From the NCBI GenBank assembly GCA_030041435.1, contig JASHNW010000089.1:62001-126000 (forward strand): DNA of 64,000 bases, written 5' to 3'. Both the position numbers and the translations under genes were made by a program. The notes beneath the pieces were generated by a model. It did no database searches, was not told the origin of the DNA, and was given only the letters and a program-made list of their open reading frames with translations. Source of the DNA: Acidobacteriaceae bacterium. GTDB lineage: Bacteria; Acidobacteriota; Terriglobia; Terriglobales; Acidobacteriaceae. Shown here piece after piece: positions 1 through 64,000 of this stretch (position 1 is the first letter of the stretch; the number at the start of each line of letters is the position of its first letter).

Positions 1-133
1 TGACCTGGCCCCGATTGCCACCGAGCAATTCCAGGAAGGATTTCTTTTCGCTTATCAGGCCGTTGTCGACTATCGTCTGCATCACGCCTCCAACGCGAAC
101 AGCGCGGCAAGCGACTACGGCCCATCCGATTAG
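1..133 (+). CDS. 3' end of an unidentified gene
   Basis: An open frame enters from the left edge and stops at TAG 131-133, giving 43 residues that begin DLAPIATEQFQEGF and end SDYGPSD. Codon choice is G/C-rich at third positions, like real genes around it. I do not recognise the family from this short C-terminus. Its stop codon is offset by one base from a TTA (130-132) that would be the stop of oxyR on the other strand if the internal amber of oxyR were read through, so the two genes look like tightly convergent neighbours. Confidence 0.5.
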   Translation, partial: DLAPIATEQFQEGFLFAYQAVVDYRLHHASNANSAASDYGPSD

Positions 134-246
134 TCGCGTGCCTGCCTCGTCCGCGCCGCTCTAGGCTGGGAGACGGACGGGTGGGAGCCATTTCGCCTGG
201 TCAGCTGCTCCAGGAACGCCTGCTGCACACGGCTGAAGGAGCGCCC

Positions 247-1059
247 CTACAGCCTTGCCGCCGCAATGGTGCGGAATGCCTGCGCATCCGACACGCGCAC
301 ATAGCGGCAACCCACGCCGCGATCGATGGCCATTTCCGGCACCAGGGTCACGCCTACTCCGGCCGCCACCATTCCCAGCAGGCTGCTGAACTGGCCGCTT
401 TCGAACGCCACACGCGGGTCCAGCCGCGCCCGCTCGCAGGCGGCCAGCGCGATCCCGCGAAAGCAGTGGCTGTCGCGCAGCAGCACGAATTGTTCGTCGC
501 GCAATTCGCGCAGGGAAATGCTCGCCGCACTGGCCCGCGGATGATCCGCCGGCAACGCCGCATAGAGCCGCTCCGTGAGCAGCGGCATGATTTCGAAATC
601 GCGATGTTTCAGCGGCAGGGAAAGAATGGCCACGTCGACGGCAAGGCTGCGCAGGCTTTCCACCAGCACCGGCGTTGTCTCCTCGACGATGCGCAGTGTG
701 GCTTCCGGAAAACGCCGCGTGAAAGCCGCGATTCGTTTCGGCATGTAATAGGGGGCAATGGTCGGGATTACGCCGACAGCCACCGTTCCACGCGGATCGT
801 GGCGGCTGCCGTCCACTTCGCTGCGCGCCAGCTCCGTCTGGTGCAGCACGGTGCGCGCGTGGGGCAGAAAGGTGCGTCCGGCCTCAGTGAGGCGAATGCT
901 GCGGCCCAGGCGGTCGAAGAGGCGCGTTCCGAGTTCGTCTTCGAGCTTCGAAATCTGCTGCGAGAGCGACGGCTGCGCCACGTGGCAGTGTTCCGCGGCG
1001 CGGCTGAAGCTGCCCGTGTCCGCGATTGCGCAGAGATAACGCAGTTGATGCAGTTCCAT
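247..1059 (-). CDS. oxyR: LysR-family hydrogen-peroxide sensor OxyR, C-terminally truncated by an in-frame amber codon
   Basis: A LysR-type regulator: winged HTH at residues 1-60 (starts MELHQLRYLCAIADTGSFSR), then a substrate/redox domain. Cys199 and Cys208 (segment DSHCFRGIALAAC) occupy exactly the positions of the redox pair of E. coli OxyR, so this is a peroxide sensor rather than a generic LysR protein. It is divergent from katG with an OxyR-type site between them, as in classic OxyR circuits. The protein is 270 residues, short for OxyR (about 305). The reading frame continues past TAG 247-249 for 38 more codons (GRSFSRVQQAFLEQLTRR and on) to TAA at 130-132, giving 309 codons and restoring the usual final helix. 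It is therefore either truncated, a recent nonsense mutant, or a sequencing error. Confidence 0.9.
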   Translation of the reverse strand: MELHQLRYLCAIADTGSFSRAAEHCHVAQPSLSQQISKLEDELGTRLFDRLGRSIRLTEAGRTFLPHARTVLHQTELARSEVDGSRHDPRGTVAVGVIPTIAPYYMPKRIAAFTRRFPEATLRIVEETTPVLVESLRSLAVDVAILSLPLKHRDFEIMPLLTERLYAALPADHPRASAASISLRELRDEQFVLLRDSHCFRGIALAACERARLDPRVAFESGQFSSLLGMVAAGVGVTLVPEMAIDRGVGCRYVRVSDAQAFRTIAAARL

Positions 1060-1094
1060 AGGTAATGCCTATGCCCCGAATGCGATCTATGTAT
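1058..1094. promoter_or_regulatory. OxyR-type operator between oxyR and katG
   Basis: ATAG (1058-1061), CTAT (1069-1072), ATGC (1080-1083) and GTAT (1091-1094) are each separated by exactly 7 bases. This matches the E. coli ATAG-N7-CTAT-N7-ATAG-N7-CTAT consensus at 13 of 16 positions. The first tetrad overlaps the oxyR start codon (1057-1059), which suggests autorepression of oxyR and activation of katG from one site. The spacing is seen directly; the regulatory role is inferred. Confidence 0.75.
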
Positions 1095-1180
1095 TGGAGC
1101 GATCCATCCCGATGATGCTACATTTGCGGGTGTGAGTACAAACGCGGAGAGCCGCGCTCTTATTTTTCGATAGCCGGTGA

Positions 1181-3541
<2,361 letters not shown>

Positions 3542-3555
3542 ACTGCACAACCATC

Positions 3556-3590
3556 AGCGCCCGCAGTCGTTCGGCTGCGGGCGCTTTTTC
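3556..3590 (+). terminator. Rho-independent terminator after katG
   Basis: An 11-bp perfect stem (AGCGCCCGCAG / CTGCGGGCGCT) with an 8-base loop is followed directly by a T-run (TTTTTC). Confidence 0.9.
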
Positions 3591-3667
3591 TTTCCTGCTC
3601 CAGGCGTTTCCGCGTTATCCTGCAGGCCCCCTCAAAATCTCGGCGTCGCGGTCATGGAGGCGCTGCT

Positions 3668-4072
3668 ATGAACGTGCTTCGGTCCATCGCATCGGTGCTG
3701 GTCAGCTACATTGTCGTGTTTCTCATCGTGTTCCTCAGCGACCCTGTGCTCGCTCATCTGTTTCCGGGCCAATATGTCCGCGGCCAGGTTCCGCCTGCCA
3801 TGCTGCTCTGGATCGACACGGCGATCTTCGTCGTCGCTTCCATCCTGGGCGGCTGGCTCTGCGCGCTCATGGCGCCCTCGCGACCTGGAATGCATCTGTT
3901 TCTGCTTTTCCTGATCGGGGAGATGCTGGGCGTGGCTACCACCATCGCGAGCTGGAACAAGTGGCCGCACTGGCATTCGCTGGTCTGGCTGCTCATTTGG
4001 CCTGTGTGTCTGTGGATTGGCGCACGGGGCAGGCGCAGTCCGCGTCGGACTACCGGTGCGGCCATCACCTAG
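3668..4072 (+). CDS. Small integral membrane protein of unknown function
   Basis: 134 residues with about four hydrophobic segments (near 5-28, 45-68, 72-93 and 100-118) and a basic C-terminal tail. No family is recognised. A GGAGG sequence lies about 8 bases ahead of ATG 3668. The stop is 9 bases before the uvrB start, so the two may be co-transcribed, but nothing indicates a role in DNA repair. Confidence 0.7.
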   Translation: MNVLRSIASVLVSYIVVFLIVFLSDPVLAHLFPGQYVRGQVPPAMLLWIDTAIFVVASILGGWLCALMAPSRPGMHLFLLFLIGEMLGVATTIASWNKWPHWHSLVWLLIWPVCLWIGARGRRSPRRTTGAAIT

Positions 4073-4081
4073 AATCACAAT

Positions 4082-6070
<1,989 letters not shown>

Positions 6071-6112
6071 ACAACGTGGATCGACACCGATCCGGGGATT
6101 GGCCGAACGGGG

Positions 6113-6118
6113 TATACT
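6113..6118 (+). promoter_or_regulatory. -10-like box ahead of the structured RNA candidate
   Basis: TATACT matches TATAAT at 5 of 6 positions and sits 4-6 bases before the 5' arm of the stem-loop structure at 6122-6231, where a transcript start would be expected. No good -35 box is visible at 16-18 bases. Confidence 0.45.
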
Positions 6119-6121
6119 ACG

Positions 6122-6231
6122 GCAATTCCTGAGTTCCTGTGGGCTTTCGGATTCGGTGCAAGGTCGCCGCTGCCTGAGGGTCGCGTCGACCTGAGTGCAG
6201 CGACTCCGGGATACACCGACTCAGGAATTGC
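6122..6231 (+). ncRNA. Structured small RNA candidate, class unknown
   Basis: The segment is closed by a perfect 13-bp stem (6122-6134 GCAATTCCTGAGT with 6219-6231 ACTCAGGAATTGC). Inside are CGGTG/CACCG (6154-6158 with 6214-6218, stacked directly on the closing stem on the 3' side), a stem of GTCG...CTGC with GCAGCGAC (6163-6173 with 6197-6204, small bulge), and an apical GTCG-CGT-CGAC hairpin (6180-6190). A 19-base single-stranded bulge (6135-6153) remains on the 5' side only. The element is too short and asymmetric for a typical 6S RNA and lacks SRP RNA motifs. It could belong to one of the conserved acidobacterial RNA motifs (for example Acido-1); I cannot test this here. The downstream 6232-6513 shows no gene or clear terminator. 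Confidence 0.5.
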
Positions 6232-6513
6232 AATAGCGCCGCAATCGAACCCGAGGTCGCTCGCAGCGGCATTTTCTCCTCACCGCGCGAGCCACGATGC
6301 TGATTCCGCCATTACGTCTGTATCGCGGTCCGCGGCCGGCTTTTTCCCGCTTCACTCCGGTCCGGACAGCAAAAGAGACGCTGGCGGCGTCGTATTCTCA
6401 CAACTTCGGGCGAGACCCGGGGTTTGGCCAGAAAACGAAACCGGCAGCGCCGCTGACAGTCAGGCTGGCGCGGACAGAGCACGGCCTTGGAATCAGTTCG
6501 AGGAGCCTAAAAA

Positions 6514-8520
6514 ATGAAGATCGGTCGAGTCGGCTTTGCGGCGGCAACGGTGGCCGCTGCCTTTCTTGCCCTACCCACGCTGGCGCAGGACAGCGATCCT
6601 CCCGCGATCGCTGCGCGCATTGCCTTCCTCAGCGGCAGCGTTTCCCTGGAAGCCCAGGGCGCGCAGGATTGGAGTTCCGCGCCTCTCAACTATCCGATGG
6701 TCGGCGGCGACCGCATTTACACCGGCGACGGCTCTCGCGCCATCATTCAGAGCGGTCCCACGGATGTTCGGATTTGGGAAGACAGCGACGTTACGCTGAC
6801 CAATCTCAACGAACAGTACGAGCAGATCGGAATCGCCCAGGGATCGATCCACGTCCGCATTTTCGCCATGGATCCCGGCAACACGGTTGAAGTGGATACG
6901 CCTAACGGCGCGGTGATTATGGGCGCAGCCGGCGATTACCGGATCAATGTCTATCCGGATGAGCAGGGTTCCCTGGTGGATGTGGATTCGGGGGTCGTGC
7001 AGATCGCCGGTTCCGGCCTCGATCAGGAAGTGGACCAGGGCGAGGCGGTGCAACTGACGGGAACTTCGCCAATTGAGATTGGCCTGGTGGAAATGCCGCC
7101 TCCCGACGATCTGGACGCCTGGAGCCAGGCGCGCGACCGGCACATCATGGCCTCGGTTTCGGCGCGCTATGTGAACGCCGATGTCCCGGGCTACGACGAT
7201 CTAGATGACTACGGCGACTGGACGCCGGTTTCCGATTATGGCCCCATCTGGTTTCCGCGCTCTATGCCGTACGGCTGGCAGCCATACACTGTCGGCCACT
7301 GGGCGTATGTCGCACCCTGGGGCTACACGTGGGTCGACGATGCTCCCTGGGGCTATGCTCCGTTCCACTATGGCCGCTGGGTGCAATGGCAGGGGCGCTG
7401 GGGCTGGGTTCCGGGACCGCCGCGCGTGCGTCCTGTGTATGCTCCGGCGTTCGTGGCCTTCGTGGGCGGTGGGCCGGGCTTCTCCTTCGGCGTGAGTTTT
7501 GGGGGTGGCGGCGTCGCAGCGTGGTTCCCGCTGGGTGTTGCTGAGCCGTATGTTCCCTGGTATCACTGCTCGCCCGCGTATGTGCGCACGGTCAACGTGA
7601 CCAACGTCAACATCACGGTGATTCGCAACGTCACCATCGTGAACAACTACAACGTGTTCATCAATCGCGTCAACACGGTGCACTCGGTCGACCAGATTCA
7701 GGTGAGCAACATCAACTACGTGAATCGTACGCACGTGTTTGCGGTGAGCGCCGGTGCGATGACCTCCGGGGCGCGCGTGCAGCAGGCGGCGATTCACCTC
7801 AATCCCCAGCAGCAGCAAGCCCTGGTGCGCGCGCCGATCGCTGTAGCGCGTCCCCCGGTGGCGGCTCCCGCTCATATCGTGGTGGGCGTGCACGTGAATG
7901 TTTCTCGCCCGCCGGCGGCGCCGGTGCTGATGACGACGCGCGGTCGCGTGGCGGCCACACCCGCCGCCAACGCACCGCACTTTACGCCGACCTCTCTGCC
8001 CAAGCCGAGACCTGCGGCGGAAATCCGTCCCGCAACGCATCCGGTGGCGCCGAATCTGCGTCCCGCTGCGCCGGCATCCGCTGTGGGGCGTCCTGGACCA
8101 CCCGCTGCGCAGCAGCCCAAGAGCGTCATTGGGCAACCGGCTCGCCCCAATCAGCCGCCCAACACCGCCCGCCCGCCGATCGAGGCCTATCATCCGCCCC
8201 AGCCCAACAGCGGCGGTGAGACGGCACAACCGGCAAGGCCGAACAACCCGCCGGCGACGAGCCGTCCCGCGCAACCGAATAGCCCGGCAGGGTCGATCCG
8301 CCCCGAGCCACCCAATCGCCCCGTTACACCGAGCCGAACCGGGCAGCCGAACGGCGCAGCCCCCGCGCCACATGCTGCTCAACAGTCGGGCCCGGGCCAG
8401 CCCGCAACACAGCCGCAGAAGCCAAACAACGAGGCGAAGCCGGCGCCTTCGGGTAAGAACCCTCCGCCGAAGAATGAAAAGAAGAAACCAGCGAAAGAGG
8501 AGAATCCGCCGCAGCGCTGA
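6514..8520 (+). CDS. Exported FecR-domain protein with DUF6600-type region and proline-rich tail
   Basis: 668 residues. A signal peptide (about 1-25, ending TLAQD) indicates export. Residues 35-190 resemble the FecR/pqqD-like beta domain (ARIAFLSGSVSLEAQG, DRIYTGDGSRAIIQSG). Residues 230-330 are rich in W, Y and G with repeated GHWxYVxPWGYTWVD/PWGYAPFHYGRW motifs as in DUF6600 proteins common in Acidobacteriota. Then comes an Asn/Val-rich stretch (NVTNVNITVIRNVTIVNNYN), and from about 440 a low-complexity P/A/Q/N tail ending in K-rich sequence. There is no FecI sigma factor nearby, so classical FecIR signalling is unlikely; it may be a cell-envelope structural protein. Function unknown. Confidence 0.8.
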   Translation: MKIGRVGFAAATVAAAFLALPTLAQDSDPPAIAARIAFLSGSVSLEAQGAQDWSSAPLNYPMVGGDRIYTGDGSRAIIQSGPTDVRIWEDSDVTLTNLNEQYEQIGIAQGSIHVRIFAMDPGNTVEVDTPNGAVIMGAAGDYRINVYPDEQGSLVDVDSGVVQIAGSGLDQEVDQGEAVQLTGTSPIEIGLVEMPPPDDLDAWSQARDRHIMASVSARYVNADVPGYDDLDDYGDWTPVSDYGPIWFPRSMPYGWQPYTVGHWAYVAPWGYTWVDDAPWGYAPFHYGRWVQWQGRWGWVPGPPRVRPVYAPAFVAFVGGGPGFSFGVSFGGGGVAAWFPLGVAEPYVPWYHCSPAYVRTVNVTNVNITVIRNVTIVNNYNVFINRVNTVHSVDQIQVSNINYVNRTHVFAVSAGAMTSGARVQQAAIHLNPQQQQALVRAPIAVARPPVAAPAHIVVGVHVNVSRPPAAPVLMTTRGRVAATPAANAPHFTPTSLPKPRPAAEIRPATHPVAPNLRPAAPASAVGRPGPPAAQQPKSVIGQPARPNQPPNTARPPIEAYHPPQPNSGGETAQPARPNNPPATSRPAQPNSPAGSIRPEPPNRPVTPSRTGQPNGAAPAPHAAQQSGPGQPATQPQKPNNEAKPAPSGKNPPPKNEKKKPAKEENPPQR

Positions 8521-8538
8521 AGCTGTCCGCGCAGCAAC

Positions 8539-8570
8539 GAGGCCTCACCCGCACGGTGAGGCCTCTTGCT
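8539..8570. terminator. Terminator hairpin between convergent genes
   Basis: An 11-bp perfect stem GAGGCCTCACC / GGTGAGGCCTC (8539-8549, 8555-8565) with a 5-base loop is followed by TTGCTT. It ends the FecR-type gene and probably also serves the convergent permease gene on the minus strand. Confidence 0.75.
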
Positions 8571-8582
8571 TCATCTGTGAAC

Positions 8583-9941
8583 TCAGGAAGAACGGCGCCA
8601 GCGTCGGCGAAACATCGCGAACAGCGGCACGCCGAGCAGAATGATCGCCGTCCCAAGCAGCGAATTCTTCAGGTTCTCCGCATACGAATAGACGAGCAGC
8701 ACTGCGGCCGCAGCGACAAAGAGTACCGGAATCACCGGATATCCCCACACGTGATAGACCTGCGCCCCGCGGTCGCGTCTGCGATAGAAGAAGATCGTGG
8801 TCGCAGTGATCATGTAGAAGAGCCACTCCGCAAAAATCGCCAGCTCGAAAAGCTGCTGGAATCGCCCTACGGCCAGCAGCAGACCCGTCGTCAGCAGCGC
8901 CTGGACAATCAGCGAGGTCGAAGGACTGGCAAACTTCGGATGCACATCCGCCATGCGCCGGAAGAACAAGCGGTCCCGCGCCGCCGCGTAGGGCACGCGG
9001 GCTCCCGACATAATCGTGCCGTTCAGCGTGACGATGATGCTTACAGCCATGGCGACGCTCACCAGCGCCGCGCCCCACGGCCCCGTCACCGCCTGGAGAG
9101 CGCTCACTGCCGGACGCGGCGACGCCGCAATCTGTGCTGCTGGCAGGATGTACTGAATGGCCGCATTCGTCGCCATGTACAGCACGCCGACAATCCCCAG
9201 GCCCGCGATCAGCGCCAGGGGCAAACTACGCTCCGGATTCCGCACTTCGCCGGCCACCATGGTCAGGTCGTTCCACCCGTCATAGGCCCACAGCGCGGCG
9301 ATCAGCGCGATCATGAAGCCGCCGAACCCTCCGTGCGCGCCTGCGAAGGAGGTCCCGAAATTGCTCCAGTGTCCGGCAAACGATCCGAAACAGATGCCGG
9401 CGATTACCACGATCAGCACGGCCTTCAGCCACGTGAAGATGAGCTGGAACTCGCCCGCCTTCTTCATGCCCAGGTAGTTCAGCCCGGTGATGAGCCAGGT
9501 GGCTCCGATGGCAAACACCTGCGACCAGGCGACCGCAAGGCCGACGTGAAATGCCGTCGCATCCAGCCAGCGCAGGGCAGGGAAGATGGCCAGGGTTCGC
9601 GCCAGCCCGGTGGTCACGCTGGCAATCGAGGCCGGCTTGGCCAGGGCGAACCACGTCCACATGTAGAGGAAGGCGGGCAGGTCCCCATAGGCGCCGCGGA
9701 TATACACATACTCGCCGCCCGCGTAGGGCTGCAGGGTGCTCAGCTCCGCATAGGTCATCGCGCCGAAGAGCGAGAGCAGGCCGCCGGCAATCCACGCCAG
9801 ATACACCAGGCCGGAGGAGCCGGTGGCCCGCATCATCTCCTGCGGAACCAGAAAAATCCCGCTGCCGATGATGGTTCCCACCACGATGGCGGTGGCGTGC
9901 GACGCGTTCAGCACCCGGGGCAGATCGGGCGTCCGATTCAC
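8583..9941 (-). CDS. APC-superfamily amino-acid permease
   Basis: 452 residues with about 12 transmembrane segments. The N-terminal TM1 motif VVGTIIGSGIFLVP is the substrate-binding signature of the APC superfamily, and the overall sequence looks like the LAT/SteT-type amino-acid exchangers, for instance GGEYVYIRGAYGDLPAFLYMWTW in TM3. It should move amino acids across the inner membrane; the substrate cannot be told from sequence. It lies 45 bases downstream of the GT39-like gene on the same strand, so the two may be one transcript, without an obvious functional link. Confidence 0.88.
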   Translation of the reverse strand: MNRTPDLPRVLNASHATAIVVGTIIGSGIFLVPQEMMRATGSSGLVYLAWIAGGLLSLFGAMTYAELSTLQPYAGGEYVYIRGAYGDLPAFLYMWTWFALAKPASIASVTTGLARTLAIFPALRWLDATAFHVGLAVAWSQVFAIGATWLITGLNYLGMKKAGEFQLIFTWLKAVLIVVIAGICFGSFAGHWSNFGTSFAGAHGGFGGFMIALIAALWAYDGWNDLTMVAGEVRNPERSLPLALIAGLGIVGVLYMATNAAIQYILPAAQIAASPRPAVSALQAVTGPWGAALVSVAMAVSIIVTLNGTIMSGARVPYAAARDRLFFRRMADVHPKFASPSTSLIVQALLTTGLLLAVGRFQQLFELAIFAEWLFYMITATTIFFYRRRDRGAQVYHVWGYPVIPVLFVAAAAVLLVYSYAENLKNSLLGTAIILLGVPLFAMFRRRWRRSS

Positions 9942-9986
9942 AGCTTGCGCATCGTTGACGATGTCCAGGAGCGGCAGTCCTCCGCG

Positions 9987-11615
9987 TCAGTAGTAATGCC
10001 TGAAGTCTATCCAGTCTGAGGCATAACTCGACTTTCTGTCACGGCAAAGATAGATCGGCTTCTTCTCCCACGGCATGGAAAGCGGATTGTCGAGCACCGC
10101 CTCCTGTGTGCACGACGCATAATACGGCTTCAGATCGTTGGGGCTGTCGCCGGTAATCAGGATCATCTCCTGCCCGGTGTACCCATGCGGCCCCCACAGC
10201 CAGTAGCTCTGGTGCCCGCTGATGGCCACGGGCAGCCCGTACCGTGGCCCGAAAAGGTTCACCGCGCTCGCCTCGCCGTAGTTGTCCGTCAGGATGCCGG
10301 TCACGGCGCGCTCCTGGGGCGGGAGCGCGTTGTAGATTTTGGCCACCTTATCCACCATCTCGTGCCACCCGAACCGATCCGCGTAGAACTGCGGCAGCAG
10401 CGTGGCCGCGTGGTTCTCGGAATCCTTTGGCGTGAACCCGACCACCTTCTCATACGCCAGGAACTTTTGCGGCGGCAGCACGGGAATCGAAAACGGGACG
10501 CTTTGGATAAACGCCAGGACCAGCAGCAGCGCATAGGCGCCTGCCAGCGCATTGCCCCATACCGGCCGCCGCGCTCCGCCCAGCCAGCACACCGCGCCGG
10601 CCGCGTAGCAGATCACGTAAACCGGCGCCAGGTAATAGTCCTTCGCGTGGAGCGTCATCATCAGCAGCAAAAAGACGGGATACAGCACTCCCAGGAACCG
10701 CACCGGGCGGGCGGCCTTCGCTGTCAGGAGCCATACCACGCCGCTGATCCACAGGGGCGCAGTGAACGGATTGAGCATCATGACCTGAGCGACCAGAAAC
10801 GCGAGTGGCCCCAGCTTCACATCCTTATTGCTTTTTGAAACGTTCACCAGCCATTCCAGCGTCGGCCAGTGGTAGTGGATCTGCCAGAGCAGATTCGGCA
10901 GCGCCAGGGCTACGATGATGGCCATAGCCACGCCGAACCAGCGGCTGGCGAGGATTCTGCGCTGTGGCGTTAACAGCAGCGCGACGAGGAGGGCCACGAG
11001 GAAGAACACCTCGGTGTCCTTGTTCTCGAGGCCCAGGCCGGCACTGACACCGAGCACGATCCACCAGTTACGGACGATGCGTTCGCGGCCGGGAACGCCG
11101 TGCTCCTGGACGATGCGGATCAGAGCCAGCAGGCAGGGCGTCCAGAACACCGGGTCGAACGAGTTCATAGAGAGAAAGCTGTCGATGCCGAGATAGACCC
11201 CGGCCACGGTCACGCCGAGCATCGCCAGGGCGGCTGCGCGGCGGCTGCCGTACGGGCGGCCGAGACTGAGGGCCCAGACCAGCGCGCCGGTCAGGAAGAC
11301 CTTCACAGCGCCGGCCATGGCCGACAGAAGCCGCAGCGACCACATATGGTCGAAGCCGAACAGGATGTCGGTGAGCCGCGCCTGGAGGGCCACCATGGGC
11401 GGCTGATCGACGTAGCCGAAGGCCAGGTGGCGCCCGCAGATGAGGTAATACATCTCATCGCGGAAAATGCCGTATCCGGCGCGTTGCGCGAGGATGTTGC
11501 CGACGATCTGAATGGCCAGCTTCACGCCGGCCATCGCCAGACAAACCCAGACGAACCGCCGAAAGCTAACGCGACTCGCAGGGGCAGTTTCGGATTGCAG
11601 AGCTGCAGTTGTCAT
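9987..11615 (-). CDS. GT39/ArnT-like membrane glycosyltransferase
   Basis: 542 residues, polytopic. After TM1 comes YGIFRDEMYYLICGRHLAFGYVDQPP, where the Asp-Glu pair in the first periplasmic loop is the catalytic motif of the protein mannosyltransferase/ArnT (GT-C) fold. Such enzymes transfer sugars from polyprenyl-phosphate donors on the outer face of the inner membrane, to lipid A, glycans or proteins; the acceptor is unknown here. The C-terminal periplasmic domain (about 390-542) is typical. It starts at ATG 11615 and precedes the amino-acid permease. Confidence 0.85.
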   Translation of the reverse strand: MTTAALQSETAPASRVSFRRFVWVCLAMAGVKLAIQIVGNILAQRAGYGIFRDEMYYLICGRHLAFGYVDQPPMVALQARLTDILFGFDHMWSLRLLSAMAGAVKVFLTGALVWALSLGRPYGSRRAAALAMLGVTVAGVYLGIDSFLSMNSFDPVFWTPCLLALIRIVQEHGVPGRERIVRNWWIVLGVSAGLGLENKDTEVFFLVALLVALLLTPQRRILASRWFGVAMAIIVALALPNLLWQIHYHWPTLEWLVNVSKSNKDVKLGPLAFLVAQVMMLNPFTAPLWISGVVWLLTAKAARPVRFLGVLYPVFLLLMMTLHAKDYYLAPVYVICYAAGAVCWLGGARRPVWGNALAGAYALLLVLAFIQSVPFSIPVLPPQKFLAYEKVVGFTPKDSENHAATLLPQFYADRFGWHEMVDKVAKIYNALPPQERAVTGILTDNYGEASAVNLFGPRYGLPVAISGHQSYWLWGPHGYTGQEMILITGDSPNDLKPYYASCTQEAVLDNPLSMPWEKKPIYLCRDRKSSYASDWIDFRHYY

Positions 11616-11717
11616 AAGCAGGGATCAGGTGCAGTGGCGCCAGTTGGCATAGAATACGCCCGGGGTTAGGAAAAGTTCCGCTGCGGGCATATTCTCTGCA
11701 GCAGGCGGAGGTGCACA

Positions 11718-12377
11718 GTGATCTTCCGCAATCGTCGTGAAGCCGGCCGCGCACTCGCGCACGCGCTGCGCGGAATGCCCGGTCTCGAAGACGCTGTTGT
11801 CCTTGCCCTGCCGCGCGGCGGTGCACCGGTTGCCTATGAGGTCGCTCGCGAACTGCGCCTCCCGCTGGACGTCTTCGTCGTGCGCAAGCTCGGCGTTCCC
11901 GGCCAGGAAGAGCTGGCCATGGGAGCGGTTGCCAGTGGCGGCATCATCGTTCTCAACGCTCCCATCATCCGCGCCTTCGGCATTGAGCAGGGGATCATCG
12001 ATGAAGCCGTGGCCCGCGAAGAGCAGGAGATTGCGCGCCGCGAAACCGCCTATCGCGCCGGGCGGCCACCTTTGCCGCTCCAGGGGCGCACCGCCATTCT
12101 CGTCGACGACGGCCTTGCGACGGGATCGACGATGACCGCGGCGGTTCGCGCCCTGCACCCCATCGCCCGCCAGGTGATTGCTGCCGTGCCCGTTGCCGCC
12201 GCCCGCAGCTGCGATGCCATGCGCCGGGAAGCCGGCGAGTTCGTCTGCCTTGCATCTCCTGATCCGTTTTCCGCTGTGGGTGAGTTCTACCGCGACTTCG
12301 ATCCAACCAGCGACGACGAAGTCCGTGCGCTCCTCCTCAAGGCGCAACAGGATAACGGCGCGCCCCGCGCCGCCTAG
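11718..12377 (+). CDS. Phosphoribosyltransferase-family protein
   Basis: 219 residues with the type I PRTase fold. The PRPP loop ILVDDGLATGSTM lies at about 132-144, and an early GG[A/V]P-type segment (ALPRGGAPVAYEVA) and VVRKLGVPGQEELAMGA follow the pattern of the small predicted PRTases, not of purine or pyrimidine salvage enzymes with known substrates. The start is GTG 11718 with GGCGGAGG 7 bases upstream. The substrate is unknown. Confidence 0.85.
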   Translation: MIFRNRREAGRALAHALRGMPGLEDAVVLALPRGGAPVAYEVARELRLPLDVFVVRKLGVPGQEELAMGAVASGGIIVLNAPIIRAFGIEQGIIDEAVAREEQEIARRETAYRAGRPPLPLQGRTAILVDDGLATGSTMTAAVRALHPIARQVIAAVPVAAARSCDAMRREAGEFVCLASPDPFSAVGEFYRDFDPTSDDEVRALLLKAQQDNGAPRAA

Positions 12378-12539
12378 CGAGAGCCGAAACAACCGGCAAT
12401 GCTCCCGCGTCATTCCGGCTCCCACCCGCGTTCGCCTGGGTAGCACCGCGGTGGAATGGGCGCGCGGCGGGAAAGCCCCCAGACTGATTTGGCTGGGAGA
12501 GAGCCATGGGATTTGGGGACGTAACGCAGGGGGAATCCA

Positions 12540-12716
12540 ATGGGATTCGGTGACATCATCCATCGGGCCGGTTGGGTGTGGATCGCGCTGAATCTGGCGG
12601 TGATCGCATTTTTTACAGCCCTGTACTTTATCGAACGCGCATGGATCGCGGTGCTGTCGCGGCGGCTCCAGAGGTCACAGCGCAGAGCGCCGGTGGTCTG
12701 CATCGGTTCCCGCTGA
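12540..12716 (+). CDS. Predicted 58-residue single-pass membrane protein
   Basis: Reads MGFGDIIHRAGWVWIALNLA, then a hydrophobic core to about residue 33, and a basic tail RRLQRSQRRAP. A GCAGGGGG stretch provides a ribosome binding site. The start codon lies in the loop of an inverted repeat (GAATCC-AATG-GGATTC, 12533-12548). No homologue is recognised. Upstream 12378-12539 shows no other gene. Confidence 0.45.
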   Translation: MGFGDIIHRAGWVWIALNLAVIAFFTALYFIERAWIAVLSRRLQRSQRRAPVVCIGSR

Positions 12717-12772
12717 TCCGCAGGCAGAAGCGGCGCTGATAGAATCGTCTGGAAGCCTCGGAGCGGCGGTCC

Positions 12773-12849
12773 GGGCGGTTAGCTCAGCTGGTTAGAGCGC
12801 CTGCCTTACAAGCAGGAGGTCGCAGGTTCGAGCCCTGCACTGCCCACCA
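12773..12849 (+). tRNA. tRNA-Val (anticodon TAC)
   Basis: A 77-nt cloverleaf with encoded CCA. The acceptor stem GGGCGGT pairs with ACTGCCC (one G-U), the D arm is AGCTCAGCTGGTTAGAGC, the anticodon stem CCTGC/GCAGG encloses loop CTTACAA (anticodon 12807-12809), and the T arm is GCAGGTTCGAGCCCTGC. An integrase relic follows on its 3' side, consistent with past use as an attachment site. Confidence 0.97.
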
Positions 12850-12889
12850 ACGAATTCAATAATTTGGTTGATATTGCCCTTCACAAAGG

Positions 12890-13107
12890 CTACCGACCGC
12901 GGGGATTTCGCCGGTACCCCTGTTCCACTTCCAGTTTCGATGGACGATTGATCGGCTCCGCCGCCACCCGTAAATCTTCGCTTCCAAAGTGTCCGTATCG
13001 GGCCGCCATCCTGCCATCGTGCCGGCCGACCAGCCCACGATCTTTGCAACGATCGGCAATGGAATCTCCGTGGCGATCATTCGCGACACCGCGCTGTGAC
13101 GCAGGTC
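12890..13107 (-). pseudogene. Relic of a tyrosine-recombinase (integrase) C-terminus
   Basis: On the minus strand from 13107: DLRHSAVSRMIATEIPLP, then IVAKIVGWSAGTM, then in the next frame RMAARYGHFGSEDLRVA. Together these give the HxxR-side segment and the catalytic-Tyr segment (RYGHF) of phage-type integrases, split by a frameshift near 13030 and lacking everything N-terminal. It lies 41 bases from tRNA-Val, the usual position of an integrase beside its att site. The surrounding 12850-13226 contains no intact gene. Confidence 0.7.
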
Positions 13108-13226
13108 GAGTCAACCTCGCCTGCGGTTGTGACCCTCCTGGTCTGGAGGATCGCTGCTCTGAAAGCCGGCAAAACGATCGACGCTGAACCGTGAGTGGAA
13201 AGATACCGATGCGGGATTTCCTCGCA

Positions 13227-14360
13227 TCACTGTTCCACGCCGCGAACCAGGACTCTGCCGATCGTGAGGTCTCCGTCGCCCGGATGCCATGTGAACTGGA
13301 CGAGGTCAGCGGGGGCGCCGACACCGAGCGCTCCGCGCCCGCCGACGAATCGCCCGGGATTTTCCGTTGCCATCTGGATTGCATGCCGGAGCGAGAGGCC
13401 AGGCAGTCGGGCCACGTTGGCGATGCCGTTCCTGAGAGGCAGGGCCGCGCCGCCGAGCATCGCGGTCCCGGGGATTCCAACCCGCGCCTCCGCGGTGAGC
13501 TCAACCGCACCGCCCACCTGAGCCTCGTACAAACCAGGCCGCAGCCCACCGACTGCGACGGCGTCGGAGATCAGCACACTGCGCTCGAGCCCTTTGGCGC
13601 GGAGCATGGCGGTGAGCGTATCGGCTGGAAGATGGTGACCGTCAGCGATGAAGGTGGCGGTAAGGCGATCGTCAGCCAGTTGAGCCCAGAGAAGATTGGG
13701 ATGCCTCGGCAGTTCGCCGGCCACTCCGTTGCCGAGGTGCGTGGAAAGCCGTGCACCAGCCTCGGCGGCCGCGTGTATTCGCGCAGGATCTGCATTGGTA
13801 TGGCCGACAGCAACGTATATTCCTCTGCGTGCGAGATGCGAAATATAATCGAGCGCCCCGTCCCAGTGTGGGGAGAGGGTGACGAGGCCAACCAGGCCGC
13901 CGCTGGCGGTCTGCCAGCGCTCCAGTTCATCGCAATCCGGTGGCCGCACATGAGCGCGGGGATGAGCGCCGCGGGGACCCTCGGTGGGCGAGATATGCGG
14001 ACCCTCCATATGCACGCAGGGAATCATGTGAGCGGCCAGGGACGAAATGCGCCGGGCAGCGGCAATGGCGCGCAGCGACGATACGAGCTGCTGCTCCGGC
14101 GCGGTGATCAGGGTGGGCAGGAAGGTCGTGACACCCAGCGCGACCAGCTGGTGGGCCAGCGCCACGACCGCCTCGGGCGCAAGCGAATCGGAATTGAGGT
14201 CGTGTCCGCAATAGCCGTTTACCTGGAGGTCAATAAAACCCGGCGATAACCACTGATCTTCTGTTGAGATTGCCGGGCTGATCGACGCGACGAGGCCGTT
14301 GTCGACGATGACCTCGACAGATTCCCCGTTTGCCGGATTGCGACCCCGGATTGCGTGCAT
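13227..14360 (-). CDS. nagA: N-acetylglucosamine-6-phosphate deacetylase
   Basis: 377 residues, amidohydrolase TIM-barrel. It removes the acetyl group of GlcNAc-6-P to give GlcN-6-P and acetate. Metal and catalytic residues are visible: Glu119 in VHMEGPHI, His187 in VAVGHTNA, His208 in STHLGNGVAG, and catalytic Asp266 in LISDAV; the substrate-side loop is FIADGHHL. The N-terminal DLQVNGYCGHD motif is typical of NagA, where it replaces the HxH of other amidohydrolases. It follows nagB by 63 bases on the same strand and forms the amino-sugar catabolic operon with it. Confidence 0.93.
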   Translation of the reverse strand: MHAIRGRNPANGESVEVIVDNGLVASISPAISTEDQWLSPGFIDLQVNGYCGHDLNSDSLAPEAVVALAHQLVALGVTTFLPTLITAPEQQLVSSLRAIAAARRISSLAAHMIPCVHMEGPHISPTEGPRGAHPRAHVRPPDCDELERWQTASGGLVGLVTLSPHWDGALDYISHLARRGIYVAVGHTNADPARIHAAAEAGARLSTHLGNGVAGELPRHPNLLWAQLADDRLTATFIADGHHLPADTLTAMLRAKGLERSVLISDAVAVGGLRPGLYEAQVGGAVELTAEARVGIPGTAMLGGAALPLRNGIANVARLPGLSLRHAIQMATENPGRFVGGRGALGVGAPADLVQFTWHPGDGDLTIGRVLVRGVEQ

Positions 14361-14423
14361 ATCACATTGTCCCCAGGGAGCGCTGCTGCCTCGGTACCAG
14401 CATGCTTGGTTGCGGCTGCCACT

Positions 14424-15242
14424 TCAGGAAGTGCGGTTGCTTCCTGACGCTGCTTCCTGCCGCAGCAGAACTGAGGCGGAATCACGATCCAGATATACAG
14501 TTGCATTCGGATGGGTCCGGACGATGGATGCCGGACAATCAGTGCTGACCTCCCCGGCAAGCGCCAGGAACACTGCCTGTGCCTTCCGCAGTTCCGGCAC
14601 GCAGCAAATCCAGGCCCGGGCGCGCAGCAGGCCACTGCAGGAAACTGTCAGCGCTTCCGCGGGAACATCCGCAAATGTGCGAAAGTGCCCCTCCCCAACC
14701 TGCTGACGCCTGCAGGCCTCATCGAGTGTGACGCGCCGCATGACATGCGGATCCTCAAAATTCGCCGTGGGCGGATCGTTGAAGGCGATGTGTCCGTTCT
14801 CGCCAAATCCAACAAAGGCGAGGTCGATGGGGGCTGACTGCAGGAGTTGCGTGTACCGCCGCATCTCCGCTTCCGGATCAGCCGCATCGCCCTCAATATA
14901 GTTCACCCGAACTCCCTTCAGCGGTTCTTCCACTCGCTTCCGAATCCAGCGCCGGAAGCTGGCGGGATGATCCGCTCCGATCCCCAGATACTCATCCATG
15001 TGAAAAATCTCTGTGGCCGCCCAGGGAACCAGAGGTTGATGGATCAGGGAGTCGATAACATCCAGCTGCGAATTACCAGTCGCGATCATGATGCGGGCAC
15101 GTCCGCATTCCTCGACGGCTTGACGGATGAGAGCGGCTGCGTCCGCCGACGCTGCCAGCCCCATCCCCTTACGGGTGTTGTAGACGCGAACACGAGCATT
15201 GCCATACCTGCACTCGGTGAGGGGAGGCTCGAAGGAACTCAT
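14424..15242 (-). CDS. nagB: Glucosamine-6-phosphate deaminase-like protein (NagB)
   Basis: 272 residues of the sugar-phosphate isomerase fold. It should convert GlcN-6-P to fructose-6-P and ammonia, feeding glycolysis after NagA. FHMDEYLG carries the catalytic Asp of the DEY motif, and GFGENGHIAFNDP corresponds to E. coli GNDGHIAFNEP. His is kept, but Asp141 is Asn (as in Gram-positive NagB) and Glu148 is Asp. The following VTLDEACRRQQVGEGHF is the pattern of a divergent NagB-like subfamily. Gene order (nagB then nagA) supports the function; substrate specificity should be treated with some caution. Confidence 0.85.
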   Translation of the reverse strand: MSSFEPPLTECRYGNARVRVYNTRKGMGLAASADAAALIRQAVEECGRARIMIATGNSQLDVIDSLIHQPLVPWAATEIFHMDEYLGIGADHPASFRRWIRKRVEEPLKGVRVNYIEGDAADPEAEMRRYTQLLQSAPIDLAFVGFGENGHIAFNDPPTANFEDPHVMRRVTLDEACRRQQVGEGHFRTFADVPAEALTVSCSGLLRARAWICCVPELRKAQAVFLALAGEVSTDCPASIVRTHPNATVYLDRDSASVLLRQEAASGSNRTS

Positions 15243-15628
15243 TCGTCTCTCTTTCCCGGCCGGATCTCCGCGTTAAGCAGGGAGACGACGGCCGAAAGTT
15301 CTGCTTCATCGGGTAGAACTGATGTCGCTCGGTGACTGACCACCAGCGAACGACGGAGCTAAGGCGGCGTTGGCCGTGTGGCGCCGCCGCTAAGGCTGAA
15401 AACCGATCATACCCATGTGAAGCCTTCCATTGCGCCGTATCTGCGTCAGTGTGCAGACCGTGTCGTGATGGCCGATAACAATAGTGAGCTGCTCCCTCGC
15501 ATTCGTCCACCGAGCGATCCGGGCAAGTTCGCCTTCCGGATAATGCGATAATCTACGTGGAATCCCTTTGAAGATCCGTTGCCGGAGATTCTTTGCCAGG
15601 GCCGCTTCGCGCGAATCCTGCAGGTTCT
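15243..15628. other. Divergent intergenic region between nagB and rodA
   Basis: 386 bases that must hold the promoters of nagB (minus) and rodA (plus). I see no coding potential, no clear GntR/NagR or LacI operator, and no convincing -10/-35 pair. A GC-rich inverted repeat (GGCGGCG...CGCCGCC, 15363-15388) is the only visible structure. Confidence 0.5.
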
Positions 15629-16729
15629 ATGCGCCGTTTCCTATCCCTCCGCGATTTCGACTGGACGCTGCTCGGCTTCGTGATGATCCTTTCGGTCATC
15701 AGCGTCCTGGAGATTTACAGCGCCACCCTCCATACCAAATTCCATGGTTTCCAGAAGATGCAGATCCTCTGGATTGTCGGCGGCCTGACGGCCATGTTCG
15801 TCATGTCGGTGATTGACTACCACAAGCTGCTGAACGCGATTTACTGGTTCTACGCCTTTTGCCTGCTGTCGCTGGTGGCGGTGCTGGCGGTGGGCACGCG
15901 CGTGATGGGCGGCAAGCGCTGGATCAGGCTTCCCGGGGGCATTCATTTTCAGCCTTCCGAATGGGTCAAACTCGTCCTCATCGTCCTCGTGGCCCGGTAC
16001 TTTGCCAACCTTGCCGGCCGCGGGCTCACATGGAACGACATCCTGAAGGCCATTGCTCTGGTTGCCGTTCCCATGCTGCTGGTTCTGAAACAGCCGGACC
16101 TGGGCACCGCCCTGACCTACTCTCCGGTGCTGCTTTTGGGGCTGTTCCTGGGGGGAATCGACTTGAAAAAGGGCAGCGTTTTGCTGCTGGTGCTGCTGCT
16201 GGGCGCCGGAGTGGTGTGGAAGAGCGGCAAGGTGCTGAAGCCGTACCAGAAGGCTCGCCTCACCAGCTTTATCAACCCCGACGACGACCCGCGCGGCACC
16301 GGCTACCAGATTCGCCAGTCGCTCATCGCCGTGGGCGACGGGGGCGTCTTCGGCCGCGGCGCCAACCGCGGAACCCAAACCCAGGGCGACTTTTTACCCA
16401 TCCCCTATACCGATTTCATCTTTGCCGCCTTCAGCGAGGAGCACGGCTTCGTGGGCGCGGTGCTGGTGCTCCTGATATACTTCCTTATACTGATGCGTTT
16501 GATTCAAAACGCTCAGACAGCCGCGGACCTTCCAGGATCGTTCCTGGTGATGGGCGTGGCGGCAGTCCTGATTTTCCAGATTGCCGTTAACGTCGGGATG
16601 GTTCTCGGGCTGATGCCGGTCACCGGAATACCTCTTCCTCTGATGAGTTACGGAGGTTCTTCGGTACTGTTCACGTTCCTCGCTCTGGGCATGGTGATGA
16701 ATGTCCGCATGAGCCGCTTCGTGAACTAG
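15629..16729 (+). CDS. rodA: Rod-shape peptidoglycan polymerase RodA (SEDS family)
   Basis: 366 residues, about 10 transmembrane segments. SEDS glycosyltransferases polymerise lipid II during cell elongation with a class B PBP and MreBCD. Family motifs are GGKRWIRLPGGIHFQPSEWVKL, LVLKQPDLGTAL, the periplasmic loop QIRQSLIAVGDGGVFGRG, FLPIPYTDFIFAAFSEEHGF and GIPLPLMSYGGSSVL. I prefer ATG 15629 (MRRFLSLRDFDW), which matches typical RodA N-termini, over the in-frame TTG at 15593. No mre or pbp genes are adjacent within the window. Confidence 0.93.
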   Translation: MRRFLSLRDFDWTLLGFVMILSVISVLEIYSATLHTKFHGFQKMQILWIVGGLTAMFVMSVIDYHKLLNAIYWFYAFCLLSLVAVLAVGTRVMGGKRWIRLPGGIHFQPSEWVKLVLIVLVARYFANLAGRGLTWNDILKAIALVAVPMLLVLKQPDLGTALTYSPVLLLGLFLGGIDLKKGSVLLLVLLLGAGVVWKSGKVLKPYQKARLTSFINPDDDPRGTGYQIRQSLIAVGDGGVFGRGANRGTQTQGDFLPIPYTDFIFAAFSEEHGFVGAVLVLLIYFLILMRLIQNAQTAADLPGSFLVMGVAAVLIFQIAVNVGMVLGLMPVTGIPLPLMSYGGSSVLFTFLALGMVMNVRMSRFVN

Positions 16730-17102
16730 AACGGCAAACAGGTTCTGTGTTACTGACCAGCAGGGCCCGCAGGAGCGGGCGCAGGTTTTGAGATAACGAA
16801 GTTTTTAACCGGCCAGGTGGATCGATTGGGCCGGGCAGGATCAGGAATGGGCGTGCAGAGACGGGTAACGGCCCCGCCAGGTGAAATGGCTGAAGCGGTC
16901 ACAAACTCTTTGCGCGCGAACGACTCCCCACAACAAAGGCATTCACTCAACGAACCCTCGCAGGTTTACTCGCCTCCGCTCCTCAGCGCGAATCGCGGGT
17001 TTGCCGGCACCGGTTCACGCGCGAATCCCCTAGGTCGTTCCTCCGCCACACCCGGTCTTTTCCGGTAATCCGGTTAGGTCCGCCTCGGCACATTGAGGCG
17101 AA
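16730..17102. other. Long leader upstream of RNase E/G
   Basis: 373 bases without a supported gene. Short CCGGT repeats cluster near 17050-17085. Leaders of RNase E genes can mediate autoregulation in other bacteria; here this is only a possibility. Confidence 0.4.
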
Positions 17103-20100
17103 ATGGCAAAAGAGATTTGCATATCCAGCACGCCGCACGAAACACGGCTTGCGATACTTGAAGACGATCAGCTCGCGGAAATCTACTACGAGCGCGAAAA
17201 CGAATACACCTTAGCCGGCTCCATCTACAAGGGCCGTGTCACCCGGGTTCTGCCCGGCATGCAGTCAGCGTTTGTGGACGTAGGACTGGAGCGGGACGCG
17301 TTCCTTTACGTCACCGATTTCCTCGAAGAACAGGAAGAAGACTCGACCGAGTTCGAGCGCGTGGACGCGAACGGCAATGGCCGGCGGCCGCGCGAATCGC
17401 GCGAGCCTCGGGATCAGCGCCCGCGAGCACAGGAAGCCGAGCCGGAGATGCAGGCTGCAGAGGCCGCTGCGCCCCCGCGCCGCTCGGACAGGGAACAACA
17501 TCATGGCGATGGAGACTCCGAAGGCGGCACGCGCCGCTGGCACGGCCGTCGCGGACGCCGTTTCCGGGGCCGTGGTCCTCGTCCCGACCAGGCCAATGCC
17601 GATCGGACGCTCGAGTCACCGGAATTCGTTGAGGAAACGATCGCGGACGAACCGATAGCACTCCCCGAACGCGGAGCTCCTGGCGGCATCCCCGCGCAAA
17701 GCCTGACAATCGTTCTTCCCGGCGAGTCTCTCTCGAAATATGGCGGCCGGCCGGAATCCAGGGGGGAAGCCAGAGGGGATGCTTCCTCTGCTGCCGCCTC
17801 CGCGCGCCCTGCACCGTCCGGTTCCAGCGCAAAGCCTTCCACGCTGGTCGAAGTGCCCACCGGCTGGGATGGCGGCGCAGTGCTCCCCGGCGAATCGCTG
17901 TCGCGCCATCGCCGCTCGGAATCGAGAGCGCCGGAGTCGAGATCGCACTGGACCGCTTCACCGGTGGAACCATCGAGCTTCTCGGCTGCGCCGACCATCG
18001 TGATCGGATCCGAACCGGAGCACGCCGCCGAAACGACGGCGGCTGCTGCAACCCAGGAGCCTGAGGCCCGGCTGGAAAGCGCATGGACTCCTGCGCCGAT
18101 CGAAGCGCCCGAGCCCCAGGCGCCCACGCTTTCCGATGTTGCCGTGGCCCTGGAGCAACCGCCGACGCCCGTGGATGTCGCCGTCGCGGAATCGCAGGGG
18201 TCGATCGCCGAGGAGATTTCCACGCCCGAAGCGGAGACCGTCGAAGAAGTTCACGAGTACGAGCCGGAAGATGCCTCGGCTTCTCACCGCGTCGAAGCGC
18301 CGCGCAGTGAAATGCGCGTCAGTCTCCCCATCGAAGAAGTGGAAGAGGTCGAGGAGGAAGAACACACGCCGGAATCTCCGCACGCTCACGATGTTGTGTC
18401 GGTGGAAGAAGCCACCCTGTCGAGCACAGCGCCGTCTCCTGAAGCGGAGGTGGTTCGTCAGCTCTTCGGTTACGCGCCGGGCATGGGCGTCCTCGAAGAA
18501 GAAACGATCGACGAGGACGAATACGACTTCGAACCGATTCACGCCGATGCCGAGGACCACGGTTCCGAGGAGCTGGAGGAGGAGACCCTCGATCAGGCAG
18601 CGACCGTCGGCGACACGATGCGCGAAGTGAACATCGAGAAGCATCTCGGCTACGGTACGCCCGCCGAAGCGAGCGAGGAAGAGGAGACGGAGGGCCTCGA
18701 AAACGGCCTGGCCGAGGCCGACGACGAGACAGACTTCGAGGAGTCCGGCGCCGAAGAAGAAGAACTCGAAGAGCGCGCTGCCGAATCGGAAGAAGCGCCG
18801 TCTGCCGATGCCGGAGCACGGCCGCAGCGTCGCGAAGGCCGGCGCTTCGACCGCCGTGGCGGCCGCGGACGTCAGCAGGGAGGGCGCCGCCACGGCGGGC
18901 GCCGTCCGAATATGCAGACCTCCGATCTGCCCATCATCAGCGAGCTGCTGAAACAGGGGCAGGAAATCCTCGTCCAGATCGCCAAGGAGCCCATCGCCCG
19001 CAAAGGCGCGCGTATCACCAGCCATATCGCGCTGCCGGGACGCTTCCTCGTGTTCATGCCGACGGTCAACCACGTCGGCGTCTCGCGGAAAATCGCCTTG
19101 GATGAGGAGCGGCAGCGGCTGAAGCGCATCCTGATCAGCGAGAAGGGAAGCGCGACCGGCGGCTTCATCGTGCGCACTGCGGCAGCGAGCGCCAGCGAAG
19201 ACGATCTGCGCGCCGACATCCGCTTCCTCATCAACCTGTGGGCCGAGATCAAGCAGCGCTCCGATGGCGCCAAGGCCCCTGCGCTCATCTACCACGACCT
19301 GAACCTGATCGAGCGCATCCTGCGCGACCAGGTCAGCGACAACTTTGCCACTATCTGGGTCGACTCGGAGGCCGAGTACGAGCGCATTGTGCGCTTCCTC
19401 AACCGCTTCCAGCCGTCGCTGGTGCGCCGCGTCAAGCTCTACACCAAGGAGACGCCGCTCTTCGAGCAATTCGGCATTCAGGACGAGATCAGCAAGGCGC
19501 TCAAGTCCAAAGTGTGGCTCAAGTCCGGCGGTTCGATCGTCATCAACCAGACCGAAGCTCTGGTCGCCATCGATATCAACACCGGGAAGTATGTCGGTAA
19601 AACCGCGCGCCTCGAGGACACCATCCTCAAGACGAACCTCGACGCCATTCCCGAGATTGTTCGCCAGGTTCGGCTGCGGGACCTCGGCGGCATCATCGTG
19701 ATCGACTTTATCGACATGGATGAGCGCCGCAACCGCCAGAAGGTGACCCAGGCTCTGGAGGACGCTCTCAAGGCTGACCGCGCTCCGTCCAAGGTATTGC
19801 AGTTCAATGACTTCGGCCTTGTCGCGATCACCCGCAAGCGGGTGAAGCAGTCGCTGGAGCGGACGCTCAGCGTGCCCTGCCCGGTCTGCACCGGAACCGG
19901 CATGGTGAAGAGTCCGGTCACGGTCGCCAACGAAATCTATACCGAGCTGCGGAAGATGATGCGGCATTTCGAGCGCAACGACGTGCTGCTGCGCGTTCAT
20001 CCGGAAGTGGTGAAGGTGCTCAAGGCCGGCAATGCGAAATGGCTGAACGAGCTGGAAGAAATGATCGGGAAAACCATCATCGTGAAGAGCGATCCGGCCC

Positions 20101-20132
20101 TGCCGCCGGAGCAGTTTGACATTCAGGGGTAG
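17103..20132 (+). CDS. rng: Ribonuclease E/G with a very large disordered insertion in the S1 domain
   Basis: 1009 residues. The N-terminal half of the S1 RNA-binding domain (residues 1-75, e.g. GSIYKGRVTRVLPGMQSAFVDVG) is interrupted by about 525 residues of acidic, Pro/Arg/Glu-rich sequence and resumes near 602 (RGARITSHIALPGRFLVFMP-type). Then follow the 5'-sensor/RNase H-like and DNase I-like parts with the catalytic Asp residues in VAIDINTG (about 823) and IIVIDFIDMDE (about 867), and a Zn-link CPVC near 925. The protein cleaves single-stranded RNA in rRNA maturation and mRNA decay. The insertion includes two LPGESLS[K/R] motifs (206 and 261), an Arg-rich patch near 140-160, and an Arg/Gly patch at 575-600. 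pnp is encoded 2 kb away, a likely partner. Confidence 0.93.
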   Translation: MAKEICISSTPHETRLAILEDDQLAEIYYERENEYTLAGSIYKGRVTRVLPGMQSAFVDVGLERDAFLYVTDFLEEQEEDSTEFERVDANGNGRRPRESREPRDQRPRAQEAEPEMQAAEAAAPPRRSDREQHHGDGDSEGGTRRWHGRRGRRFRGRGPRPDQANADRTLESPEFVEETIADEPIALPERGAPGGIPAQSLTIVLPGESLSKYGGRPESRGEARGDASSAAASARPAPSGSSAKPSTLVEVPTGWDGGAVLPGESLSRHRRSESRAPESRSHWTASPVEPSSFSAAPTIVIGSEPEHAAETTAAAATQEPEARLESAWTPAPIEAPEPQAPTLSDVAVALEQPPTPVDVAVAESQGSIAEEISTPEAETVEEVHEYEPEDASASHRVEAPRSEMRVSLPIEEVEEVEEEEHTPESPHAHDVVSVEEATLSSTAPSPEAEVVRQLFGYAPGMGVLEEETIDEDEYDFEPIHADAEDHGSEELEEETLDQAATVGDTMREVNIEKHLGYGTPAEASEEEETEGLENGLAEADDETDFEESGAEEEELEERAAESEEAPSADAGARPQRREGRRFDRRGGRGRQQGGRRHGGRRPNMQTSDLPIISELLKQGQEILVQIAKEPIARKGARITSHIALPGRFLVFMPTVNHVGVSRKIALDEERQRLKRILISEKGSATGGFIVRTAAASASEDDLRADIRFLINLWAEIKQRSDGAKAPALIYHDLNLIERILRDQVSDNFATIWVDSEAEYERIVRFLNRFQPSLVRRVKLYTKETPLFEQFGIQDEISKALKSKVWLKSGGSIVINQTEALVAIDINTGKYVGKTARLEDTILKTNLDAIPEIVRQVRLRDLGGIIVIDFIDMDERRNRQKVTQALEDALKADRAPSKVLQFNDFGLVAITRKRVKQSLERTLSVPCPVCTGTGMVKSPVTVANEIYTELRKMMRHFERNDVLLRVHPEVVKVLKAGNAKWLNELEEMIGKTIIVKSDPALPPEQFDIQG

Positions 20133-20149
20133 AATTCACGGTGTCTGTC

Positions 20150-20170
20150 GGCGCGGCAAAATGCCGCGCC
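20150..20170 (+). terminator. Hairpin after RNase E/G gene
   Basis: GGCGCGGCA-AAA-TGCCGCGCC, a 9-bp perfect stem 17 bases after the stop. There is no T-run, so it may be a mRNA-stabilising or Rho-assisted end. Confidence 0.5.
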
Positions 20171-20339
20171 AATTCGTCTACACCAGGATGAAGGGTTGTC
20201 CGTTTGGCAGCCAATCGGCGTCAAAATGCATCCCACCGTGCAACTTACGGTGATTTCCAGTGTCCAATAATGCGGAGGCAGGTGCTCAGCCTGTCTCGTT
20301 CGGTTTCTTAATTTCAACCAACTTCGAAGGGGTTCTGAA

Positions 20340-21266
20340 ATGGTTGCGAACTGTGATCGCTCCTGCCCGCTTGCGCGGCGCATTCTGATTGCTGCTTCCG
20401 CTCTAGCCATCGGGTTTTCGCTGAACGCGGCAGCCCAGACAGCCACGACTCCCGACAACTCTTCCAGTTCGGAGAGTTTTTCCAGCTCGAATATCGAAGC
20501 GCTGCTCAGCCCTAACGCCTTCCTCGGTGGCTCACCTTCCGCTGAGCCGGCGCCGAAAGCCCTCGCCTCCCCGCAATACGGCAACCAAAGAGCTCCCCAG
20601 TATCCAGGCTATGAGAGCCGCTCGAGCCACATCGCCTTCGAAGGCGGCGTCGGGTTCGCCATTCCTGTCGGTCCTGACACGAACTACAACAGCGCAGAAT
20701 TGGCGGAAGGCTACCTGAGCCCGAGCGAGGGAGCTGGCTTCAGCATTAATGTCGGGGCGGGCTGGTACTTCACTAAACACTTCGCCACCCTCATCGAGTA
20801 CACCTTCGACAAGCAAGGGATCCCAGGCGGCTACCTCACCGCCCTCTCCGCCGCCAGCGGCGTAACCGCCTCCGGCAGCGCTCTGGGCGGCAACATCAAC
20901 ACCTGGGACCTCGACCTGGAGCCAATCTACTATCTGACTACCGGGCACAGGACTGGCGCCTATGTCACCGGCGGTGGCGGCTTCTATCGCAAGGTAACAA
21001 ATTTCACCGAACCCGTTGAGGAATGCAGCTACTACGGTTATTGCTACGGCGTTCCCGAGACCGTCGAGCACTTCTCCTCGAACCAGGGCGGAGCGAATCT
21101 TGGCATCGGCTACTACTGGAAGGTCTTCGGCCCGGACAGCAACGGCAAGTTCTTCGGGGAAGTTCGGTATGTCTGGGTCAATTCGCCCAAAGCAACTGCC
21201 TCCAACAACTACAACGGATCGGGTACCGAAGAGCTCATTCCGGTCACGTTTGGAATTCGCTGGTAA
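20340..21266 (+). CDS. Predicted outer-membrane beta-barrel protein
   Basis: 308 residues. A signal peptide (about 1-32, ending NAAAQ) precedes a Ser-rich linker (NSSSSESFSSS). From about 95, alternating hydrophobic/aromatic strands (IAFEGGVGFAIPV, FSINVGAGWYFTKHFATLIEYTF, GAYVTGGGGFYRKV, NGKFFGEVRYVWVNS) end in a terminal strand with aromatic last residue (LIPVTFGIRW), as expected of an outer-membrane porin-like barrel. Ligand and function are unknown. GAAGGGG lies ahead of ATG 20340. Confidence 0.75.
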   Translation: MVANCDRSCPLARRILIAASALAIGFSLNAAAQTATTPDNSSSSESFSSSNIEALLSPNAFLGGSPSAEPAPKALASPQYGNQRAPQYPGYESRSSHIAFEGGVGFAIPVGPDTNYNSAELAEGYLSPSEGAGFSINVGAGWYFTKHFATLIEYTFDKQGIPGGYLTALSAASGVTASGSALGGNINTWDLDLEPIYYLTTGHRTGAYVTGGGGFYRKVTNFTEPVEECSYYGYCYGVPETVEHFSSNQGGANLGIGYYWKVFGPDSNGKFFGEVRYVWVNSPKATASNNYNGSGTEELIPVTFGIRW

Positions 21267-21311
21267 GGGTCCACGTGCAGCGATCAGCCGATCGCTCTTT
21301 CGCTCAACGTG

Positions 21312-21344
21312 CCTGACCGAGCACCAGCCTGGTGCCCGGTCAGG
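21312..21344 (+). terminator. Long hairpin after the outer-membrane protein gene
   Basis: CCTGACCG and GCACCA pair with TGGTGC and CGGTCAGG, giving a 14-bp interrupted stem with a 3-base loop, 46 bases after the stop. It lacks a T-run. Confidence 0.5.
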
Positions 21345-21560
21345 TTATGACCATGCGGATTTCGGTGCAGCCGTGCCGGCGCCATCGTGCAGGAACCGGA
21401 TCCGTCGGCATCGCAGGCGGTCTGGCAGGGAACAACTGCCAGCGCCCATCAGTTCCGCGTCGATCGATTGCCCACCCTGTAGCTCGGCGTGCAGTGGCAG
21501 CGGACAGCGACAGAGCGGTTACCTGAGCGAACTTTCGCTGCTTCCTGTTCAGTTGCTTTT

Positions 21561-21971
21561 TTAGTTCCAGCTCACGGCCAGCTGCCAGCGCAGATTGCGC
21601 ACGGCGGTCTTGCGCAGCACGCGCTCGTACTCTTCCAGCTCCGACACCACAGCGGCGGTGTCCGCGCCCAGTGCGCCGGCAGCTTCGTGCAGAAAATCGT
21701 GGAGCGTGCAGATGGTGATCAGCCCGTCTTCCGGAGAAAACCATTGCGGCGGGGGCAGAGTCCTGGCCCATTCCGGATCGCCCGCGCCCTCTTCCAGCAA
21801 CAGCGCCATGGAATTTTGGTCAGCGGAGAAGAATTCCAGCAGGGGTTTCACACCAAGGCGAAGCGCCAGCTTCTCCAGGGCATCCTCGTTTCGCGCCAGG
21901 GCATGGCCGTTCACAAAGATGTCGAAGCCAGGGTCCTCACCCTCCACGACGATGTACATGGAAGCGCTCAT
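21561..21971 (-). CDS. Conserved-looking cytoplasmic protein of unknown function
   Basis: 136 residues without signal peptide or membrane segment. It starts MSASMYIVVEGEDPGFDIFV and contains LGVKPLLEFFSADQ, suggesting a small compact regulatory or immunity-like protein, but I cannot name a family. It stands alone between the barrel gene and pnp, on the minus strand. Confidence 0.65.
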   Translation of the reverse strand: MSASMYIVVEGEDPGFDIFVNGHALARNEDALEKLALRLGVKPLLEFFSADQNSMALLLEEGAGDPEWARTLPPPQWFSPEDGLITICTLHDFLHEAAGALGADTAAVVSELEEYERVLRKTAVRNLRWQLAVSWN

Positions 21972-22123
21972 TTGCGGTCAGTCTACCTGATCTGATGATG
22001 CCGCGAAGGGCCCACAGGATGCGTCGTTGCCAGAAGAGTAAACTCCGGAATGCCTGGCCAATCGCCCCCCGATTTGTATTGGACGCTTCAGGCAGGATTC
22101 TCGCCATTTTTCCACGGATGAAG

Positions 22124-22161
22124 GCAAAAGAAAAGGGCCGGACGGCATGGCCTCCGGCCCT
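22124..22161 (-). terminator. Rho-independent terminator of pnp
   Basis: Read on the minus strand, AGGGCCGGA (22161-22153) and TCCGGCCCT (22142-22134) form a 9-bp stem followed by TTTCTTTTG. It is 28 bases past the pnp stop. Confidence 0.85.
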
Positions 22162-22188
22162 CGTATAACGGATTACTCAACTCCGTGG

Positions 22189-24690
22189 TTACTGCGGTCC
22201 ACGCCCACCGCCTGCAGGGCCAGGACGGCGTCCGCGACGACGGCGGCGCCGCTGCTGTCCTCCGGGTCCGCCGCCGGGTCCGCCTGGCCGGCGTTCGCCG
22301 CCTGCAGGAACCGGCACCCCATCGGCGCGGTTGAAGTTGATCTCCTCGCCTTCCTCGTTAACACCGGCGTCATCGTCGAAGTCGTCGCCGCCCTCGATCA
22401 TGATGGTGCTGGCATTCGAGCTGGGCTGGCGCTCTTCGGGCGGAGCCGGACGAGGCGGACGCGGTGGCCGCTCCGACCGCTCGGACCGCTCCGGCCGTTC
22501 GGACCGCTCCGGCCGTTCGGACCGCTCTGGCGCTGCCGAAGCCGCCATGTCGCCTGCCGGACCACCGGCATTCGGATCGGGCAGCCCCAGCTTCTGGCGC
22601 TGCTCGCGCAGCACAGCTTTCCGCGACAGCTTGATACGGTTGCCTTCGACGCCCAGCACCTTCACCATCACCTGATCGCCCTCGCGCAGCTCGTCCTTCA
22701 CTTCGCGCACGCGGTGCTCGGCGATTTCGCTGATGTGCAGCAGGCCGTCCGTGCCGGGGAAGAGCTCGACAAACGCGCCGAACTCGGCCAGCCGGACCAC
22801 CTTGCCCAGATAAACCTTGCCCACTTCCGGCACCGCGGTCAGATCGTTGATCATGGCCAGCGCCTTCTTCAGGCCTTCCTCGTCGCTGGACGCCACGTTG
22901 ACTTTGCCCGTGTCGTCCACGTCGATCTTCACCTGGGTTGCTTCGATGATGCCGCGAATGGTCTTGCCGCCCGGCCCGATCAGATCGCGGATCTTGTCGG
23001 TAGGAATCTGCAGGGTCCTGATCTGAGGCGCGAACTTCGACTTCTCGGTGCGCGGCCCATTCAGAATCGCTTCCATGGTGTCCAGCAGGAAGAGGCGGCC
23101 GCGGCGCGCCTGTTCCAGCGCCTCGCGCATGATCTGGCCGGTGATGCCGCCGATCTTGATGTCCATCTGCAGAGCGGTAATCCCGTTGCGCGTGCCGGCT
23201 ACCTTAAAGTCCATGTCGCCGTAGTGGTCTTCGGCGCCGGCAATGTCGGTGAGGATGGCGTAGTCGTCGCCCTCCTTCACCAGGCCCATGGCGATGCCGG
23301 CGACCGACGATTTGAGCGGAATGCCCGCATCCATGAGTGCAAGGCTGGCGCCGCAGACCGAAGCCATCGACGACGAACCATTCGACTCGAGGATGTCCGA
23401 CACCACGCGCAGCGAGTACGGAGATTCCTCCTCGCTGGGCAGCACCGCGCTGATGGCGCGCTCGGCCAGAGCGCCGTGGCCCACTTCGCGGCGACCTACG
23501 CCGGTCATACGTCCAGTTTCTCCAACCGAGAAGGGAGGGAAGTTGTAGTGGAGCATGAACTTTTTTCGCTGCTCACCCTCAAACGTCTCCAGCCGCTGCG
23601 AGTCGTCCGTGGTGCCCAGCGTGGCGGTCACCAGCGCCTGGGTCTCGCCCCGCGTGAACAGCGCCGAGCCATGGGTGCGCGGCAGAACGCCCACTTCGAT
23701 CGAAATCGGCCGGATCTCGTCAAACGCGCGCCGGTCGGGCCGCACCCGCTCCTTCGTCACCTGCTCGCGGAACAGCCGCTCGCGCAGAGTCTCGTAGTAG
23801 TGGGCCAGCTTCTTCTTCGCGGCCGCAGCTTGCTCGCCTTCAGGAATCTCCGCTTTGAGCTCGTCCTGGATTTGCTTTACCAGGCTGTAGCTTTCGAGCT
23901 TGGGATGCGCCTTCGTATCGAGCGCGTCCTTCAGCCGGTCGCCTACCTTCGCCTTCAACGCTTCGTAGTACGAGGTGTCGAACTCGGGCGCAGTTACCGC
24001 CTTCTTTGCTTTGCCTGCGCGGGATGCGAGGTCTTCGATGGCAGCCAGGATCTTCTTGATCTCGCCGTGGCCGAATTCGATGGCGTCAACGACCACCTCT
24101 TCGATCACCTGGCTGGAGCCGCTCTCGATCATCACGATGCCGTCTTTGCTGGCTACAACCATGATGTTGATGGTGCTCTCGCGCCGCTCTGTGTAGGTCG
24201 GATTCACCACGAACTGATCGTTGACACGGCCGACGCGCACCGCGCCCACCGGTCCGTTGAATGGAACATCGGAAAGCGCCAGCGCTGCACCTGCGCCGTT
24301 GATGGCGCAGACGTCGGGATCGTTTTCCTTGTCCGCCGAAAGCACCAGGGCGATCACCTGGGTTTCGTTGCGGAATCCTTCCGGGAAGAGCGGGCGGATG
24401 GGCCGGTCGATCTGCCGGCTGGTGAGAATCTCACGCTCGCTGGGGCGGCCTTCCCGCTTGATGAATCCGCCGGGGATGCGTCCGCCAGCGTACGCGTACT
24501 CGCGATAGTCGACGGTCAGGGGGAAAAAGTCGATGCCTTCCCGGGGATCGGGAGAGGAGACGGCGGTCACCAGTACAACGGTGTCACCCGAGGTGACCAC
24601 GGCGGCGCCCGACGCCTGCTTGGCCATGCGGCCAGTCTCAAATTGCAGCCGCTTGCCTCCGGCAAGGTCGACCGTAACGTCCTGCTTCAT
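22189..24690 (-). CDS. pnp: Polyribonucleotide nucleotidyltransferase (PNPase)
   Basis: 833 residues. PNPase degrades RNA 3'-5' by phosphorolysis and can add tails. It has two RNase PH domains (about 10-220 and 320-550; second with [14 protein letters not shown]-like [15 protein letters not shown], then [27 protein letters not shown]), a helical linker, a KH domain ([16 protein letters not shown]) and an S1 domain ([26 protein letters not shown]). The tail after about 705 is unusual: tandem E-R-S-E-R-P repeats, then acidic DDFDDDAG, then Gly/Arg-rich sequence ending [18 protein letters not shown] 24690 follows GAGGA. It is transcribed after rpsO, the classical arrangement. Confidence 0.97.
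22471..22530. repeat. Tandem 18-bp repeat in the pnp tail
   Basis: Units of CGGACCGCTCCGGCCGTT repeat about three times with small changes, encoding the Glu-Arg-Ser-Glu-Arg-Pro repeats of the PNPase tail. Copy number is likely to vary by slippage. Confidence 0.8.
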
Positions 24691-24904
24691 ATTGTCCTCA
24701 TTTCTCTGTGTGGGAACTCAGCGCGGGCGGGGGTCCGGTGCGCGGGGCGACGGGGAGAGGGGAAAGAGCGGTGGTCGGATTCAGATGGCCTGCATCGGAC
24801 GGGAGGGAGCGTACCGCGCAAATGCGAGATGGGCGCCGCCTCGTACCGTCCTTAGCTCTCTCGCGTTTTCTCGTCGTGCGCGCGCCGGAGCCGGGACTCG
24901 CGGT

Positions 24905-25171
24905 TTACTTGCGGATGCCCAGCTTGCCGATCACGGTCCGGTAACGCTCCGAATCGTGAGTTTTCAGGTAGTCCAGCAGGCGGCGGCGCTTACTCACCAG
25001 CATCAGCAGGCCGCGGCGCGAAGCGTGATCCTTCGCGTGGGTCTTGAAATGCTCGGTCAGGTCGCCAATGCGCTCGCTCAGAACCGCGATCTGCACCTCG
25101 GGGCTTCCGGTATCGGAATCATGGGTGCGATAGCGTGCGATTACTTCGGATTTCTTTTCAGGTGCCAGCAC
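24905..25171 (-). CDS. rpsO: 30S ribosomal protein S15
   Basis: 88 residues, the usual S15 length. Family blocks are [38 protein letters not shown] and [12 protein letters not shown]15 binds 16S rRNA early in 30S assembly. The start is GTG 25169-25171 ([11 protein letters not shown]), matching family N-termini, with GAGGAG about 12 bases upstream. It precedes pnp by 214 bases; that gap (24691-24904) probably holds the pnp leader and processing site. Confidence 0.97.
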
Positions 25172-25331
25172 GTTGGTGCGTACTCCTCTGGTATTTTCGC
25201 GATTACACTTCCTAAGTGTCTGGCCTAAGAATAACATGGGCCGCTGGAGCGCGTCACGCAGCCAGGCATGCTCCCTGCACGCCGATCCGCCTCGCAACAC
25301 GAGCGTGCCACAGACATGAGGGACGCCTCTG

Positions 25332-25688
25332 CTAAGAAGCAGCGAACGCCCTGCGCAGTCCCATTCCCGCGTAGGCTCCCGCCAGGGGAAACGCCAGAAT
25401 CACGAGAGAACCCGCTGTCCGCAGCGTCACCGTGTGCGCTGCCAGATGGTCTGCGATCATGTAGAGCGGAACCCAGATTCCGATGGCCAGGGCCCACAGC
25501 CACGGCCTGCGCGGCCCCATCATGCCCAGCACGGCGGCGCTCAGCAGCAGGGAACCGGCGGTGATGCCCGCATCATCCCAGTGGGGGCGCGAATCCACCC
25601 AGGCGATGGCCAGTCCGAGCACGAGGGCTGCGAGAAACAGGCCCAAATCTCGATAGGTCATTCTTTCGCGCATGGATCGGATCCCCAT
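25332..25688 (-). CDS. Small membrane protein of unknown function
   Basis: 118 residues with four predicted transmembrane segments (about 12-30, 42-58, 62-80 and 90-112) after a basic start [10 protein letters not shown]. No family is recognised. It sits 160 bases upstream of rpsO on the same strand, with its promoter region shared divergently with the padR-type gene. Confidence 0.65.
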
Positions 25689-25769
25689 TCGCAGGCGAAC
25701 CGCAAATTGCTCATAATTATATCCTTCGTCATGCCATGGGCAGCCTATGCGGTGCGCCTGAATCCTCTA

Positions 25770-25815
25770 TTGGAAGATTCTTCTTGACAAATATACTGTA
25801 TAACACATAGTGTAT
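25770..25815 (+). promoter_or_regulatory. Promoter and PadR-type operator
   Basis: TTGGAA (25770-25775), 16 bases, then TATACT (25792-25797) is a plausible sigma-70 promoter; TTGACA also occurs at 25784. An imperfect dyad ATAC-N2-TAT...ATA-N2-GTAT (25793-25815, 7 of 11 pairs) overlaps the -10 box. ATAC/GTAT half-sites are typical of PadR operators, so autorepression by the following gene is likely. Confidence 0.55.
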
Positions 25816-25845
25816 TACGCATACTATGGGACACACCGTACAGTG

Positions 25846-26229
25846 ATGGACTCCGAGACTCTTGAGAACCTTCGCCTGGAACTCCGCCGCGGCTGCCTTG
25901 TGCTGGCCGTTTTGGGAGCCCTGCGCGAAGAGCAATACGGCTACACCCTCCGCAAAGACCTCGCCGAGCACGGCCTGGAGATTGACGAAGGAACCCTGTA
26001 CCCGCTGCTCCGCCGCCTCGAATCCCAGGGTCTGCTTGCGAGCGAGTGGCGCGAGCATGAAAAACGCAACAAGCGCTTCTACCGCCTCTCCCCTGAAGGC
26101 GAAACCATCCTCCATCAGCTGCTCGACGAGTGGGGGAACCTCGACGCCTCCATCCGCGCAGTCATCGGGCATCACGAACCGAAGGAGCAGGATCATGGAT
26201 CTCATCCCGCGCTATCTGCAGGCCGTTAG
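25846..26229 (+). CDS. PadR-family transcriptional regulator
   Basis: 127 residues. Winged-helix PadR domain: LRRGCLVLAVLGALREEQYGYTL, DEGTLYPLLRRLESQGLL, and a wing with KRNKRFYRLSPEG. PadR proteins are dimeric repressors of nearby membrane or stress genes. I chose ATG 25846; an in-frame GTG at 25810 lies inside the operator. Its last 35 bases overlap the next gene, so the two are translationally linked. Confidence 0.9.
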   Translation: MDSETLENLRLELRRGCLVLAVLGALREEQYGYTLRKDLAEHGLEIDEGTLYPLLRRLESQGLLASEWREHEKRNKRFYRLSPEGETILHQLLDEWGNLDASIRAVIGHHEPKEQDHGSHPALSAGR

Positions 26230-27199
26230 ATTCTGGCTGCCCAAAAAGCAGCAGGACGACATCATCGCCGAGCTGTCAGAGGACATTCGCGCGCAGCTCA
26301 CCGAGAGAGAAGCGGCGCTCGGCCGCCCGCTCACCGAAGCCGACGTCGAGGCGCTCCTGCGCCAGCGCGGATCGCCCATCATGGTGGCCAACCGCTATCT
26401 GCCGCAGCAGTCGCTCATCGGACCGCCGCTTTTTCCCATTTACCGCTTCGTCCTCAAGGTGGTCACACTCTGCATCCTCATCCCTGCGGGGCTTGGCTGG
26501 CTGGTCGCCCTTCTCAGTCCTGCCGTTCATGCCGGGGGGCATCACTGGGCCTCGTACTTTGGTGTCGCATGGGACGAGCTGTGGACTGCGTGGTTTGTGT
26601 CCATGGGTGTGGTCACGCTGGTCTTCGCCATTCTCGAGCGGACGCACGCAAAAGCGCAGCTCCTCGAAGACTGGAACCCGCGCAAGCTGCCGCCGCTGCG
26701 CCATCCACATAGCATCCCGCGTTCTTCCTCCGTCATCGAGATCGCGGTCAATTTGTGCGTTGTGGCGTGGTGGGCCGCGAACATGGCTTCGCCGCAGAAC
26801 CTGCACATTGGCAGCCTGCGCCTCTCTCTGTCTCCCGCTTGGACGTGGTTCTTCTGGGCCGTGTTGGTGCTTACGGTCGCCAGCGCGTGCATTGCCGCCG
26901 TCAATCTGATTCGTCCCTGGTGGACGACAGCGCGCGTCGCCGCAAGGCTCTGCCTCGATGTTGCGGGCTCAGCGTTTTTCTGCTGGCTTCTGAAGGCCAA
27001 CGTGATCGCCGCCATTGACTGGCCCAGCGCCACGCCGGACAAAGCGGCCTTCATCGTGAGCCAGGTCAATTTGTGGCTGGCGCGGATGTTCCCCTTCGCC
27101 ATTCTGGTGAGCGTCATCATCCTGGCGACGAATCTTTATCGCCTGGCGCGTCTCAGGAAGCTGGCCCGCATGCATCCCATGCGCCCCGCCGAAGTGTGA
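26195..27199 (+). CDS. Membrane protein with N-terminal HAAS-type domain, PadR partner
   Basis: 334 residues. Residues 1-70 (MDLIPRYLQAVRFWLPKKQQ, DIIAELSEDIRAQL, ADVEALLRQRGSP) match the HAAS helical domain that often partners PadR regulators, as a membrane-linked sensor or antagonist. About seven hydrophobic segments follow. ATG 26195 is preceded by AAGGAG inside the padR-type frame, which fixes the start. The family's function is poorly known; the linked regulator suggests control of an envelope response. It converges with the next gene with only 16 bases between. Confidence 0.82.
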   Translation: MDLIPRYLQAVRFWLPKKQQDDIIAELSEDIRAQLTEREAALGRPLTEADVEALLRQRGSPIMVANRYLPQQSLIGPPLFPIYRFVLKVVTLCILIPAGLGWLVALLSPAVHAGGHHWASYFGVAWDELWTAWFVSMGVVTLVFAILERTHAKAQLLEDWNPRKLPPLRHPHSIPRSSSVIEIAVNLCVVAWWAANMASPQNLHIGSLRLSLSPAWTWFFWAVLVLTVASACIAAVNLIRPWWTTARVAARLCLDVAGSAFFCWLLKANVIAAIDWPSATPDKAAFIVSQVNLWLARMFPFAILVSVIILATNLYRLARLRKLARMHPMRPAEV

Positions 27200-27215
27200 C
27201 GGCGGCGGCCCCGGG

Positions 27216-30200
27216 TTACTTTGCCTCCACTGCCGCGCCGCCATAGCTCGAGAGCACCTTTCCCTGGCGATCCAGCAGCAGCGCCGCGCCGCGCTGCGCG
27301 GCCATGGTGAAGTGAATATGCGCTCCGGTCAGCGCATCGACAATGTCGACTTGCTGGGCGTCCGCCGATTCATTGCTGAAGCTGTACAGAACCGCGTCGT
27401 CGAGGATTGTTGGATACGCCAGCACGGCGGGCGAGAGCGGCGAGGATTCCTGGAACGCCGGCGCGACGCCGGCTTGCTGCAGCGCCCAGCGATAGAGCGC
27501 CGCCGTCGCATCGTATCCTTCCGCGAACTCTACCGGCTGCGCGGTCCACAAGATCTTTCCGCTGCCGTGCGGAATCACCTCGACGGATTTTCCATCCGCA
27601 AAGGTCTGCGTCCACGTCTCTGACTGCTGCACGGTTGCCGGGAATCCCAGCGCAAAGCTCGTGCCATCGGGCAGCGACAGCACCGCTCCGCGCACCACCA
27701 GCGGACCCACCGTCGCCTTGATGCCCAGCGGCATCAACCGATCCACGGGCATCCAGTGCTCATCGCGATTGACGGGGCCCGTCACCAGCAGGGTCCCGCC
27801 TTTGGCGACATACTCCATCAGTTGCGCCCAGGCTGCATCCGTCAGGCCCTGCGGCGACGGCAGAAACACCAGTTTCGGACTACCGAGATCCGCCAGCCGG
27901 TTCTCCGGCAGCATGCGTAATGGTGTGTGATCGTAATAGGCCATCGCGCGCAGCGCTTTCTTCTGCGTATCGAGCGCGAGGCCACCGAGGATGGAATACA
28001 GCAGCGTCTGCGACGTCACCATGGTTACGTCGGGCGGCTGAATCTTTGTGAAGCTTTGCGGGCTCCTGTTCACAAAGGCCGCATAGCCTGCGAGGACGCG
28101 CGCCTCCGGCTTCTCCGTTCCATCCGGACGCACCGCGCCAATCGGCACTTCATTGTCGTTCGCCATGGTGGCGTTCACGTTCCACACCCACTCCAGCGCG
28201 CCCGCTGCCTGCGCGAACGAAATCGCGATCTTCCGCTCCAGCTGCCAGCCCTCCACCTCCGCGCACAGACGCAGCTGTCCATCCATTTGCATGCGCCGCT
28301 GCTCGCCTGTCTCCTGGATGAGGAGCGGCTTGCCGGGAAACTTCGGCGCCAGCGACGCCCACAGGATCGCGTCGTAGTCCCACCACGTGTGATCGGCGGT
28401 AAAGGCGATGTCTGGCGAATAGAACGCCGGAGACACCCGCCCCGCCACCCCTCCTTCATCCTGACCCACAGTGATCAGCTGCTGCGATCCGGTCTCGCGA
28501 ATCAGCGCCCGCATCTTTTTCACCCAGCTGTCGAAGACCCACTGCGTGAAGAGGGTATAGTCGTAGTCCTTTAGCGGATTGAACCCGCTCCGCACTGCAT
28601 CCGCCTGGAGTGCGCCCGGCTGCGGCAGCGCCAGCGGATCCTGGCCGGCGATCTCCGGCGGCGTGGCCGTGGGATTCGCCTGCAAATCGCGCCCCATCCC
28701 GAGCGACGGCTCTGCCCAGTCATGCAGCAGCTTTGCGCGGTCGGGATACCGCTCCGCAATCCACTGCCGCCACGCCGCCTGCTCGAAGGGATCGTAGTCT
28801 GGCAGCGTGCGCCACTCGTTTTTGTTGGCGCTGGGCTCGTTGATCAGATCCCACGCGAGGAAGGGAACTGCGTGGAAGCGCTCCACCAGCGACTGCGCGT
28901 AGAGCGACTCCGCGTGGACGGCCACCGGATCGAGATAGCCGTTCTCCCCGCCCCACGTGTCCGGATAAAACGCAAACAGATTGAACTGCACGGGAAGATC
29001 GTTGTGCCGCGCGCACATCAGAAATGCCTCCACCGTGCGCAGCGCCGCCTCACTCATCTGCCCGTTGGGGGCAAGCTCCTTCGCCCACGCGGTCCACAAT
29101 CCTGTCCGGATCATGTTCAGCCCCGCAGCGTGAATCTGCGCCATGTCCTGGTTCCACACGTACGCATTGGGCAGCATCAGATACATGCGCGAAACGTCGC
29201 TCGACATATAGGTCGTGCCCACCACCGGCAGCGGCTTGCCATCGAGCTGAAAGTAATCGCTGCCCACGGTGAGCTTCGAGCCCGAAAGCAGGTAATCCCA
29301 GTCGCGCATCCAGAAACCGGAGCGATAGACACGCAGGGGCTGGCCGTCGCGCAGCAGTGTCGCTTCGACGGTATGAAACCCCGGGCCGGCGGCGGCTTGT
29401 GCGGGCAGAGTCACGTCGTGGCCGGCATCCGCCGGAATCGTCTCGTCGTCGTGCACCGCCCCGTCTTCCGACGTCACGCGCACGTGAAGCTCCTCGCCCG
29501 CCGGTTCGCTCGCCAGCGGATCAGCGGGCGTGTAATGAAACTCCAGCGCTTCGCCCGGCAGAAACAGCGGCAACCGCGGCCGGAATGCAAACTGATCGTT
29601 TTTTCGCAGTGTAATCTCCGCCAGCGTTGCCAGCAGCTTGGCGTTGGTGAAGAAATCCGCATCCGGCTCGCACGCCACCAGAATCCACCGGCCACCGACA
29701 AAGCGATGTGTGTTGTGGTCGATCTCGATGACCGGCGCTGCCAGCTTGTGCCCCTCCCGCTCACCCCACGCCAGAGTTGTCAGGTCCATGTCCTCGTAAC
29801 CGGTGGCTCCGCCGCTGGCATCGCCATTGACCACGCTCAGGCGCACCACGGGACTGAACGCCCGCTTCCAGCCGAATGCGGGCAACTGAGGAAACACATC
29901 CTCATTGGCAGTGAACGGTGTGGTGTCGCTGCCAGGCGTTTCCTGATAGCCATCGATGAACAGCTCCAGGGTGTGCGCCACGCTCTGGCTGCGCAGATGC
30001 CACCCGCTTGCGTCCTGATAACCGGCGCGCGTGAATGGCTTGCCGCCCAGCACGATGAGATTACCGCCGCGATCGAGGTATTCCAGAATCGCGTCCCAGT
30101 CAGCCTCTGGCCACGCCGAGCCATAGGGGAGCACCAGCAGATCGGCGTCCGGCGCCGCCAGCGCATCCTTCAGTTGTGCCGCACCGGCAAAATCGGCGCC

Positions 30201-30350
30201 CGCAAACGCGGCGCGCAGGCCGGCTTCATCGGGAGCAGGCGAGTCCGCCGCCGGAAATCCCGGCTGCCAGAACACTACTGTCTTTGCAAAAGTTGTCAGT
30301 GGAGAAAGAAGAAAAACGACTGGCAGAAAAATTCGTAAGAATGCGCGCAT
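27216..30350 (-). CDS. Large secreted clan GH-A glycoside hydrolase (GH5/GH42-like)
   Basis: 1044 residues with a signal peptide (MRAFLRIFLPVVFLL...FAKT). An N-terminal Rossmann-like region (about 20-150) and a C-terminal one (about 800-900, AWAQLMEYVAKGGTLLVTG) resemble glutamine-amidotransferase-like modules seen with GH42. The central barrel has the acid/base motif LINEP (Glu about 506) and the nucleophile in PLLIQETGEQ (Glu about 680), spacing typical of clan GH-A. It likely hydrolyses beta-linked plant or microbial polysaccharides or galactosides outside the cytoplasm. An alternative upstream start would add 73 residues ahead of a good signal peptide, so I reject it. The exact family and substrate are uncertain. 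Confidence 0.8.
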   Translation of the reverse strand: MRAFLRIFLPVVFLLSPLTTFAKTVVFWQPGFPAADSPAPDEAGLRAAFAGADFAGAAQLKDALAAPDADLLVLPYGSAWPEADWDAILEYLDRGGNLIVLGGKPFTRAGYQDASGWHLRSQSVAHTLELFIDGYQETPGSDTTPFTANEDVFPQLPAFGWKRAFSPVVRLSVVNGDASGGATGYEDMDLTTLAWGEREGHKLAAPVIEIDHNTHRFVGGRWILVACEPDADFFTNAKLLATLAEITLRKNDQFAFRPRLPLFLPGEALEFHYTPADPLASEPAGEELHVRVTSEDGAVHDDETIPADAGHDVTLPAQAAAGPGFHTVEATLLRDGQPLRVYRSGFWMRDWDYLLSGSKLTVGSDYFQLDGKPLPVVGTTYMSSDVSRMYLMLPNAYVWNQDMAQIHAAGLNMIRTGLWTAWAKELAPNGQMSEAALRTVEAFLMCARHNDLPVQFNLFAFYPDTWGGENGYLDPVAVHAESLYAQSLVERFHAVPFLAWDLINEPSANKNEWRTLPDYDPFEQAAWRQWIAERYPDRAKLLHDWAEPSLGMGRDLQANPTATPPEIAGQDPLALPQPGALQADAVRSGFNPLKDYDYTLFTQWVFDSWVKKMRALIRETGSQQLITVGQDEGGVAGRVSPAFYSPDIAFTADHTWWDYDAILWASLAPKFPGKPLLIQETGEQRRMQMDGQLRLCAEVEGWQLERKIAISFAQAAGALEWVWNVNATMANDNEVPIGAVRPDGTEKPEARVLAGYAAFVNRSPQSFTKIQPPDVTMVTSQTLLYSILGGLALDTQKKALRAMAYYDHTPLRMLPENRLADLGSPKLVFLPSPQGLTDAAWAQLMEYVAKGGTLLVTGPVNRDEHWMPVDRLMPLGIKATVGPLVVRGAVLSLPDGTSFALGFPATVQQSETWTQTFADGKSVEVIPHGSGKILWTAQPVEFAEGYDATAALYRWALQQAGVAPAFQESSPLSPAVLAYPTILDDAVLYSFSNESADAQQVDIVDALTGAHIHFTMAAQRGAALLLDRQGKVLSSYGGAAVEAK

Positions 30351-30483
30351 CGCGGATCGGTCCTTAGAGGAAACCGTTCCACGATACCACTTCTGCGCCG
30401 CCAAACCGCTGCGCGCTCTCGATGGGGATTCCTGTGAATTCCCTTGCTTCGGGATCGGTGTACCCGAGACAGCGGATGCGCGG

Positions 30484-31512
30484 TTAGGGCTGGGCGGGTG
30501 GAGTGGTTTGCTGCTGTTGCTGCTTTTTCTCGTCCTGCTCCTGTTTCTTTCGCTGCTTCTCCACGGCATATTCCGCAGCGGCCTGCGCGTCGAGGCCGTG
30601 GGTCGGGTCCTTGTGCAGGAATTTGCGCGAGAGATCCGGCCAGAACTCGTTGAAGACCGTCCCCCCTTCTCCCTCGGCGATCTGAATCACAAAGGTCGAT
30701 ATCGTGAGGCCGAAGCTGTTATTGCTGCTGGGATAGTAGAGATTGGAGAGGCCGCCAGCGGCGAGGTTGCCCAGCAGATTCCCATAGTTCGGTTCCCATC
30801 TGCCGGTATAGTCATGCTTGGCGATGAAACTGGTAGACAAGGCGTAGAGCATCCGGTGCCGGACGGGACCGTATCCGAGGCGGAAATAACGCGGGTCCTG
30901 GTGAAAGATAATCGGAACAACGCCGGTGCTGAGGATGGTGCCGTCGAATGTATCAAGATACGCCACACCACTGCGCTCGAAATAGCCGCTGGGGCCCCAG
31001 GGAAAGCCAGTCAGATCGTTATCGGCCTCGTGATAGCCGGCTTCAAGGAACGCTGAGGCAAACGCGAAGGGGTCGAGCGCTGAATGGAGGGAGAGATTCA
31101 TCTTCTGGCCCTGGCTCAACGGTGCCGCGTCGTGGTGGTAAGTAACGTTGAAGGTGGGTACAACTCCCTCCACTCGCTGGTGCTCCTGCTCCTTGACCTC
31201 TTCTGCGGCTTTCTCCTTTTGAGTTTCCTGGGCGCCGGGCTGCTGCGAAGGAGATTGCGAGGAACTGGAAGAAGACTGAGCCGGGGTTGAAGGGGTGGCC
31301 GGCGCCGGAGTCTGAGATGGTTGAGCCTGTGTCGGCGGGCTGGGCGAGGGCGGAATCTGTTGCCCGCTCGACTGCCCCGCATTCGACTGGGGAGCATCCG
31401 GCAGTTCCGCCACCGTCTGCGCGCTCGCTCTCAAGCCGGTGAAAGAAAACGCCAAAATGAGTGCAAAATATCCCGCCCTGCGGCGGTAAGTGTGGGACTT
31501 CACTGCGATCAA
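30484..31512 (-). CDS. Exported protein of unknown function, paralogue A (TTG start, LPDAPQ motif)
   Basis: 342 residues starting at TTG 31512 after GGGAGA. The signal peptide ends near ASAQ (32). The mature start carries LPDAPQ (37-42), then a Q/P/S-rich linker (45-110), then a folded domain (VEGVVPTFNVTY, FHQDPRYFRLGYG, EPNYGNLLGNLAAGGLSNLYYP), and a Q/K-rich tail. The folded domain is clearly homologous to the product of the next gene on the same strand. Alternating strands and small residues would fit an outer-membrane-associated protein, but I do not recognise a characterised family. Confidence 0.78.
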   Translation of the reverse strand: MIAVKSHTYRRRAGYFALILAFSFTGLRASAQTVAELPDAPQSNAGQSSGQQIPPSPSPPTQAQPSQTPAPATPSTPAQSSSSSSQSPSQQPGAQETQKEKAAEEVKEQEHQRVEGVVPTFNVTYHHDAAPLSQGQKMNLSLHSALDPFAFASAFLEAGYHEADNDLTGFPWGPSGYFERSGVAYLDTFDGTILSTGVVPIIFHQDPRYFRLGYGPVRHRMLYALSTSFIAKHDYTGRWEPNYGNLLGNLAAGGLSNLYYPSSNNSFGLTISTFVIQIAEGEGGTVFNEFWPDLSRKFLHKDPTHGLDAQAAAEYAVEKQRKKQEQDEKKQQQQQTTPPAQP

Positions 31513-31639
31513 AAAGGGTCTCCCTAATCAGCAGGCGCTTGCCCTCGTGCCCCCCGGCAGAACTAACCGCGACTGGCCGGGCAGACGCATTGTCTCCATA
31601 CAGACGGATAACAGGGTGAGTAAGTTGAAGAGTCTTCCA

Positions 31640-32506
31640 TCAATCCTGGCTGGCCGCAGCGGCCGTCTTGCGCGCCTTCTTTTCCCGATGCTTATTCAAA
31701 AAGTGCTGGTAAATGTCCGGCCAGAATTCCGCCAGCTCCGCGCCCGCGACGCCTTCATAGGTTACGCTGGCACCTCGCGCGAAGGTCAGTTCCACGCCGC
31801 GATCGTTGGCCGGATAATAAGCGTTCGAGATGGCACCGGCAATAAAGTTGCCCGCCACGTTCCCGTAATTCGGTCCCCACTTGCCGTTGTCGCGTTTGCA
31901 CCATACGGTGGTCGAGGCGGAATACGCAACACGTTTGATGAATTTGCCGTGACCCATGCGGAAATAGCGCGGATCCTCGTGCCACCAGGCGGGCAGGACC
32001 GCGTTGCCCCAGAAGTTGCCGTCCACTGTATCCGCGTAGGCCGCGCCCCAGTACTTGGCGAAGCCTTCCACGCCCTGGCCATAGGAGACGTACTCGTCGC
32101 CGGCCATGCTGATGCCGCCGTCGACGGCGGTGAGAAAGAAGATCCACGGGTCGGTCGAGCTTTTGAATGTCAGTTGAAATTTCTGCTTTGGGGTGAGCGG
32201 CGCTGCTGCGCCGGAGGTCACGTTGAACAACGGCACCACGCCCAGAATCCGCTGTTGCTCTTCCTTCTTCAGCTCCTCCGCGGCCCGCTTCTGCTGCTGC
32301 TCTTTCGTTTCCGTGCTGTTTGGCTGCTGGCTGCTCGATGCGGGCTGGCTGGTCTGCTGGGTCTGCGAACTCGCCTGCGGCGCATCGGGCAGATCGGCGG
32401 AAGCGAGCGTTTGTGCGGCCGCTGCGGGATTCCCGGCGAGAAATGCGGCGCCCAGCGTCAGAACAAGTGTGACAGCGCGGCAAAGGTAAGGTTTTACTGC
32501 TGTCAA
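31640..32506 (-). CDS. Exported protein of unknown function, paralogue B (TTG start, LPDAPQ motif)
   Basis: 288 residues starting at TTG 32504-32506 with GGAGA upstream, the same start design as its neighbour. The signal peptide ends at AAAAQ. LPDAPQ lies at 39-44, followed by a Q/S-rich linker, then ILGVVPLFNVTS, WHEDPRYFRMGHG and GPNYGNVAGNFIAGAISNAYYP, collinear with paralogue A. It has a basic C-terminal tail (HREKKARKTAAAA). The frame is open further upstream, but the alignment with paralogue A and the signal peptide fix this start. It is a tandem duplicate, separated by 127 bases, and probably co-transcribed. Confidence 0.78.
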   Translation of the reverse strand: MTAVKPYLCRAVTLVLTLGAAFLAGNPAAAAQTLASADLPDAPQASSQTQQTSQPASSSQQPNSTETKEQQQKRAAEELKKEEQQRILGVVPLFNVTSGAAAPLTPKQKFQLTFKSSTDPWIFFLTAVDGGISMAGDEYVSYGQGVEGFAKYWGAAYADTVDGNFWGNAVLPAWWHEDPRYFRMGHGKFIKRVAYSASTTVWCKRDNGKWGPNYGNVAGNFIAGAISNAYYPANDRGVELTFARGASVTYEGVAGAELAEFWPDIYQHFLNKHREKKARKTAAAASQD

Positions 32507-32806
32507 ACGAGTCTCCGAACTGATCCGGTGTCGAATTCTCCGCCTCGACAACGTGCCGCGAACGCGCTTCCAACGCCAGTGAGACGCGCAATCTGCCCGG
32601 AAAGTCGATCGAAATCCATTGCAAGTTCCACTGCCGCCAGCACATACCAGCATGGGTCGTCCGGCGGCATGAAAAAGCGGAAACAATGGCGGAAATCTCC
32701 GCGATGATAACGGACCCCATCGCAAAGAACAAGTTGCTTCCTGTGTTCACCTAACCTGCCTGCAGGGAACGCTGTGCCATACTGTTTTGGAATCCACCCG
32801 TCCGGA

Positions 32807-33286
32807 ATGAATCCAGCCCCGAACTCCGAGTTCATGAGGAAAGCCATCGACCTGGCTACGGAAAACGTCCGCAGCGGCAGCGGAGGTCCCTTCGGTGCGG
32901 TCGTCGTGCGCGATGGCATCATCGTCGGCGAGGGGGCGAATCGGGTTACGCAGCAAAACGACCCCACCGCGCACGCGGAAGTCCGGGCCATCCGCGCCGC
33001 CTGCCAGGCGCTCGGCGTCTTCAGCCTGCACGGCTGCGAAATCTACACCAGCTGCGAGCCGTGCCCCATGTGCCTGGGGGCCATCTACTGGGCGCGCATC
33101 GATCGCATCTGGTTCGGCAACACCAGCGCCGACGCTGCCCGGGTCGCCTTCGACGACGCCTTCCTCTACCGCGAAGTCGCGCTCCCCGCGGCGCGGCGCG
33201 CCATCCCCAGCTCTATGCTGATGCGCGATCAGGCGTGGGAATCCTTCCAGCTCTGGCTCGACACGCCGAACAAGACCCCGTACTAA
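32807..33286 (+). CDS. guaD: Guanine deaminase-type nucleoside/base deaminase
   Basis: 159 residues of the cytidine-deaminase fold, closely like the small bacterial guanine deaminase of Bacillus. The zinc site is HAE (56-58, in DPTAHAEVRAI) and C83/C86 in YTSCEPCPMCLGAIYWAR. The C-terminal FDDAFLYREV and final NKTPY also match that subfamily and argue against tRNA adenosine deaminase TadA. It would convert guanine to xanthine. ATG 32807 has a weak ribosome site; ATG 32834 is an alternative. The 300 bases upstream carry the divergent promoters for this gene and the minus-strand paralogue. Confidence 0.88.
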   Translation: MNPAPNSEFMRKAIDLATENVRSGSGGPFGAVVVRDGIIVGEGANRVTQQNDPTAHAEVRAIRAACQALGVFSLHGCEIYTSCEPCPMCLGAIYWARIDRIWFGNTSADAARVAFDDAFLYREVALPAARRAIPSSMLMRDQAWESFQLWLDTPNKTPY

Positions 33287-33381
33287 CATTGTCGGGTGCC
33301 CCATTTGTCCTGAGCAGGTTCCTCGTCGCGTCAATTCTGTACCCTGCACCCTGTACTCTGCTTCGCGCATCTCTTTCCCAT

Positions 33382-34431
33382 ATGGAATACAGACTTCTTG
33401 GCCGTTCCGGACTGCGCGTCTCCGCGCTGAGTTTTGGCGCCGCGACTTTCGGCGGCGGCAACGAGTTCTTCAAGGCCTGGGGCAGCACGCAGGTTGACGA
33501 AGCTCGACGCATGATCGATCTGTGCATCGATGCGGGCATCAACCTCCTCGATGTTGCCAATGGCTACTCCAACGGCCTCGCTGAGGAGATCCTCGGCAAA
33601 GCCCTGCAGGGCAAACGCGACAAGGTCCTCATCTCCACGAAGTCTTTCTTCCCGATGGGCGAGGGCCCCAACGATCTCGGTTCCTCGCGCTTCCACATCC
33701 TCGAGCAGGTGGACGCCAGTTTGCGCCGCCTCGGGACCGACCGCATCGACATCTACCACATGCACGGCTTCGATGCGCTCACGCCGGTCGAGGAGACGCT
33801 CGACACCCTCAACACTCTTGTCCACGCCGGCAAGATTCGCTACATTGCCTGTTCCAATTTCTCCGGCTGGCACCTGATGAAGTCGCTCGCCGTCTCCGAC
33901 CGTTATGGCTGGGCGCGTTACGTTGCCCACCAGGTCTACTACTCCCTCATCGGGCGCGAATACGAGTGGGAGCTGATGCCGCTCGCCCTCGACCAGGGTG
34001 TCGGCGCGCTCATCTGGAGCCCGCTCGGCTGGGGGCGTCTGACCGGCAAGCTGCGCCGGGGCCATCCGCTCCCCAAGATCAGCCGCCTGCACAAAACCGC
34101 CGAGGCCGGCCCCCAGGTCCGCGATGAATACCTCTATAAAGTCGTCGACGCCATCGACGAGGTGGCGAAGGAAACCGGCAAGACGGTGCCGGAGATCGCC
34201 CTCAACTGGCTGCTGCAGCGGCCGTCGGTCTCGAGCGTCATCGTCGGCGCGCGCAACGAGGAACAGCTGAAGCAGAATCTCGCCGCCTCTTCCTGGAATC
34301 TGACCCCGCAGCAGGTTGCCAAACTCGATGCTGCCAGCGACGTCACGCCCACCTACCCTTACTGGCATCAACGCATCGTGAAGCAGCGGAACCCTCCGCC
34401 GGTTCCGTCGGCGGACGACGGGTCGAGGTAG
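33382..34431 (+). CDS. Aldo/keto reductase
   Basis: 349 residues, (beta/alpha)8 NADPH-dependent oxidoreductase. The tetrad is visible: Asp57 and Tyr62 (LLDVANGYSNG), Lys87 (ISTKSF) and His128 (YHMHGF). The C-terminal cofactor segment SSVIVGARNEEQLKQNL is typical of the YajO/general-stress AKR group. ATG 33382 begins MEYRLLGRSGLRV. The substrate is unknown. The 95 bases upstream include a short CCCTG-rich imperfect repeat (TGTACCCTGCACCCTGTACT). Confidence 0.92.
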   Translation: MEYRLLGRSGLRVSALSFGAATFGGGNEFFKAWGSTQVDEARRMIDLCIDAGINLLDVANGYSNGLAEEILGKALQGKRDKVLISTKSFFPMGEGPNDLGSSRFHILEQVDASLRRLGTDRIDIYHMHGFDALTPVEETLDTLNTLVHAGKIRYIACSNFSGWHLMKSLAVSDRYGWARYVAHQVYYSLIGREYEWELMPLALDQGVGALIWSPLGWGRLTGKLRRGHPLPKISRLHKTAEAGPQVRDEYLYKVVDAIDEVAKETGKTVPEIALNWLLQRPSVSSVIVGARNEEQLKQNLAASSWNLTPQQVAKLDAASDVTPTYPYWHQRIVKQRNPPPVPSADDGSR

Positions 34432-34505
34432 AAGCACACAGCGTGGCAGGGGCTTAAGTCGCTGGAACTTGGCCGGGCAGCCCGTCAGCGCACGAGGAGG
34501 AAGTC

Positions 34506-35369
34506 ATGGGGCTAATCACGAACATCCTTTTCCCAGTGAGTTTTTCGCCTTCCTGCGTCGCCATGGCCCCATATGTGAAGCGGGCCGCCGCAATCTTCGG
34601 TGCCAGAGTGTCGCTCATTCACGTGTTCAACCCGGCCAGTTACAGCGGCTTCGAGCAATATCTGCGCAGGCCTGAGGAGATCGCGCAGGATCACGAGGAG
34701 GTCGCCCGCCAGAGGCTGGACGCCTTTCTTGCGGCGCAGTTCCCTCTGGCGGAATATCAAAGAATCGTCGTGCCCGGCGACCCTGCGACTGAAATCGCGC
34801 AGGCCGCCAGGAGCGGCTTCGATCTGATCATTATGCCCACGCATGCCGGCACATTCCGGCGTATGCTGCTCGGCTCGACAACAGCCAAGGTGCTCAACGA
34901 CGCGGATTGCCCGGTGGCAACCAGCCGTCACGCGGAAACGATCGCGCCGCGGCCCCTGGAGCATCGCGTCTGGCTATGCTCGATCGGCTTAAGCAGGGAC
35001 TCGGAACGCGTGCTTCGCTTCGCCCATCGCGCAGCGACGGATGCGGGCTCTCAGCTGATCATCATTCATGCCGTTCAGGCGGCCGACCCAAAACTGCCCG
35101 TTCAGCTGGATTTGCAGGAACAGATTCAGTCTGAGGAAAGGCGGCAGGCGCGCCAGCGGATTGATGAACTGCAGCAAAGGGTCGGATCCAGTACTGCGGT
35201 TCGCGTCGCGGTCGGTCCCGTCAAGGAAGCGTTGCTGGAGGCCGCACGGCGATTTGACGCTGACGCGCTGCTGATCGGACGCAGCCCTCAGCCTGGCGTT
35301 CACGGCCGTCTGCGCGATCTGACCTACGCCATGGTGCGCGACTCACCCTTTCCTGTGATGAGCATCTAA
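34506..35369 (+). CDS. Universal stress protein with two Usp domains
   Basis: 287 residues. The first UspA domain (5-140) ends in PTHAGTFRRMLLGSTTAKVL, close to the ATP-binding G-x2-G-x9-G-S/T pattern. The second (155-287) has IGRSPQPGVHGRLRDLTYAMV, where that motif is degraded, so only one domain may bind nucleotide. A GGAGGAAG site precedes ATG 34506. Confidence 0.9.
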   Translation: MGLITNILFPVSFSPSCVAMAPYVKRAAAIFGARVSLIHVFNPASYSGFEQYLRRPEEIAQDHEEVARQRLDAFLAAQFPLAEYQRIVVPGDPATEIAQAARSGFDLIIMPTHAGTFRRMLLGSTTAKVLNDADCPVATSRHAETIAPRPLEHRVWLCSIGLSRDSERVLRFAHRAATDAGSQLIIIHAVQAADPKLPVQLDLQEQIQSEERRQARQRIDELQQRVGSSTAVRVAVGPVKEALLEAARRFDADALLIGRSPQPGVHGRLRDLTYAMVRDSPFPVMSI

Positions 35370-35487
35370 TCGCTTTGACCATGGATGCGCTGGCGCGAGA
35401 GTCCGCCATGCCGCGCAGGCCAGCCAATCAAAATGCGACGCTCCCTGCCGCTCGGCATCCACTGGAGGTGCGCCTGAAGGAGCCACC

Positions 35488-36420
35488 ATGCATGTTATGC
35501 GCGTCAACGAACCGGGCCGGGAGCCGGTGCTTCTTGCCGCCGAAGTGGCGCAGCCGTGTCCCGGTGACGGGGAAGTGCTGATTCGGGTTCGTGCCGCGGG
35601 CATTACGCCCAGCGAGCTGATGTGGTATCCCACCACTCACACGAAGCAGGGAACCACTCGCACCGGAGCTGTTCCCGGTCACGAGTTCTCCGGCACCGTG
35701 GCGGAGCTGGGCAGCAACGTAAGCGGCGTTGCCGTCGGCGACGAGGTCTACGGCCTGAACGACTGGTTCGCCGATGGCGCGACTGCCGAGTTTTGCCTGA
35801 CCCGTCCAGAGTGGATCGCCGCGAAGCCCGCCTCGCTCACTCACGAAGCCGCGGCCACCGTGCCCATAAGCGTGCTCACGGCGTGGCAGGGCTTGTTCGA
35901 GCGCGCAAGAATCCAGGCCGGCGACCGCGTTCTGGTGCACGGCGGAGCGGGCGCGGTGGGTCTCTTCGCCGTGCAGCTCGCCCATCGCAGCGGCACGCAC
36001 GCGATCGCGACTGCATCCGGCCGCGGCGTGGATTTTGTGAAGCGGCTCGGCGCCGATGAGGCGATCGACTATCGCGCATCGCGCTTTGAAGATCAGATTG
36101 ACGCAGTCGATGCGGTCTTCGATACCGTCGGCGGTGAGACGCTGGAGCGATCGTGGCGCGTGCTGAAGCCTGGCGGACGCATGGTGACGGTTGCGTCGGA
36201 AAGCGGCGCGGCCACGGAGCAGCGGGTGAAGGATGCCTTCTTCATCGTGGAACCGAACCGCAAACAGCTGGAAGAAGCCGCCCTAATGATCGACAGGGGC
36301 GAGCTGCGGGTATTTGTAAAAGCCACGGTTCCTTTTTCCGATGCATCCGCGGCCTATAGCGGGAAATCTGCCGACCGGTCCGGATTTGGCAAGCTGGTTG
36401 TTGCTGTCTCCGGCCACTGA
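35488..36420 (+). CDS. Zinc-independent MDR-family quinone/enone oxidoreductase
   Basis: 310 residues of the medium-chain dehydrogenase fold: an N-terminal GroES-like domain (PGHEFSGTVAELGSNVSGVAVGDEVYG) and a nucleotide-binding motif VLVHGGAGAVGLFAVQLA. It lacks the structural-zinc cysteines and the catalytic-zinc Cys, as in quinone oxidoreductases. It would reduce quinones or enones with NADPH. The start ATG 35488 follows GGAGGTGCGC at some distance and AAGGAG closer. Confidence 0.9.
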   Translation: MHVMRVNEPGREPVLLAAEVAQPCPGDGEVLIRVRAAGITPSELMWYPTTHTKQGTTRTGAVPGHEFSGTVAELGSNVSGVAVGDEVYGLNDWFADGATAEFCLTRPEWIAAKPASLTHEAAATVPISVLTAWQGLFERARIQAGDRVLVHGGAGAVGLFAVQLAHRSGTHAIATASGRGVDFVKRLGADEAIDYRASRFEDQIDAVDAVFDTVGGETLERSWRVLKPGGRMVTVASESGAATEQRVKDAFFIVEPNRKQLEEAALMIDRGELRVFVKATVPFSDASAAYSGKSADRSGFGKLVVAVSGH

Positions 36421-36702
36421 GCAGCTCAGCAAGAGCCTCTGAGTGGAAAACATCAGTCATTCAGGCGAGCGATGCGGGTGGTGAGCTTCGCAGCCCACGC
36501 CTCTATCTCGGTTCGATAATTGGAGTTATCCCAGCAGAAAGGTAATACACGAAAGGAGATACACGTCCGATTAACATTGACGGCGGATAAGCAATCCTCG
36601 TAAACTCCCTCGGTAACTTTTTGTCGATCCCTCAGGTACCGGGGGGCCATCACGAAACTTTGCAAGCGAGCAGGTCTACCGACTCTTCTGAAGACGCTGA
36701 TT

Positions 36703-37977
36703 TTGCTGGCCGGTGTCACCCCCCTGAGTTTCGCGGCTCAGACGAACTGCAGCGCCTTTAACGCGGCCTATGGTCAGTTTTTGATCGCTTTCACCGGAAA
36801 CGCGCAGCATAATTCCGATGCTCACGTTTTGGAAAACACCATGGCCGGGATCTGTACTTATAGCGGAGCTGCCCTGGTGGGACAGACAGTCCAGTGCGGT
36901 GTCACCGCCGCTTCTACCTCCGCTTCGACTGTGGGGGACCTCGGCAGTCTTTTGACCCGCCACTCCCATCCGATGAATTCGGCGGATAAATCAGGGACCA
37001 TTACCTCCAATAGTGATCGCGCTGTTGGCGACGCGGAAGGCGTTGGAGAAACTCAGTCCTGTTACCGACCCTGCGGAAGCACAATCGGCATCAACCTCAT
37101 CGGAAGCGGCAATGGCCTTGGCTTCAGTTATATGTTCTCTCCCGCTCAACCGCTCTGGAGTAACTCCAACTATTACAAAAGCTATTGCATTGCTCAAAGC
37201 CTGCCGCCGTTATCAGCACCTGTCTGTACCCCTTCAACTCCTTCCGAGCCGGCCGAGGGAGGCCGGTGTCAGCACTGGGATACATCTACTTGTTCCTGGC
37301 AATGGGCAACTTGTGGGAAGGGTGGCGGCGGTTCCCCCCTCATCGTCGATACCACGGGAAAGGGGTTCCATTTCACTGATCCCGCCAAAGGCAACTACGT
37401 CACCTTCGACATGCAAGGAAACGGAACATACGAGAAACTCTCCTGGCCGAAGGCCGGTTCAGGGAATGCCTGGCTGGTCCTCGACCGCGACGGCGATGGA
37501 ATCATCAAGGATGGCACGGAGCTTTTCGGTAACTTCACTCCGCACAGCAATGCCGACATCCCGAGCCACCCCAACCCCAACGGTTATCTCGCTCTCGCAT
37601 GGTATGACAAGCCTGCTCAGGGTGGAAACCAGGACGGCATTATTTCGAAAATCGATGCAATCTGGCCGAAGCTCAAGCTGTGGATCGATACTCACTGCTA
37701 CCTGACCCCCGATGTTCCCTGCCAGTCACGCCCTGAGGAACTTTTCTCGCTGGACTCCAAGGGAGTCCGGGCGATCTCCCTGATCTATGGAAACAGCGCG
37801 AAAACTGACGCTGTGGGCAACGATTTCCGGTACTTCGCGGTGCTGAATCCCAAATCTTACGACATCCCGGCTGGCGATCCACGACGCCTTGCCGCATCGC
37901 AGACAGGCCACGACCTGAATCAGGAATCGTTCGACGGTCGCCTGACCTACGATGTTTTCCTCAAGACGGTGCCATAA
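36703..37977 (+). CDS. Secreted protein with EF-hand-like calcium loop, start unclear
   Basis: 424 residues from TTG 36703. The frame is open upstream to 36604 and encodes ITKLCKRAGLPTLLKTLILL directly before it, which is clearly the basic and hydrophobic part of the signal peptide, yet no ATG/GTG/TTG lies there; codon 36649-36651 is ATC where ATG would fit. The C-terminal half has WLVLDRDGDGIIKDGTELFG, an EF-hand-like loop found in many secreted bacterial proteins, then GNQDGIISKIDAIWPKLKLW. The N-terminal half has spaced cysteines. G+C appears lower than in neighbouring genes, suggesting transfer. Function unknown. The 36421-36648 leader shows no other gene. Confidence 0.7.
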   Translation: MLAGVTPLSFAAQTNCSAFNAAYGQFLIAFTGNAQHNSDAHVLENTMAGICTYSGAALVGQTVQCGVTAASTSASTVGDLGSLLTRHSHPMNSADKSGTITSNSDRAVGDAEGVGETQSCYRPCGSTIGINLIGSGNGLGFSYMFSPAQPLWSNSNYYKSYCIAQSLPPLSAPVCTPSTPSEPAEGGRCQHWDTSTCSWQWATCGKGGGGSPLIVDTTGKGFHFTDPAKGNYVTFDMQGNGTYEKLSWPKAGSGNAWLVLDRDGDGIIKDGTELFGNFTPHSNADIPSHPNPNGYLALAWYDKPAQGGNQDGIISKIDAIWPKLKLWIDTHCYLTPDVPCQSRPEELFSLDSKGVRAISLIYGNSAKTDAVGNDFRYFAVLNPKSYDIPAGDPRRLAASQTGHDLNQESFDGRLTYDVFLKTVP

Positions 37978-38000
37978 GGGCGGGCGGAACAATCCGGCCC

Positions 38001-38038
38001 CCAGCGGTCCGGCGTGCATCCGTATGCCGGACCGCTGG
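38001..38038 (+). terminator. 13-bp perfect hairpin after the secreted Ca-loop protein gene
   Basis: CCAGCGGTCCGGC pairs perfectly with GCCGGACCGCTGG across a 12-base loop, 23 bases after the stop. No T-run follows, so it may be a Rho-aided end or an mRNA 3' stabiliser. Confidence 0.55.
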
Positions 38039-38184
38039 TCATGAAGCTGCCGCAGTTGCGGCGCTGATCGCGGGTGCGAAGGACGCCGTTCACCCGATCA
38101 CCGCGTATTCCTGGTTGAGTTGAAATTCCACCCGTCGAAGCGCGCCCAAACAGGCGATTGACCGTCTGCGCGACTGCCGCTACG

Positions 38185-38757
38185 ATGACTGCATTCAGCC
38201 TGATGGACATCACCATCCAGGAGCGCCGGTTCACCTTCGCTTCCGAATATGAGATTTCGGGCCCGGGGACCATGCTGCACGCGCGGAAAGACGTTTTCGC
38301 CTTCCCGGCGCGCATGCAGCTGAAGCTGGAGAACGGCCCCACCTTCGTCACCATCCAGGGACGATTCTCTGTTACGCGCGGAAAGTACGACCTCCGCTTT
38401 GCTGACGGCCGCGACTTCGCCTTCCAGTGTGAAAAGATCCGCAAAGGGGTTTACCTCTGCCAGCGGGGAGACGACTCTTACCGGCTCTACCGCCACCGGG
38501 GGCTGCGGTATTCCATCTTTCAAAACGACAGGCAGATTGCCGCCATTGTCCGGAGCCGCAAGAACGTGCGCAGAGGGAACCGCTTCGACATCCGCATGAA
38601 CAGCGACGCCGACCTGACCATCGTCGCCGCCATGGTGCTGGCCATGAACGCGTCGGAACAAGAGGATCAGCCGAGCGATCCGGATGTGGCTCCGGTGGAG
38701 TACGGACATCGGCGCCCGGAAGAAAAGAAGTTCGACGAAAACTGGCAGCCGACCTGA
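38185..38757 (+). CDS. LURP-one-related / tubby-fold-like protein
   Basis: 190 residues. The beta-strand-rich sequence (MDITIQERRFTFASEYEISG, KYDLRFADGRDFAFQCEKI, YRLYRHRGLRYSIFQNDRQIAAI, then a C-terminal helix LTIVAAMVLAMNAS) matches the LURP-one/phospholipid-scramblase-like beta-barrel with a central helix. The biochemical role in bacteria is unknown. Starts at ATG 38185 or ATG 38200 are both possible; neither has a strong ribosome site. Confidence 0.68.
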   Translation: MTAFSLMDITIQERRFTFASEYEISGPGTMLHARKDVFAFPARMQLKLENGPTFVTIQGRFSVTRGKYDLRFADGRDFAFQCEKIRKGVYLCQRGDDSYRLYRHRGLRYSIFQNDRQIAAIVRSRKNVRRGNRFDIRMNSDADLTIVAAMVLAMNASEQEDQPSDPDVAPVEYGHRRPEEKKFDENWQPT

Positions 38758-38917
38758 GGCGGACGCCCCTTTCCGGCTGCCTTTGCGCGCCTGGAGCCGT
38801 GCAGTCAGCCGCTGCTCTGCGTGCTATACTCAGCAGTTGCGGGCATCCCCCGGAAATCCCTCTGTTTCCGGCCCTTTGCCCCATAAATTCCACCGCAAAA
38901 GCGATTCTGAGGTTCTC

Positions 38918-39664
38918 ATGTCCGGCCACTCGAAATGGGCGACGATCAAGCATAAGAAGGGTGCGCTCGACGCCAAGCGCGGCAAGATTTTCACCCAGCT
39001 CATCAAGGAAATCACCATCGCGGCCAAGTCCGGCGGCGACCCCGACGGCAATCCTCGCCTGCGCAGCGCCATTGCCGCCGCCAAGGCCGAGAACATGCCC
39101 AACGACAACATCAAGCGCGCCATCCAGCGCGGCACCGGGGAGCTGCCCGGCGCCACCTATGAGGAAATCGCCTTCGAGGGCTACGGCCCCGGCGGCGTCG
39201 CGCTCATCGTCGAAGCCACGACGGATAACCGCAACCGCGCCGTCAGCGAAATTCGCCACATCTTCTCGAAGAGCGGCGGTAACCTCGGCGAGCCCAACTC
39301 CGTCCGCTTCATGTTCTCCAAGAAGGGCGTCATCGCCATTCCCAAATCCGCCGCCGACGAAGAAAAGCTGATGAACATCGTGCTCGAAAACGGTGGCGAA
39401 GACCTGAATGACGAAGGCGACACCTGGGAGATCATCACCGATCCGCACTCGTTCGAAGCCGTCGCCCAGGCCGTTCGCGACGCGAAGATCGAAACTGTCA
39501 TGTCGGAAATCACTATGATCGCCAGCACCTACACCAAGCTCGAAGGGCCGGCTGCTGCGCAGATGGTTCGCCTGCTTGAGGCGCTCGAAGAGCACGACGA
39601 CGTGCAGCACGTCTATTCCAATTTCGACATGGATGCAAAGCAACTGGAAGAGGTCACCAGCTAG
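38918..39664 (+). CDS. yebC: YebC/PmpR-family translation or transcription factor
   Basis: 248 residues. Family blocks are MSGHSKWATIKHKKGALDAKRGKIFTQL, NMPNDNIKRAIQRGTG, YEGYGPGG-type FEGYGPGGVALIVEATTDNRNR, and the C-terminal LLEALEEHDDVQHVYSNFDM. YebC proteins help ribosomes at proline stretches, and some act as regulators. It is often near ruvC; here it is not. ATG 38918 follows TGAGG. Confidence 0.96.
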   Translation: MSGHSKWATIKHKKGALDAKRGKIFTQLIKEITIAAKSGGDPDGNPRLRSAIAAAKAENMPNDNIKRAIQRGTGELPGATYEEIAFEGYGPGGVALIVEATTDNRNRAVSEIRHIFSKSGGNLGEPNSVRFMFSKKGVIAIPKSAADEEKLMNIVLENGGEDLNDEGDTWEIITDPHSFEAVAQAVRDAKIETVMSEITMIASTYTKLEGPAAAQMVRLLEALEEHDDVQHVYSNFDMDAKQLEEVTS

Positions 39665-39691
39665 CGGTCTGTCAGGGGATTCCAGCGAACA

Positions 39692-39717
39692 GGGCCGCCG
39701 CAGGCGGCCTTTCCTTT
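39692..39717 (+). terminator. Rho-independent terminator after yebC
   Basis: GGCCGCC-GCA-GGCGGCC (39693-39709) is followed by TTTCCTTT. Confidence 0.8.
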
Positions 39718-39740
39718 GCGCGGAGGATCATCGATCAGGA

Positions 39741-40475
39741 ATGAGAACTCGCTCTTTTGCTCTTCTGTCTGTCGCGGCGCTTTTTCTGGCCGCCGCCTCC
39801 GCCTCAGCACAAACCACGTCCGCCACGCCGATCGACGATGCATCCCGTCCCGCCGCCGCTGAACTGGCCAAACTCCCGTGGGAGTGGGGCCCGTTCTTCC
39901 AGGGAGGCCAGGGCGTGGGCGACCGTTCCGGTTATACCCTGCTCAGCTCCGGTGTCCGCCTCGGCAAGGTCATCACCGATCAGTACCTCGGAGGCATCTT
40001 CCGTGGGCAGTTCGAATACGCCGGCGAAATTATGCCTTATTGGCAGGCCTTCACACCGCCTCCGCACGAAGGCTACCTTACCTACACCTACAACGGGACA
40101 AAATACTCCGTACTGGAGCCCTATGGCGGCGGCACTTTCACCGGCGTCAGCATTACGCCCATCATCCTGCGCTGGGACTTCAAGCCGCACCATCGCATCG
40201 CTCCGTGGGTTCAGGGGGCGGGCGGCCTCATCTACACCACCCATAAGTTCCCGCCCGACATTCTTGTTCCGCAGGGCACGCCAGGCGGCACCAGCGTGTG
40301 GAACTTCAGCCCGCAGGGCGGAATCGGCCTGCAGTACTTCATCAGCCCGCGGCGGTCGGTCATGTTTTCCGCCAATGCCGTCCACATCTCCAGTGCGTCG
40401 CTGGGCGACCGTAACCCGGGCGTGAACGCGAGTGTGCAGTTCCAGATCGGCTACACCTTCTGGACCAGAAAATAG
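39741..40475 (+). CDS. Outer-membrane acyloxyacyl hydrolase-like (PagL-type) barrel protein
   Basis: 244 residues: signal peptide (1-24, ending ASAQ), then a beta-barrel ending in an aromatic strand (VQFQIGYTFW). AVHISSASLGDRNPGVNAS carries His215 and Ser217 in the HxS arrangement of PagL lipid A 3-O-deacylase. The acidic triad residue expected a little further on (NxGxE in PagL) is not obvious; the matching place reads NPGVN. So it may be an active deacylase with another acid, or a catalytically altered relative. ATG 39741 follows AGGA. Confidence 0.72.
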   Translation: MRTRSFALLSVAALFLAAASASAQTTSATPIDDASRPAAAELAKLPWEWGPFFQGGQGVGDRSGYTLLSSGVRLGKVITDQYLGGIFRGQFEYAGEIMPYWQAFTPPPHEGYLTYTYNGTKYSVLEPYGGGTFTGVSITPIILRWDFKPHHRIAPWVQGAGGLIYTTHKFPPDILVPQGTPGGTSVWNFSPQGGIGLQYFISPRRSVMFSANAVHISSASLGDRNPGVNASVQFQIGYTFWTRK

Positions 40476-40512
40476 TCAGCAACGCCGCGTCAAAAGACGA
40501 TAATCGAGCAGG

Positions 40513-41439
40513 ATGCCCGATACTCTGATCGAATGCGTTCCCAACTTCTCTGAAGGGAAAAGGCCGGAGGTGGTTTACGCCATCCTCGCCGCCATGCGCG
40601 TCGAAGGGGTCAGCCTGCTGGACTGGTCGCTCGACCGCGACCACAATCGCGCGGTGGTTACCATTGCCGGGCCGTCCTCGGCAGTGGTTGAATCGGCAGT
40701 GCGCGGCGCGGGCCGCGCAGCCGAGCTCATCGACCTGACCTCCCAGCAGGGTGTGCATCCTCGCATCGGCGCTGCCGACGTGATTCCCTTCGTTCCTATT
40801 CGCGGCATCTCTCTGGAGCAGTGCGCGCTGGTCGCTCGCCAGGCCGGCATGGAGATCTGGAAGCGCTATCAGATTCCCGTCTATTTCTACGAAGCCGCCG
40901 CCGCCCGTCCCGACCGGGCGATGCTGGAGGAGGTCCGCCGCGGCCAGTTTGAAGGCCTGCGCGACGCCGTGCTGCGCGAGCCCGCCCGCCGCCCCGACGT
41001 CGGGGGACCCTCTCTGCATCCCACCGCCGGAGCCTCCGCAGTAGGAGCGCGCAAGTTCCTCATTGCCTTCAATCTCTTCCTCAACACGGCGGACGTCTCC
41101 GTCGCCCGCGCCGTCGCCCGCGATATCCGCCACTCCGGCGGCGGCCTGGCAGGCGTTAAAGCGATGGGTGTTTCCGCGCAGGGCCACGCGCAAGTCTCCA
41201 TGAACATCACCGATTTCACCCGGACCGCTGTCGGCGAAGTCTATGAAGCGGTGAAGGAAAAAGCCCGCCGCCACGGCGCTGCCCCCGCCCGCGCCGAGCT
41301 CATCGGGCTCATTCCGGAGGCCGCTTTGGAGCGAAACAGCGAGTGGCTGCGTCTCCTTCATGAGTCGGACGGATTCGATCCGGACACGAAGGTACTGGAG
41401 CGCCGCCTGGAGCGGCCCCTGGCATGGCCGGAAAGCTGA
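40513..41439 (+). CDS. ftcD: Glutamate formimidoyltransferase
   Basis: 308 residues, the stand-alone formiminotransferase domain. It moves the formimino group from formiminoglutamate to tetrahydrofolate in histidine degradation. The signature IECVPNFSEGKRPEVV opens the protein, catalytic His82 is in GVHPRIGAADVIPF, and GVKAMGVSAQGHAQVSMNITD is the typical folate-side block. No other hut genes are in the window, and the cyclodeaminase domain of the bifunctional enzyme is absent. Confidence 0.94.
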   Translation: MPDTLIECVPNFSEGKRPEVVYAILAAMRVEGVSLLDWSLDRDHNRAVVTIAGPSSAVVESAVRGAGRAAELIDLTSQQGVHPRIGAADVIPFVPIRGISLEQCALVARQAGMEIWKRYQIPVYFYEAAAARPDRAMLEEVRRGQFEGLRDAVLREPARRPDVGGPSLHPTAGASAVGARKFLIAFNLFLNTADVSVARAVARDIRHSGGGLAGVKAMGVSAQGHAQVSMNITDFTRTAVGEVYEAVKEKARRHGAAPARAELIGLIPEAALERNSEWLRLLHESDGFDPDTKVLERRLERPLAWPES

Positions 41440-41577
41440 TGGTTACGAACGGAACAGCGTAAAATCGTGATCGGGTGGCAGTCGGCGGTACTTTTGCCGC
41501 ATTTCCGGGTCAATAAACCAGCAGGTTCATCACTTAGGACTCTGCCAGCCACGGCGGCGGAGAGAACAGGTCAGGCA

Positions 41578-42540
41578 GTGAAATTCGCTAAACAGATTTT
41601 CTTTGGATCGATGATTGCAATTCTTTGCGCGGTGGGTACCGTTTCCGCGCGCGCGGCGCAGATCGATACGGATGCGCGTTCCGCCATTCCTCACGATGTG
41701 CAGCAGCTCATCGTGGTCGACTACCGCGTGATGCAGAACTCGCCCGCGGCCATGGACTTGAAGGCGCGCGTTCTGCCGCCCGAGCTGAAGCAGCTGGAAA
41801 CTGCGCTCAAAACGTCGGGCCTGAATGAGAACCAGGACGTGGAAGAGCTGGCCTTTGCCGCTTATCGGGCGAGCGCCAACAGCGACGACATCAAGATCAT
41901 CGGCGTCGCACAGGGCCAGTTTCAGGTCAACGACATCCTCGCAAATTTCAAAAAGAAGAAGCTCAAGCCCATCGTGATCCGCAACAATCAACTTTGGCCC
42001 ATGGGCTCCAGCGGCATGCTGGTCACCTTCCTCAACCCCACCACGATGGTCTTCGGCAGCACGGACGCCATCAAGCCGGCGCTCGACTGCCGCGACGGCC
42101 TCGCGCCCAGCTTTCTGACCAACGACGCCATGATGGCCGCCATGCAGCAGGTTGACTCCGAGCCCATCTGGAGCATCCTCGACGGCCAGGGAACGCAGTA
42201 CATGATGCATTCGCTGCTCGGGCAGGCGTCGCAGCTGGCCGACTACGATCAGGTGAAGAAGCGCCTGCTCAATTCCAGTTACACCATGAACTTCAACAAC
42301 GGCGTGAAGTTTACCCTGTACGTCACCACCTCCGACACGTTCACCGCAGCCACCATGTCGTCGCTGCTGAATGCGGCAGCGATGTATGAGAAGGTCAGCG
42401 GCACAGCCATCGAGAAGCAGGCGATCGACTCCACCACCATCGATTCGAACTCTTCAACGCTGTCGGTGAAGTTCGCGACCTCCGACAGCCAGTTCTCGAG
42501 CCTGCTGCAGTCGCCGCTTTTCCAGGACGTGGTTCACTAA
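41578..42540 (+). CDS. Secreted protein of unknown function
   Basis: 320 residues from GTG 41578 (VKFAKQIFFGS), with a signal peptide ending about ARAAQ. The mature part is soluble, alternating helices and strands, with QQLIVVDYRVMQNSPAAMDL near the start and repeated DS[T/N] runs near the end. No family is recognised. The frame is open upstream (to 41467), but that part lacks signal-peptide character. Confidence 0.72.
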   Translation: MKFAKQIFFGSMIAILCAVGTVSARAAQIDTDARSAIPHDVQQLIVVDYRVMQNSPAAMDLKARVLPPELKQLETALKTSGLNENQDVEELAFAAYRASANSDDIKIIGVAQGQFQVNDILANFKKKKLKPIVIRNNQLWPMGSSGMLVTFLNPTTMVFGSTDAIKPALDCRDGLAPSFLTNDAMMAAMQQVDSEPIWSILDGQGTQYMMHSLLGQASQLADYDQVKKRLLNSSYTMNFNNGVKFTLYVTTSDTFTAATMSSLLNAAAMYEKVSGTAIEKQAIDSTTIDSNSSTLSVKFATSDSQFSSLLQSPLFQDVVH

Positions 42541-42563
42541 ACCGAGAGCGCAAGAGGACGTAA

Positions 42564-42604
42564 AAAGGAGCGGCACGGAAGACTCTGGCGCCGCTCCTTT
42601 GTTG
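42564..42604. terminator. Bidirectional terminator between convergent genes
   Basis: AAAGGAGCGGC (42564-42574) pairs with GCCGCTCCTTT (42590-42600), 11 bp, with A-run on one side and TTTGTT on the other, so it can work in both directions. Confidence 0.85.
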
Positions 42605-42617
42605 CAACCGGGCAGCC

Positions 42618-44093
42618 TTATCCGTTCCGCTGCGCCTTCACTGCCAGCACCTGTCCCATCACGCTTTGCAGATAGGCACGCGCGTCCCCGCGCGTTCGTA
42701 CCGCCTGAAACTTCTCGAGCGCTGCTGCATGTCCGGACATTTGGCTGTCCGCCTTCAGCAGCACGCCCAGGAATCCCGTCAGGCTGCTGCCATCCGGCAC
42801 CGGCTCCAGTTCCCGCGCCGCGAGATCCACCGCCGGCGCCCTGGTCGGCTCGGTCACTGCCGGCGAAACCAATGTCGTCGGACAATCCGTCCGCAGCGGT
42901 CCCGTCGACACCACCCCGGCAATTGGCTGCGCGTTCCCATCTCGGCTGGTCAGCGTCAATACCGGGAAAAACAGCGTCTCGAGCGTCTTCAACACCGAGG
43001 TGTGATCGTAGACGGTATGGTCGACGCCCGCCGCAACCCTTGGCGAGATGACCACGGCGGGCACCCGCACCCCGTATTGATCGAAAGTAAATCCATACTG
43101 GTTGAACTTCGACGAGCTGCCGTCGTGGGGTGGATAAGCGCTCCCCGGCGCGGCATGATCGTAAAACCCGCCATGCTCGTCATAGGTGAGGATCAGCACG
43201 CTCGAGTCCCACAACGGCGAGTTGCGCAGCGTTTCGTACACCTGCTTGATCAGCGCCTCGCCCTTCGTCACGCCGTCCATCGGATGCTGCGACGAGCCGT
43301 TCGCATAGCTTCCGTTGATCACGTCACCGTAATTCGGCTCGATAAATGTGTAGGCGTAAGGATACGAGCCAGAGTTCAGATCCGCCGCGAAACCCGACAG
43401 ATCGTTCACATCCCACAACTCGATGCCGTGCAGAGAGGACACCTGCGAAACCCTGCCCTCCAGCGGACCGTTGTCGTCGTGGTATAGCCGATACCCCACG
43501 TTCCTCGAACTCATGGCATCGTAGATGGAGCCGTGCGGATAGGTGAACCCCTCCAGCAGCTCCCACTCCAGCATCTCGGCCGTGGTCGGACTATGATCCA
43601 GCCCATTCGACGAAGCTCCGTGCAGAAAGAAGCGATTCGGCCACGTCGGGCCTGGCACGGACGAGAACCAGTGGTCGCATACCACAAACTCCGTCGCCAG
43701 CTGACAGAGCACGGGTAGCTGCGGCGCCGTGTTGAAGCAGAGCATGATGTCGCCGATCTCCTGACCTGGCGGCACGGGGCCTTCCGTCTTCGTGGTCGCG
43801 TAATTCGCTGCAAATCCAGAGTTGTCGATCGGCGGATACGGTCCTCCGCTGGGATATTGCGCGCCTTGCCCGGCCAGTTGTTCCACCACGTCGGTGAACT
43901 CATGCCCGGGGTCCGTGGGCATGCTCGACGGAGCATTGCCCGCCACCGGATAGGTCACGCCGTTGTAGGTGTTGGAATCGCCGATCGTCGCTGCGTCGAT
44001 GCCAGGAATCCCCGAGAGCGCCAGCATGTTATCGAAGGAGTGGTTCTCCAGCATCAGCACGAACACATGTTGAATGGGCGAAGCACCGGACAT
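42618..44093 (-). CDS. Phosphoesterase-family protein (phospholipase C/acid phosphatase type)
   Basis: 491 residues. It opens IQHVFVLMLENHSFDNM, the metal-binding start of the phosphoesterase family that includes non-haemolytic phospholipase C and AcpA. Other blocks are HEFTDVVEQLAG, FVVCDHWFSSVPGPTWPNR, ILTYDEHGGFYDHAAPG and DQYGVRVPAVVISPRV, all typical. It hydrolyses phosphate esters, possibly phospholipids. No signal peptide is visible from ATG 44093, which is preceded by AAGGAG, so it may be cytoplasmic or use another route. Last gene of a three-gene minus-strand set. Confidence 0.9.
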   Translation of the reverse strand: MSGASPIQHVFVLMLENHSFDNMLALSGIPGIDAATIGDSNTYNGVTYPVAGNAPSSMPTDPGHEFTDVVEQLAGQGAQYPSGGPYPPIDNSGFAANYATTKTEGPVPPGQEIGDIMLCFNTAPQLPVLCQLATEFVVCDHWFSSVPGPTWPNRFFLHGASSNGLDHSPTTAEMLEWELLEGFTYPHGSIYDAMSSRNVGYRLYHDDNGPLEGRVSQVSSLHGIELWDVNDLSGFAADLNSGSYPYAYTFIEPNYGDVINGSYANGSSQHPMDGVTKGEALIKQVYETLRNSPLWDSSVLILTYDEHGGFYDHAAPGSAYPPHDGSSSKFNQYGFTFDQYGVRVPAVVISPRVAAGVDHTVYDHTSVLKTLETLFFPVLTLTSRDGNAQPIAGVVSTGPLRTDCPTTLVSPAVTEPTRAPAVDLAARELEPVPDGSSLTGFLGVLLKADSQMSGHAAALEKFQAVRTRGDARAYLQSVMGQVLAVKAQRNG

Positions 44094-44164
44094 CGCGCTG
44101 CTCCTTTCCGCCGTCTGCGACGCAGTCGACAATCCTGCCGAGTGGAACGATACCAGACTCTCGT

Positions 44165-44569
44165 TTACCTCAGCGGCTTGCCAATCTCCCAGTGGTGGCC
44201 AAAGGGATCCACCACGCGCCCCACGCGCCATCGGTACGGTTGATCCTCTACTGGCCACAGCACCCGGGCGCCGGCGGCCACGGCACGCGCGAAGACCGCA
44301 TCAGGGTCGTCCACGGTCAGGATCATCCGCACCGTGCTCCCGCCTGCTGCGCCCGAACTGAGAGTATCGGGACTCGGATTCTGATGCTCCGGCGATTCAT
44401 CCGCAAGCCAGAACTCCGCGCCCGCAATCGACAGGTGGGCCACCACGCCGCCCTCGTTGTCGAGCACGAAGATTTCCTCCGCGCCAAACGCCGCCTTGTA
44501 GAAGGCGACGGCTCTTGCTCCGCCGCGAACATTCAGGAGTGGCGCCAGAGTTGTCTTTCTTTCCGCCAC
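44165..44569 (-). CDS. VOC-superfamily (glyoxalase/PhnB-like) protein
   Basis: 134 residues: one beta-alpha-beta-beta-beta pair. LLNVRGGARAVAFYKAAFGAEE begins and RVGRVVDPFGHHWEIG ends it, as in PhnB-like proteins that resemble glyoxalase/bleomycin-resistance folds. Substrate unknown. It lies between the DinB-like and phosphoesterase genes with gaps of 39 and 71 bases. Confidence 0.88.
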   Translation of the reverse strand: MAERKTTLAPLLNVRGGARAVAFYKAAFGAEEIFVLDNEGGVVAHLSIAGAEFWLADESPEHQNPSPDTLSSGAAGGSTVRMILTVDDPDAVFARAVAAGARVLWPVEDQPYRWRVGRVVDPFGHHWEIGKPLR

Positions 44570-44608
44570 AGAGTCCCTCCGTCCCGATCGCCGGTTGCAT
44601 GCTATTCG

Positions 44609-45151
44609 CTAAACGCTGGTGGCCGGCTCCGCGAGCCGTCCCGTTTTATTCAAATCTTTGTAGAAGCCCAGGTCCTGGTCGCGCAGCATCTTCGTGATGT
44701 ACGCAATCTGCCCGTAGTGCAGCCCGAAGTGCTCGATCACCTGATACACCGCAGCCAGCCCGGTCACGTGATACCCCTGAATCTCATAGGACGCGACCAG
44801 GTCGGCCTCGGTCAGCCGATCGAGAACGGCAGCCGCCTCACTGATGGTCGCCCCCAGTCTCTCCAGCAGTGCGGCGCCGGTCACGTTCCCGGTTGCCGCG
44901 AACTCCGCTGGCCGGTCGCGCCGATCCTCCTGCCGGTTGAACGACGCCACCAGCCACTGGCGCAGGTTGCCATTCAGGTGCAGCACGAGGTTCCCGATGC
45001 TGTTGGAAGCCGCATTGGGACGCCACCACACCTGCTCGTCCGTAAGCGACTCGACACAGGTCCGCAGCCGCGGCCAGTATTGCGTGGTGAGTTTGTTGCG
45101 GGAGAAGTCAAGGAACAAGGCGGTGGGCGCCGATGCTGTATCGCTGCTCAT
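44609..45151 (-). CDS. DinB-like (DUF1572) protein
   Basis: 180 residues, a four-helix bundle with metal-binding histidine candidates in NLVLHLNGN and VYQVIEHFGLHYGQIAY. DinB/YfiT-like proteins are putative thiol-dependent metal enzymes. It is the first gene of the minus-strand set with the VOC and phosphoesterase genes. Confidence 0.85.
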   Translation of the reverse strand: MSSDTASAPTALFLDFSRNKLTTQYWPRLRTCVESLTDEQVWWRPNAASNSIGNLVLHLNGNLRQWLVASFNRQEDRRDRPAEFAATGNVTGAALLERLGATISEAAAVLDRLTEADLVASYEIQGYHVTGLAAVYQVIEHFGLHYGQIAYITKMLRDQDLGFYKDLNKTGRLAEPATSV

Positions 45152-45287
45152 GGAAGGGAAACCTCATTGCCAGGGTCTGACGGCAGGCGGGGAATTGTCA
45201 AGGGAGAGCTTATCGGACCCAGGTGGTTGTCCCTGAGGTATTCTGAGGGTGCAGGCAGGTATCCTGCGCGGTCCTGAGATTGCGGTG

Positions 45288-45500
45288 ATGAGCGAGATCA
45301 TTTTTGAAGTCCGCGAAGACGAAGTGGACGGCGGCTACACGGCAGCTGCGCTCGGATACGGCATCCACACCCAGGGCGAGACCCTCGAAGAGCTGCGAAC
45401 GATGGTACGGGACGCCGTCAAATGCTACTTCGATGAAAGCATGCCGGCTCCGAAGATCATCCGGCTGCACTTTGTGCGCGACGAAGTCCTTGCCCAGTGA
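45288..45500 (+). CDS. hicB: HicB-type antitoxin (short form)
   Basis: 70 residues with the partial RNase H-like fold of HicB: EVREDEVDGGYTAAALGYGI, then GETLEELRTMVRDAVKCYFDE. It lacks a C-terminal HTH or RHH DNA-binding domain. An in-frame GTG at 45249 is an alternative start. It overlaps the hicA start by 4 bases (GTGA). Confidence 0.88.
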   Translation: MSEIIFEVREDEVDGGYTAAALGYGIHTQGETLEELRTMVRDAVKCYFDESMPAPKIIRLHFVRDEVLAQ

Positions 45501-45739
45501 AACTTCCGCGCGACGTTGACGGGCCGCGCCTGGTGAAGGCGCTAAGCGTCCTGAGTTATGAGGTGACTCGGCAAAAAGGTTCCCACATCCGCGTCACGAC
45601 CCAACGCGACGGCGAGAATCACGAAGTGATTCCCTATCACCATCCCATTAAGACCGGCACGCTGTCTGGCATCGTGAAACACGTCGCTGCCCACCACGGA
45701 ATTACCGTGGACGATCTCCTGAAGATGCTCGATCTGTAA
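45497..45739 (+). CDS. hicA: HicA-type mRNA interferase toxin
   Basis: 80 residues of the double-stranded-RNA-binding-like fold. The catalytic His30 is in RQKGSHIRVT, and VIPYHHPIKTGTLSGIVKHV is the family C-terminal block. HicA cleaves mRNA during translation; HicB blocks it. The start is GTG 45497 overlapping the hicB stop, so antitoxin and toxin are translationally coupled in the hicB-hicA order. Confidence 0.92.
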   Translation: MKLPRDVDGPRLVKALSVLSYEVTRQKGSHIRVTTQRDGENHEVIPYHHPIKTGTLSGIVKHVAAHHGITVDDLLKMLDL

Positions 45740-45767
45740 ACGGGCAGGACCTCATGGCTGATTCAGA

Positions 45768-46217
45768 TCACGACGCGCAGGTGTGATCCAGAATGATTTT
45801 CCACCCCGCTGCTTCCTTCTCGAACACCAGCGAGAAGATTCCCGACGCATCCCCGCCGCCTGCCTGTGTGCGCGTCAGGTGAAAGTGCCCGGTCACCACG
45901 GCGTGATCCTCGCCCAGCATGCGCACCTGCACATCGGTGAAATCGAGGTGTCCCATCGCCTCCGACGATCCATACGCGTGCTGGTAGCGCGCCAGAATCG
46001 GCGCATAGCCGTGCTCGATGGTCTTGCCGATGAAGGTCGTGTCGGGTGAATCGGCATAGCCCTGCATAAACGTAACGATGTCGCCGCGATTCCACGCATT
46101 CTGCTGATCGGTCAGCACCTGGCGCACAGCATCCGCCTGCGCGTGCAGCGCAGCGGCTGGCAGCAACAGCAGTGCGGACAATACGAAGACCAGCAGGCGG
46201 ACGGAGCGACGATGCAT
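45768..46217 (-). CDS. Secreted SnoaL/DUF4440-like protein
   Basis: 149 residues: a signal peptide (MHRRSVRLLVFVLSALLLL...ALHAQ) and an NTF2-like cone fold (VRQVLTDQQNAWNRGDIVTFMQGYADSPDTTFIG; VVTGHFHLTRTQAGG; WKIILDHTC). Such domains bind small ligands or dimerise; no function can be assigned. The frame is open far upstream, but only this start gives a signal peptide. Confidence 0.83.
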   Translation of the reverse strand: MHRRSVRLLVFVLSALLLLPAAALHAQADAVRQVLTDQQNAWNRGDIVTFMQGYADSPDTTFIGKTIEHGYAPILARYQHAYGSSEAMGHLDFTDVQVRMLGEDHAVVTGHFHLTRTQAGGGDASGIFSLVFEKEAAGWKIILDHTCAS

Positions 46218-46337
46218 GGGAAGACCTCTCGTTCGGGCAGGGAATCGCAGACGATTCACTATAACGGTTCTCCGCGTCCGGCATGAATGCACGTCTGGCG
46301 TCTCGCATACACTGAGCGTTAGCGCCGAAACAGCCTG

Positions 46338-46934
46338 ATGAAGACCCTCTACCCCAAGTTCCTCCGCTCCGCGACCTCCGCCAGCCATTTCCCGCCGCCG
46401 GGCGCGCCGGAGATCGCCTTTCTGGGCCGCTCCAACGTCGGCAAATCGAGCCTGATTAACGCGCTCCTCGGCTCGAAGGAAGCCCGCGTCTCCTCCACGC
46501 CCGGACGCACCCGTGCCATCAATTTCTTCGCCTTGGCCGATTCGCCCACCCGCCAGCAGCCGCAGATGATCTTCGCCGACCTGCCCGGCTACGGCTACGC
46601 GAAGATCTCCAAATCCATCTCCGCCGAGTGGCCCAGCTTCATCGAGCCCTACCTCCGCGACCGCCCCACCCTTGCCCTCTGCGTCTGCCTCGTCGACAGC
46701 ACGATTCCGCCCAAAGCCAGCGACGCCCAGCTCTTCGCATTCCTCGCCCACGCGGGCCGCAACTTCCTCATTGCCGGCACCAAAGCCGATCGCCTCTCCG
46801 GCAACGGCCGCGGCCAGGCGCTCAAACAACTGCGCGAAGCCTTCGGCCGCGATCATCTCCTGCTCGTTTCCTCCAAAACCGGCGCGGGCATGAAGGAGCT
46901 TTGGGCGGCTATCTACAAAGCGGCAGGGAAGTAG
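46338..46934 (+). CDS. engB: Ribosome-biogenesis GTPase EngB (YsxC)
   Basis: 198 residues, a TRAFAC GTPase for large-subunit assembly. G1 GRSNVGKSS (30-38), G2 Thr in STPGRTR, G3 DLPGYGY (81-87), G4 TKAD (148-151) and G5 SSKTG (178-182) are all present. ATG 46338 begins MKTLYPKFLRSA. Confidence 0.95.
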   Translation: MKTLYPKFLRSATSASHFPPPGAPEIAFLGRSNVGKSSLINALLGSKEARVSSTPGRTRAINFFALADSPTRQQPQMIFADLPGYGYAKISKSISAEWPSFIEPYLRDRPTLALCVCLVDSTIPPKASDAQLFAFLAHAGRNFLIAGTKADRLSGNGRGQALKQLREAFGRDHLLLVSSKTGAGMKELWAAIYKAAGK

Positions 46935-46986
46935 TGTTTTGTCCCATAAATAACTTGCAATAGAAGGCGACCTGGTAGCCTGGGGT

Positions 46987-47046
46987 ATGTCTTTCGGACG
47001 ACCGAAGCCACCCCTGAAGCTGAGCGTGGAAGAGCAGGAAAGGTAG
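46987..47046 (+). pseudogene. N-terminal relic of an IS630-like transposase
   Basis: ATG 46987 opens MSFGRPKPPLKLSVEEQER and stops at TAG. The GRPKPPL-L-EE-R pattern is the N-terminus of IS630-family transposases. No later part of the transposase and no inverted repeats are visible; the rest of 46935-47162 looks non-coding. Confidence 0.5.
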
Positions 47047-47162
47047 CGATTGGGCTTGTTCGTCCGAGTCGGCCGCCTCATGGAGCAACTCGGGCAGATC
47101 CATTGGAAATATTCCGATCCGACCCGCCATATCCGCAGTAACGTTGTCTCTGCGACATGTCC

Positions 47163-48197
47163 CTAGTAGGGATAGGGCTCGTTCGGCTTCACCACCCGAA
47201 TGTCGTGATCGGTAAAGACGAAATGGCCGCCGGACAAGGGCACCCTGGGCATGTGGCACGAGACGCAATTGGATTTGGCCGTGGGGCATATTTTTGCGTG
47301 GGGCGGTTTCGCTGAGGCAGCAGCCGAGTGGCAGGCCAGACACTTGCTGTCGTAGAAAGCGGTGTTGCGAATAACCTGCTGGTGCGGATTGTGGCAGGCA
47401 ATGCAGCTGATGCGTGGGTCGGCGCCGTCGAAGCATTTGCTGAGTGCCAGCCGATACGGCTGGAAGCGAACATTCGACGGGCCGCGCCAGCCCGCCCGCG
47501 TCACCAGCTCCCATGTGCGATGGCACTGTCCGCAAAAATCCGACAGACGCTCCGTGGAGAGCTGTCCCAGCGCCGGGGGATAGACGCTCATGTCCCCTTC
47601 CATCATTGCCTGACTGTGCGCTTCAGCGCCGGTGTGGCAGTGCTCGCAGGTGACACCGGGCACCACGGTTTTCAAACTCAGCTGCCGGTTGAGGACCGCG
47701 TTGGTGGAATGGCAGCCAAAGCACGTGGTGACGCCATCCGTCACCAGGGGCCGGCCGATGGCTGCTTCGAGGGTGGATGGCGTCAGCCGATCGTCACCGA
47801 TGGTCAGATCCAGAGCCTCGATCGAGGGATAGTAGCTCACCAGGCTCTCGTAAAACTGGCCATCGTACTCGAGCAGCCACGTTTGCGCTCCCGAACCCAT
47901 CGACCACCGCACCGGAATCGAGATGGTTCGCGTTCCGTCGCTGACGCTGTAGATGGTCTGGCCATTTCGCGTTTCCACCGAGTAGGTGTAGGGATCTCGG
48001 CGGAGGGTCAGCTTCGGATGGGCGCTGAGATCCGGGTCATCGCCGGGCAACTGCATGGCCCGGCCCATCTGGGTGAAGGGCTGCGTTGAGAGCTCACGCT
48101 GATGGCAACCTCCGCAGGTCGCCGAAGACTGGGCGGCTTGAGCGGTGATGGCAGTACAGCAGAGGACAACGATCGGCAGAGCATTACAGATTCGCAT
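47163..48197 (-). CDS. Secreted seven-haem c-type cytochrome
   Basis: 344 residues with a signal peptide (MRICNALPIVVLCC...TAQAAQ). Seven CXXCH sites are seen in order: CGGCH, CFGCH, CEHCH, CGQCH, CIACH, CLACH and CVSCH. A family with TPR partners is common in Acidobacteriota. It acts in the periplasm or at the cell surface; the electron partner is unknown. A degraded TPR fragment lies directly upstream on the same strand. No clear ribosome site precedes ATG 48197. Confidence 0.85.
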   Translation of the reverse strand: MRICNALPIVVLCCTAITAQAAQSSATCGGCHQRELSTQPFTQMGRAMQLPGDDPDLSAHPKLTLRRDPYTYSVETRNGQTIYSVSDGTRTISIPVRWSMGSGAQTWLLEYDGQFYESLVSYYPSIEALDLTIGDDRLTPSTLEAAIGRPLVTDGVTTCFGCHSTNAVLNRQLSLKTVVPGVTCEHCHTGAEAHSQAMMEGDMSVYPPALGQLSTERLSDFCGQCHRTWELVTRAGWRGPSNVRFQPYRLALSKCFDGADPRISCIACHNPHQQVIRNTAFYDSKCLACHSAAASAKPPHAKICPTAKSNCVSCHMPRVPLSGGHFVFTDHDIRVVKPNEPYPY

Positions 48198-48276
48198 CAG
48201 GAGCAGCCCGTTTCTCTGCCGGCGAGAGGCACAGCAGCCTTTCGCGCCTGGCATCGTTTATTCGCCAAAGCTCGGA

Positions 48277-48498
48277 TCAGGTCTTTGCAAGAGCCACACG
48301 CGTCTCGAGATTTTCGGGGTCCGTCTGCAGCGCAGTCTCCAGGTGGGGCAAGCCATCCCTGACATCGCCGGTTTCCAGCAGGTCTCTGCCCGGAACGAGC
48401 TGCGGCATGGGCAGCGAGGCATGCTCCGCAATGGACCTCGGCGCTTCGGGAAGATCTGCCGCACAGTCTCCCTGCATGCCGAGCGCCCACGCCGGCAT
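48277..48498 (-). pseudogene. Remnant of a TPR-containing gene
   Basis: The minus frame reads GRDLLETGDVRDGLPHLE then TALQTDPENLETRVALAKT and stops. The second helix pair fits a tetratricopeptide repeat of the kind that accompanies multihaem cytochromes. Only about one repeat remains and flanking frames are not continuous, so it is likely a gene remnant. Confidence 0.45.
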
Positions 48499-48499
48499 G

Positions 48500-49195
48500 C
48501 CGTGGACCAGGGCATCGGAGCAGGAGACTTCGAATTCCCACTGAAAACTGAGCGATGGCCGCGCTGGGGTCGGTCATGAACAAAAGATACCCGTAAAGCT
48601 AATAGACCCACGGCGTCCCCGGGGAGCGGCTGAAAATTTCTGCAAATTCCTTCTGGCCTGCGCCAAAGTCGCCGCCAGTGACCGCGGCGGCGGCATGCCC
48701 GGATGCAGAAACAAGCTCCTGCCAGGAACGATCGATTGTTTTGGGGAGAATCAATCGGGCTACCTTCTGCGTCGAGATGATATCTCAGGAGGCAGCATGT
48801 GCGGACGCGTCGAGAAATCGCGGCCACCCCCAGGTCATCAGCCCTCCCGAGAGCCAGGGGAGGGGTAAGTTACGTCCAGGATATCTCTCTGAAAAGAAAA
48901 GAGAAAGTTCGGGAAGTCTGGATGCATACCGTAATCCACCTTGTCAGGCGTTCATGGCGAAGTGTCATTTAGCTCTGCGGCTCCTGGGACCCGATAGTCA
49001 TGACCCGAGATGCTCTCTTCGATGCGCGGCCTTAACGGAACAGAAAAGAGGGTGATGCAAAACGGTCTGCGATGTCGTGCGGGTATCGCGGTTTTTCCAC
49101 ACACTGTCGCCGCAGCTGTCCCGCCTGCTGGAAAACCCCAGAGAATCGTTCCGGAAGAGCTTTCGTCCGGGCGGCTCTCGTGGGCGCGGTTGTTT
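48500..49195. other. Long region without a supported gene
   Basis: About 700 bases between the TPR remnant and the TonB-dependent receptor. Short open frames exist on both strands but none has a family signature, a good start or consistent codon use. It presumably includes promoters and decayed sequence. Confidence 0.5.
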
Positions 49196-49207
49196 TGTAA
49201 TCGTTTA
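49196..49207. promoter_or_regulatory. LacI-type operator candidate upstream of the TonB-dependent receptor
   Basis: GTAATCGTTTAC is a 12-bp near-palindrome (10 of 12 symmetric) with the central CG typical of LacI-family operators, 84 bases before the receptor start. No LacI gene is in the window. Confidence 0.5.
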
Positions 49208-49291
49208 CCAGAAAAACACTAGTCAAAAGAAGACTGCGGAGGTTCCTCACTGCCGCAGAACCAGTTCAACAAACTTGCACAGGAGGCAATT

Positions 49292-52200
49292 GTGATTCCA
49301 TCTCAGCGTGCAGTCCGACTCGGAAATCCGCGTGTGCTCCGGATTCTTCCCGTTCTCTTTCTTGCCCTGCTCGTCATCTTTCTTCCGACGGGGCATGCCC
49401 AACAATTGACCGGCACCCTGACCGGAACCGTTTTCGATACCTCCGGAGGCGTCGTTCCCGGAGCCCAGGTGAGTCTCATCAATCAGGCCAGCGGGGATAC
49501 GCGCACGGCGATTTCGGACTCCGGCGGCCGCTTCGTGATCACGGCAGTCCAGCCCGCCAGCTATTCCCTCAAGGTCGACGCGAAGGGCTACACGATGTGG
49601 CAGGAAGACGGCATCGTGATGAATACCGGCGATCACCGCGATATCCCCAATATCAGGTTGACTGTCGGCAAAGTGTCGAACACGGTGAACGTGGTGGGGG
49701 GCGGGGCGGACGTTGTGCCCACCGACACCGCCGAGATCAGCACCTCGCTGAACGAGAAGATGATTGAAAGCTTTCCACTCACCGGCCGCAACGCGGGCGA
49801 GCTGCTGCAGGTGATGCCGGGCATGGCCCTCAACAACAATGCCGGCGGGCCTTCAAAGACCTTTGCCAACAACGACGTGGAGGTTGGCTCCAACACCGGC
49901 CCGGTCGGCGACTATTCTTCCAATGGCACCCAGCCCAACGGGACCATGGCCTACATGCTGGACGGCGCCGATCTGGTCGATCCCGGCAACTTTGGCACGC
50001 AGATCGCGAACATCAACCCCGACATGGTGGGCAGCATTAAATTTCTGTCTGCCGACTACAGCGCCGAATATGCGAAAGGTCCGGCGATTTTTGAGGCCTT
50101 CAGCCGCAGCGGGGGCAATCATTTTCACGGCGAAGCGTACCTGTATTCGCACAACTCGGCTCTCGACACCGTCGATGCATTTACCAAGAGCCAGGGCGGA
50201 ACGAACGCCAATGAAAGCTTCTACTACATCGGCGGGAACGTCGGCGGTCCGGTTCTGCTTCCTTTTCTGAAGTTGAACCGGGATCGCAACAAGCTGTTCT
50301 TCTGGGGCGGCTACGAGTACATGATCCAGCATCCGGCGGGATCGATCATCAATTACAACGTCCCCACCGCGGCGCAGCTCTCCGGCGACTTCAGCAACTC
50401 GGGCGTGCCGGCGGCAGCCATCAGCACCTGGCCGAAGTTCTACGATCAGCTGACGCAGAACGTGCCCGGCGGGGGAACCGCAACCTCCTTCCCCGTTTCG
50501 GACGAGGATCCGAACATGGTCGGGATCCTCAAGCTGTATCCCAAAGCGAACGAGACGCCCTCGGCCAACAACGGGTATTACAACTATCGCTACGTCAACA
50601 CCTCTCCGCAGGATCGCTGGGAAGCGTCAGGGAAACTCGACTATTCGATCAGCGACAACACCAAGCTTTCGGGGTCGTACACCTACCAGCGGGAAAACGA
50701 CCTGGCCCCGATTTCCATCTGGTGGGCGATTCCGAATACGCTGCCCTACCCGAGCCCGGGAGCTTCGGCCACCAACACGTACGTGATCAACACCAACCTG
50801 ACGCACGTGTTCAACCCCACGACCACGAACGAGACGGTCTTCAGCTGGTCGCACTTCGTCAACCCGTATAAGCTCGCGAATCTTAATGCTGTGTCGCGCT
50901 CTGCCAACAATTTCAACGGGCCGGGCCTGTTCGGAAATACAACCCCGCAGATTCCGAATTTCGAACCCGACTACTGCTGCAGCGAGCAGCTGGCAAGCAT
51001 CAACTATTACCCGATGACATCGCCCACGGGTCCGCTGGGATCCGGAGTGTTCGGCGGAATCAAGCAGGTTCCCGCATTTTATGACAACTTCACCAAAGTC
51101 TTCGGTCCCCACACCATCAAACTTGGCTTCTACATCGACGAGAGCTCGAACCAGCAGAACAGCAACGGGCCAGACAATGGAACCTATAACTTCCAGACCT
51201 ACGGCCAAAACTCGACCACCAATCTGGTAGCCGATATGATGCTGGGCTACGTCAACAGTTACCAGCAGCAGAATAAGGATGTGGCGCAGGATAATGCCTA
51301 TCGCCAGATTTCCTTTTACGGCCAGGATTCATGGCAGGCGACACCGAGGCTAACGATCAACTATGGCCTGCGATTGGACCACATCGGCCAATGGTTCGGA
51401 TTCAACGATTTCGCGGCCGGAAACCAGGTGTTTGTAGCCTCCGACTACGATAACGGAACGAACGCGCCCAATAATACAGGTCTGCTTTGGCACGCGATCG
51501 ACAAACAGATTCCGTTGTCGGGATTCACGAGCCGGCTGTTTTACTACGCACCGCGAGGCGGCCTTGCCTGGGACATCTTCGGCAACGGCAAGACAGTGTT
51601 CCGCGGTGGGCTCGGCGTGTTCCGCTACCAGGCGACGAGCGAGACGGCAGAAGCCGGCAACGGCCCGGCCGGATCGTTTGAATACCAAACCCCCACGGTA
51701 TTTAACGGGATTGCCAACAACACCACGTTCACGCCGCCATCTAGCGTTGCGCAAAACGGCTCCAGTGTCGATGCCATGCAGCTGGGCGACTCCCGCGAGC
51801 CATTCACCAACGACTGGAATGTAACCATCTCGCAGGCAGTTCGGGGCCATTCCGTTCTCGATGTCTCCTATGTCGGCAACCGCAGCGCCAACGAATACAT
51901 GGACGGGACCAACAGCAACCTCTTTAATCTGAATAACGTTCCGGTCGGAGGCCTGTTCGGCCAGGATCCGATTACCAACGCCTACGTCTCTCCGTCGGCG
52001 CCGCCATGCTCCACTACCAATCCGGCCGATGAGAGCCTGTACTGCGCGGCGAACCCGTCGGTCTACTCGCAGACCTACAACCAGAATGACTGGCGTCCGC
52101 TCAGGAACTACCAGAACGTATATCTCATCACGCACGCTCCGTACTCCAACTACAACGCGCTGCAGGTGAGCTTTACCAAACAGAGCGGCCCGATAACATT

Positions 52201-53080
52201 CCTGACGAACTACACCTTCTCGAAGGTTTTGGGAATCAGGGATGGCGGCTCCAATAACGGATCGGGGAACGGCAACGGTCTCGACCCCTTCGTCCTGCTC
52301 AACGACTATGGACCGCTGGAGTACGACCACACGCATATCCTGAACCTGGTTTACAACTGGACCATGCCCAGATGGATTCACGGTTCAGATGTCGGAAACA
52401 GGCTTCTGGGCGGAGCAGTCAATGGCTGGCAGCTTTCCGGCTATACTGCCTTCCAGAGTGGATATAACCTGCAGATGCTCACGGGTGGAGTATTCAATGT
52501 TATCTATCCGAGTGGGTTGACGGTCCCGACGGTGGCCAATCCTAACCTGCCGGACAACAGTCTCACTCTGCCGAACGGGCTCAAGGCGGTAGGCATCAGC
52601 CCATCTACCTATTTCGGTACTTACGCGTACAACGCTTTGGTACCGGCCTTAACCTGCAGCCCGACGAAGAATCTGCACGGCGACCAGAGGTTCAATCCCG
52701 GCTGTTTCACGACACCTGGGTACGGAATGCAGGGACAGTACAACATGCCGTATATGAGGGCGCCAAACTACTGGAACAACAACCTGGGCGTATACAAGGA
52801 CTTTCACTTTAACGAAGCCCGGTACGTAGAGATCCGGCTTTCCGCAACGAACTGGCTGAATCATCCGCTGCGCCAGTTTGGCTTGGCCAACAACAGCGAT
52901 GAGCAAATCAGCTTCGAGGGGATAACAAATGCCACCTGTTCCGGCTGCGTCACCTCCAGTGGCGCACCGCTGCAGGTCCAGTACCTGTCACCCACCAACG
53001 TCAACGCGACGACAACCGGAGCTCCCGCCTTTAAAACGGGCTCCAGAACCGTCCAGGTGGCGTCGAAGTTCTACTTCTGA
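49292..53080 (+). CDS. Oar-like TonB-dependent outer-membrane receptor
   Basis: 1262 residues. A signal peptide ends near GHAQQ (37). A carboxypeptidase-regulatory-like domain (40-125, LTGTVFDTSGGVVPGAQVSL) is followed by a plug (about 130-260, with SFPLTGRNAGELLQVMPG and FLSADYSAEYAKG) and a large beta-barrel to a C-terminal Phe (VQVASKFYF). These receptors import large substrates, often oligosaccharides, with TonB energy. Start GTG 49292 follows AGGAGG by 5 bases. A LacI-like operator upstream suggests sugar control. It ends in a strong terminator. Confidence 0.93.
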   Translation: MIPSQRAVRLGNPRVLRILPVLFLALLVIFLPTGHAQQLTGTLTGTVFDTSGGVVPGAQVSLINQASGDTRTAISDSGGRFVITAVQPASYSLKVDAKGYTMWQEDGIVMNTGDHRDIPNIRLTVGKVSNTVNVVGGGADVVPTDTAEISTSLNEKMIESFPLTGRNAGELLQVMPGMALNNNAGGPSKTFANNDVEVGSNTGPVGDYSSNGTQPNGTMAYMLDGADLVDPGNFGTQIANINPDMVGSIKFLSADYSAEYAKGPAIFEAFSRSGGNHFHGEAYLYSHNSALDTVDAFTKSQGGTNANESFYYIGGNVGGPVLLPFLKLNRDRNKLFFWGGYEYMIQHPAGSIINYNVPTAAQLSGDFSNSGVPAAAISTWPKFYDQLTQNVPGGGTATSFPVSDEDPNMVGILKLYPKANETPSANNGYYNYRYVNTSPQDRWEASGKLDYSISDNTKLSGSYTYQRENDLAPISIWWAIPNTLPYPSPGASATNTYVINTNLTHVFNPTTTNETVFSWSHFVNPYKLANLNAVSRSANNFNGPGLFGNTTPQIPNFEPDYCCSEQLASINYYPMTSPTGPLGSGVFGGIKQVPAFYDNFTKVFGPHTIKLGFYIDESSNQQNSNGPDNGTYNFQTYGQNSTTNLVADMMLGYVNSYQQQNKDVAQDNAYRQISFYGQDSWQATPRLTINYGLRLDHIGQWFGFNDFAAGNQVFVASDYDNGTNAPNNTGLLWHAIDKQIPLSGFTSRLFYYAPRGGLAWDIFGNGKTVFRGGLGVFRYQATSETAEAGNGPAGSFEYQTPTVFNGIANNTTFTPPSSVAQNGSSVDAMQLGDSREPFTNDWNVTISQAVRGHSVLDVSYVGNRSANEYMDGTNSNLFNLNNVPVGGLFGQDPITNAYVSPSAPPCSTTNPADESLYCAANPSVYSQTYNQNDWRPLRNYQNVYLITHAPYSNYNALQVSFTKQSGPITFLTNYTFSKVLGIRDGGSNNGSGNGNGLDPFVLLNDYGPLEYDHTHILNLVYNWTMPRWIHGSDVGNRLLGGAVNGWQLSGYTAFQSGYNLQMLTGGVFNVIYPSGLTVPTVANPNLPDNSLTLPNGLKAVGISPSTYFGTYAYNALVPALTCSPTKNLHGDQRFNPGCFTTPGYGMQGQYNMPYMRAPNYWNNNLGVYKDFHFNEARYVEIRLSATNWLNHPLRQFGLANNSDEQISFEGITNATCSGCVTSSGAPLQVQYLSPTNVNATTTGAPAFKTGSRTVQVASKFYF

Positions 53081-53104
53081 GACAGGGATTTTTATACAAT
53101 CACC

Positions 53105-53138
53105 GAAGGGGCGGTTTGCTCCGCCCCTTCTTTCTTTT
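53105..53138 (+). terminator. Rho-independent terminator after the TonB-dependent receptor
   Basis: GAAGGGGCGG (53105-53114) pairs with CCGCCCCTTC (53121-53130), loop TTTGCT, followed by TTTCTTTT. Confidence 0.92.
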
Positions 53139-53143
53139 GATTT

Positions 53144-54820
53144 ATGTTTTCTTCGAAGCGACTTTTCTGCGTTTGTGTGTTTGCAATTCTGCTGCTGGCT
53201 GGCGGCAGCGTTCTGATTCATCCGCAGGCCCCGACTTCCCCGATCTGGTTTCAGCTGCAGAAAATCCCCTTTCGCCTTGAAAACGATGGGACACCGGCAA
53301 AGAACGCACCCGAGGCAATGGCCGGCGGCGTCGCCGTGTTTGACTACAACGGAGATGGTCGCCCCGATATTTTCTTCACGAATGGCGCGAATATAGCAAC
53401 GCTTCGGAAAGACTCGCCGAAGTATCGCGACCGGCTGTTCCGGAACGACGGCAACGGGCATTTTACCGATGTCACCGATGAGGCGGGAGTTGCAGGTTCC
53501 GGCTACGACATCGGTGTGGCGATTGGGGATTACGACAATGACGGCTGCCCCGATATCTTCGTAGCCGGCGTGTACCACAACACGCTGTATCACAACAATT
53601 GCAACGGGACATTCACGGATGTGACCGCCAAAGCGGGTCTGGATAAGCGGGTCGATCCGCAATATGGACCGCTGTGGTCGGTCGCGGCTGCCTGGGTGGA
53701 TGTGAATAACGACGGCCGCCTCGATCTTTTTGTCGTGAACTATATGCGGTGGAAATACAGCGATATTCCGAAGTGCTCCTACGGAGGTGTGGCCGATTAC
53801 TGCCATCCGAAGTACTATCAGCCCGTTCCCGATCAGTTGTATCTCAACAACGGCGACGGAACCTTCACCGATGTATCGCAGGCGTGGGGGATTCGAAGTC
53901 ATCCGGGCAAGGGAATGGGCGTGGGAGTCGCCGACTACGATCTGGATGGACGGCAGGATCTGTTTGTGACCAACGATACGGACTACGAATTTCTCTTCCA
54001 CAATCTCGGCAACAAGTTCGAAGAAGTGGCCTTCAGCGCGGGTCTGGCGCTTCCCCAGGATGGGGATTTTATCTCGGGGATGGGTCTAGATTTTCGGGAC
54101 ATCAATAACGACGGCTATCCCGATATCGGCTTCGCAGCACTGAACAACCAGACGTTCCCTCTGTACCTGAACAGCGGAAAGGGAGACTTCATCGATATCA
54201 CCGCATCGAGCGGGATGCGCGATCTCACGATGAACATGGCGGGTTATGGGGTGGGATTCTACGATTTCGACAACGACGGATGGAAGGATATGTTTGTTAC
54301 GCGCGGTCATGTCGAGTCCATGCCCATCCCCGGTGCGGATATCGATCAGTTCAACACCGTTTTCCATAACCCGGGCAAAGTGGGGAAGTGGACCGCCCTG
54401 ACTGCGGAAGCCGGGCTGAATGCAGCCGCGGCAGCGCGCCACCGTGGCTGCGCCTTTGGAGATTTCGATGGGGACGGCCGGGTCGACGTGGTCACGACCG
54501 CGCTCGGCGCCGATGCGGAAATCTGGATGAACCGGACCGCCAATGCGAATCACTGGCTGGATATTGCGTTGCGCGGTACGAAAAGCAACCGCGACGGCAT
54601 CGGAGCCCGGATTAAAGTTGTCACGAAGAGCGGCACGCAATACAACCACATGACGACGAGCGTCGGCTATGCATCGTCGAGCGATGGTCCGGTGCATTTC
54701 GGGCTCGGTCCGGATGCGCGCGCTGAGTTGGTGGAGATATGGTGGCCTTCGGGAATCGTGCAGACGCTGCAGAATGTCGAAGGCGACCGGGTGGTTCACG
54801 TGACCGAGCCGCCCAAATGA
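53144..54820 (+). CDS. CRTAC1-family FG-GAP/VCBS protein with ASPIC/UnbV domain
   Basis: 558 residues. The signal peptide is MFSSKRLFCVCVFAILLL. Repeated Ca-binding FG-GAP loops follow, for example DYNGDGRPDIFF, DYDNDGCPDIFV, DVNNDGRLDLFV, DYDLDGRQDLFV, DFDNDGWKDMFV and DFDGDGRVDVV, forming a beta-propeller. The ASPIC/UnbV domain (about 470-555, NHWLDIALRGTKSNRDGIGARI) ends it. It is probably a surface-associated protein; function unknown. The ATG is only 6 bases past the T-run of the upstream terminator and lacks a clear ribosome site. Confidence 0.92.
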   Translation: MFSSKRLFCVCVFAILLLAGGSVLIHPQAPTSPIWFQLQKIPFRLENDGTPAKNAPEAMAGGVAVFDYNGDGRPDIFFTNGANIATLRKDSPKYRDRLFRNDGNGHFTDVTDEAGVAGSGYDIGVAIGDYDNDGCPDIFVAGVYHNTLYHNNCNGTFTDVTAKAGLDKRVDPQYGPLWSVAAAWVDVNNDGRLDLFVVNYMRWKYSDIPKCSYGGVADYCHPKYYQPVPDQLYLNNGDGTFTDVSQAWGIRSHPGKGMGVGVADYDLDGRQDLFVTNDTDYEFLFHNLGNKFEEVAFSAGLALPQDGDFISGMGLDFRDINNDGYPDIGFAALNNQTFPLYLNSGKGDFIDITASSGMRDLTMNMAGYGVGFYDFDNDGWKDMFVTRGHVESMPIPGADIDQFNTVFHNPGKVGKWTALTAEAGLNAAAAARHRGCAFGDFDGDGRVDVVTTALGADAEIWMNRTANANHWLDIALRGTKSNRDGIGARIKVVTKSGTQYNHMTTSVGYASSSDGPVHFGLGPDARAELVEIWWPSGIVQTLQNVEGDRVVHVTEPPK

Positions 54821-54838
54821 TGAAGGCCGTTCTTGCTC

Positions 54839-56527
54839 TCACGAAGGACGAGGCCCGGCGTCATGACGATCGTATCGCCGCACCACGGGCAGCAGAAGCG
54901 CGGCGAGCAGCGTCAGGACACAGCCGGCGACGTAGTCGGGTGTGAGCGCATAGCGGATCCGGATTGCCGAGCTTCCCGCCGGGATGGGCACAACGATCAG
55001 GCCATCGTTCCGGTGAGGCCGGTTTACGATGAGCTTTCCGTTGAGGCTGACGCGCCACGCAGGGTAGTCACGAAGGTTGATCACGAAGTACGCCGGTTGC
55101 GCGCTCAGCACGGAAAAGTGAAGCCGGGTCCCGAGAGAGGCTGGGTCCTGGCCCATCTCAGGTTGCGGCGCAGTGGCGCCGGGCGCAGGGGCAATCCACG
55201 CTGCGGGATTGTCATGGCCAAGCTCGGCGGGATTGCAGGTCGCCGGCGTGTATTCATCGGTCGGGTCATGGAGCGCCCCTTCATGGAAGGCAGCAACCAG
55301 CCCCGGGACGCCGTTGGTTGCGCGGCAGAACTGCCGGTAGAGGCGATTGCCCATCGCTCCGCCGATCAGGCAGATGGCCAGACCTGCACCGATTGCGACA
55401 CTCGATCGACGCGGCAGGCGATGCAGCGCCAAGGCCAAAAATACGGCGGCTGCGGCGCCGAGCACCGCATCGAAGCGCCACGGGAACTGCAGGTATTTGA
55501 GTTCAGGGATCACGCGCCACAGCGGAGCGCTGGGCGCCGTGAGCAGGAATAACAGTGCGGCGGTCAGGAGCAGAAGAGCCAGCTCTGCAAGCCTGCGCGA
55601 TTCGCCGCGTCCGTTGCGGTCTCCCTCTGCGCGGCCGCTGACCGACAGGGCGCCGAACACGACGATACAGAGAAGAAGAGAGGCCGAGCAGAAGGAAGCG
55701 GTGCGAAGGATCGCGATATGCGAGGCGGTGCCCGTATGCCCAAAGAAAAAATTGGCAGGATAGCTGGTGGCCGGGACATTCTCCATGTCGATGTGAAGCC
55801 ATCGCTGCTCCACGGAGGCGGGAATGAGGTAGAAGCCGGAAAGCGCCAGACCGAGGCAAACACCGGCAACGGCTTTTGCAGCGTCGGTCAGGGCATCGCG
55901 GCGTTGCCGGAGCCTGACCCACGACCAGGCAACGCGCACCATCGCCAGCAGCGCAATTGAATAACACCCCATCACGGCGGCGGGATCGTCGGTCAGCCAC
56001 AGCAGAGCTACAGGCATGGCAATGCCGGTAATCGTTAGCCGCCGCCGCAAGATCGACAACAGCAGGAGCGGGATCCAGGCGGCTGCCAGCAGCTCGGCAT
56101 ACGCGCTGCGCTCAAAGAAGGTGAAGAGCATGTAGGGATGCACCATGTAGAAGCAGGCCGCCACCAGTGCGCCGGCTGCGGCGGTCCATTCTCGCGCCAG
56201 CCTGTACATGGTGAAGCCGCAGGCGCACAGCGCCATCCAGATAAAAACGATGGGAACAGCCGCCCACGGCAGCATGACGCCCAGCACAGCGCCGAGAGCC
56301 CAGGATAAGGGCGGGTAGAAGACAAAGCGCGGCTCGCCGGAGTTCCACGCCGAAGTGAATTCCCAGCGAGGGAACGCCACGCCCTGCTCCCACTGCGATC
56401 GGACCTCGAGCCAGTTCAGCAGATGGAACGCAGAGTCATGCCCGCACGAAGGCCCGCGCACCACGAGCGGCAGCACGGCCAGCAAAGCTGCAGCGGGGAT
56501 GACGGCCAGAAAAAGGCGATTTCGCAT
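54839..56527 (-). CDS. Polytopic membrane protein, GT-C/PTPS-related type
   Basis: 562 residues with about 10-12 transmembrane segments. After TM1 comes CGHDSAFHLLNWLEV, and then FPRWEFTSAWNSGEPRFVFYPPLSW, the pattern of membrane proteins annotated as 6-pyruvoyl-tetrahydropterin-synthase-related or YfhO-like. A periplasmic C-terminal part follows. A glycosyltransferase-like role in the envelope is possible but not shown. It converges with the CRTAC1 gene with 18 bases between. Confidence 0.78.
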   Translation of the reverse strand: MRNRLFLAVIPAAALLAVLPLVVRGPSCGHDSAFHLLNWLEVRSQWEQGVAFPRWEFTSAWNSGEPRFVFYPPLSWALGAVLGVMLPWAAVPIVFIWMALCACGFTMYRLAREWTAAAGALVAACFYMVHPYMLFTFFERSAYAELLAAAWIPLLLLSILRRRLTITGIAMPVALLWLTDDPAAVMGCYSIALLAMVRVAWSWVRLRQRRDALTDAAKAVAGVCLGLALSGFYLIPASVEQRWLHIDMENVPATSYPANFFFGHTGTASHIAILRTASFCSASLLLCIVVFGALSVSGRAEGDRNGRGESRRLAELALLLLTAALLFLLTAPSAPLWRVIPELKYLQFPWRFDAVLGAAAAVFLALALHRLPRRSSVAIGAGLAICLIGGAMGNRLYRQFCRATNGVPGLVAAFHEGALHDPTDEYTPATCNPAELGHDNPAAWIAPAPGATAPQPEMGQDPASLGTRLHFSVLSAQPAYFVINLRDYPAWRVSLNGKLIVNRPHRNDGLIVVPIPAGSSAIRIRYALTPDYVAGCVLTLLAALLLPVVRRYDRHDAGPRPS

Positions 56528-56552
56528 GTCTGCCGGTGCGGGGTCCTGGTGA

Positions 56553-58922
56553 TTACAGACGGGTATGCACAGCTACACCACTGTAGTTCACTCGGCGGCC
56601 TCCTCTCGTTTCCGCCTCGCCGATTCCCCGGCTTGGGCCGACCACCGTGACCAAAAACTGCCGATCCTGCTGCAGGCCCGGGAACTGACCCTGCCGCGCG
56701 CCCAGAGTCAGCTCGCGCGAGGCATCATCCCAGTGCATCGGCAGCCACGCGTACTGGCCTTTTTCATAGGCGTATGTCAGACCGTCGTCTGCGTACAGGC
56801 TGGCGTCGCCGTCGTTCCCCGGATAGATGCGCAGTTCGATCGGGGCATCGGGATACTCTCCTGTATATTCCTCTTCCGGACCCATGGGCACGATGCTGCC
56901 CGCGCGCACGAACAGAGGCAGCGTTGCGAGAGTTACTGCCCGATGAACAATCCGGCCGCCGGCGTAGCGCTGTCCGGTCCAAAAGTCATACCAGTCCGTT
57001 CCCCTGGGCAGGTACACATCCCGCGACGCAGCTCCCGCCGCCGTTACCGGCGCTACCAGCAGCGACGGGCCGAACATGTACTCGTTGCTGATATCCAGCG
57101 CCTGAGGATCGGAGGGGAAATCGAATACCAGGGCCCGCATGGGCGTGTAACCGTCCAGCGTCGTGCGAGCGGCCATCGTATAGATGTAGGGCATCAGGCG
57201 GTAGCGAAGGCGATCGTAAAGAGTAAGGATCTTCTGCGCCTCCGGTCCATAGGACCAGAGCTCATTGCTTTCGCGGGCGCCATGAGCGCGAAAGACGGGA
57301 CAGAAGGCGCCGAACTCGAACCAGCGAACAAATAACTCGCGGTAAGCCGGATCCGCGGTGCGGCCTCCCACGAATCCGCCAATGTCGCTGGTCCAGTAAG
57401 GCAGACCAGTCAGTGAATAATTCAGGGCTGCGGGAATCTGCCGCCTCAGGACATCGAATGTGGTGACTGTGTCTCCCGACCACACGGACGCCGCGTTTCT
57501 CTGCATTCCGGTGAACGCGGAGCGCGTCAGGATGAACACGCGTTTGTTGTCCGGCTGGCTGCGTTGGCCGTCATAGATGGACTGGGTGGTCATCAGCGGA
57601 TACATATTTGCGAACTTCGATCCGTCGCCCAGCGCAGTCCGGGCTCCGGCCAGCATCGGCCCGTGCTCTTCCGCATAGAGATCGGCGGGTTCGGTCGAGT
57701 CCATCCAAAAGGCATCGACGCCGATGTCATACAGCGACTTCTCCACCTGCTCCCAGTAGAGGTGGCGTGCGTCGGGGTTGAGTGCGTCATACAGTCGGGC
57801 TCCGGAAAGGTAGGCGGGCAGGGGATTGGGGCCGGGCGTAACAAAATAGCCGTGCGACTGCATTTGCTCGAAGTTCTCGCTGCCGGGCTGGAACAGCGGC
57901 CAGATCGAAGCCATCAGATGGATATGCTCGTCGTGGAGGCGCTGCACCATCGACGCCGGGTCGGGGTAATTCGGGTTAAAGACGCGGGAACCGAACTCCG
58001 TCTCCCAGCCCGCGTCCAGCACGATGTTATCCAGCGGAATATGCAGCGCGCGATAGTGTGCGGCCACATCGAGCAGTTCTTCGCTGCTTGCATAGGCCAG
58101 CTTCGACTGCCAATAGCCGTAAGCCCAGCGCGGAAACAACGGCACTTCGCCGCTCAGCCGGCGGTATCCAGCGATGATTTTGTCGACCGCTGGCCCTTCG
58201 ATGAAATAGTAGTCCACAGCGTCGGCATCATTGGACTGGAAAGTAACGACCTGGCGGAAGCGGTTATTCCAGTTCGTGACCGAGGCGCTGTTCCACAGCA
58301 CGCCGTAGCCTTTGGATGAAACAAAGAAGGGAATCGAGATATTTGTATTGTCCTGAGAGAGGATCAGTTGGGTATTTCGCTCGTCCATGAGGCCGGTCTG
58401 ATGCTGGCCAAGGCCGTAGAGTCTTTCGTCCGGGGTGAGGGAGAACCATACCGAGGCAGAATGCGCAGGCTGCCCATCCGTCACCGTGGGGACAATCCTG
58501 CGCGGAAAAGGCCAGGCTGTCTCGGTCAGCAGGTGTTCTCCGTATCGGCTGAAACTGACTGCCGAACTGTTTTTGTCGACGTCAACGCGCAGATCGGCCG
58601 CGACGATCTCAACCGAGCTGCCGGAATCGTAAACGGAAAATGGAGTGGCGGGGCAGACGGAATCGGACAGCGCCGGATTGCTGAGGTCGGGAACGGACGG
58701 TACGGTAACAAAGCTGATCCGGACGATGTCGCCGCCGCACGGCTTGATGCGCAGCGTCCCCGTAGTCAGATGAAGGAGCTCTGCATCGGAAGTTTGTTGC
58801 TCGCTCAGCACAACGTCCGGATGGGGAGCCGGCTGCTGCGCACAGGCTGCCGCGCCGTACGCGATCACAGCATATGCCACTGCCCGCAGCCACAACTTCC
58901 GGCCGCTGGTTGTTTTTGTCAT
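56553..58922 (-). CDS. Secreted GH31 alpha-glycosidase
   Basis: 789 residues. A lipoprotein-like or secretory N-terminus (AVIAYGAAACAQQ) is followed by a galactose-mutarotase-like N-domain, the GH31 barrel and beta-domains. The nucleophile Asp408 is in DAFWMDSTEP, and the acid/base Asp484 in WSGDT. YGLGQHQTGLMD and RWAYGYWQSK are family blocks. It releases alpha-glucose or alpha-xylose from oligosaccharides in the periplasm or on the surface. ATG 58922 follows GAGGAG. It is next to the TonB receptor and CRTAC1 region, fitting polysaccharide use. Confidence 0.92.
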   Translation of the reverse strand: MTKTTSGRKLWLRAVAYAVIAYGAAACAQQPAPHPDVVLSEQQTSDAELLHLTTGTLRIKPCGGDIVRISFVTVPSVPDLSNPALSDSVCPATPFSVYDSGSSVEIVAADLRVDVDKNSSAVSFSRYGEHLLTETAWPFPRRIVPTVTDGQPAHSASVWFSLTPDERLYGLGQHQTGLMDERNTQLILSQDNTNISIPFFVSSKGYGVLWNSASVTNWNNRFRQVVTFQSNDADAVDYYFIEGPAVDKIIAGYRRLSGEVPLFPRWAYGYWQSKLAYASSEELLDVAAHYRALHIPLDNIVLDAGWETEFGSRVFNPNYPDPASMVQRLHDEHIHLMASIWPLFQPGSENFEQMQSHGYFVTPGPNPLPAYLSGARLYDALNPDARHLYWEQVEKSLYDIGVDAFWMDSTEPADLYAEEHGPMLAGARTALGDGSKFANMYPLMTTQSIYDGQRSQPDNKRVFILTRSAFTGMQRNAASVWSGDTVTTFDVLRRQIPAALNYSLTGLPYWTSDIGGFVGGRTADPAYRELFVRWFEFGAFCPVFRAHGARESNELWSYGPEAQKILTLYDRLRYRLMPYIYTMAARTTLDGYTPMRALVFDFPSDPQALDISNEYMFGPSLLVAPVTAAGAASRDVYLPRGTDWYDFWTGQRYAGGRIVHRAVTLATLPLFVRAGSIVPMGPEEEYTGEYPDAPIELRIYPGNDGDASLYADDGLTYAYEKGQYAWLPMHWDDASRELTLGARQGQFPGLQQDRQFLVTVVGPSRGIGEAETRGGRRVNYSGVAVHTRL

Positions 58923-59528
58923 TCCATCTCCTCAGGCGCTTTCGTGGTCATATACGGATCGGGACTGGTAGGGCGGGCGAGGCGCCGGCGCGCTCGCAGG
59001 ATTTCCAGCCCGATACTGGACCGGGGATCCGCATCCCCGGCAAGGAGATTAACAGCTCGGCAGGCTACTACCTGCCAGCGCCGGGTGCTGCTCCACGCTT
59101 TCCGATTTCCGCCTCGACCCGTCCCCATCCTTGTCGGCCCGGCACCCCCCGGAGATACCACCCGCTCGCCTGGTCGACGGGCAGCAGCTTCACGCAGCAG
59201 AGATACGTTCTTTAAAGAAACGCCTGCCGATGGCTCGTGCAAGGTTCGATACGGTAGCGAGCGCGTCTGGTAAGCGAAGGTCTTTGTTTTCTTATCTGAA
59301 TTCTCCAGTAGCTTACGCAGGTTGCACCCGGCGATTGATCGCGTCTCGGGTGGGGAAGTAGAATCGGTTGAGGAAAGAAACGAAGTTGCGACACGGGTCG
59401 TCTTTGCTGGGCATCCCCCAGATCCTAAGGGCACTTGATCGCGTGAACGATGAGAGCCCTGACGACAGGCGTGCTGCCTGCCGTCGGCCATCCCCCAGGG
59501 TCATTGCAGCGGGTTACAGGTGAGATAG
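58923..59528. other. Intergenic region between GH31 and a putative regulator
   Basis: About 600 bases with divergent promoters expected. I see no supported gene; the only structure is a short inverted repeat near 59460-59485 (CGACAGGC...GCCTGCCG). Confidence 0.45.
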
Positions 59529-60836
59529 ATGCCCTCCAGTGAGCGAACCGTTCCGCCGCCGACCGAAGTCGAACCAGCTCTAATTCGCAGGGCTTTGGAA
59601 AGCATTCTGCAAAGCGCTCCCTTTCGCACCAGCAGGCAGTGCCAGGACATGCTGCGCTACGTTGTCGAGCACAGCCTGCGGGATGAGCAGGAGTCGCTCC
59701 GTGAGCGCGTGATTGGGATCGAAGTCTTTGGCCGAAGCTCCGACTACGACACCAGCGGCGATCCCGTCGTGCGAATTCGCGCGGCTGACATCCGCAAACG
59801 GCTGGCGCAGTATTACCAAAACCCGACTTCTTCCGATACTCCCGTTCACATCGAGATCCCTCCCGGTTCCTACCGCGCGATGTTCAAGGCGGTATTACAC
59901 AGCACACCGGCGCCGGCAGTGGAGCCAGATTCCGCATCCCGGGCCGACGCCCACGCCGAGGCGCCGTTCATTGTGGCGCCGATTCTGCCCGAGGAACAGA
60001 CGCCGCCGTCCCGCACCGTCCGCAAGACTGTCGGGATCGTCTCCGCTTTGGCGCTCCTGCTTGGGGTAGCGGGGCTTGGGCTATGGCGCTCTCATGAGCT
60101 TCGTTCGCCGGGAGCTCTCCAGATGTTCTGGGCTCCGGTTTTCGCAAGCCGCAAACCGGTGATCATCTATGCCGGGGCCAATGCGGTATACCGGCTTTCC
60201 GATCAGTTCCTCGAGCGGTACCGCAAGGAGCACCATCTTGAGAATAATGGCCCTGAAATTTTCGTCCAATTGCCTCCCGGCCAGAAAATTGCCGCAGAAG
60301 ACCTGATCCCGGTAGGAGATACCACCGCCGATGGCCGAGCCTGCGCCCAGCTGGTCTCGCTGATCACGCGATCGCAACGTTCATTTGAACTGCGATACGG
60401 CTCGGATATCTCGGTGGGCGATCTGCAGGATTCACCGGCAATTCTGGTCGGCGCTTTCAATAACCCCTGGACCCTGAAGATGACGAATTCGTTGCGGTTC
60501 GTTTTCCGGGACGGCAACCGCATCGAGGATACCTGGCACAAAACCCCGGGATGGGCGGAGACGATGCTGCCCAACGGGCAGATGAGAGACGATTATGCGC
60601 TGATCTCCCGCCTGTTCGACCCGGAGGACGGACACGTGCTGATTGTCGCGGCGGGCATTGGCAGTTTTGGGACCGAGGCGGCCGTCGAATTCCTCACCAA
60701 TCCCGCAGAGATGGGTGAGATCGCTCGCACCGCCCCGCCAGGATGGCAGAAGAAGAACCTGCAAATCGTGCTTCACGTATCCGTCCAGGATCTGATGCTG
60801 AACAACGAAAATATCGTGGCGGCGCAGTACTGGTGA
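59529..60836 (+). CDS. Membrane-anchored protein with acidobacterial-type N-terminal domain, possibly a regulator
   Basis: 435 residues. Residues 15-95 (IRRALESILQSAPFRTSRQC, YVVEHSLRDEQESLRERVIGIEVFG, DPVVRIRAADIRKRLAQYY) form a helical domain that resembles N-terminal parts of adenylate-cyclase-like/TPR regulators of Acidobacteriota. A single transmembrane helix is at about 160-178 (VGIVSALALLLGVAGLGLW). The C-terminal 250 residues are extracytoplasmic. Topology suggests signal reception across the membrane; the ligand is unknown. It diverges from GH31. Confidence 0.72.
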   Translation: MPSSERTVPPPTEVEPALIRRALESILQSAPFRTSRQCQDMLRYVVEHSLRDEQESLRERVIGIEVFGRSSDYDTSGDPVVRIRAADIRKRLAQYYQNPTSSDTPVHIEIPPGSYRAMFKAVLHSTPAPAVEPDSASRADAHAEAPFIVAPILPEEQTPPSRTVRKTVGIVSALALLLGVAGLGLWRSHELRSPGALQMFWAPVFASRKPVIIYAGANAVYRLSDQFLERYRKEHHLENNGPEIFVQLPPGQKIAAEDLIPVGDTTADGRACAQLVSLITRSQRSFELRYGSDISVGDLQDSPAILVGAFNNPWTLKMTNSLRFVFRDGNRIEDTWHKTPGWAETMLPNGQMRDDYALISRLFDPEDGHVLIVAAGIGSFGTEAAVEFLTNPAEMGEIARTAPPGWQKKNLQIVLHVSVQDLMLNNENIVAAQYW

Positions 60837-61322
60837 GGGGCGTGGCGTCGGGCCTGCCAGGGACACGTTTGGCTGCCGGAATTGAGCCGGTGAAGCTTCG
60901 CTCAGGAGATCTGCCGCATTTTCACGCAGAATGCTCGACAGCATTGAGTGGGCGGAGCAAATCTGCATAGGCATTGCTCGCGAGGAACGATCTGAGAAGG
61001 CGAGGCCCTCCTCGGCAGAACCTCCGCCGTGGACGCTCCCGGGTGGGAATTTGCCCGTTTGGTGTGCACAATTTATGCCCACGCCATCCATTTCTGCCCG
61101 TTTTGGCTGTTCTCTCCAAACGCAGCATCAAAAACTCACGGTTTTTCATCGAGCGGGCAAAAGTTTGCCCCCCGGCATCCGATATCCGGCTTTCGAATCC
61201 TTGAGATACGGGAGCCATTTTTCATTTGCCGCCCGGCATCGCATTCCTGTGGACATACTGCACTGCAGCATGTATTCTTGCAGCGCAGCAGAGTACCTCG
61301 TCTGCGACGGTGGGGTGGGGGT
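60837..61322. other. Intergenic region upstream of the SDR gene
   Basis: About 485 bases without a supported gene. A hairpin GGGCAAA-AG-TTTGCCC lies at 61154-61169, and CTGCA-rich short repeats occur near 61258-61290. A promoter is expected near the 3' end but not identified. Confidence 0.45.
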
Positions 61323-62195
61323 ATGGAATCGAGCATGGTGCAGGACCAGCCGCAAACGGCCAGCGAGGCGCCGTTCACGCTGGAGGGCAGGACGGCGCTG
61401 GTAACGGGAGCAGGGCGCGGCATCGGCAGGGCCATCGCCAGGCGTCTGGCGGCGGCGGGCGCTTCGGTGATGGTGAACGATCTGGATGAGACCATGCTGC
61501 GCGAATCGGAAGTGGAGCTGGCGAATCCGGAACATGTGCAGCACGTGCGCGGGGACCTGACCGATCCGGCAACGCCTGAGGCGGTCGTGCGGGCCACACT
61601 GGACGCCTTCGGGGCCATCGACATCATCGTGAACAACGCGGGCTACAGCTGGGACAACGTCATTCAGAAAACCACGGACGAGCAGTTTCAGGCGATGCTG
61701 GACATCCACCTGGTGACGCCATTCCGGCTGCTGCGGGCCGCATCCACCTATATTCGCGAGACGGCCAAGCGGGAAATCGCCGCGGGGGAGCGCGTGATGC
61801 GCAAGGTGGTTAACATCACCTCCATTGCGGGCACCGACGGCAATCCCGGGCAGGTGGGTTATTCGTCGGGAAAAGCCGGAGTGATCGGGCTGACCAAAAC
61901 GCTGGCCAAAGAGTGGGGCCGGTACAACGTCAACGTGAACGCGGTGGGATTTGGCCTGATTGAGACGCGCCTGGTGCAGCCTCTCGACGCCGCCGGCGCC
62001 AGCATGGAAATGCACGGCCACCAGATCCGTCTGGGGGTGCAGCCAACGCTGCTGGAGTCGGTGAAGACCGCGTGCCCGCTGGGACGTCTGGGCACACCGG
62101 AAGAAGCGGCGGGCGCGGTGCTGTTTTTCTGCTCGCCGCTGTCCGATTACGTTACCGGGGAAGTGCTGATCTGCGGCGGAGGGCTGCACTTCTAG
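61323..62195 (+). CDS. Short-chain dehydrogenase/reductase
   Basis: 290 residues. The Rossmann motif TGAGRGIG (28-35), NNAG (104-107) and the triad Ser167, Tyr180 and Lys184 (NITSIAGT; YSSGK) are present. NDLDE after beta-2 favours NAD(H). The closest general type is the FabG/3-ketoacyl-ACP reductase-like SDRs. An acyl or sugar substrate cannot be chosen. ATG 61323 follows GGTGGGG; ATG 61335 is possible. Confidence 0.9.
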   Translation: MESSMVQDQPQTASEAPFTLEGRTALVTGAGRGIGRAIARRLAAAGASVMVNDLDETMLRESEVELANPEHVQHVRGDLTDPATPEAVVRATLDAFGAIDIIVNNAGYSWDNVIQKTTDEQFQAMLDIHLVTPFRLLRAASTYIRETAKREIAAGERVMRKVVNITSIAGTDGNPGQVGYSSGKAGVIGLTKTLAKEWGRYNVNVNAVGFGLIETRLVQPLDAAGASMEMHGHQIRLGVQPTLLESVKTACPLGRLGTPEEAAGAVLFFCSPLSDYVTGEVLICGGGLHF

Positions 62196-62235
62196 AACTG
62201 CAGCGACATGCGGCCGCACAGGAAACGGAGAATGG

Positions 62236-62318
62236 GCTGTTTTCCGGCTGCAGGTGTCACCCGGACAGGAACCGCACGTCCTTCGACTCCGGCCGCTGTG
62301 CGACCTTCGCTCAGGATG
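62236..62318. repeat. Dispersed-repeat-like segment
   Basis: The block centred on CGTCCTTCGACTCCGGCCGC and CTTCGCTCAGGATGACA has the look of a short intergenic repeat that I recall as frequent in Acidobacteriota genomes. Only one copy is seen in this window, so the repeat nature is inferred. Confidence 0.4.
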
Positions 62319-62465
62319 ACAATTATATTATAAATAAATATAAATAAACAAGATATTTTTCTGCTATTATCCATACAAGTCCTGCACAGATACAAGGATT
62401 CAAGGACTTACAGAAAAAACCTACACGGAAACTGCACAGAACGAGTCCAACGATGGAGGCCAATT
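62319..62465. other. AT-rich segment upstream of the integrase
   Basis: A sharp fall in G+C (TATATTATAAATAAATAT) next to an inverted repeat AAGTCCT...AGGACTT (62377-62409) with a nested direct repeat CAAGGATT/CAAGGACT. It may contain the integrase promoter and recombinase-binding sites. Confidence 0.4.
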
Positions 62466-63893
62466 ATGGCATTCGTCACCGAAAAAGAGGAACTGAAACC
62501 CGGCCTGATTCTCTTCCGGCGCGGCGACGTAGAGCATCGGATGTGGTATTGCCGGATGAAGATGCCGAAGGCCGACCGCTATAAGACGGTTTCGCTCAAA
62601 ACAACTGATAGAGAAGCGGCGCGGGAACGCGCCTTCGATCAAGACGCGGACGTGCGGTTTCGTATCAAGCATGACGTTCCGGTATTCAACCGCCCCTTTC
62701 GTGACGTGGCACACGAGTATCTATTGACGCAGGAGGCGCGGGCGAAGCGCGGAGAGATCAGCGCCGCGCGGCCTAAAAAACTCCGTGCCGTCATCGAAGG
62801 CACGTTAGACAGGTACGCCGGTTCCACGCAGGTACACCTTATCGGGGACGAGCGTTGGGGAGGCTATCCGGCATGGAGACGAGAGAACGGCGCGGGACGC
62901 CACCGGCGCAACGGCGTTCGTGAAGTCAGCACCGCCACAGCGCAGATTTTCGCAAACCATGAAGCCGAGCGCCGCACGAAGGTTCAGCAGACTCTCGGCA
63001 TCCGGGTTTTGAGACCGATTGAAGTCAAGCCTTCCGAAGAAAGGGTGGTTCCCTTCATCAGTGATTCCACCATCAGGTTTGAAATGTCCATCTTCGGCGC
63101 GGTGATGAACTACGCCGTGAAGAAGCGTTATGTTCCCGCCAGCCAGCGTTTCGACGAGCGCCCGAAGCTCAAGACGATGCGGCGGGACGAGTTCACGCTG
63201 GAAGAATATCGCAAGCTCCACACTGTAGGCCGCAAGTGGATTGGTGAGGCGGACAAGCCTTCGAGCACCTGGTATCGCACCGTCACCTACAACATGATTC
63301 TGATTGCCTGCAACACCGGGATGAGGCCAGCGGAGATGAAGAATCTCCGCTGGAGGGACATTATGCCCGCAAAGGACCGCGAGGGCCGAGAGATCGTTGT
63401 GTTGTTCGTGCAGGGCAAGGGCAAGTCACGCAAGCTGGTTGCGCCCAAGAGTGTTGGAGATTATTTAGAGCGCATCCGCGCCATCTCCAAAGCCACCGAA
63501 CAGGACGACCGAGTATTTACCAACATCGCGGGCAAGCCCGCAAAGACGCTGTATAGTTCCTTGATTGCCGATCTTCTAAAGGAAGCGAATCTGCGCGACG
63601 GAACGCAAGGCGTTCCGCGCTCCACGTATTGCTTCCGTCATACTTACGCCACGCTGAGATTGCAGGAGGGCGTGGACGTGTATTTCCTTGCCGAGCAGAT
63701 GGGAACTTCCGTCCACATGATTGAAAGCCACTACGGACACGTAAACACGATCAAACACGCTGACCGCGTATTGCAGGGGATGGCGGGATGGGAGTTGCCG
63801 CAATCGGAGTCGGGCGATACTAAAGCTAGGGCGTCGAAAGCGGCGGAGACGCACGATAAATCCAAGCGAGGTCAGCACCGCAGGTCGCATTGA
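62466..63893 (+). CDS. Tyrosine recombinase / phage-type integrase
   Basis: 475 residues. An N-terminal SAM-like core-binding region is followed by the catalytic domain: Arg287 in NTGMRPAEMKNLRW, Lys in the beta-hairpin VQGKGKSRKL, Arg391-His392 in YCFRHTYATL, and Tyr423 in SHYGHV. The first His of the HxxR box is Tyr388. A ribosome site (GGAGG) precedes ATG 62466. It probably belongs to an integrated element that continues beyond 64,000; 63894-64000 shows no further gene. Confidence 0.9.
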   Translation: MAFVTEKEELKPGLILFRRGDVEHRMWYCRMKMPKADRYKTVSLKTTDREAARERAFDQDADVRFRIKHDVPVFNRPFRDVAHEYLLTQEARAKRGEISAARPKKLRAVIEGTLDRYAGSTQVHLIGDERWGGYPAWRRENGAGRHRRNGVREVSTATAQIFANHEAERRTKVQQTLGIRVLRPIEVKPSEERVVPFISDSTIRFEMSIFGAVMNYAVKKRYVPASQRFDERPKLKTMRRDEFTLEEYRKLHTVGRKWIGEADKPSSTWYRTVTYNMILIACNTGMRPAEMKNLRWRDIMPAKDREGREIVVLFVQGKGKSRKLVAPKSVGDYLERIRAISKATEQDDRVFTNIAGKPAKTLYSSLIADLLKEANLRDGTQGVPRSTYCFRHTYATLRLQEGVDVYFLAEQMGTSVHMIESHYGHVNTIKHADRVLQGMAGWELPQSESGDTKARASKAAETHDKSKRGQHRRSH

Positions 63894-64000
63894 TTATTAA
63901 CCTCCCTACGCCGTCTTTTGCCGGAGCCGTGGCGGAGGCTGGCGCAGGGAGATGTGATTCCAATGTCCGGCCCGGACATTCCTTGCTGAGATTCTCCTGA

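Follow-up and report, generated by a model that had tools for sequence, protein, structure and literature searches.

A putative recent nonsense codon ahead of the last helix in the OxyR of a soil-type acidobacterium

Results

The window analysed here, a 64,000-nucleotide stretch of a contig from the genome (G000) of a soil-type acidobacterium, carries oxyR on its minus strand as an open frame of 270 residues in the standard code (247..1059, ATG at 1059). The frame ends at an in-frame TAG, codon 271 (247..249). Past this stop it stays open, and an untranslated remnant of codons 272-310 (130..246, minus strand) still contains the helix motif GRSFSRVQQAFL before the distal TAA at 130-132, which gives 309 codons in total. 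Direct inspection confirmed this arrangement as the preliminary description had given it, including the overlap of the distal stop with that of a convergent gene of 120 amino acids on the plus strand, whose 3' end (1..133) closes with TAG at 131-133. Divergent from oxyR runs an intact plus-strand gene (1184..3541; 785 amino acids from the first GTG) that we take, from family knowledge, to be the catalase-peroxidase gene katG. In a relative from the same genus (G006), the katG frame has 774 amino acids and its start is equivalent to about position 1217. An OxyR operator-like palindrome, ATAG-N7-CTAT (1058..1072, plus strand), overlaps the oxyR start codon, and it occupies the identical position at the oxyR start in 19 of 19 loci examined.

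The truncated protein comprises a LysR-type HTH domain (residues 3-62; Pfam HTH_1, 1.8e-25) and a LysR_substrate domain that is cut short (residues 88-267; Pfam, 9.7e-45), so that the model of the latter is covered only up to position 185 of 209. The regulatory domain thus is incomplete, its C-terminal helix being lost after the TAG at codon 271. Against the NCBIfam OxyR model PRK11151 the protein scored 188 bits, under the cut-off of 329 bits, and was outscored by the GltC model with 216 bits, yet this too remained under its own cut-off of 350. Since both models stay below cut-off, the name is based on the cysteines, the katG linkage, the operator-like site and the structure matches together. 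Cys199 and Cys208 are both retained at exactly the numbers first assigned to them, and H198, C199, R201 and C208 (HCxR context) are invariant in an alignment of 20 OxyR sequences. The combination of a divergent catalase gene and an ATAG-N7-CTAT site, as expected of OxyR, is present. Pseudomonas aeruginosa and Corynebacterium glutamicum OxyR (PDB 4X6G, 6G1D, 6G4R) were the top sequence and structure matches of the truncated protein and also the top structure matches of the intact relative; they retain the C-terminal helix, whereas the truncated acidobacterial OxyR is without it.

In the predicted structure of the 270-residue protein the last element is a strand (262-269), whereas that of the intact G006 protein continues from a strand at 262-270 to a helix at 277-288 (block pLDDT 82-88), followed by a tail of low confidence. 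According to these models, the truncated protein hence stops where its last strand ends, and what it lacks is exactly the final helix.

For comparison we surveyed 397 genomes of the order and took matches of at least 59% identity as close orthologues. This yielded 57 close OxyR orthologues, the window's own included. Close loci with titles belonged to Acidobacteria, e.g. Granulicella, Silvibacterium and Acidobacterium isolates and MAGs. All 57 matches reach query residue 280 or further, and an in-frame stop occurs in a single one, that of the window (0/56 in the others). Close relatives ending at residue 270, which had been named as a pattern speaking against a lesion, were thus not found. In the 30 orthologues read in detail, codon 271 encodes Arg in 24, Lys in four and His in one, with TAG only in the window. 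The CAG or TGG formerly suggested as the original codon does not match these relatives. Among the Lys and Arg codons seen at this position, TAG can be reached by one substitution from Lys AAG alone, and AAG occurs there in a genus relative.

The region after the stop is well conserved. In the 30 orthologues most of the twelve residues that follow codon 271 are nearly invariant, with the motif GRSF(N/S)RVQxAFL, and the window still encodes this motif past its TAG. Within the post-stop peptide GRSFSRVQQAFLEQLTRR, 10-12 of 17 residues are identical to those of relatives, and when codons 272-288 were shuffled 20,000 times, the observed score was never reached. Intact OxyR lengths range from 288, which is both the shortest among the orthologues read and the commonest, to 318 residues; 309 codons therefore lie within the range but are not the usual OxyR length that had been assumed. 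The proposal that the distal stop is the ancestral end fared better: codon 310 is the probable ancestral end in this lineage, as the genus relative G006 (L039) stops there too and has a similar tail (RAAAARVRQPRD versus PRAARTRQARD).

Compared with genus relatives, codons 1-270 gave dN values of about 0.09-0.13 and dS values of about 0.9-1.1, i.e., a dN/dS ratio of about 0.1. Judged from these substitution rates, this part of oxyR is under normal purifying selection, a signature that says no more than that any loss must be recent. At otherwise invariant sites the window OxyR has two changes, versus three to four in each of four relatives. An old loss would leave more changes. This leaves three possibilities: a recent stop, a short protein that still has a use, or an erroneous base.

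A close OxyR match was found in six of the 12 genus genomes at the threshold used, some of these genomes being incomplete. With half of them lacking a close OxyR by this measure, the gene appears dispensable within the genus.

Three further loci have irregular oxyR copies. A more distant orthologue of about 50% identity (L016), from the draft genome G020, is itself interrupted in frame by a TAG, at codon 178. Two copies from acidobacterial MAGs (L055 and L057) both look broken, by artefact or by recurrent loss: one has a matched length that is not a multiple of three together with an early stop, the other is a shortened match.

Discussion

Our analyses point to a recent nonsense allele as the probable state of this oxyR, yielding a 270-residue protein that would probably still bind DNA but activate katG poorly. 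Three options had been proposed at the outset, namely a recent nonsense mutation, suppression of UAG and a sequence error. The first of these is best supported, as the orthologues are intact, the tail is undecayed and codons 1-270 are constrained; suppression found no support, albeit with an incomplete tRNA inventory. We infer that the base at codon 271 is real, and that a single-base nonsense change there shortened OxyR to 270 residues in the recent past. Neither the DNA-binding domain nor the linker helix would be affected in such a protein, and both redox cysteines would be kept; the last helix (277-288 in the intact relative) would be missing.

What the loss of this helix may mean can be judged from Shewanella oneidensis OxyR (SoOxyR), where a truncation series likewise removed the last helix (alpha10) from an otherwise complete protein. 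The Shewanella truncations were made in the laboratory, whereas the acidobacterial stop is natural and lies a few residues earlier; numbering it via E. coli OxyR, we take it to correspond to about SoOxyR residue 277, slightly before the series. None of the SoOxyR truncations after residues 283, 286 and 289 rescued the plating defect or brought katB to full activation, although a response to H2O2 was still present (Sun et al. 2022, PMC8787470). Truncations from residue 290 on were functional, the shortest of these with 65% activating capacity (PMC8787470). By analogy, we infer that binding to the oxyR/katG operator is probably retained in the truncated acidobacterial OxyR, which would however be poor in assembly and activation, and that katG induction by peroxide would be weak or lost. 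It may keep partial function nonetheless, as the SoOxyR truncations kept some H2O2 response.

Searches of the literature for nonsense alleles that shorten the OxyR C-terminus in nature, and for OxyR in Acidobacteria, returned nothing to the point: the one paper on OxyR and stop codons concerned missense changes in OxyR, and for acidobacterial OxyR no direct functional data came up. Natural oxyR pseudogenes are known, e.g. in Mycobacterium tuberculosis. That case is likewise a natural inactivating change beside an intact peroxide-defence gene; the mycobacterial gene has several lesions, in contrast to the one substitution without decay seen here.

A doubtful explanation, but the one that we would consider next, is that the true oxyR is intact and that the assembly carries a sequencing or consensus error or the allele of a minority strain. 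In its favor, the gene otherwise looks fully functional, with its low dN/dS and undecayed sequence on both sides of the stop, next to a conserved operator-like site and an intact katG, and the assembly is a draft of 134 contigs with 2.17% contamination. However, the lesion is a substitution rather than an indel, the local sequence has no long homopolymer, and none of the other conserved genes compared on the 127-kb contig has a convincing internal stop. Since such substitution errors should be rare and the compared contig genes show no convincing others, we rank a real nonsense codon first, which is a judgement. Generally poor sequence was dismissed as a cause, as the apparent internal stops inspected in other parts of the contig seem to lie in shadow frames, either antisense or of low complexity.

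Alternatively, the 270-residue OxyR could be functional in an altered form, e.g. dimeric, repressor-biased or constitutive, and be maintained by selection. The intact and conserved DNA-binding domain, linker helix and cysteines would fit such a role, as would the residual H2O2 response of SoOxyR cut within its last helix (PMC8787470). Furthermore, a search for the FUR family (PF01475) gave no match in this genome versus a match in 13 of 14 control genomes; a PerR-type backup hence is not seen, and OxyR may be the main peroxide regulator. We consider a maintained short form unlikely all the same, because a similarly short OxyR occurs in no relative (the shortest intact one of 30 read has 288 residues) and few parts of the OxyR C-terminus are as well conserved as the helix segment.

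Readthrough of the UAG, whether due to a suppressor tRNA, to pyrrolysine or to leaky termination, would allow some full-length OxyR to be made, and the conserved, in-frame tail after the TAG would agree with this. The tRNA inventory (43 Rfam matches, 42 of them assigned by ARAGORN) is incomplete, with five expected species not found (Trp, Ile, Leu-UAA, Ala-UGC and Arg-CCU), and the report of allo-tRNAs from Acidobacteria (PMC7609411) also counts toward this reading. Yet none of the 42 assigned tRNAs in this incomplete inventory has a CUA anticodon, and a PylS model gave only sub-threshold matches, as in most control genomes. TAG terminates nine of 29 conserved contig genes (oxyR included), and in at least five of these the end lies no more than a few residues from that of the relatives. 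The stop at codon 271 is absent from all close relatives (0/56), where a conserved stop would have signalled readthrough. With no CUA tRNA among those assigned, no PylS above cut-off, TAG ending contig genes and relatives lacking the stop, readthrough is very unlikely. Low-level decoding of UAG by a tRNA that escaped detection, either a suppressor or an unusual one, would make full-length OxyR conditionally; this we regard as the least probable of all. A genome-wide alternative code was dismissed because conserved genes end in TAG where their relatives end, and pyrrolysine because the search for its tRNA synthetase gave nothing above cut-off.

The tRNA search also brought up some unusual genes. 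The genome has three tRNA-Cys(GCA) genes (C1:78591, C105:67656 and C124:87587), and the copies on C105 and C124 have an unusual body in common; next to the C124 copy lies a tRNA-like gene of 93 nt whose anticodon is CAT (L114 1861-1953). On C66 (33210-33266; L129) lies a partial tRNA-Pro(GGG)-like stretch, rejected by ARAGORN and possibly the remnant of an integration site. An intron-aware tRNA search around it found nothing, and the stretch reads as a tRNA-Pro-like remnant.

If real, the stop would be a natural loss of exactly the OxyR helix whose importance for activation emerged from the Shewanella laboratory truncations; failing that, the locus represents an ordinary recent nonsense allele or an assembly error. 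In the first case it could reveal how an acidobacterium copes with peroxide when its OxyR is crippled and its genome gave no FUR-family match.
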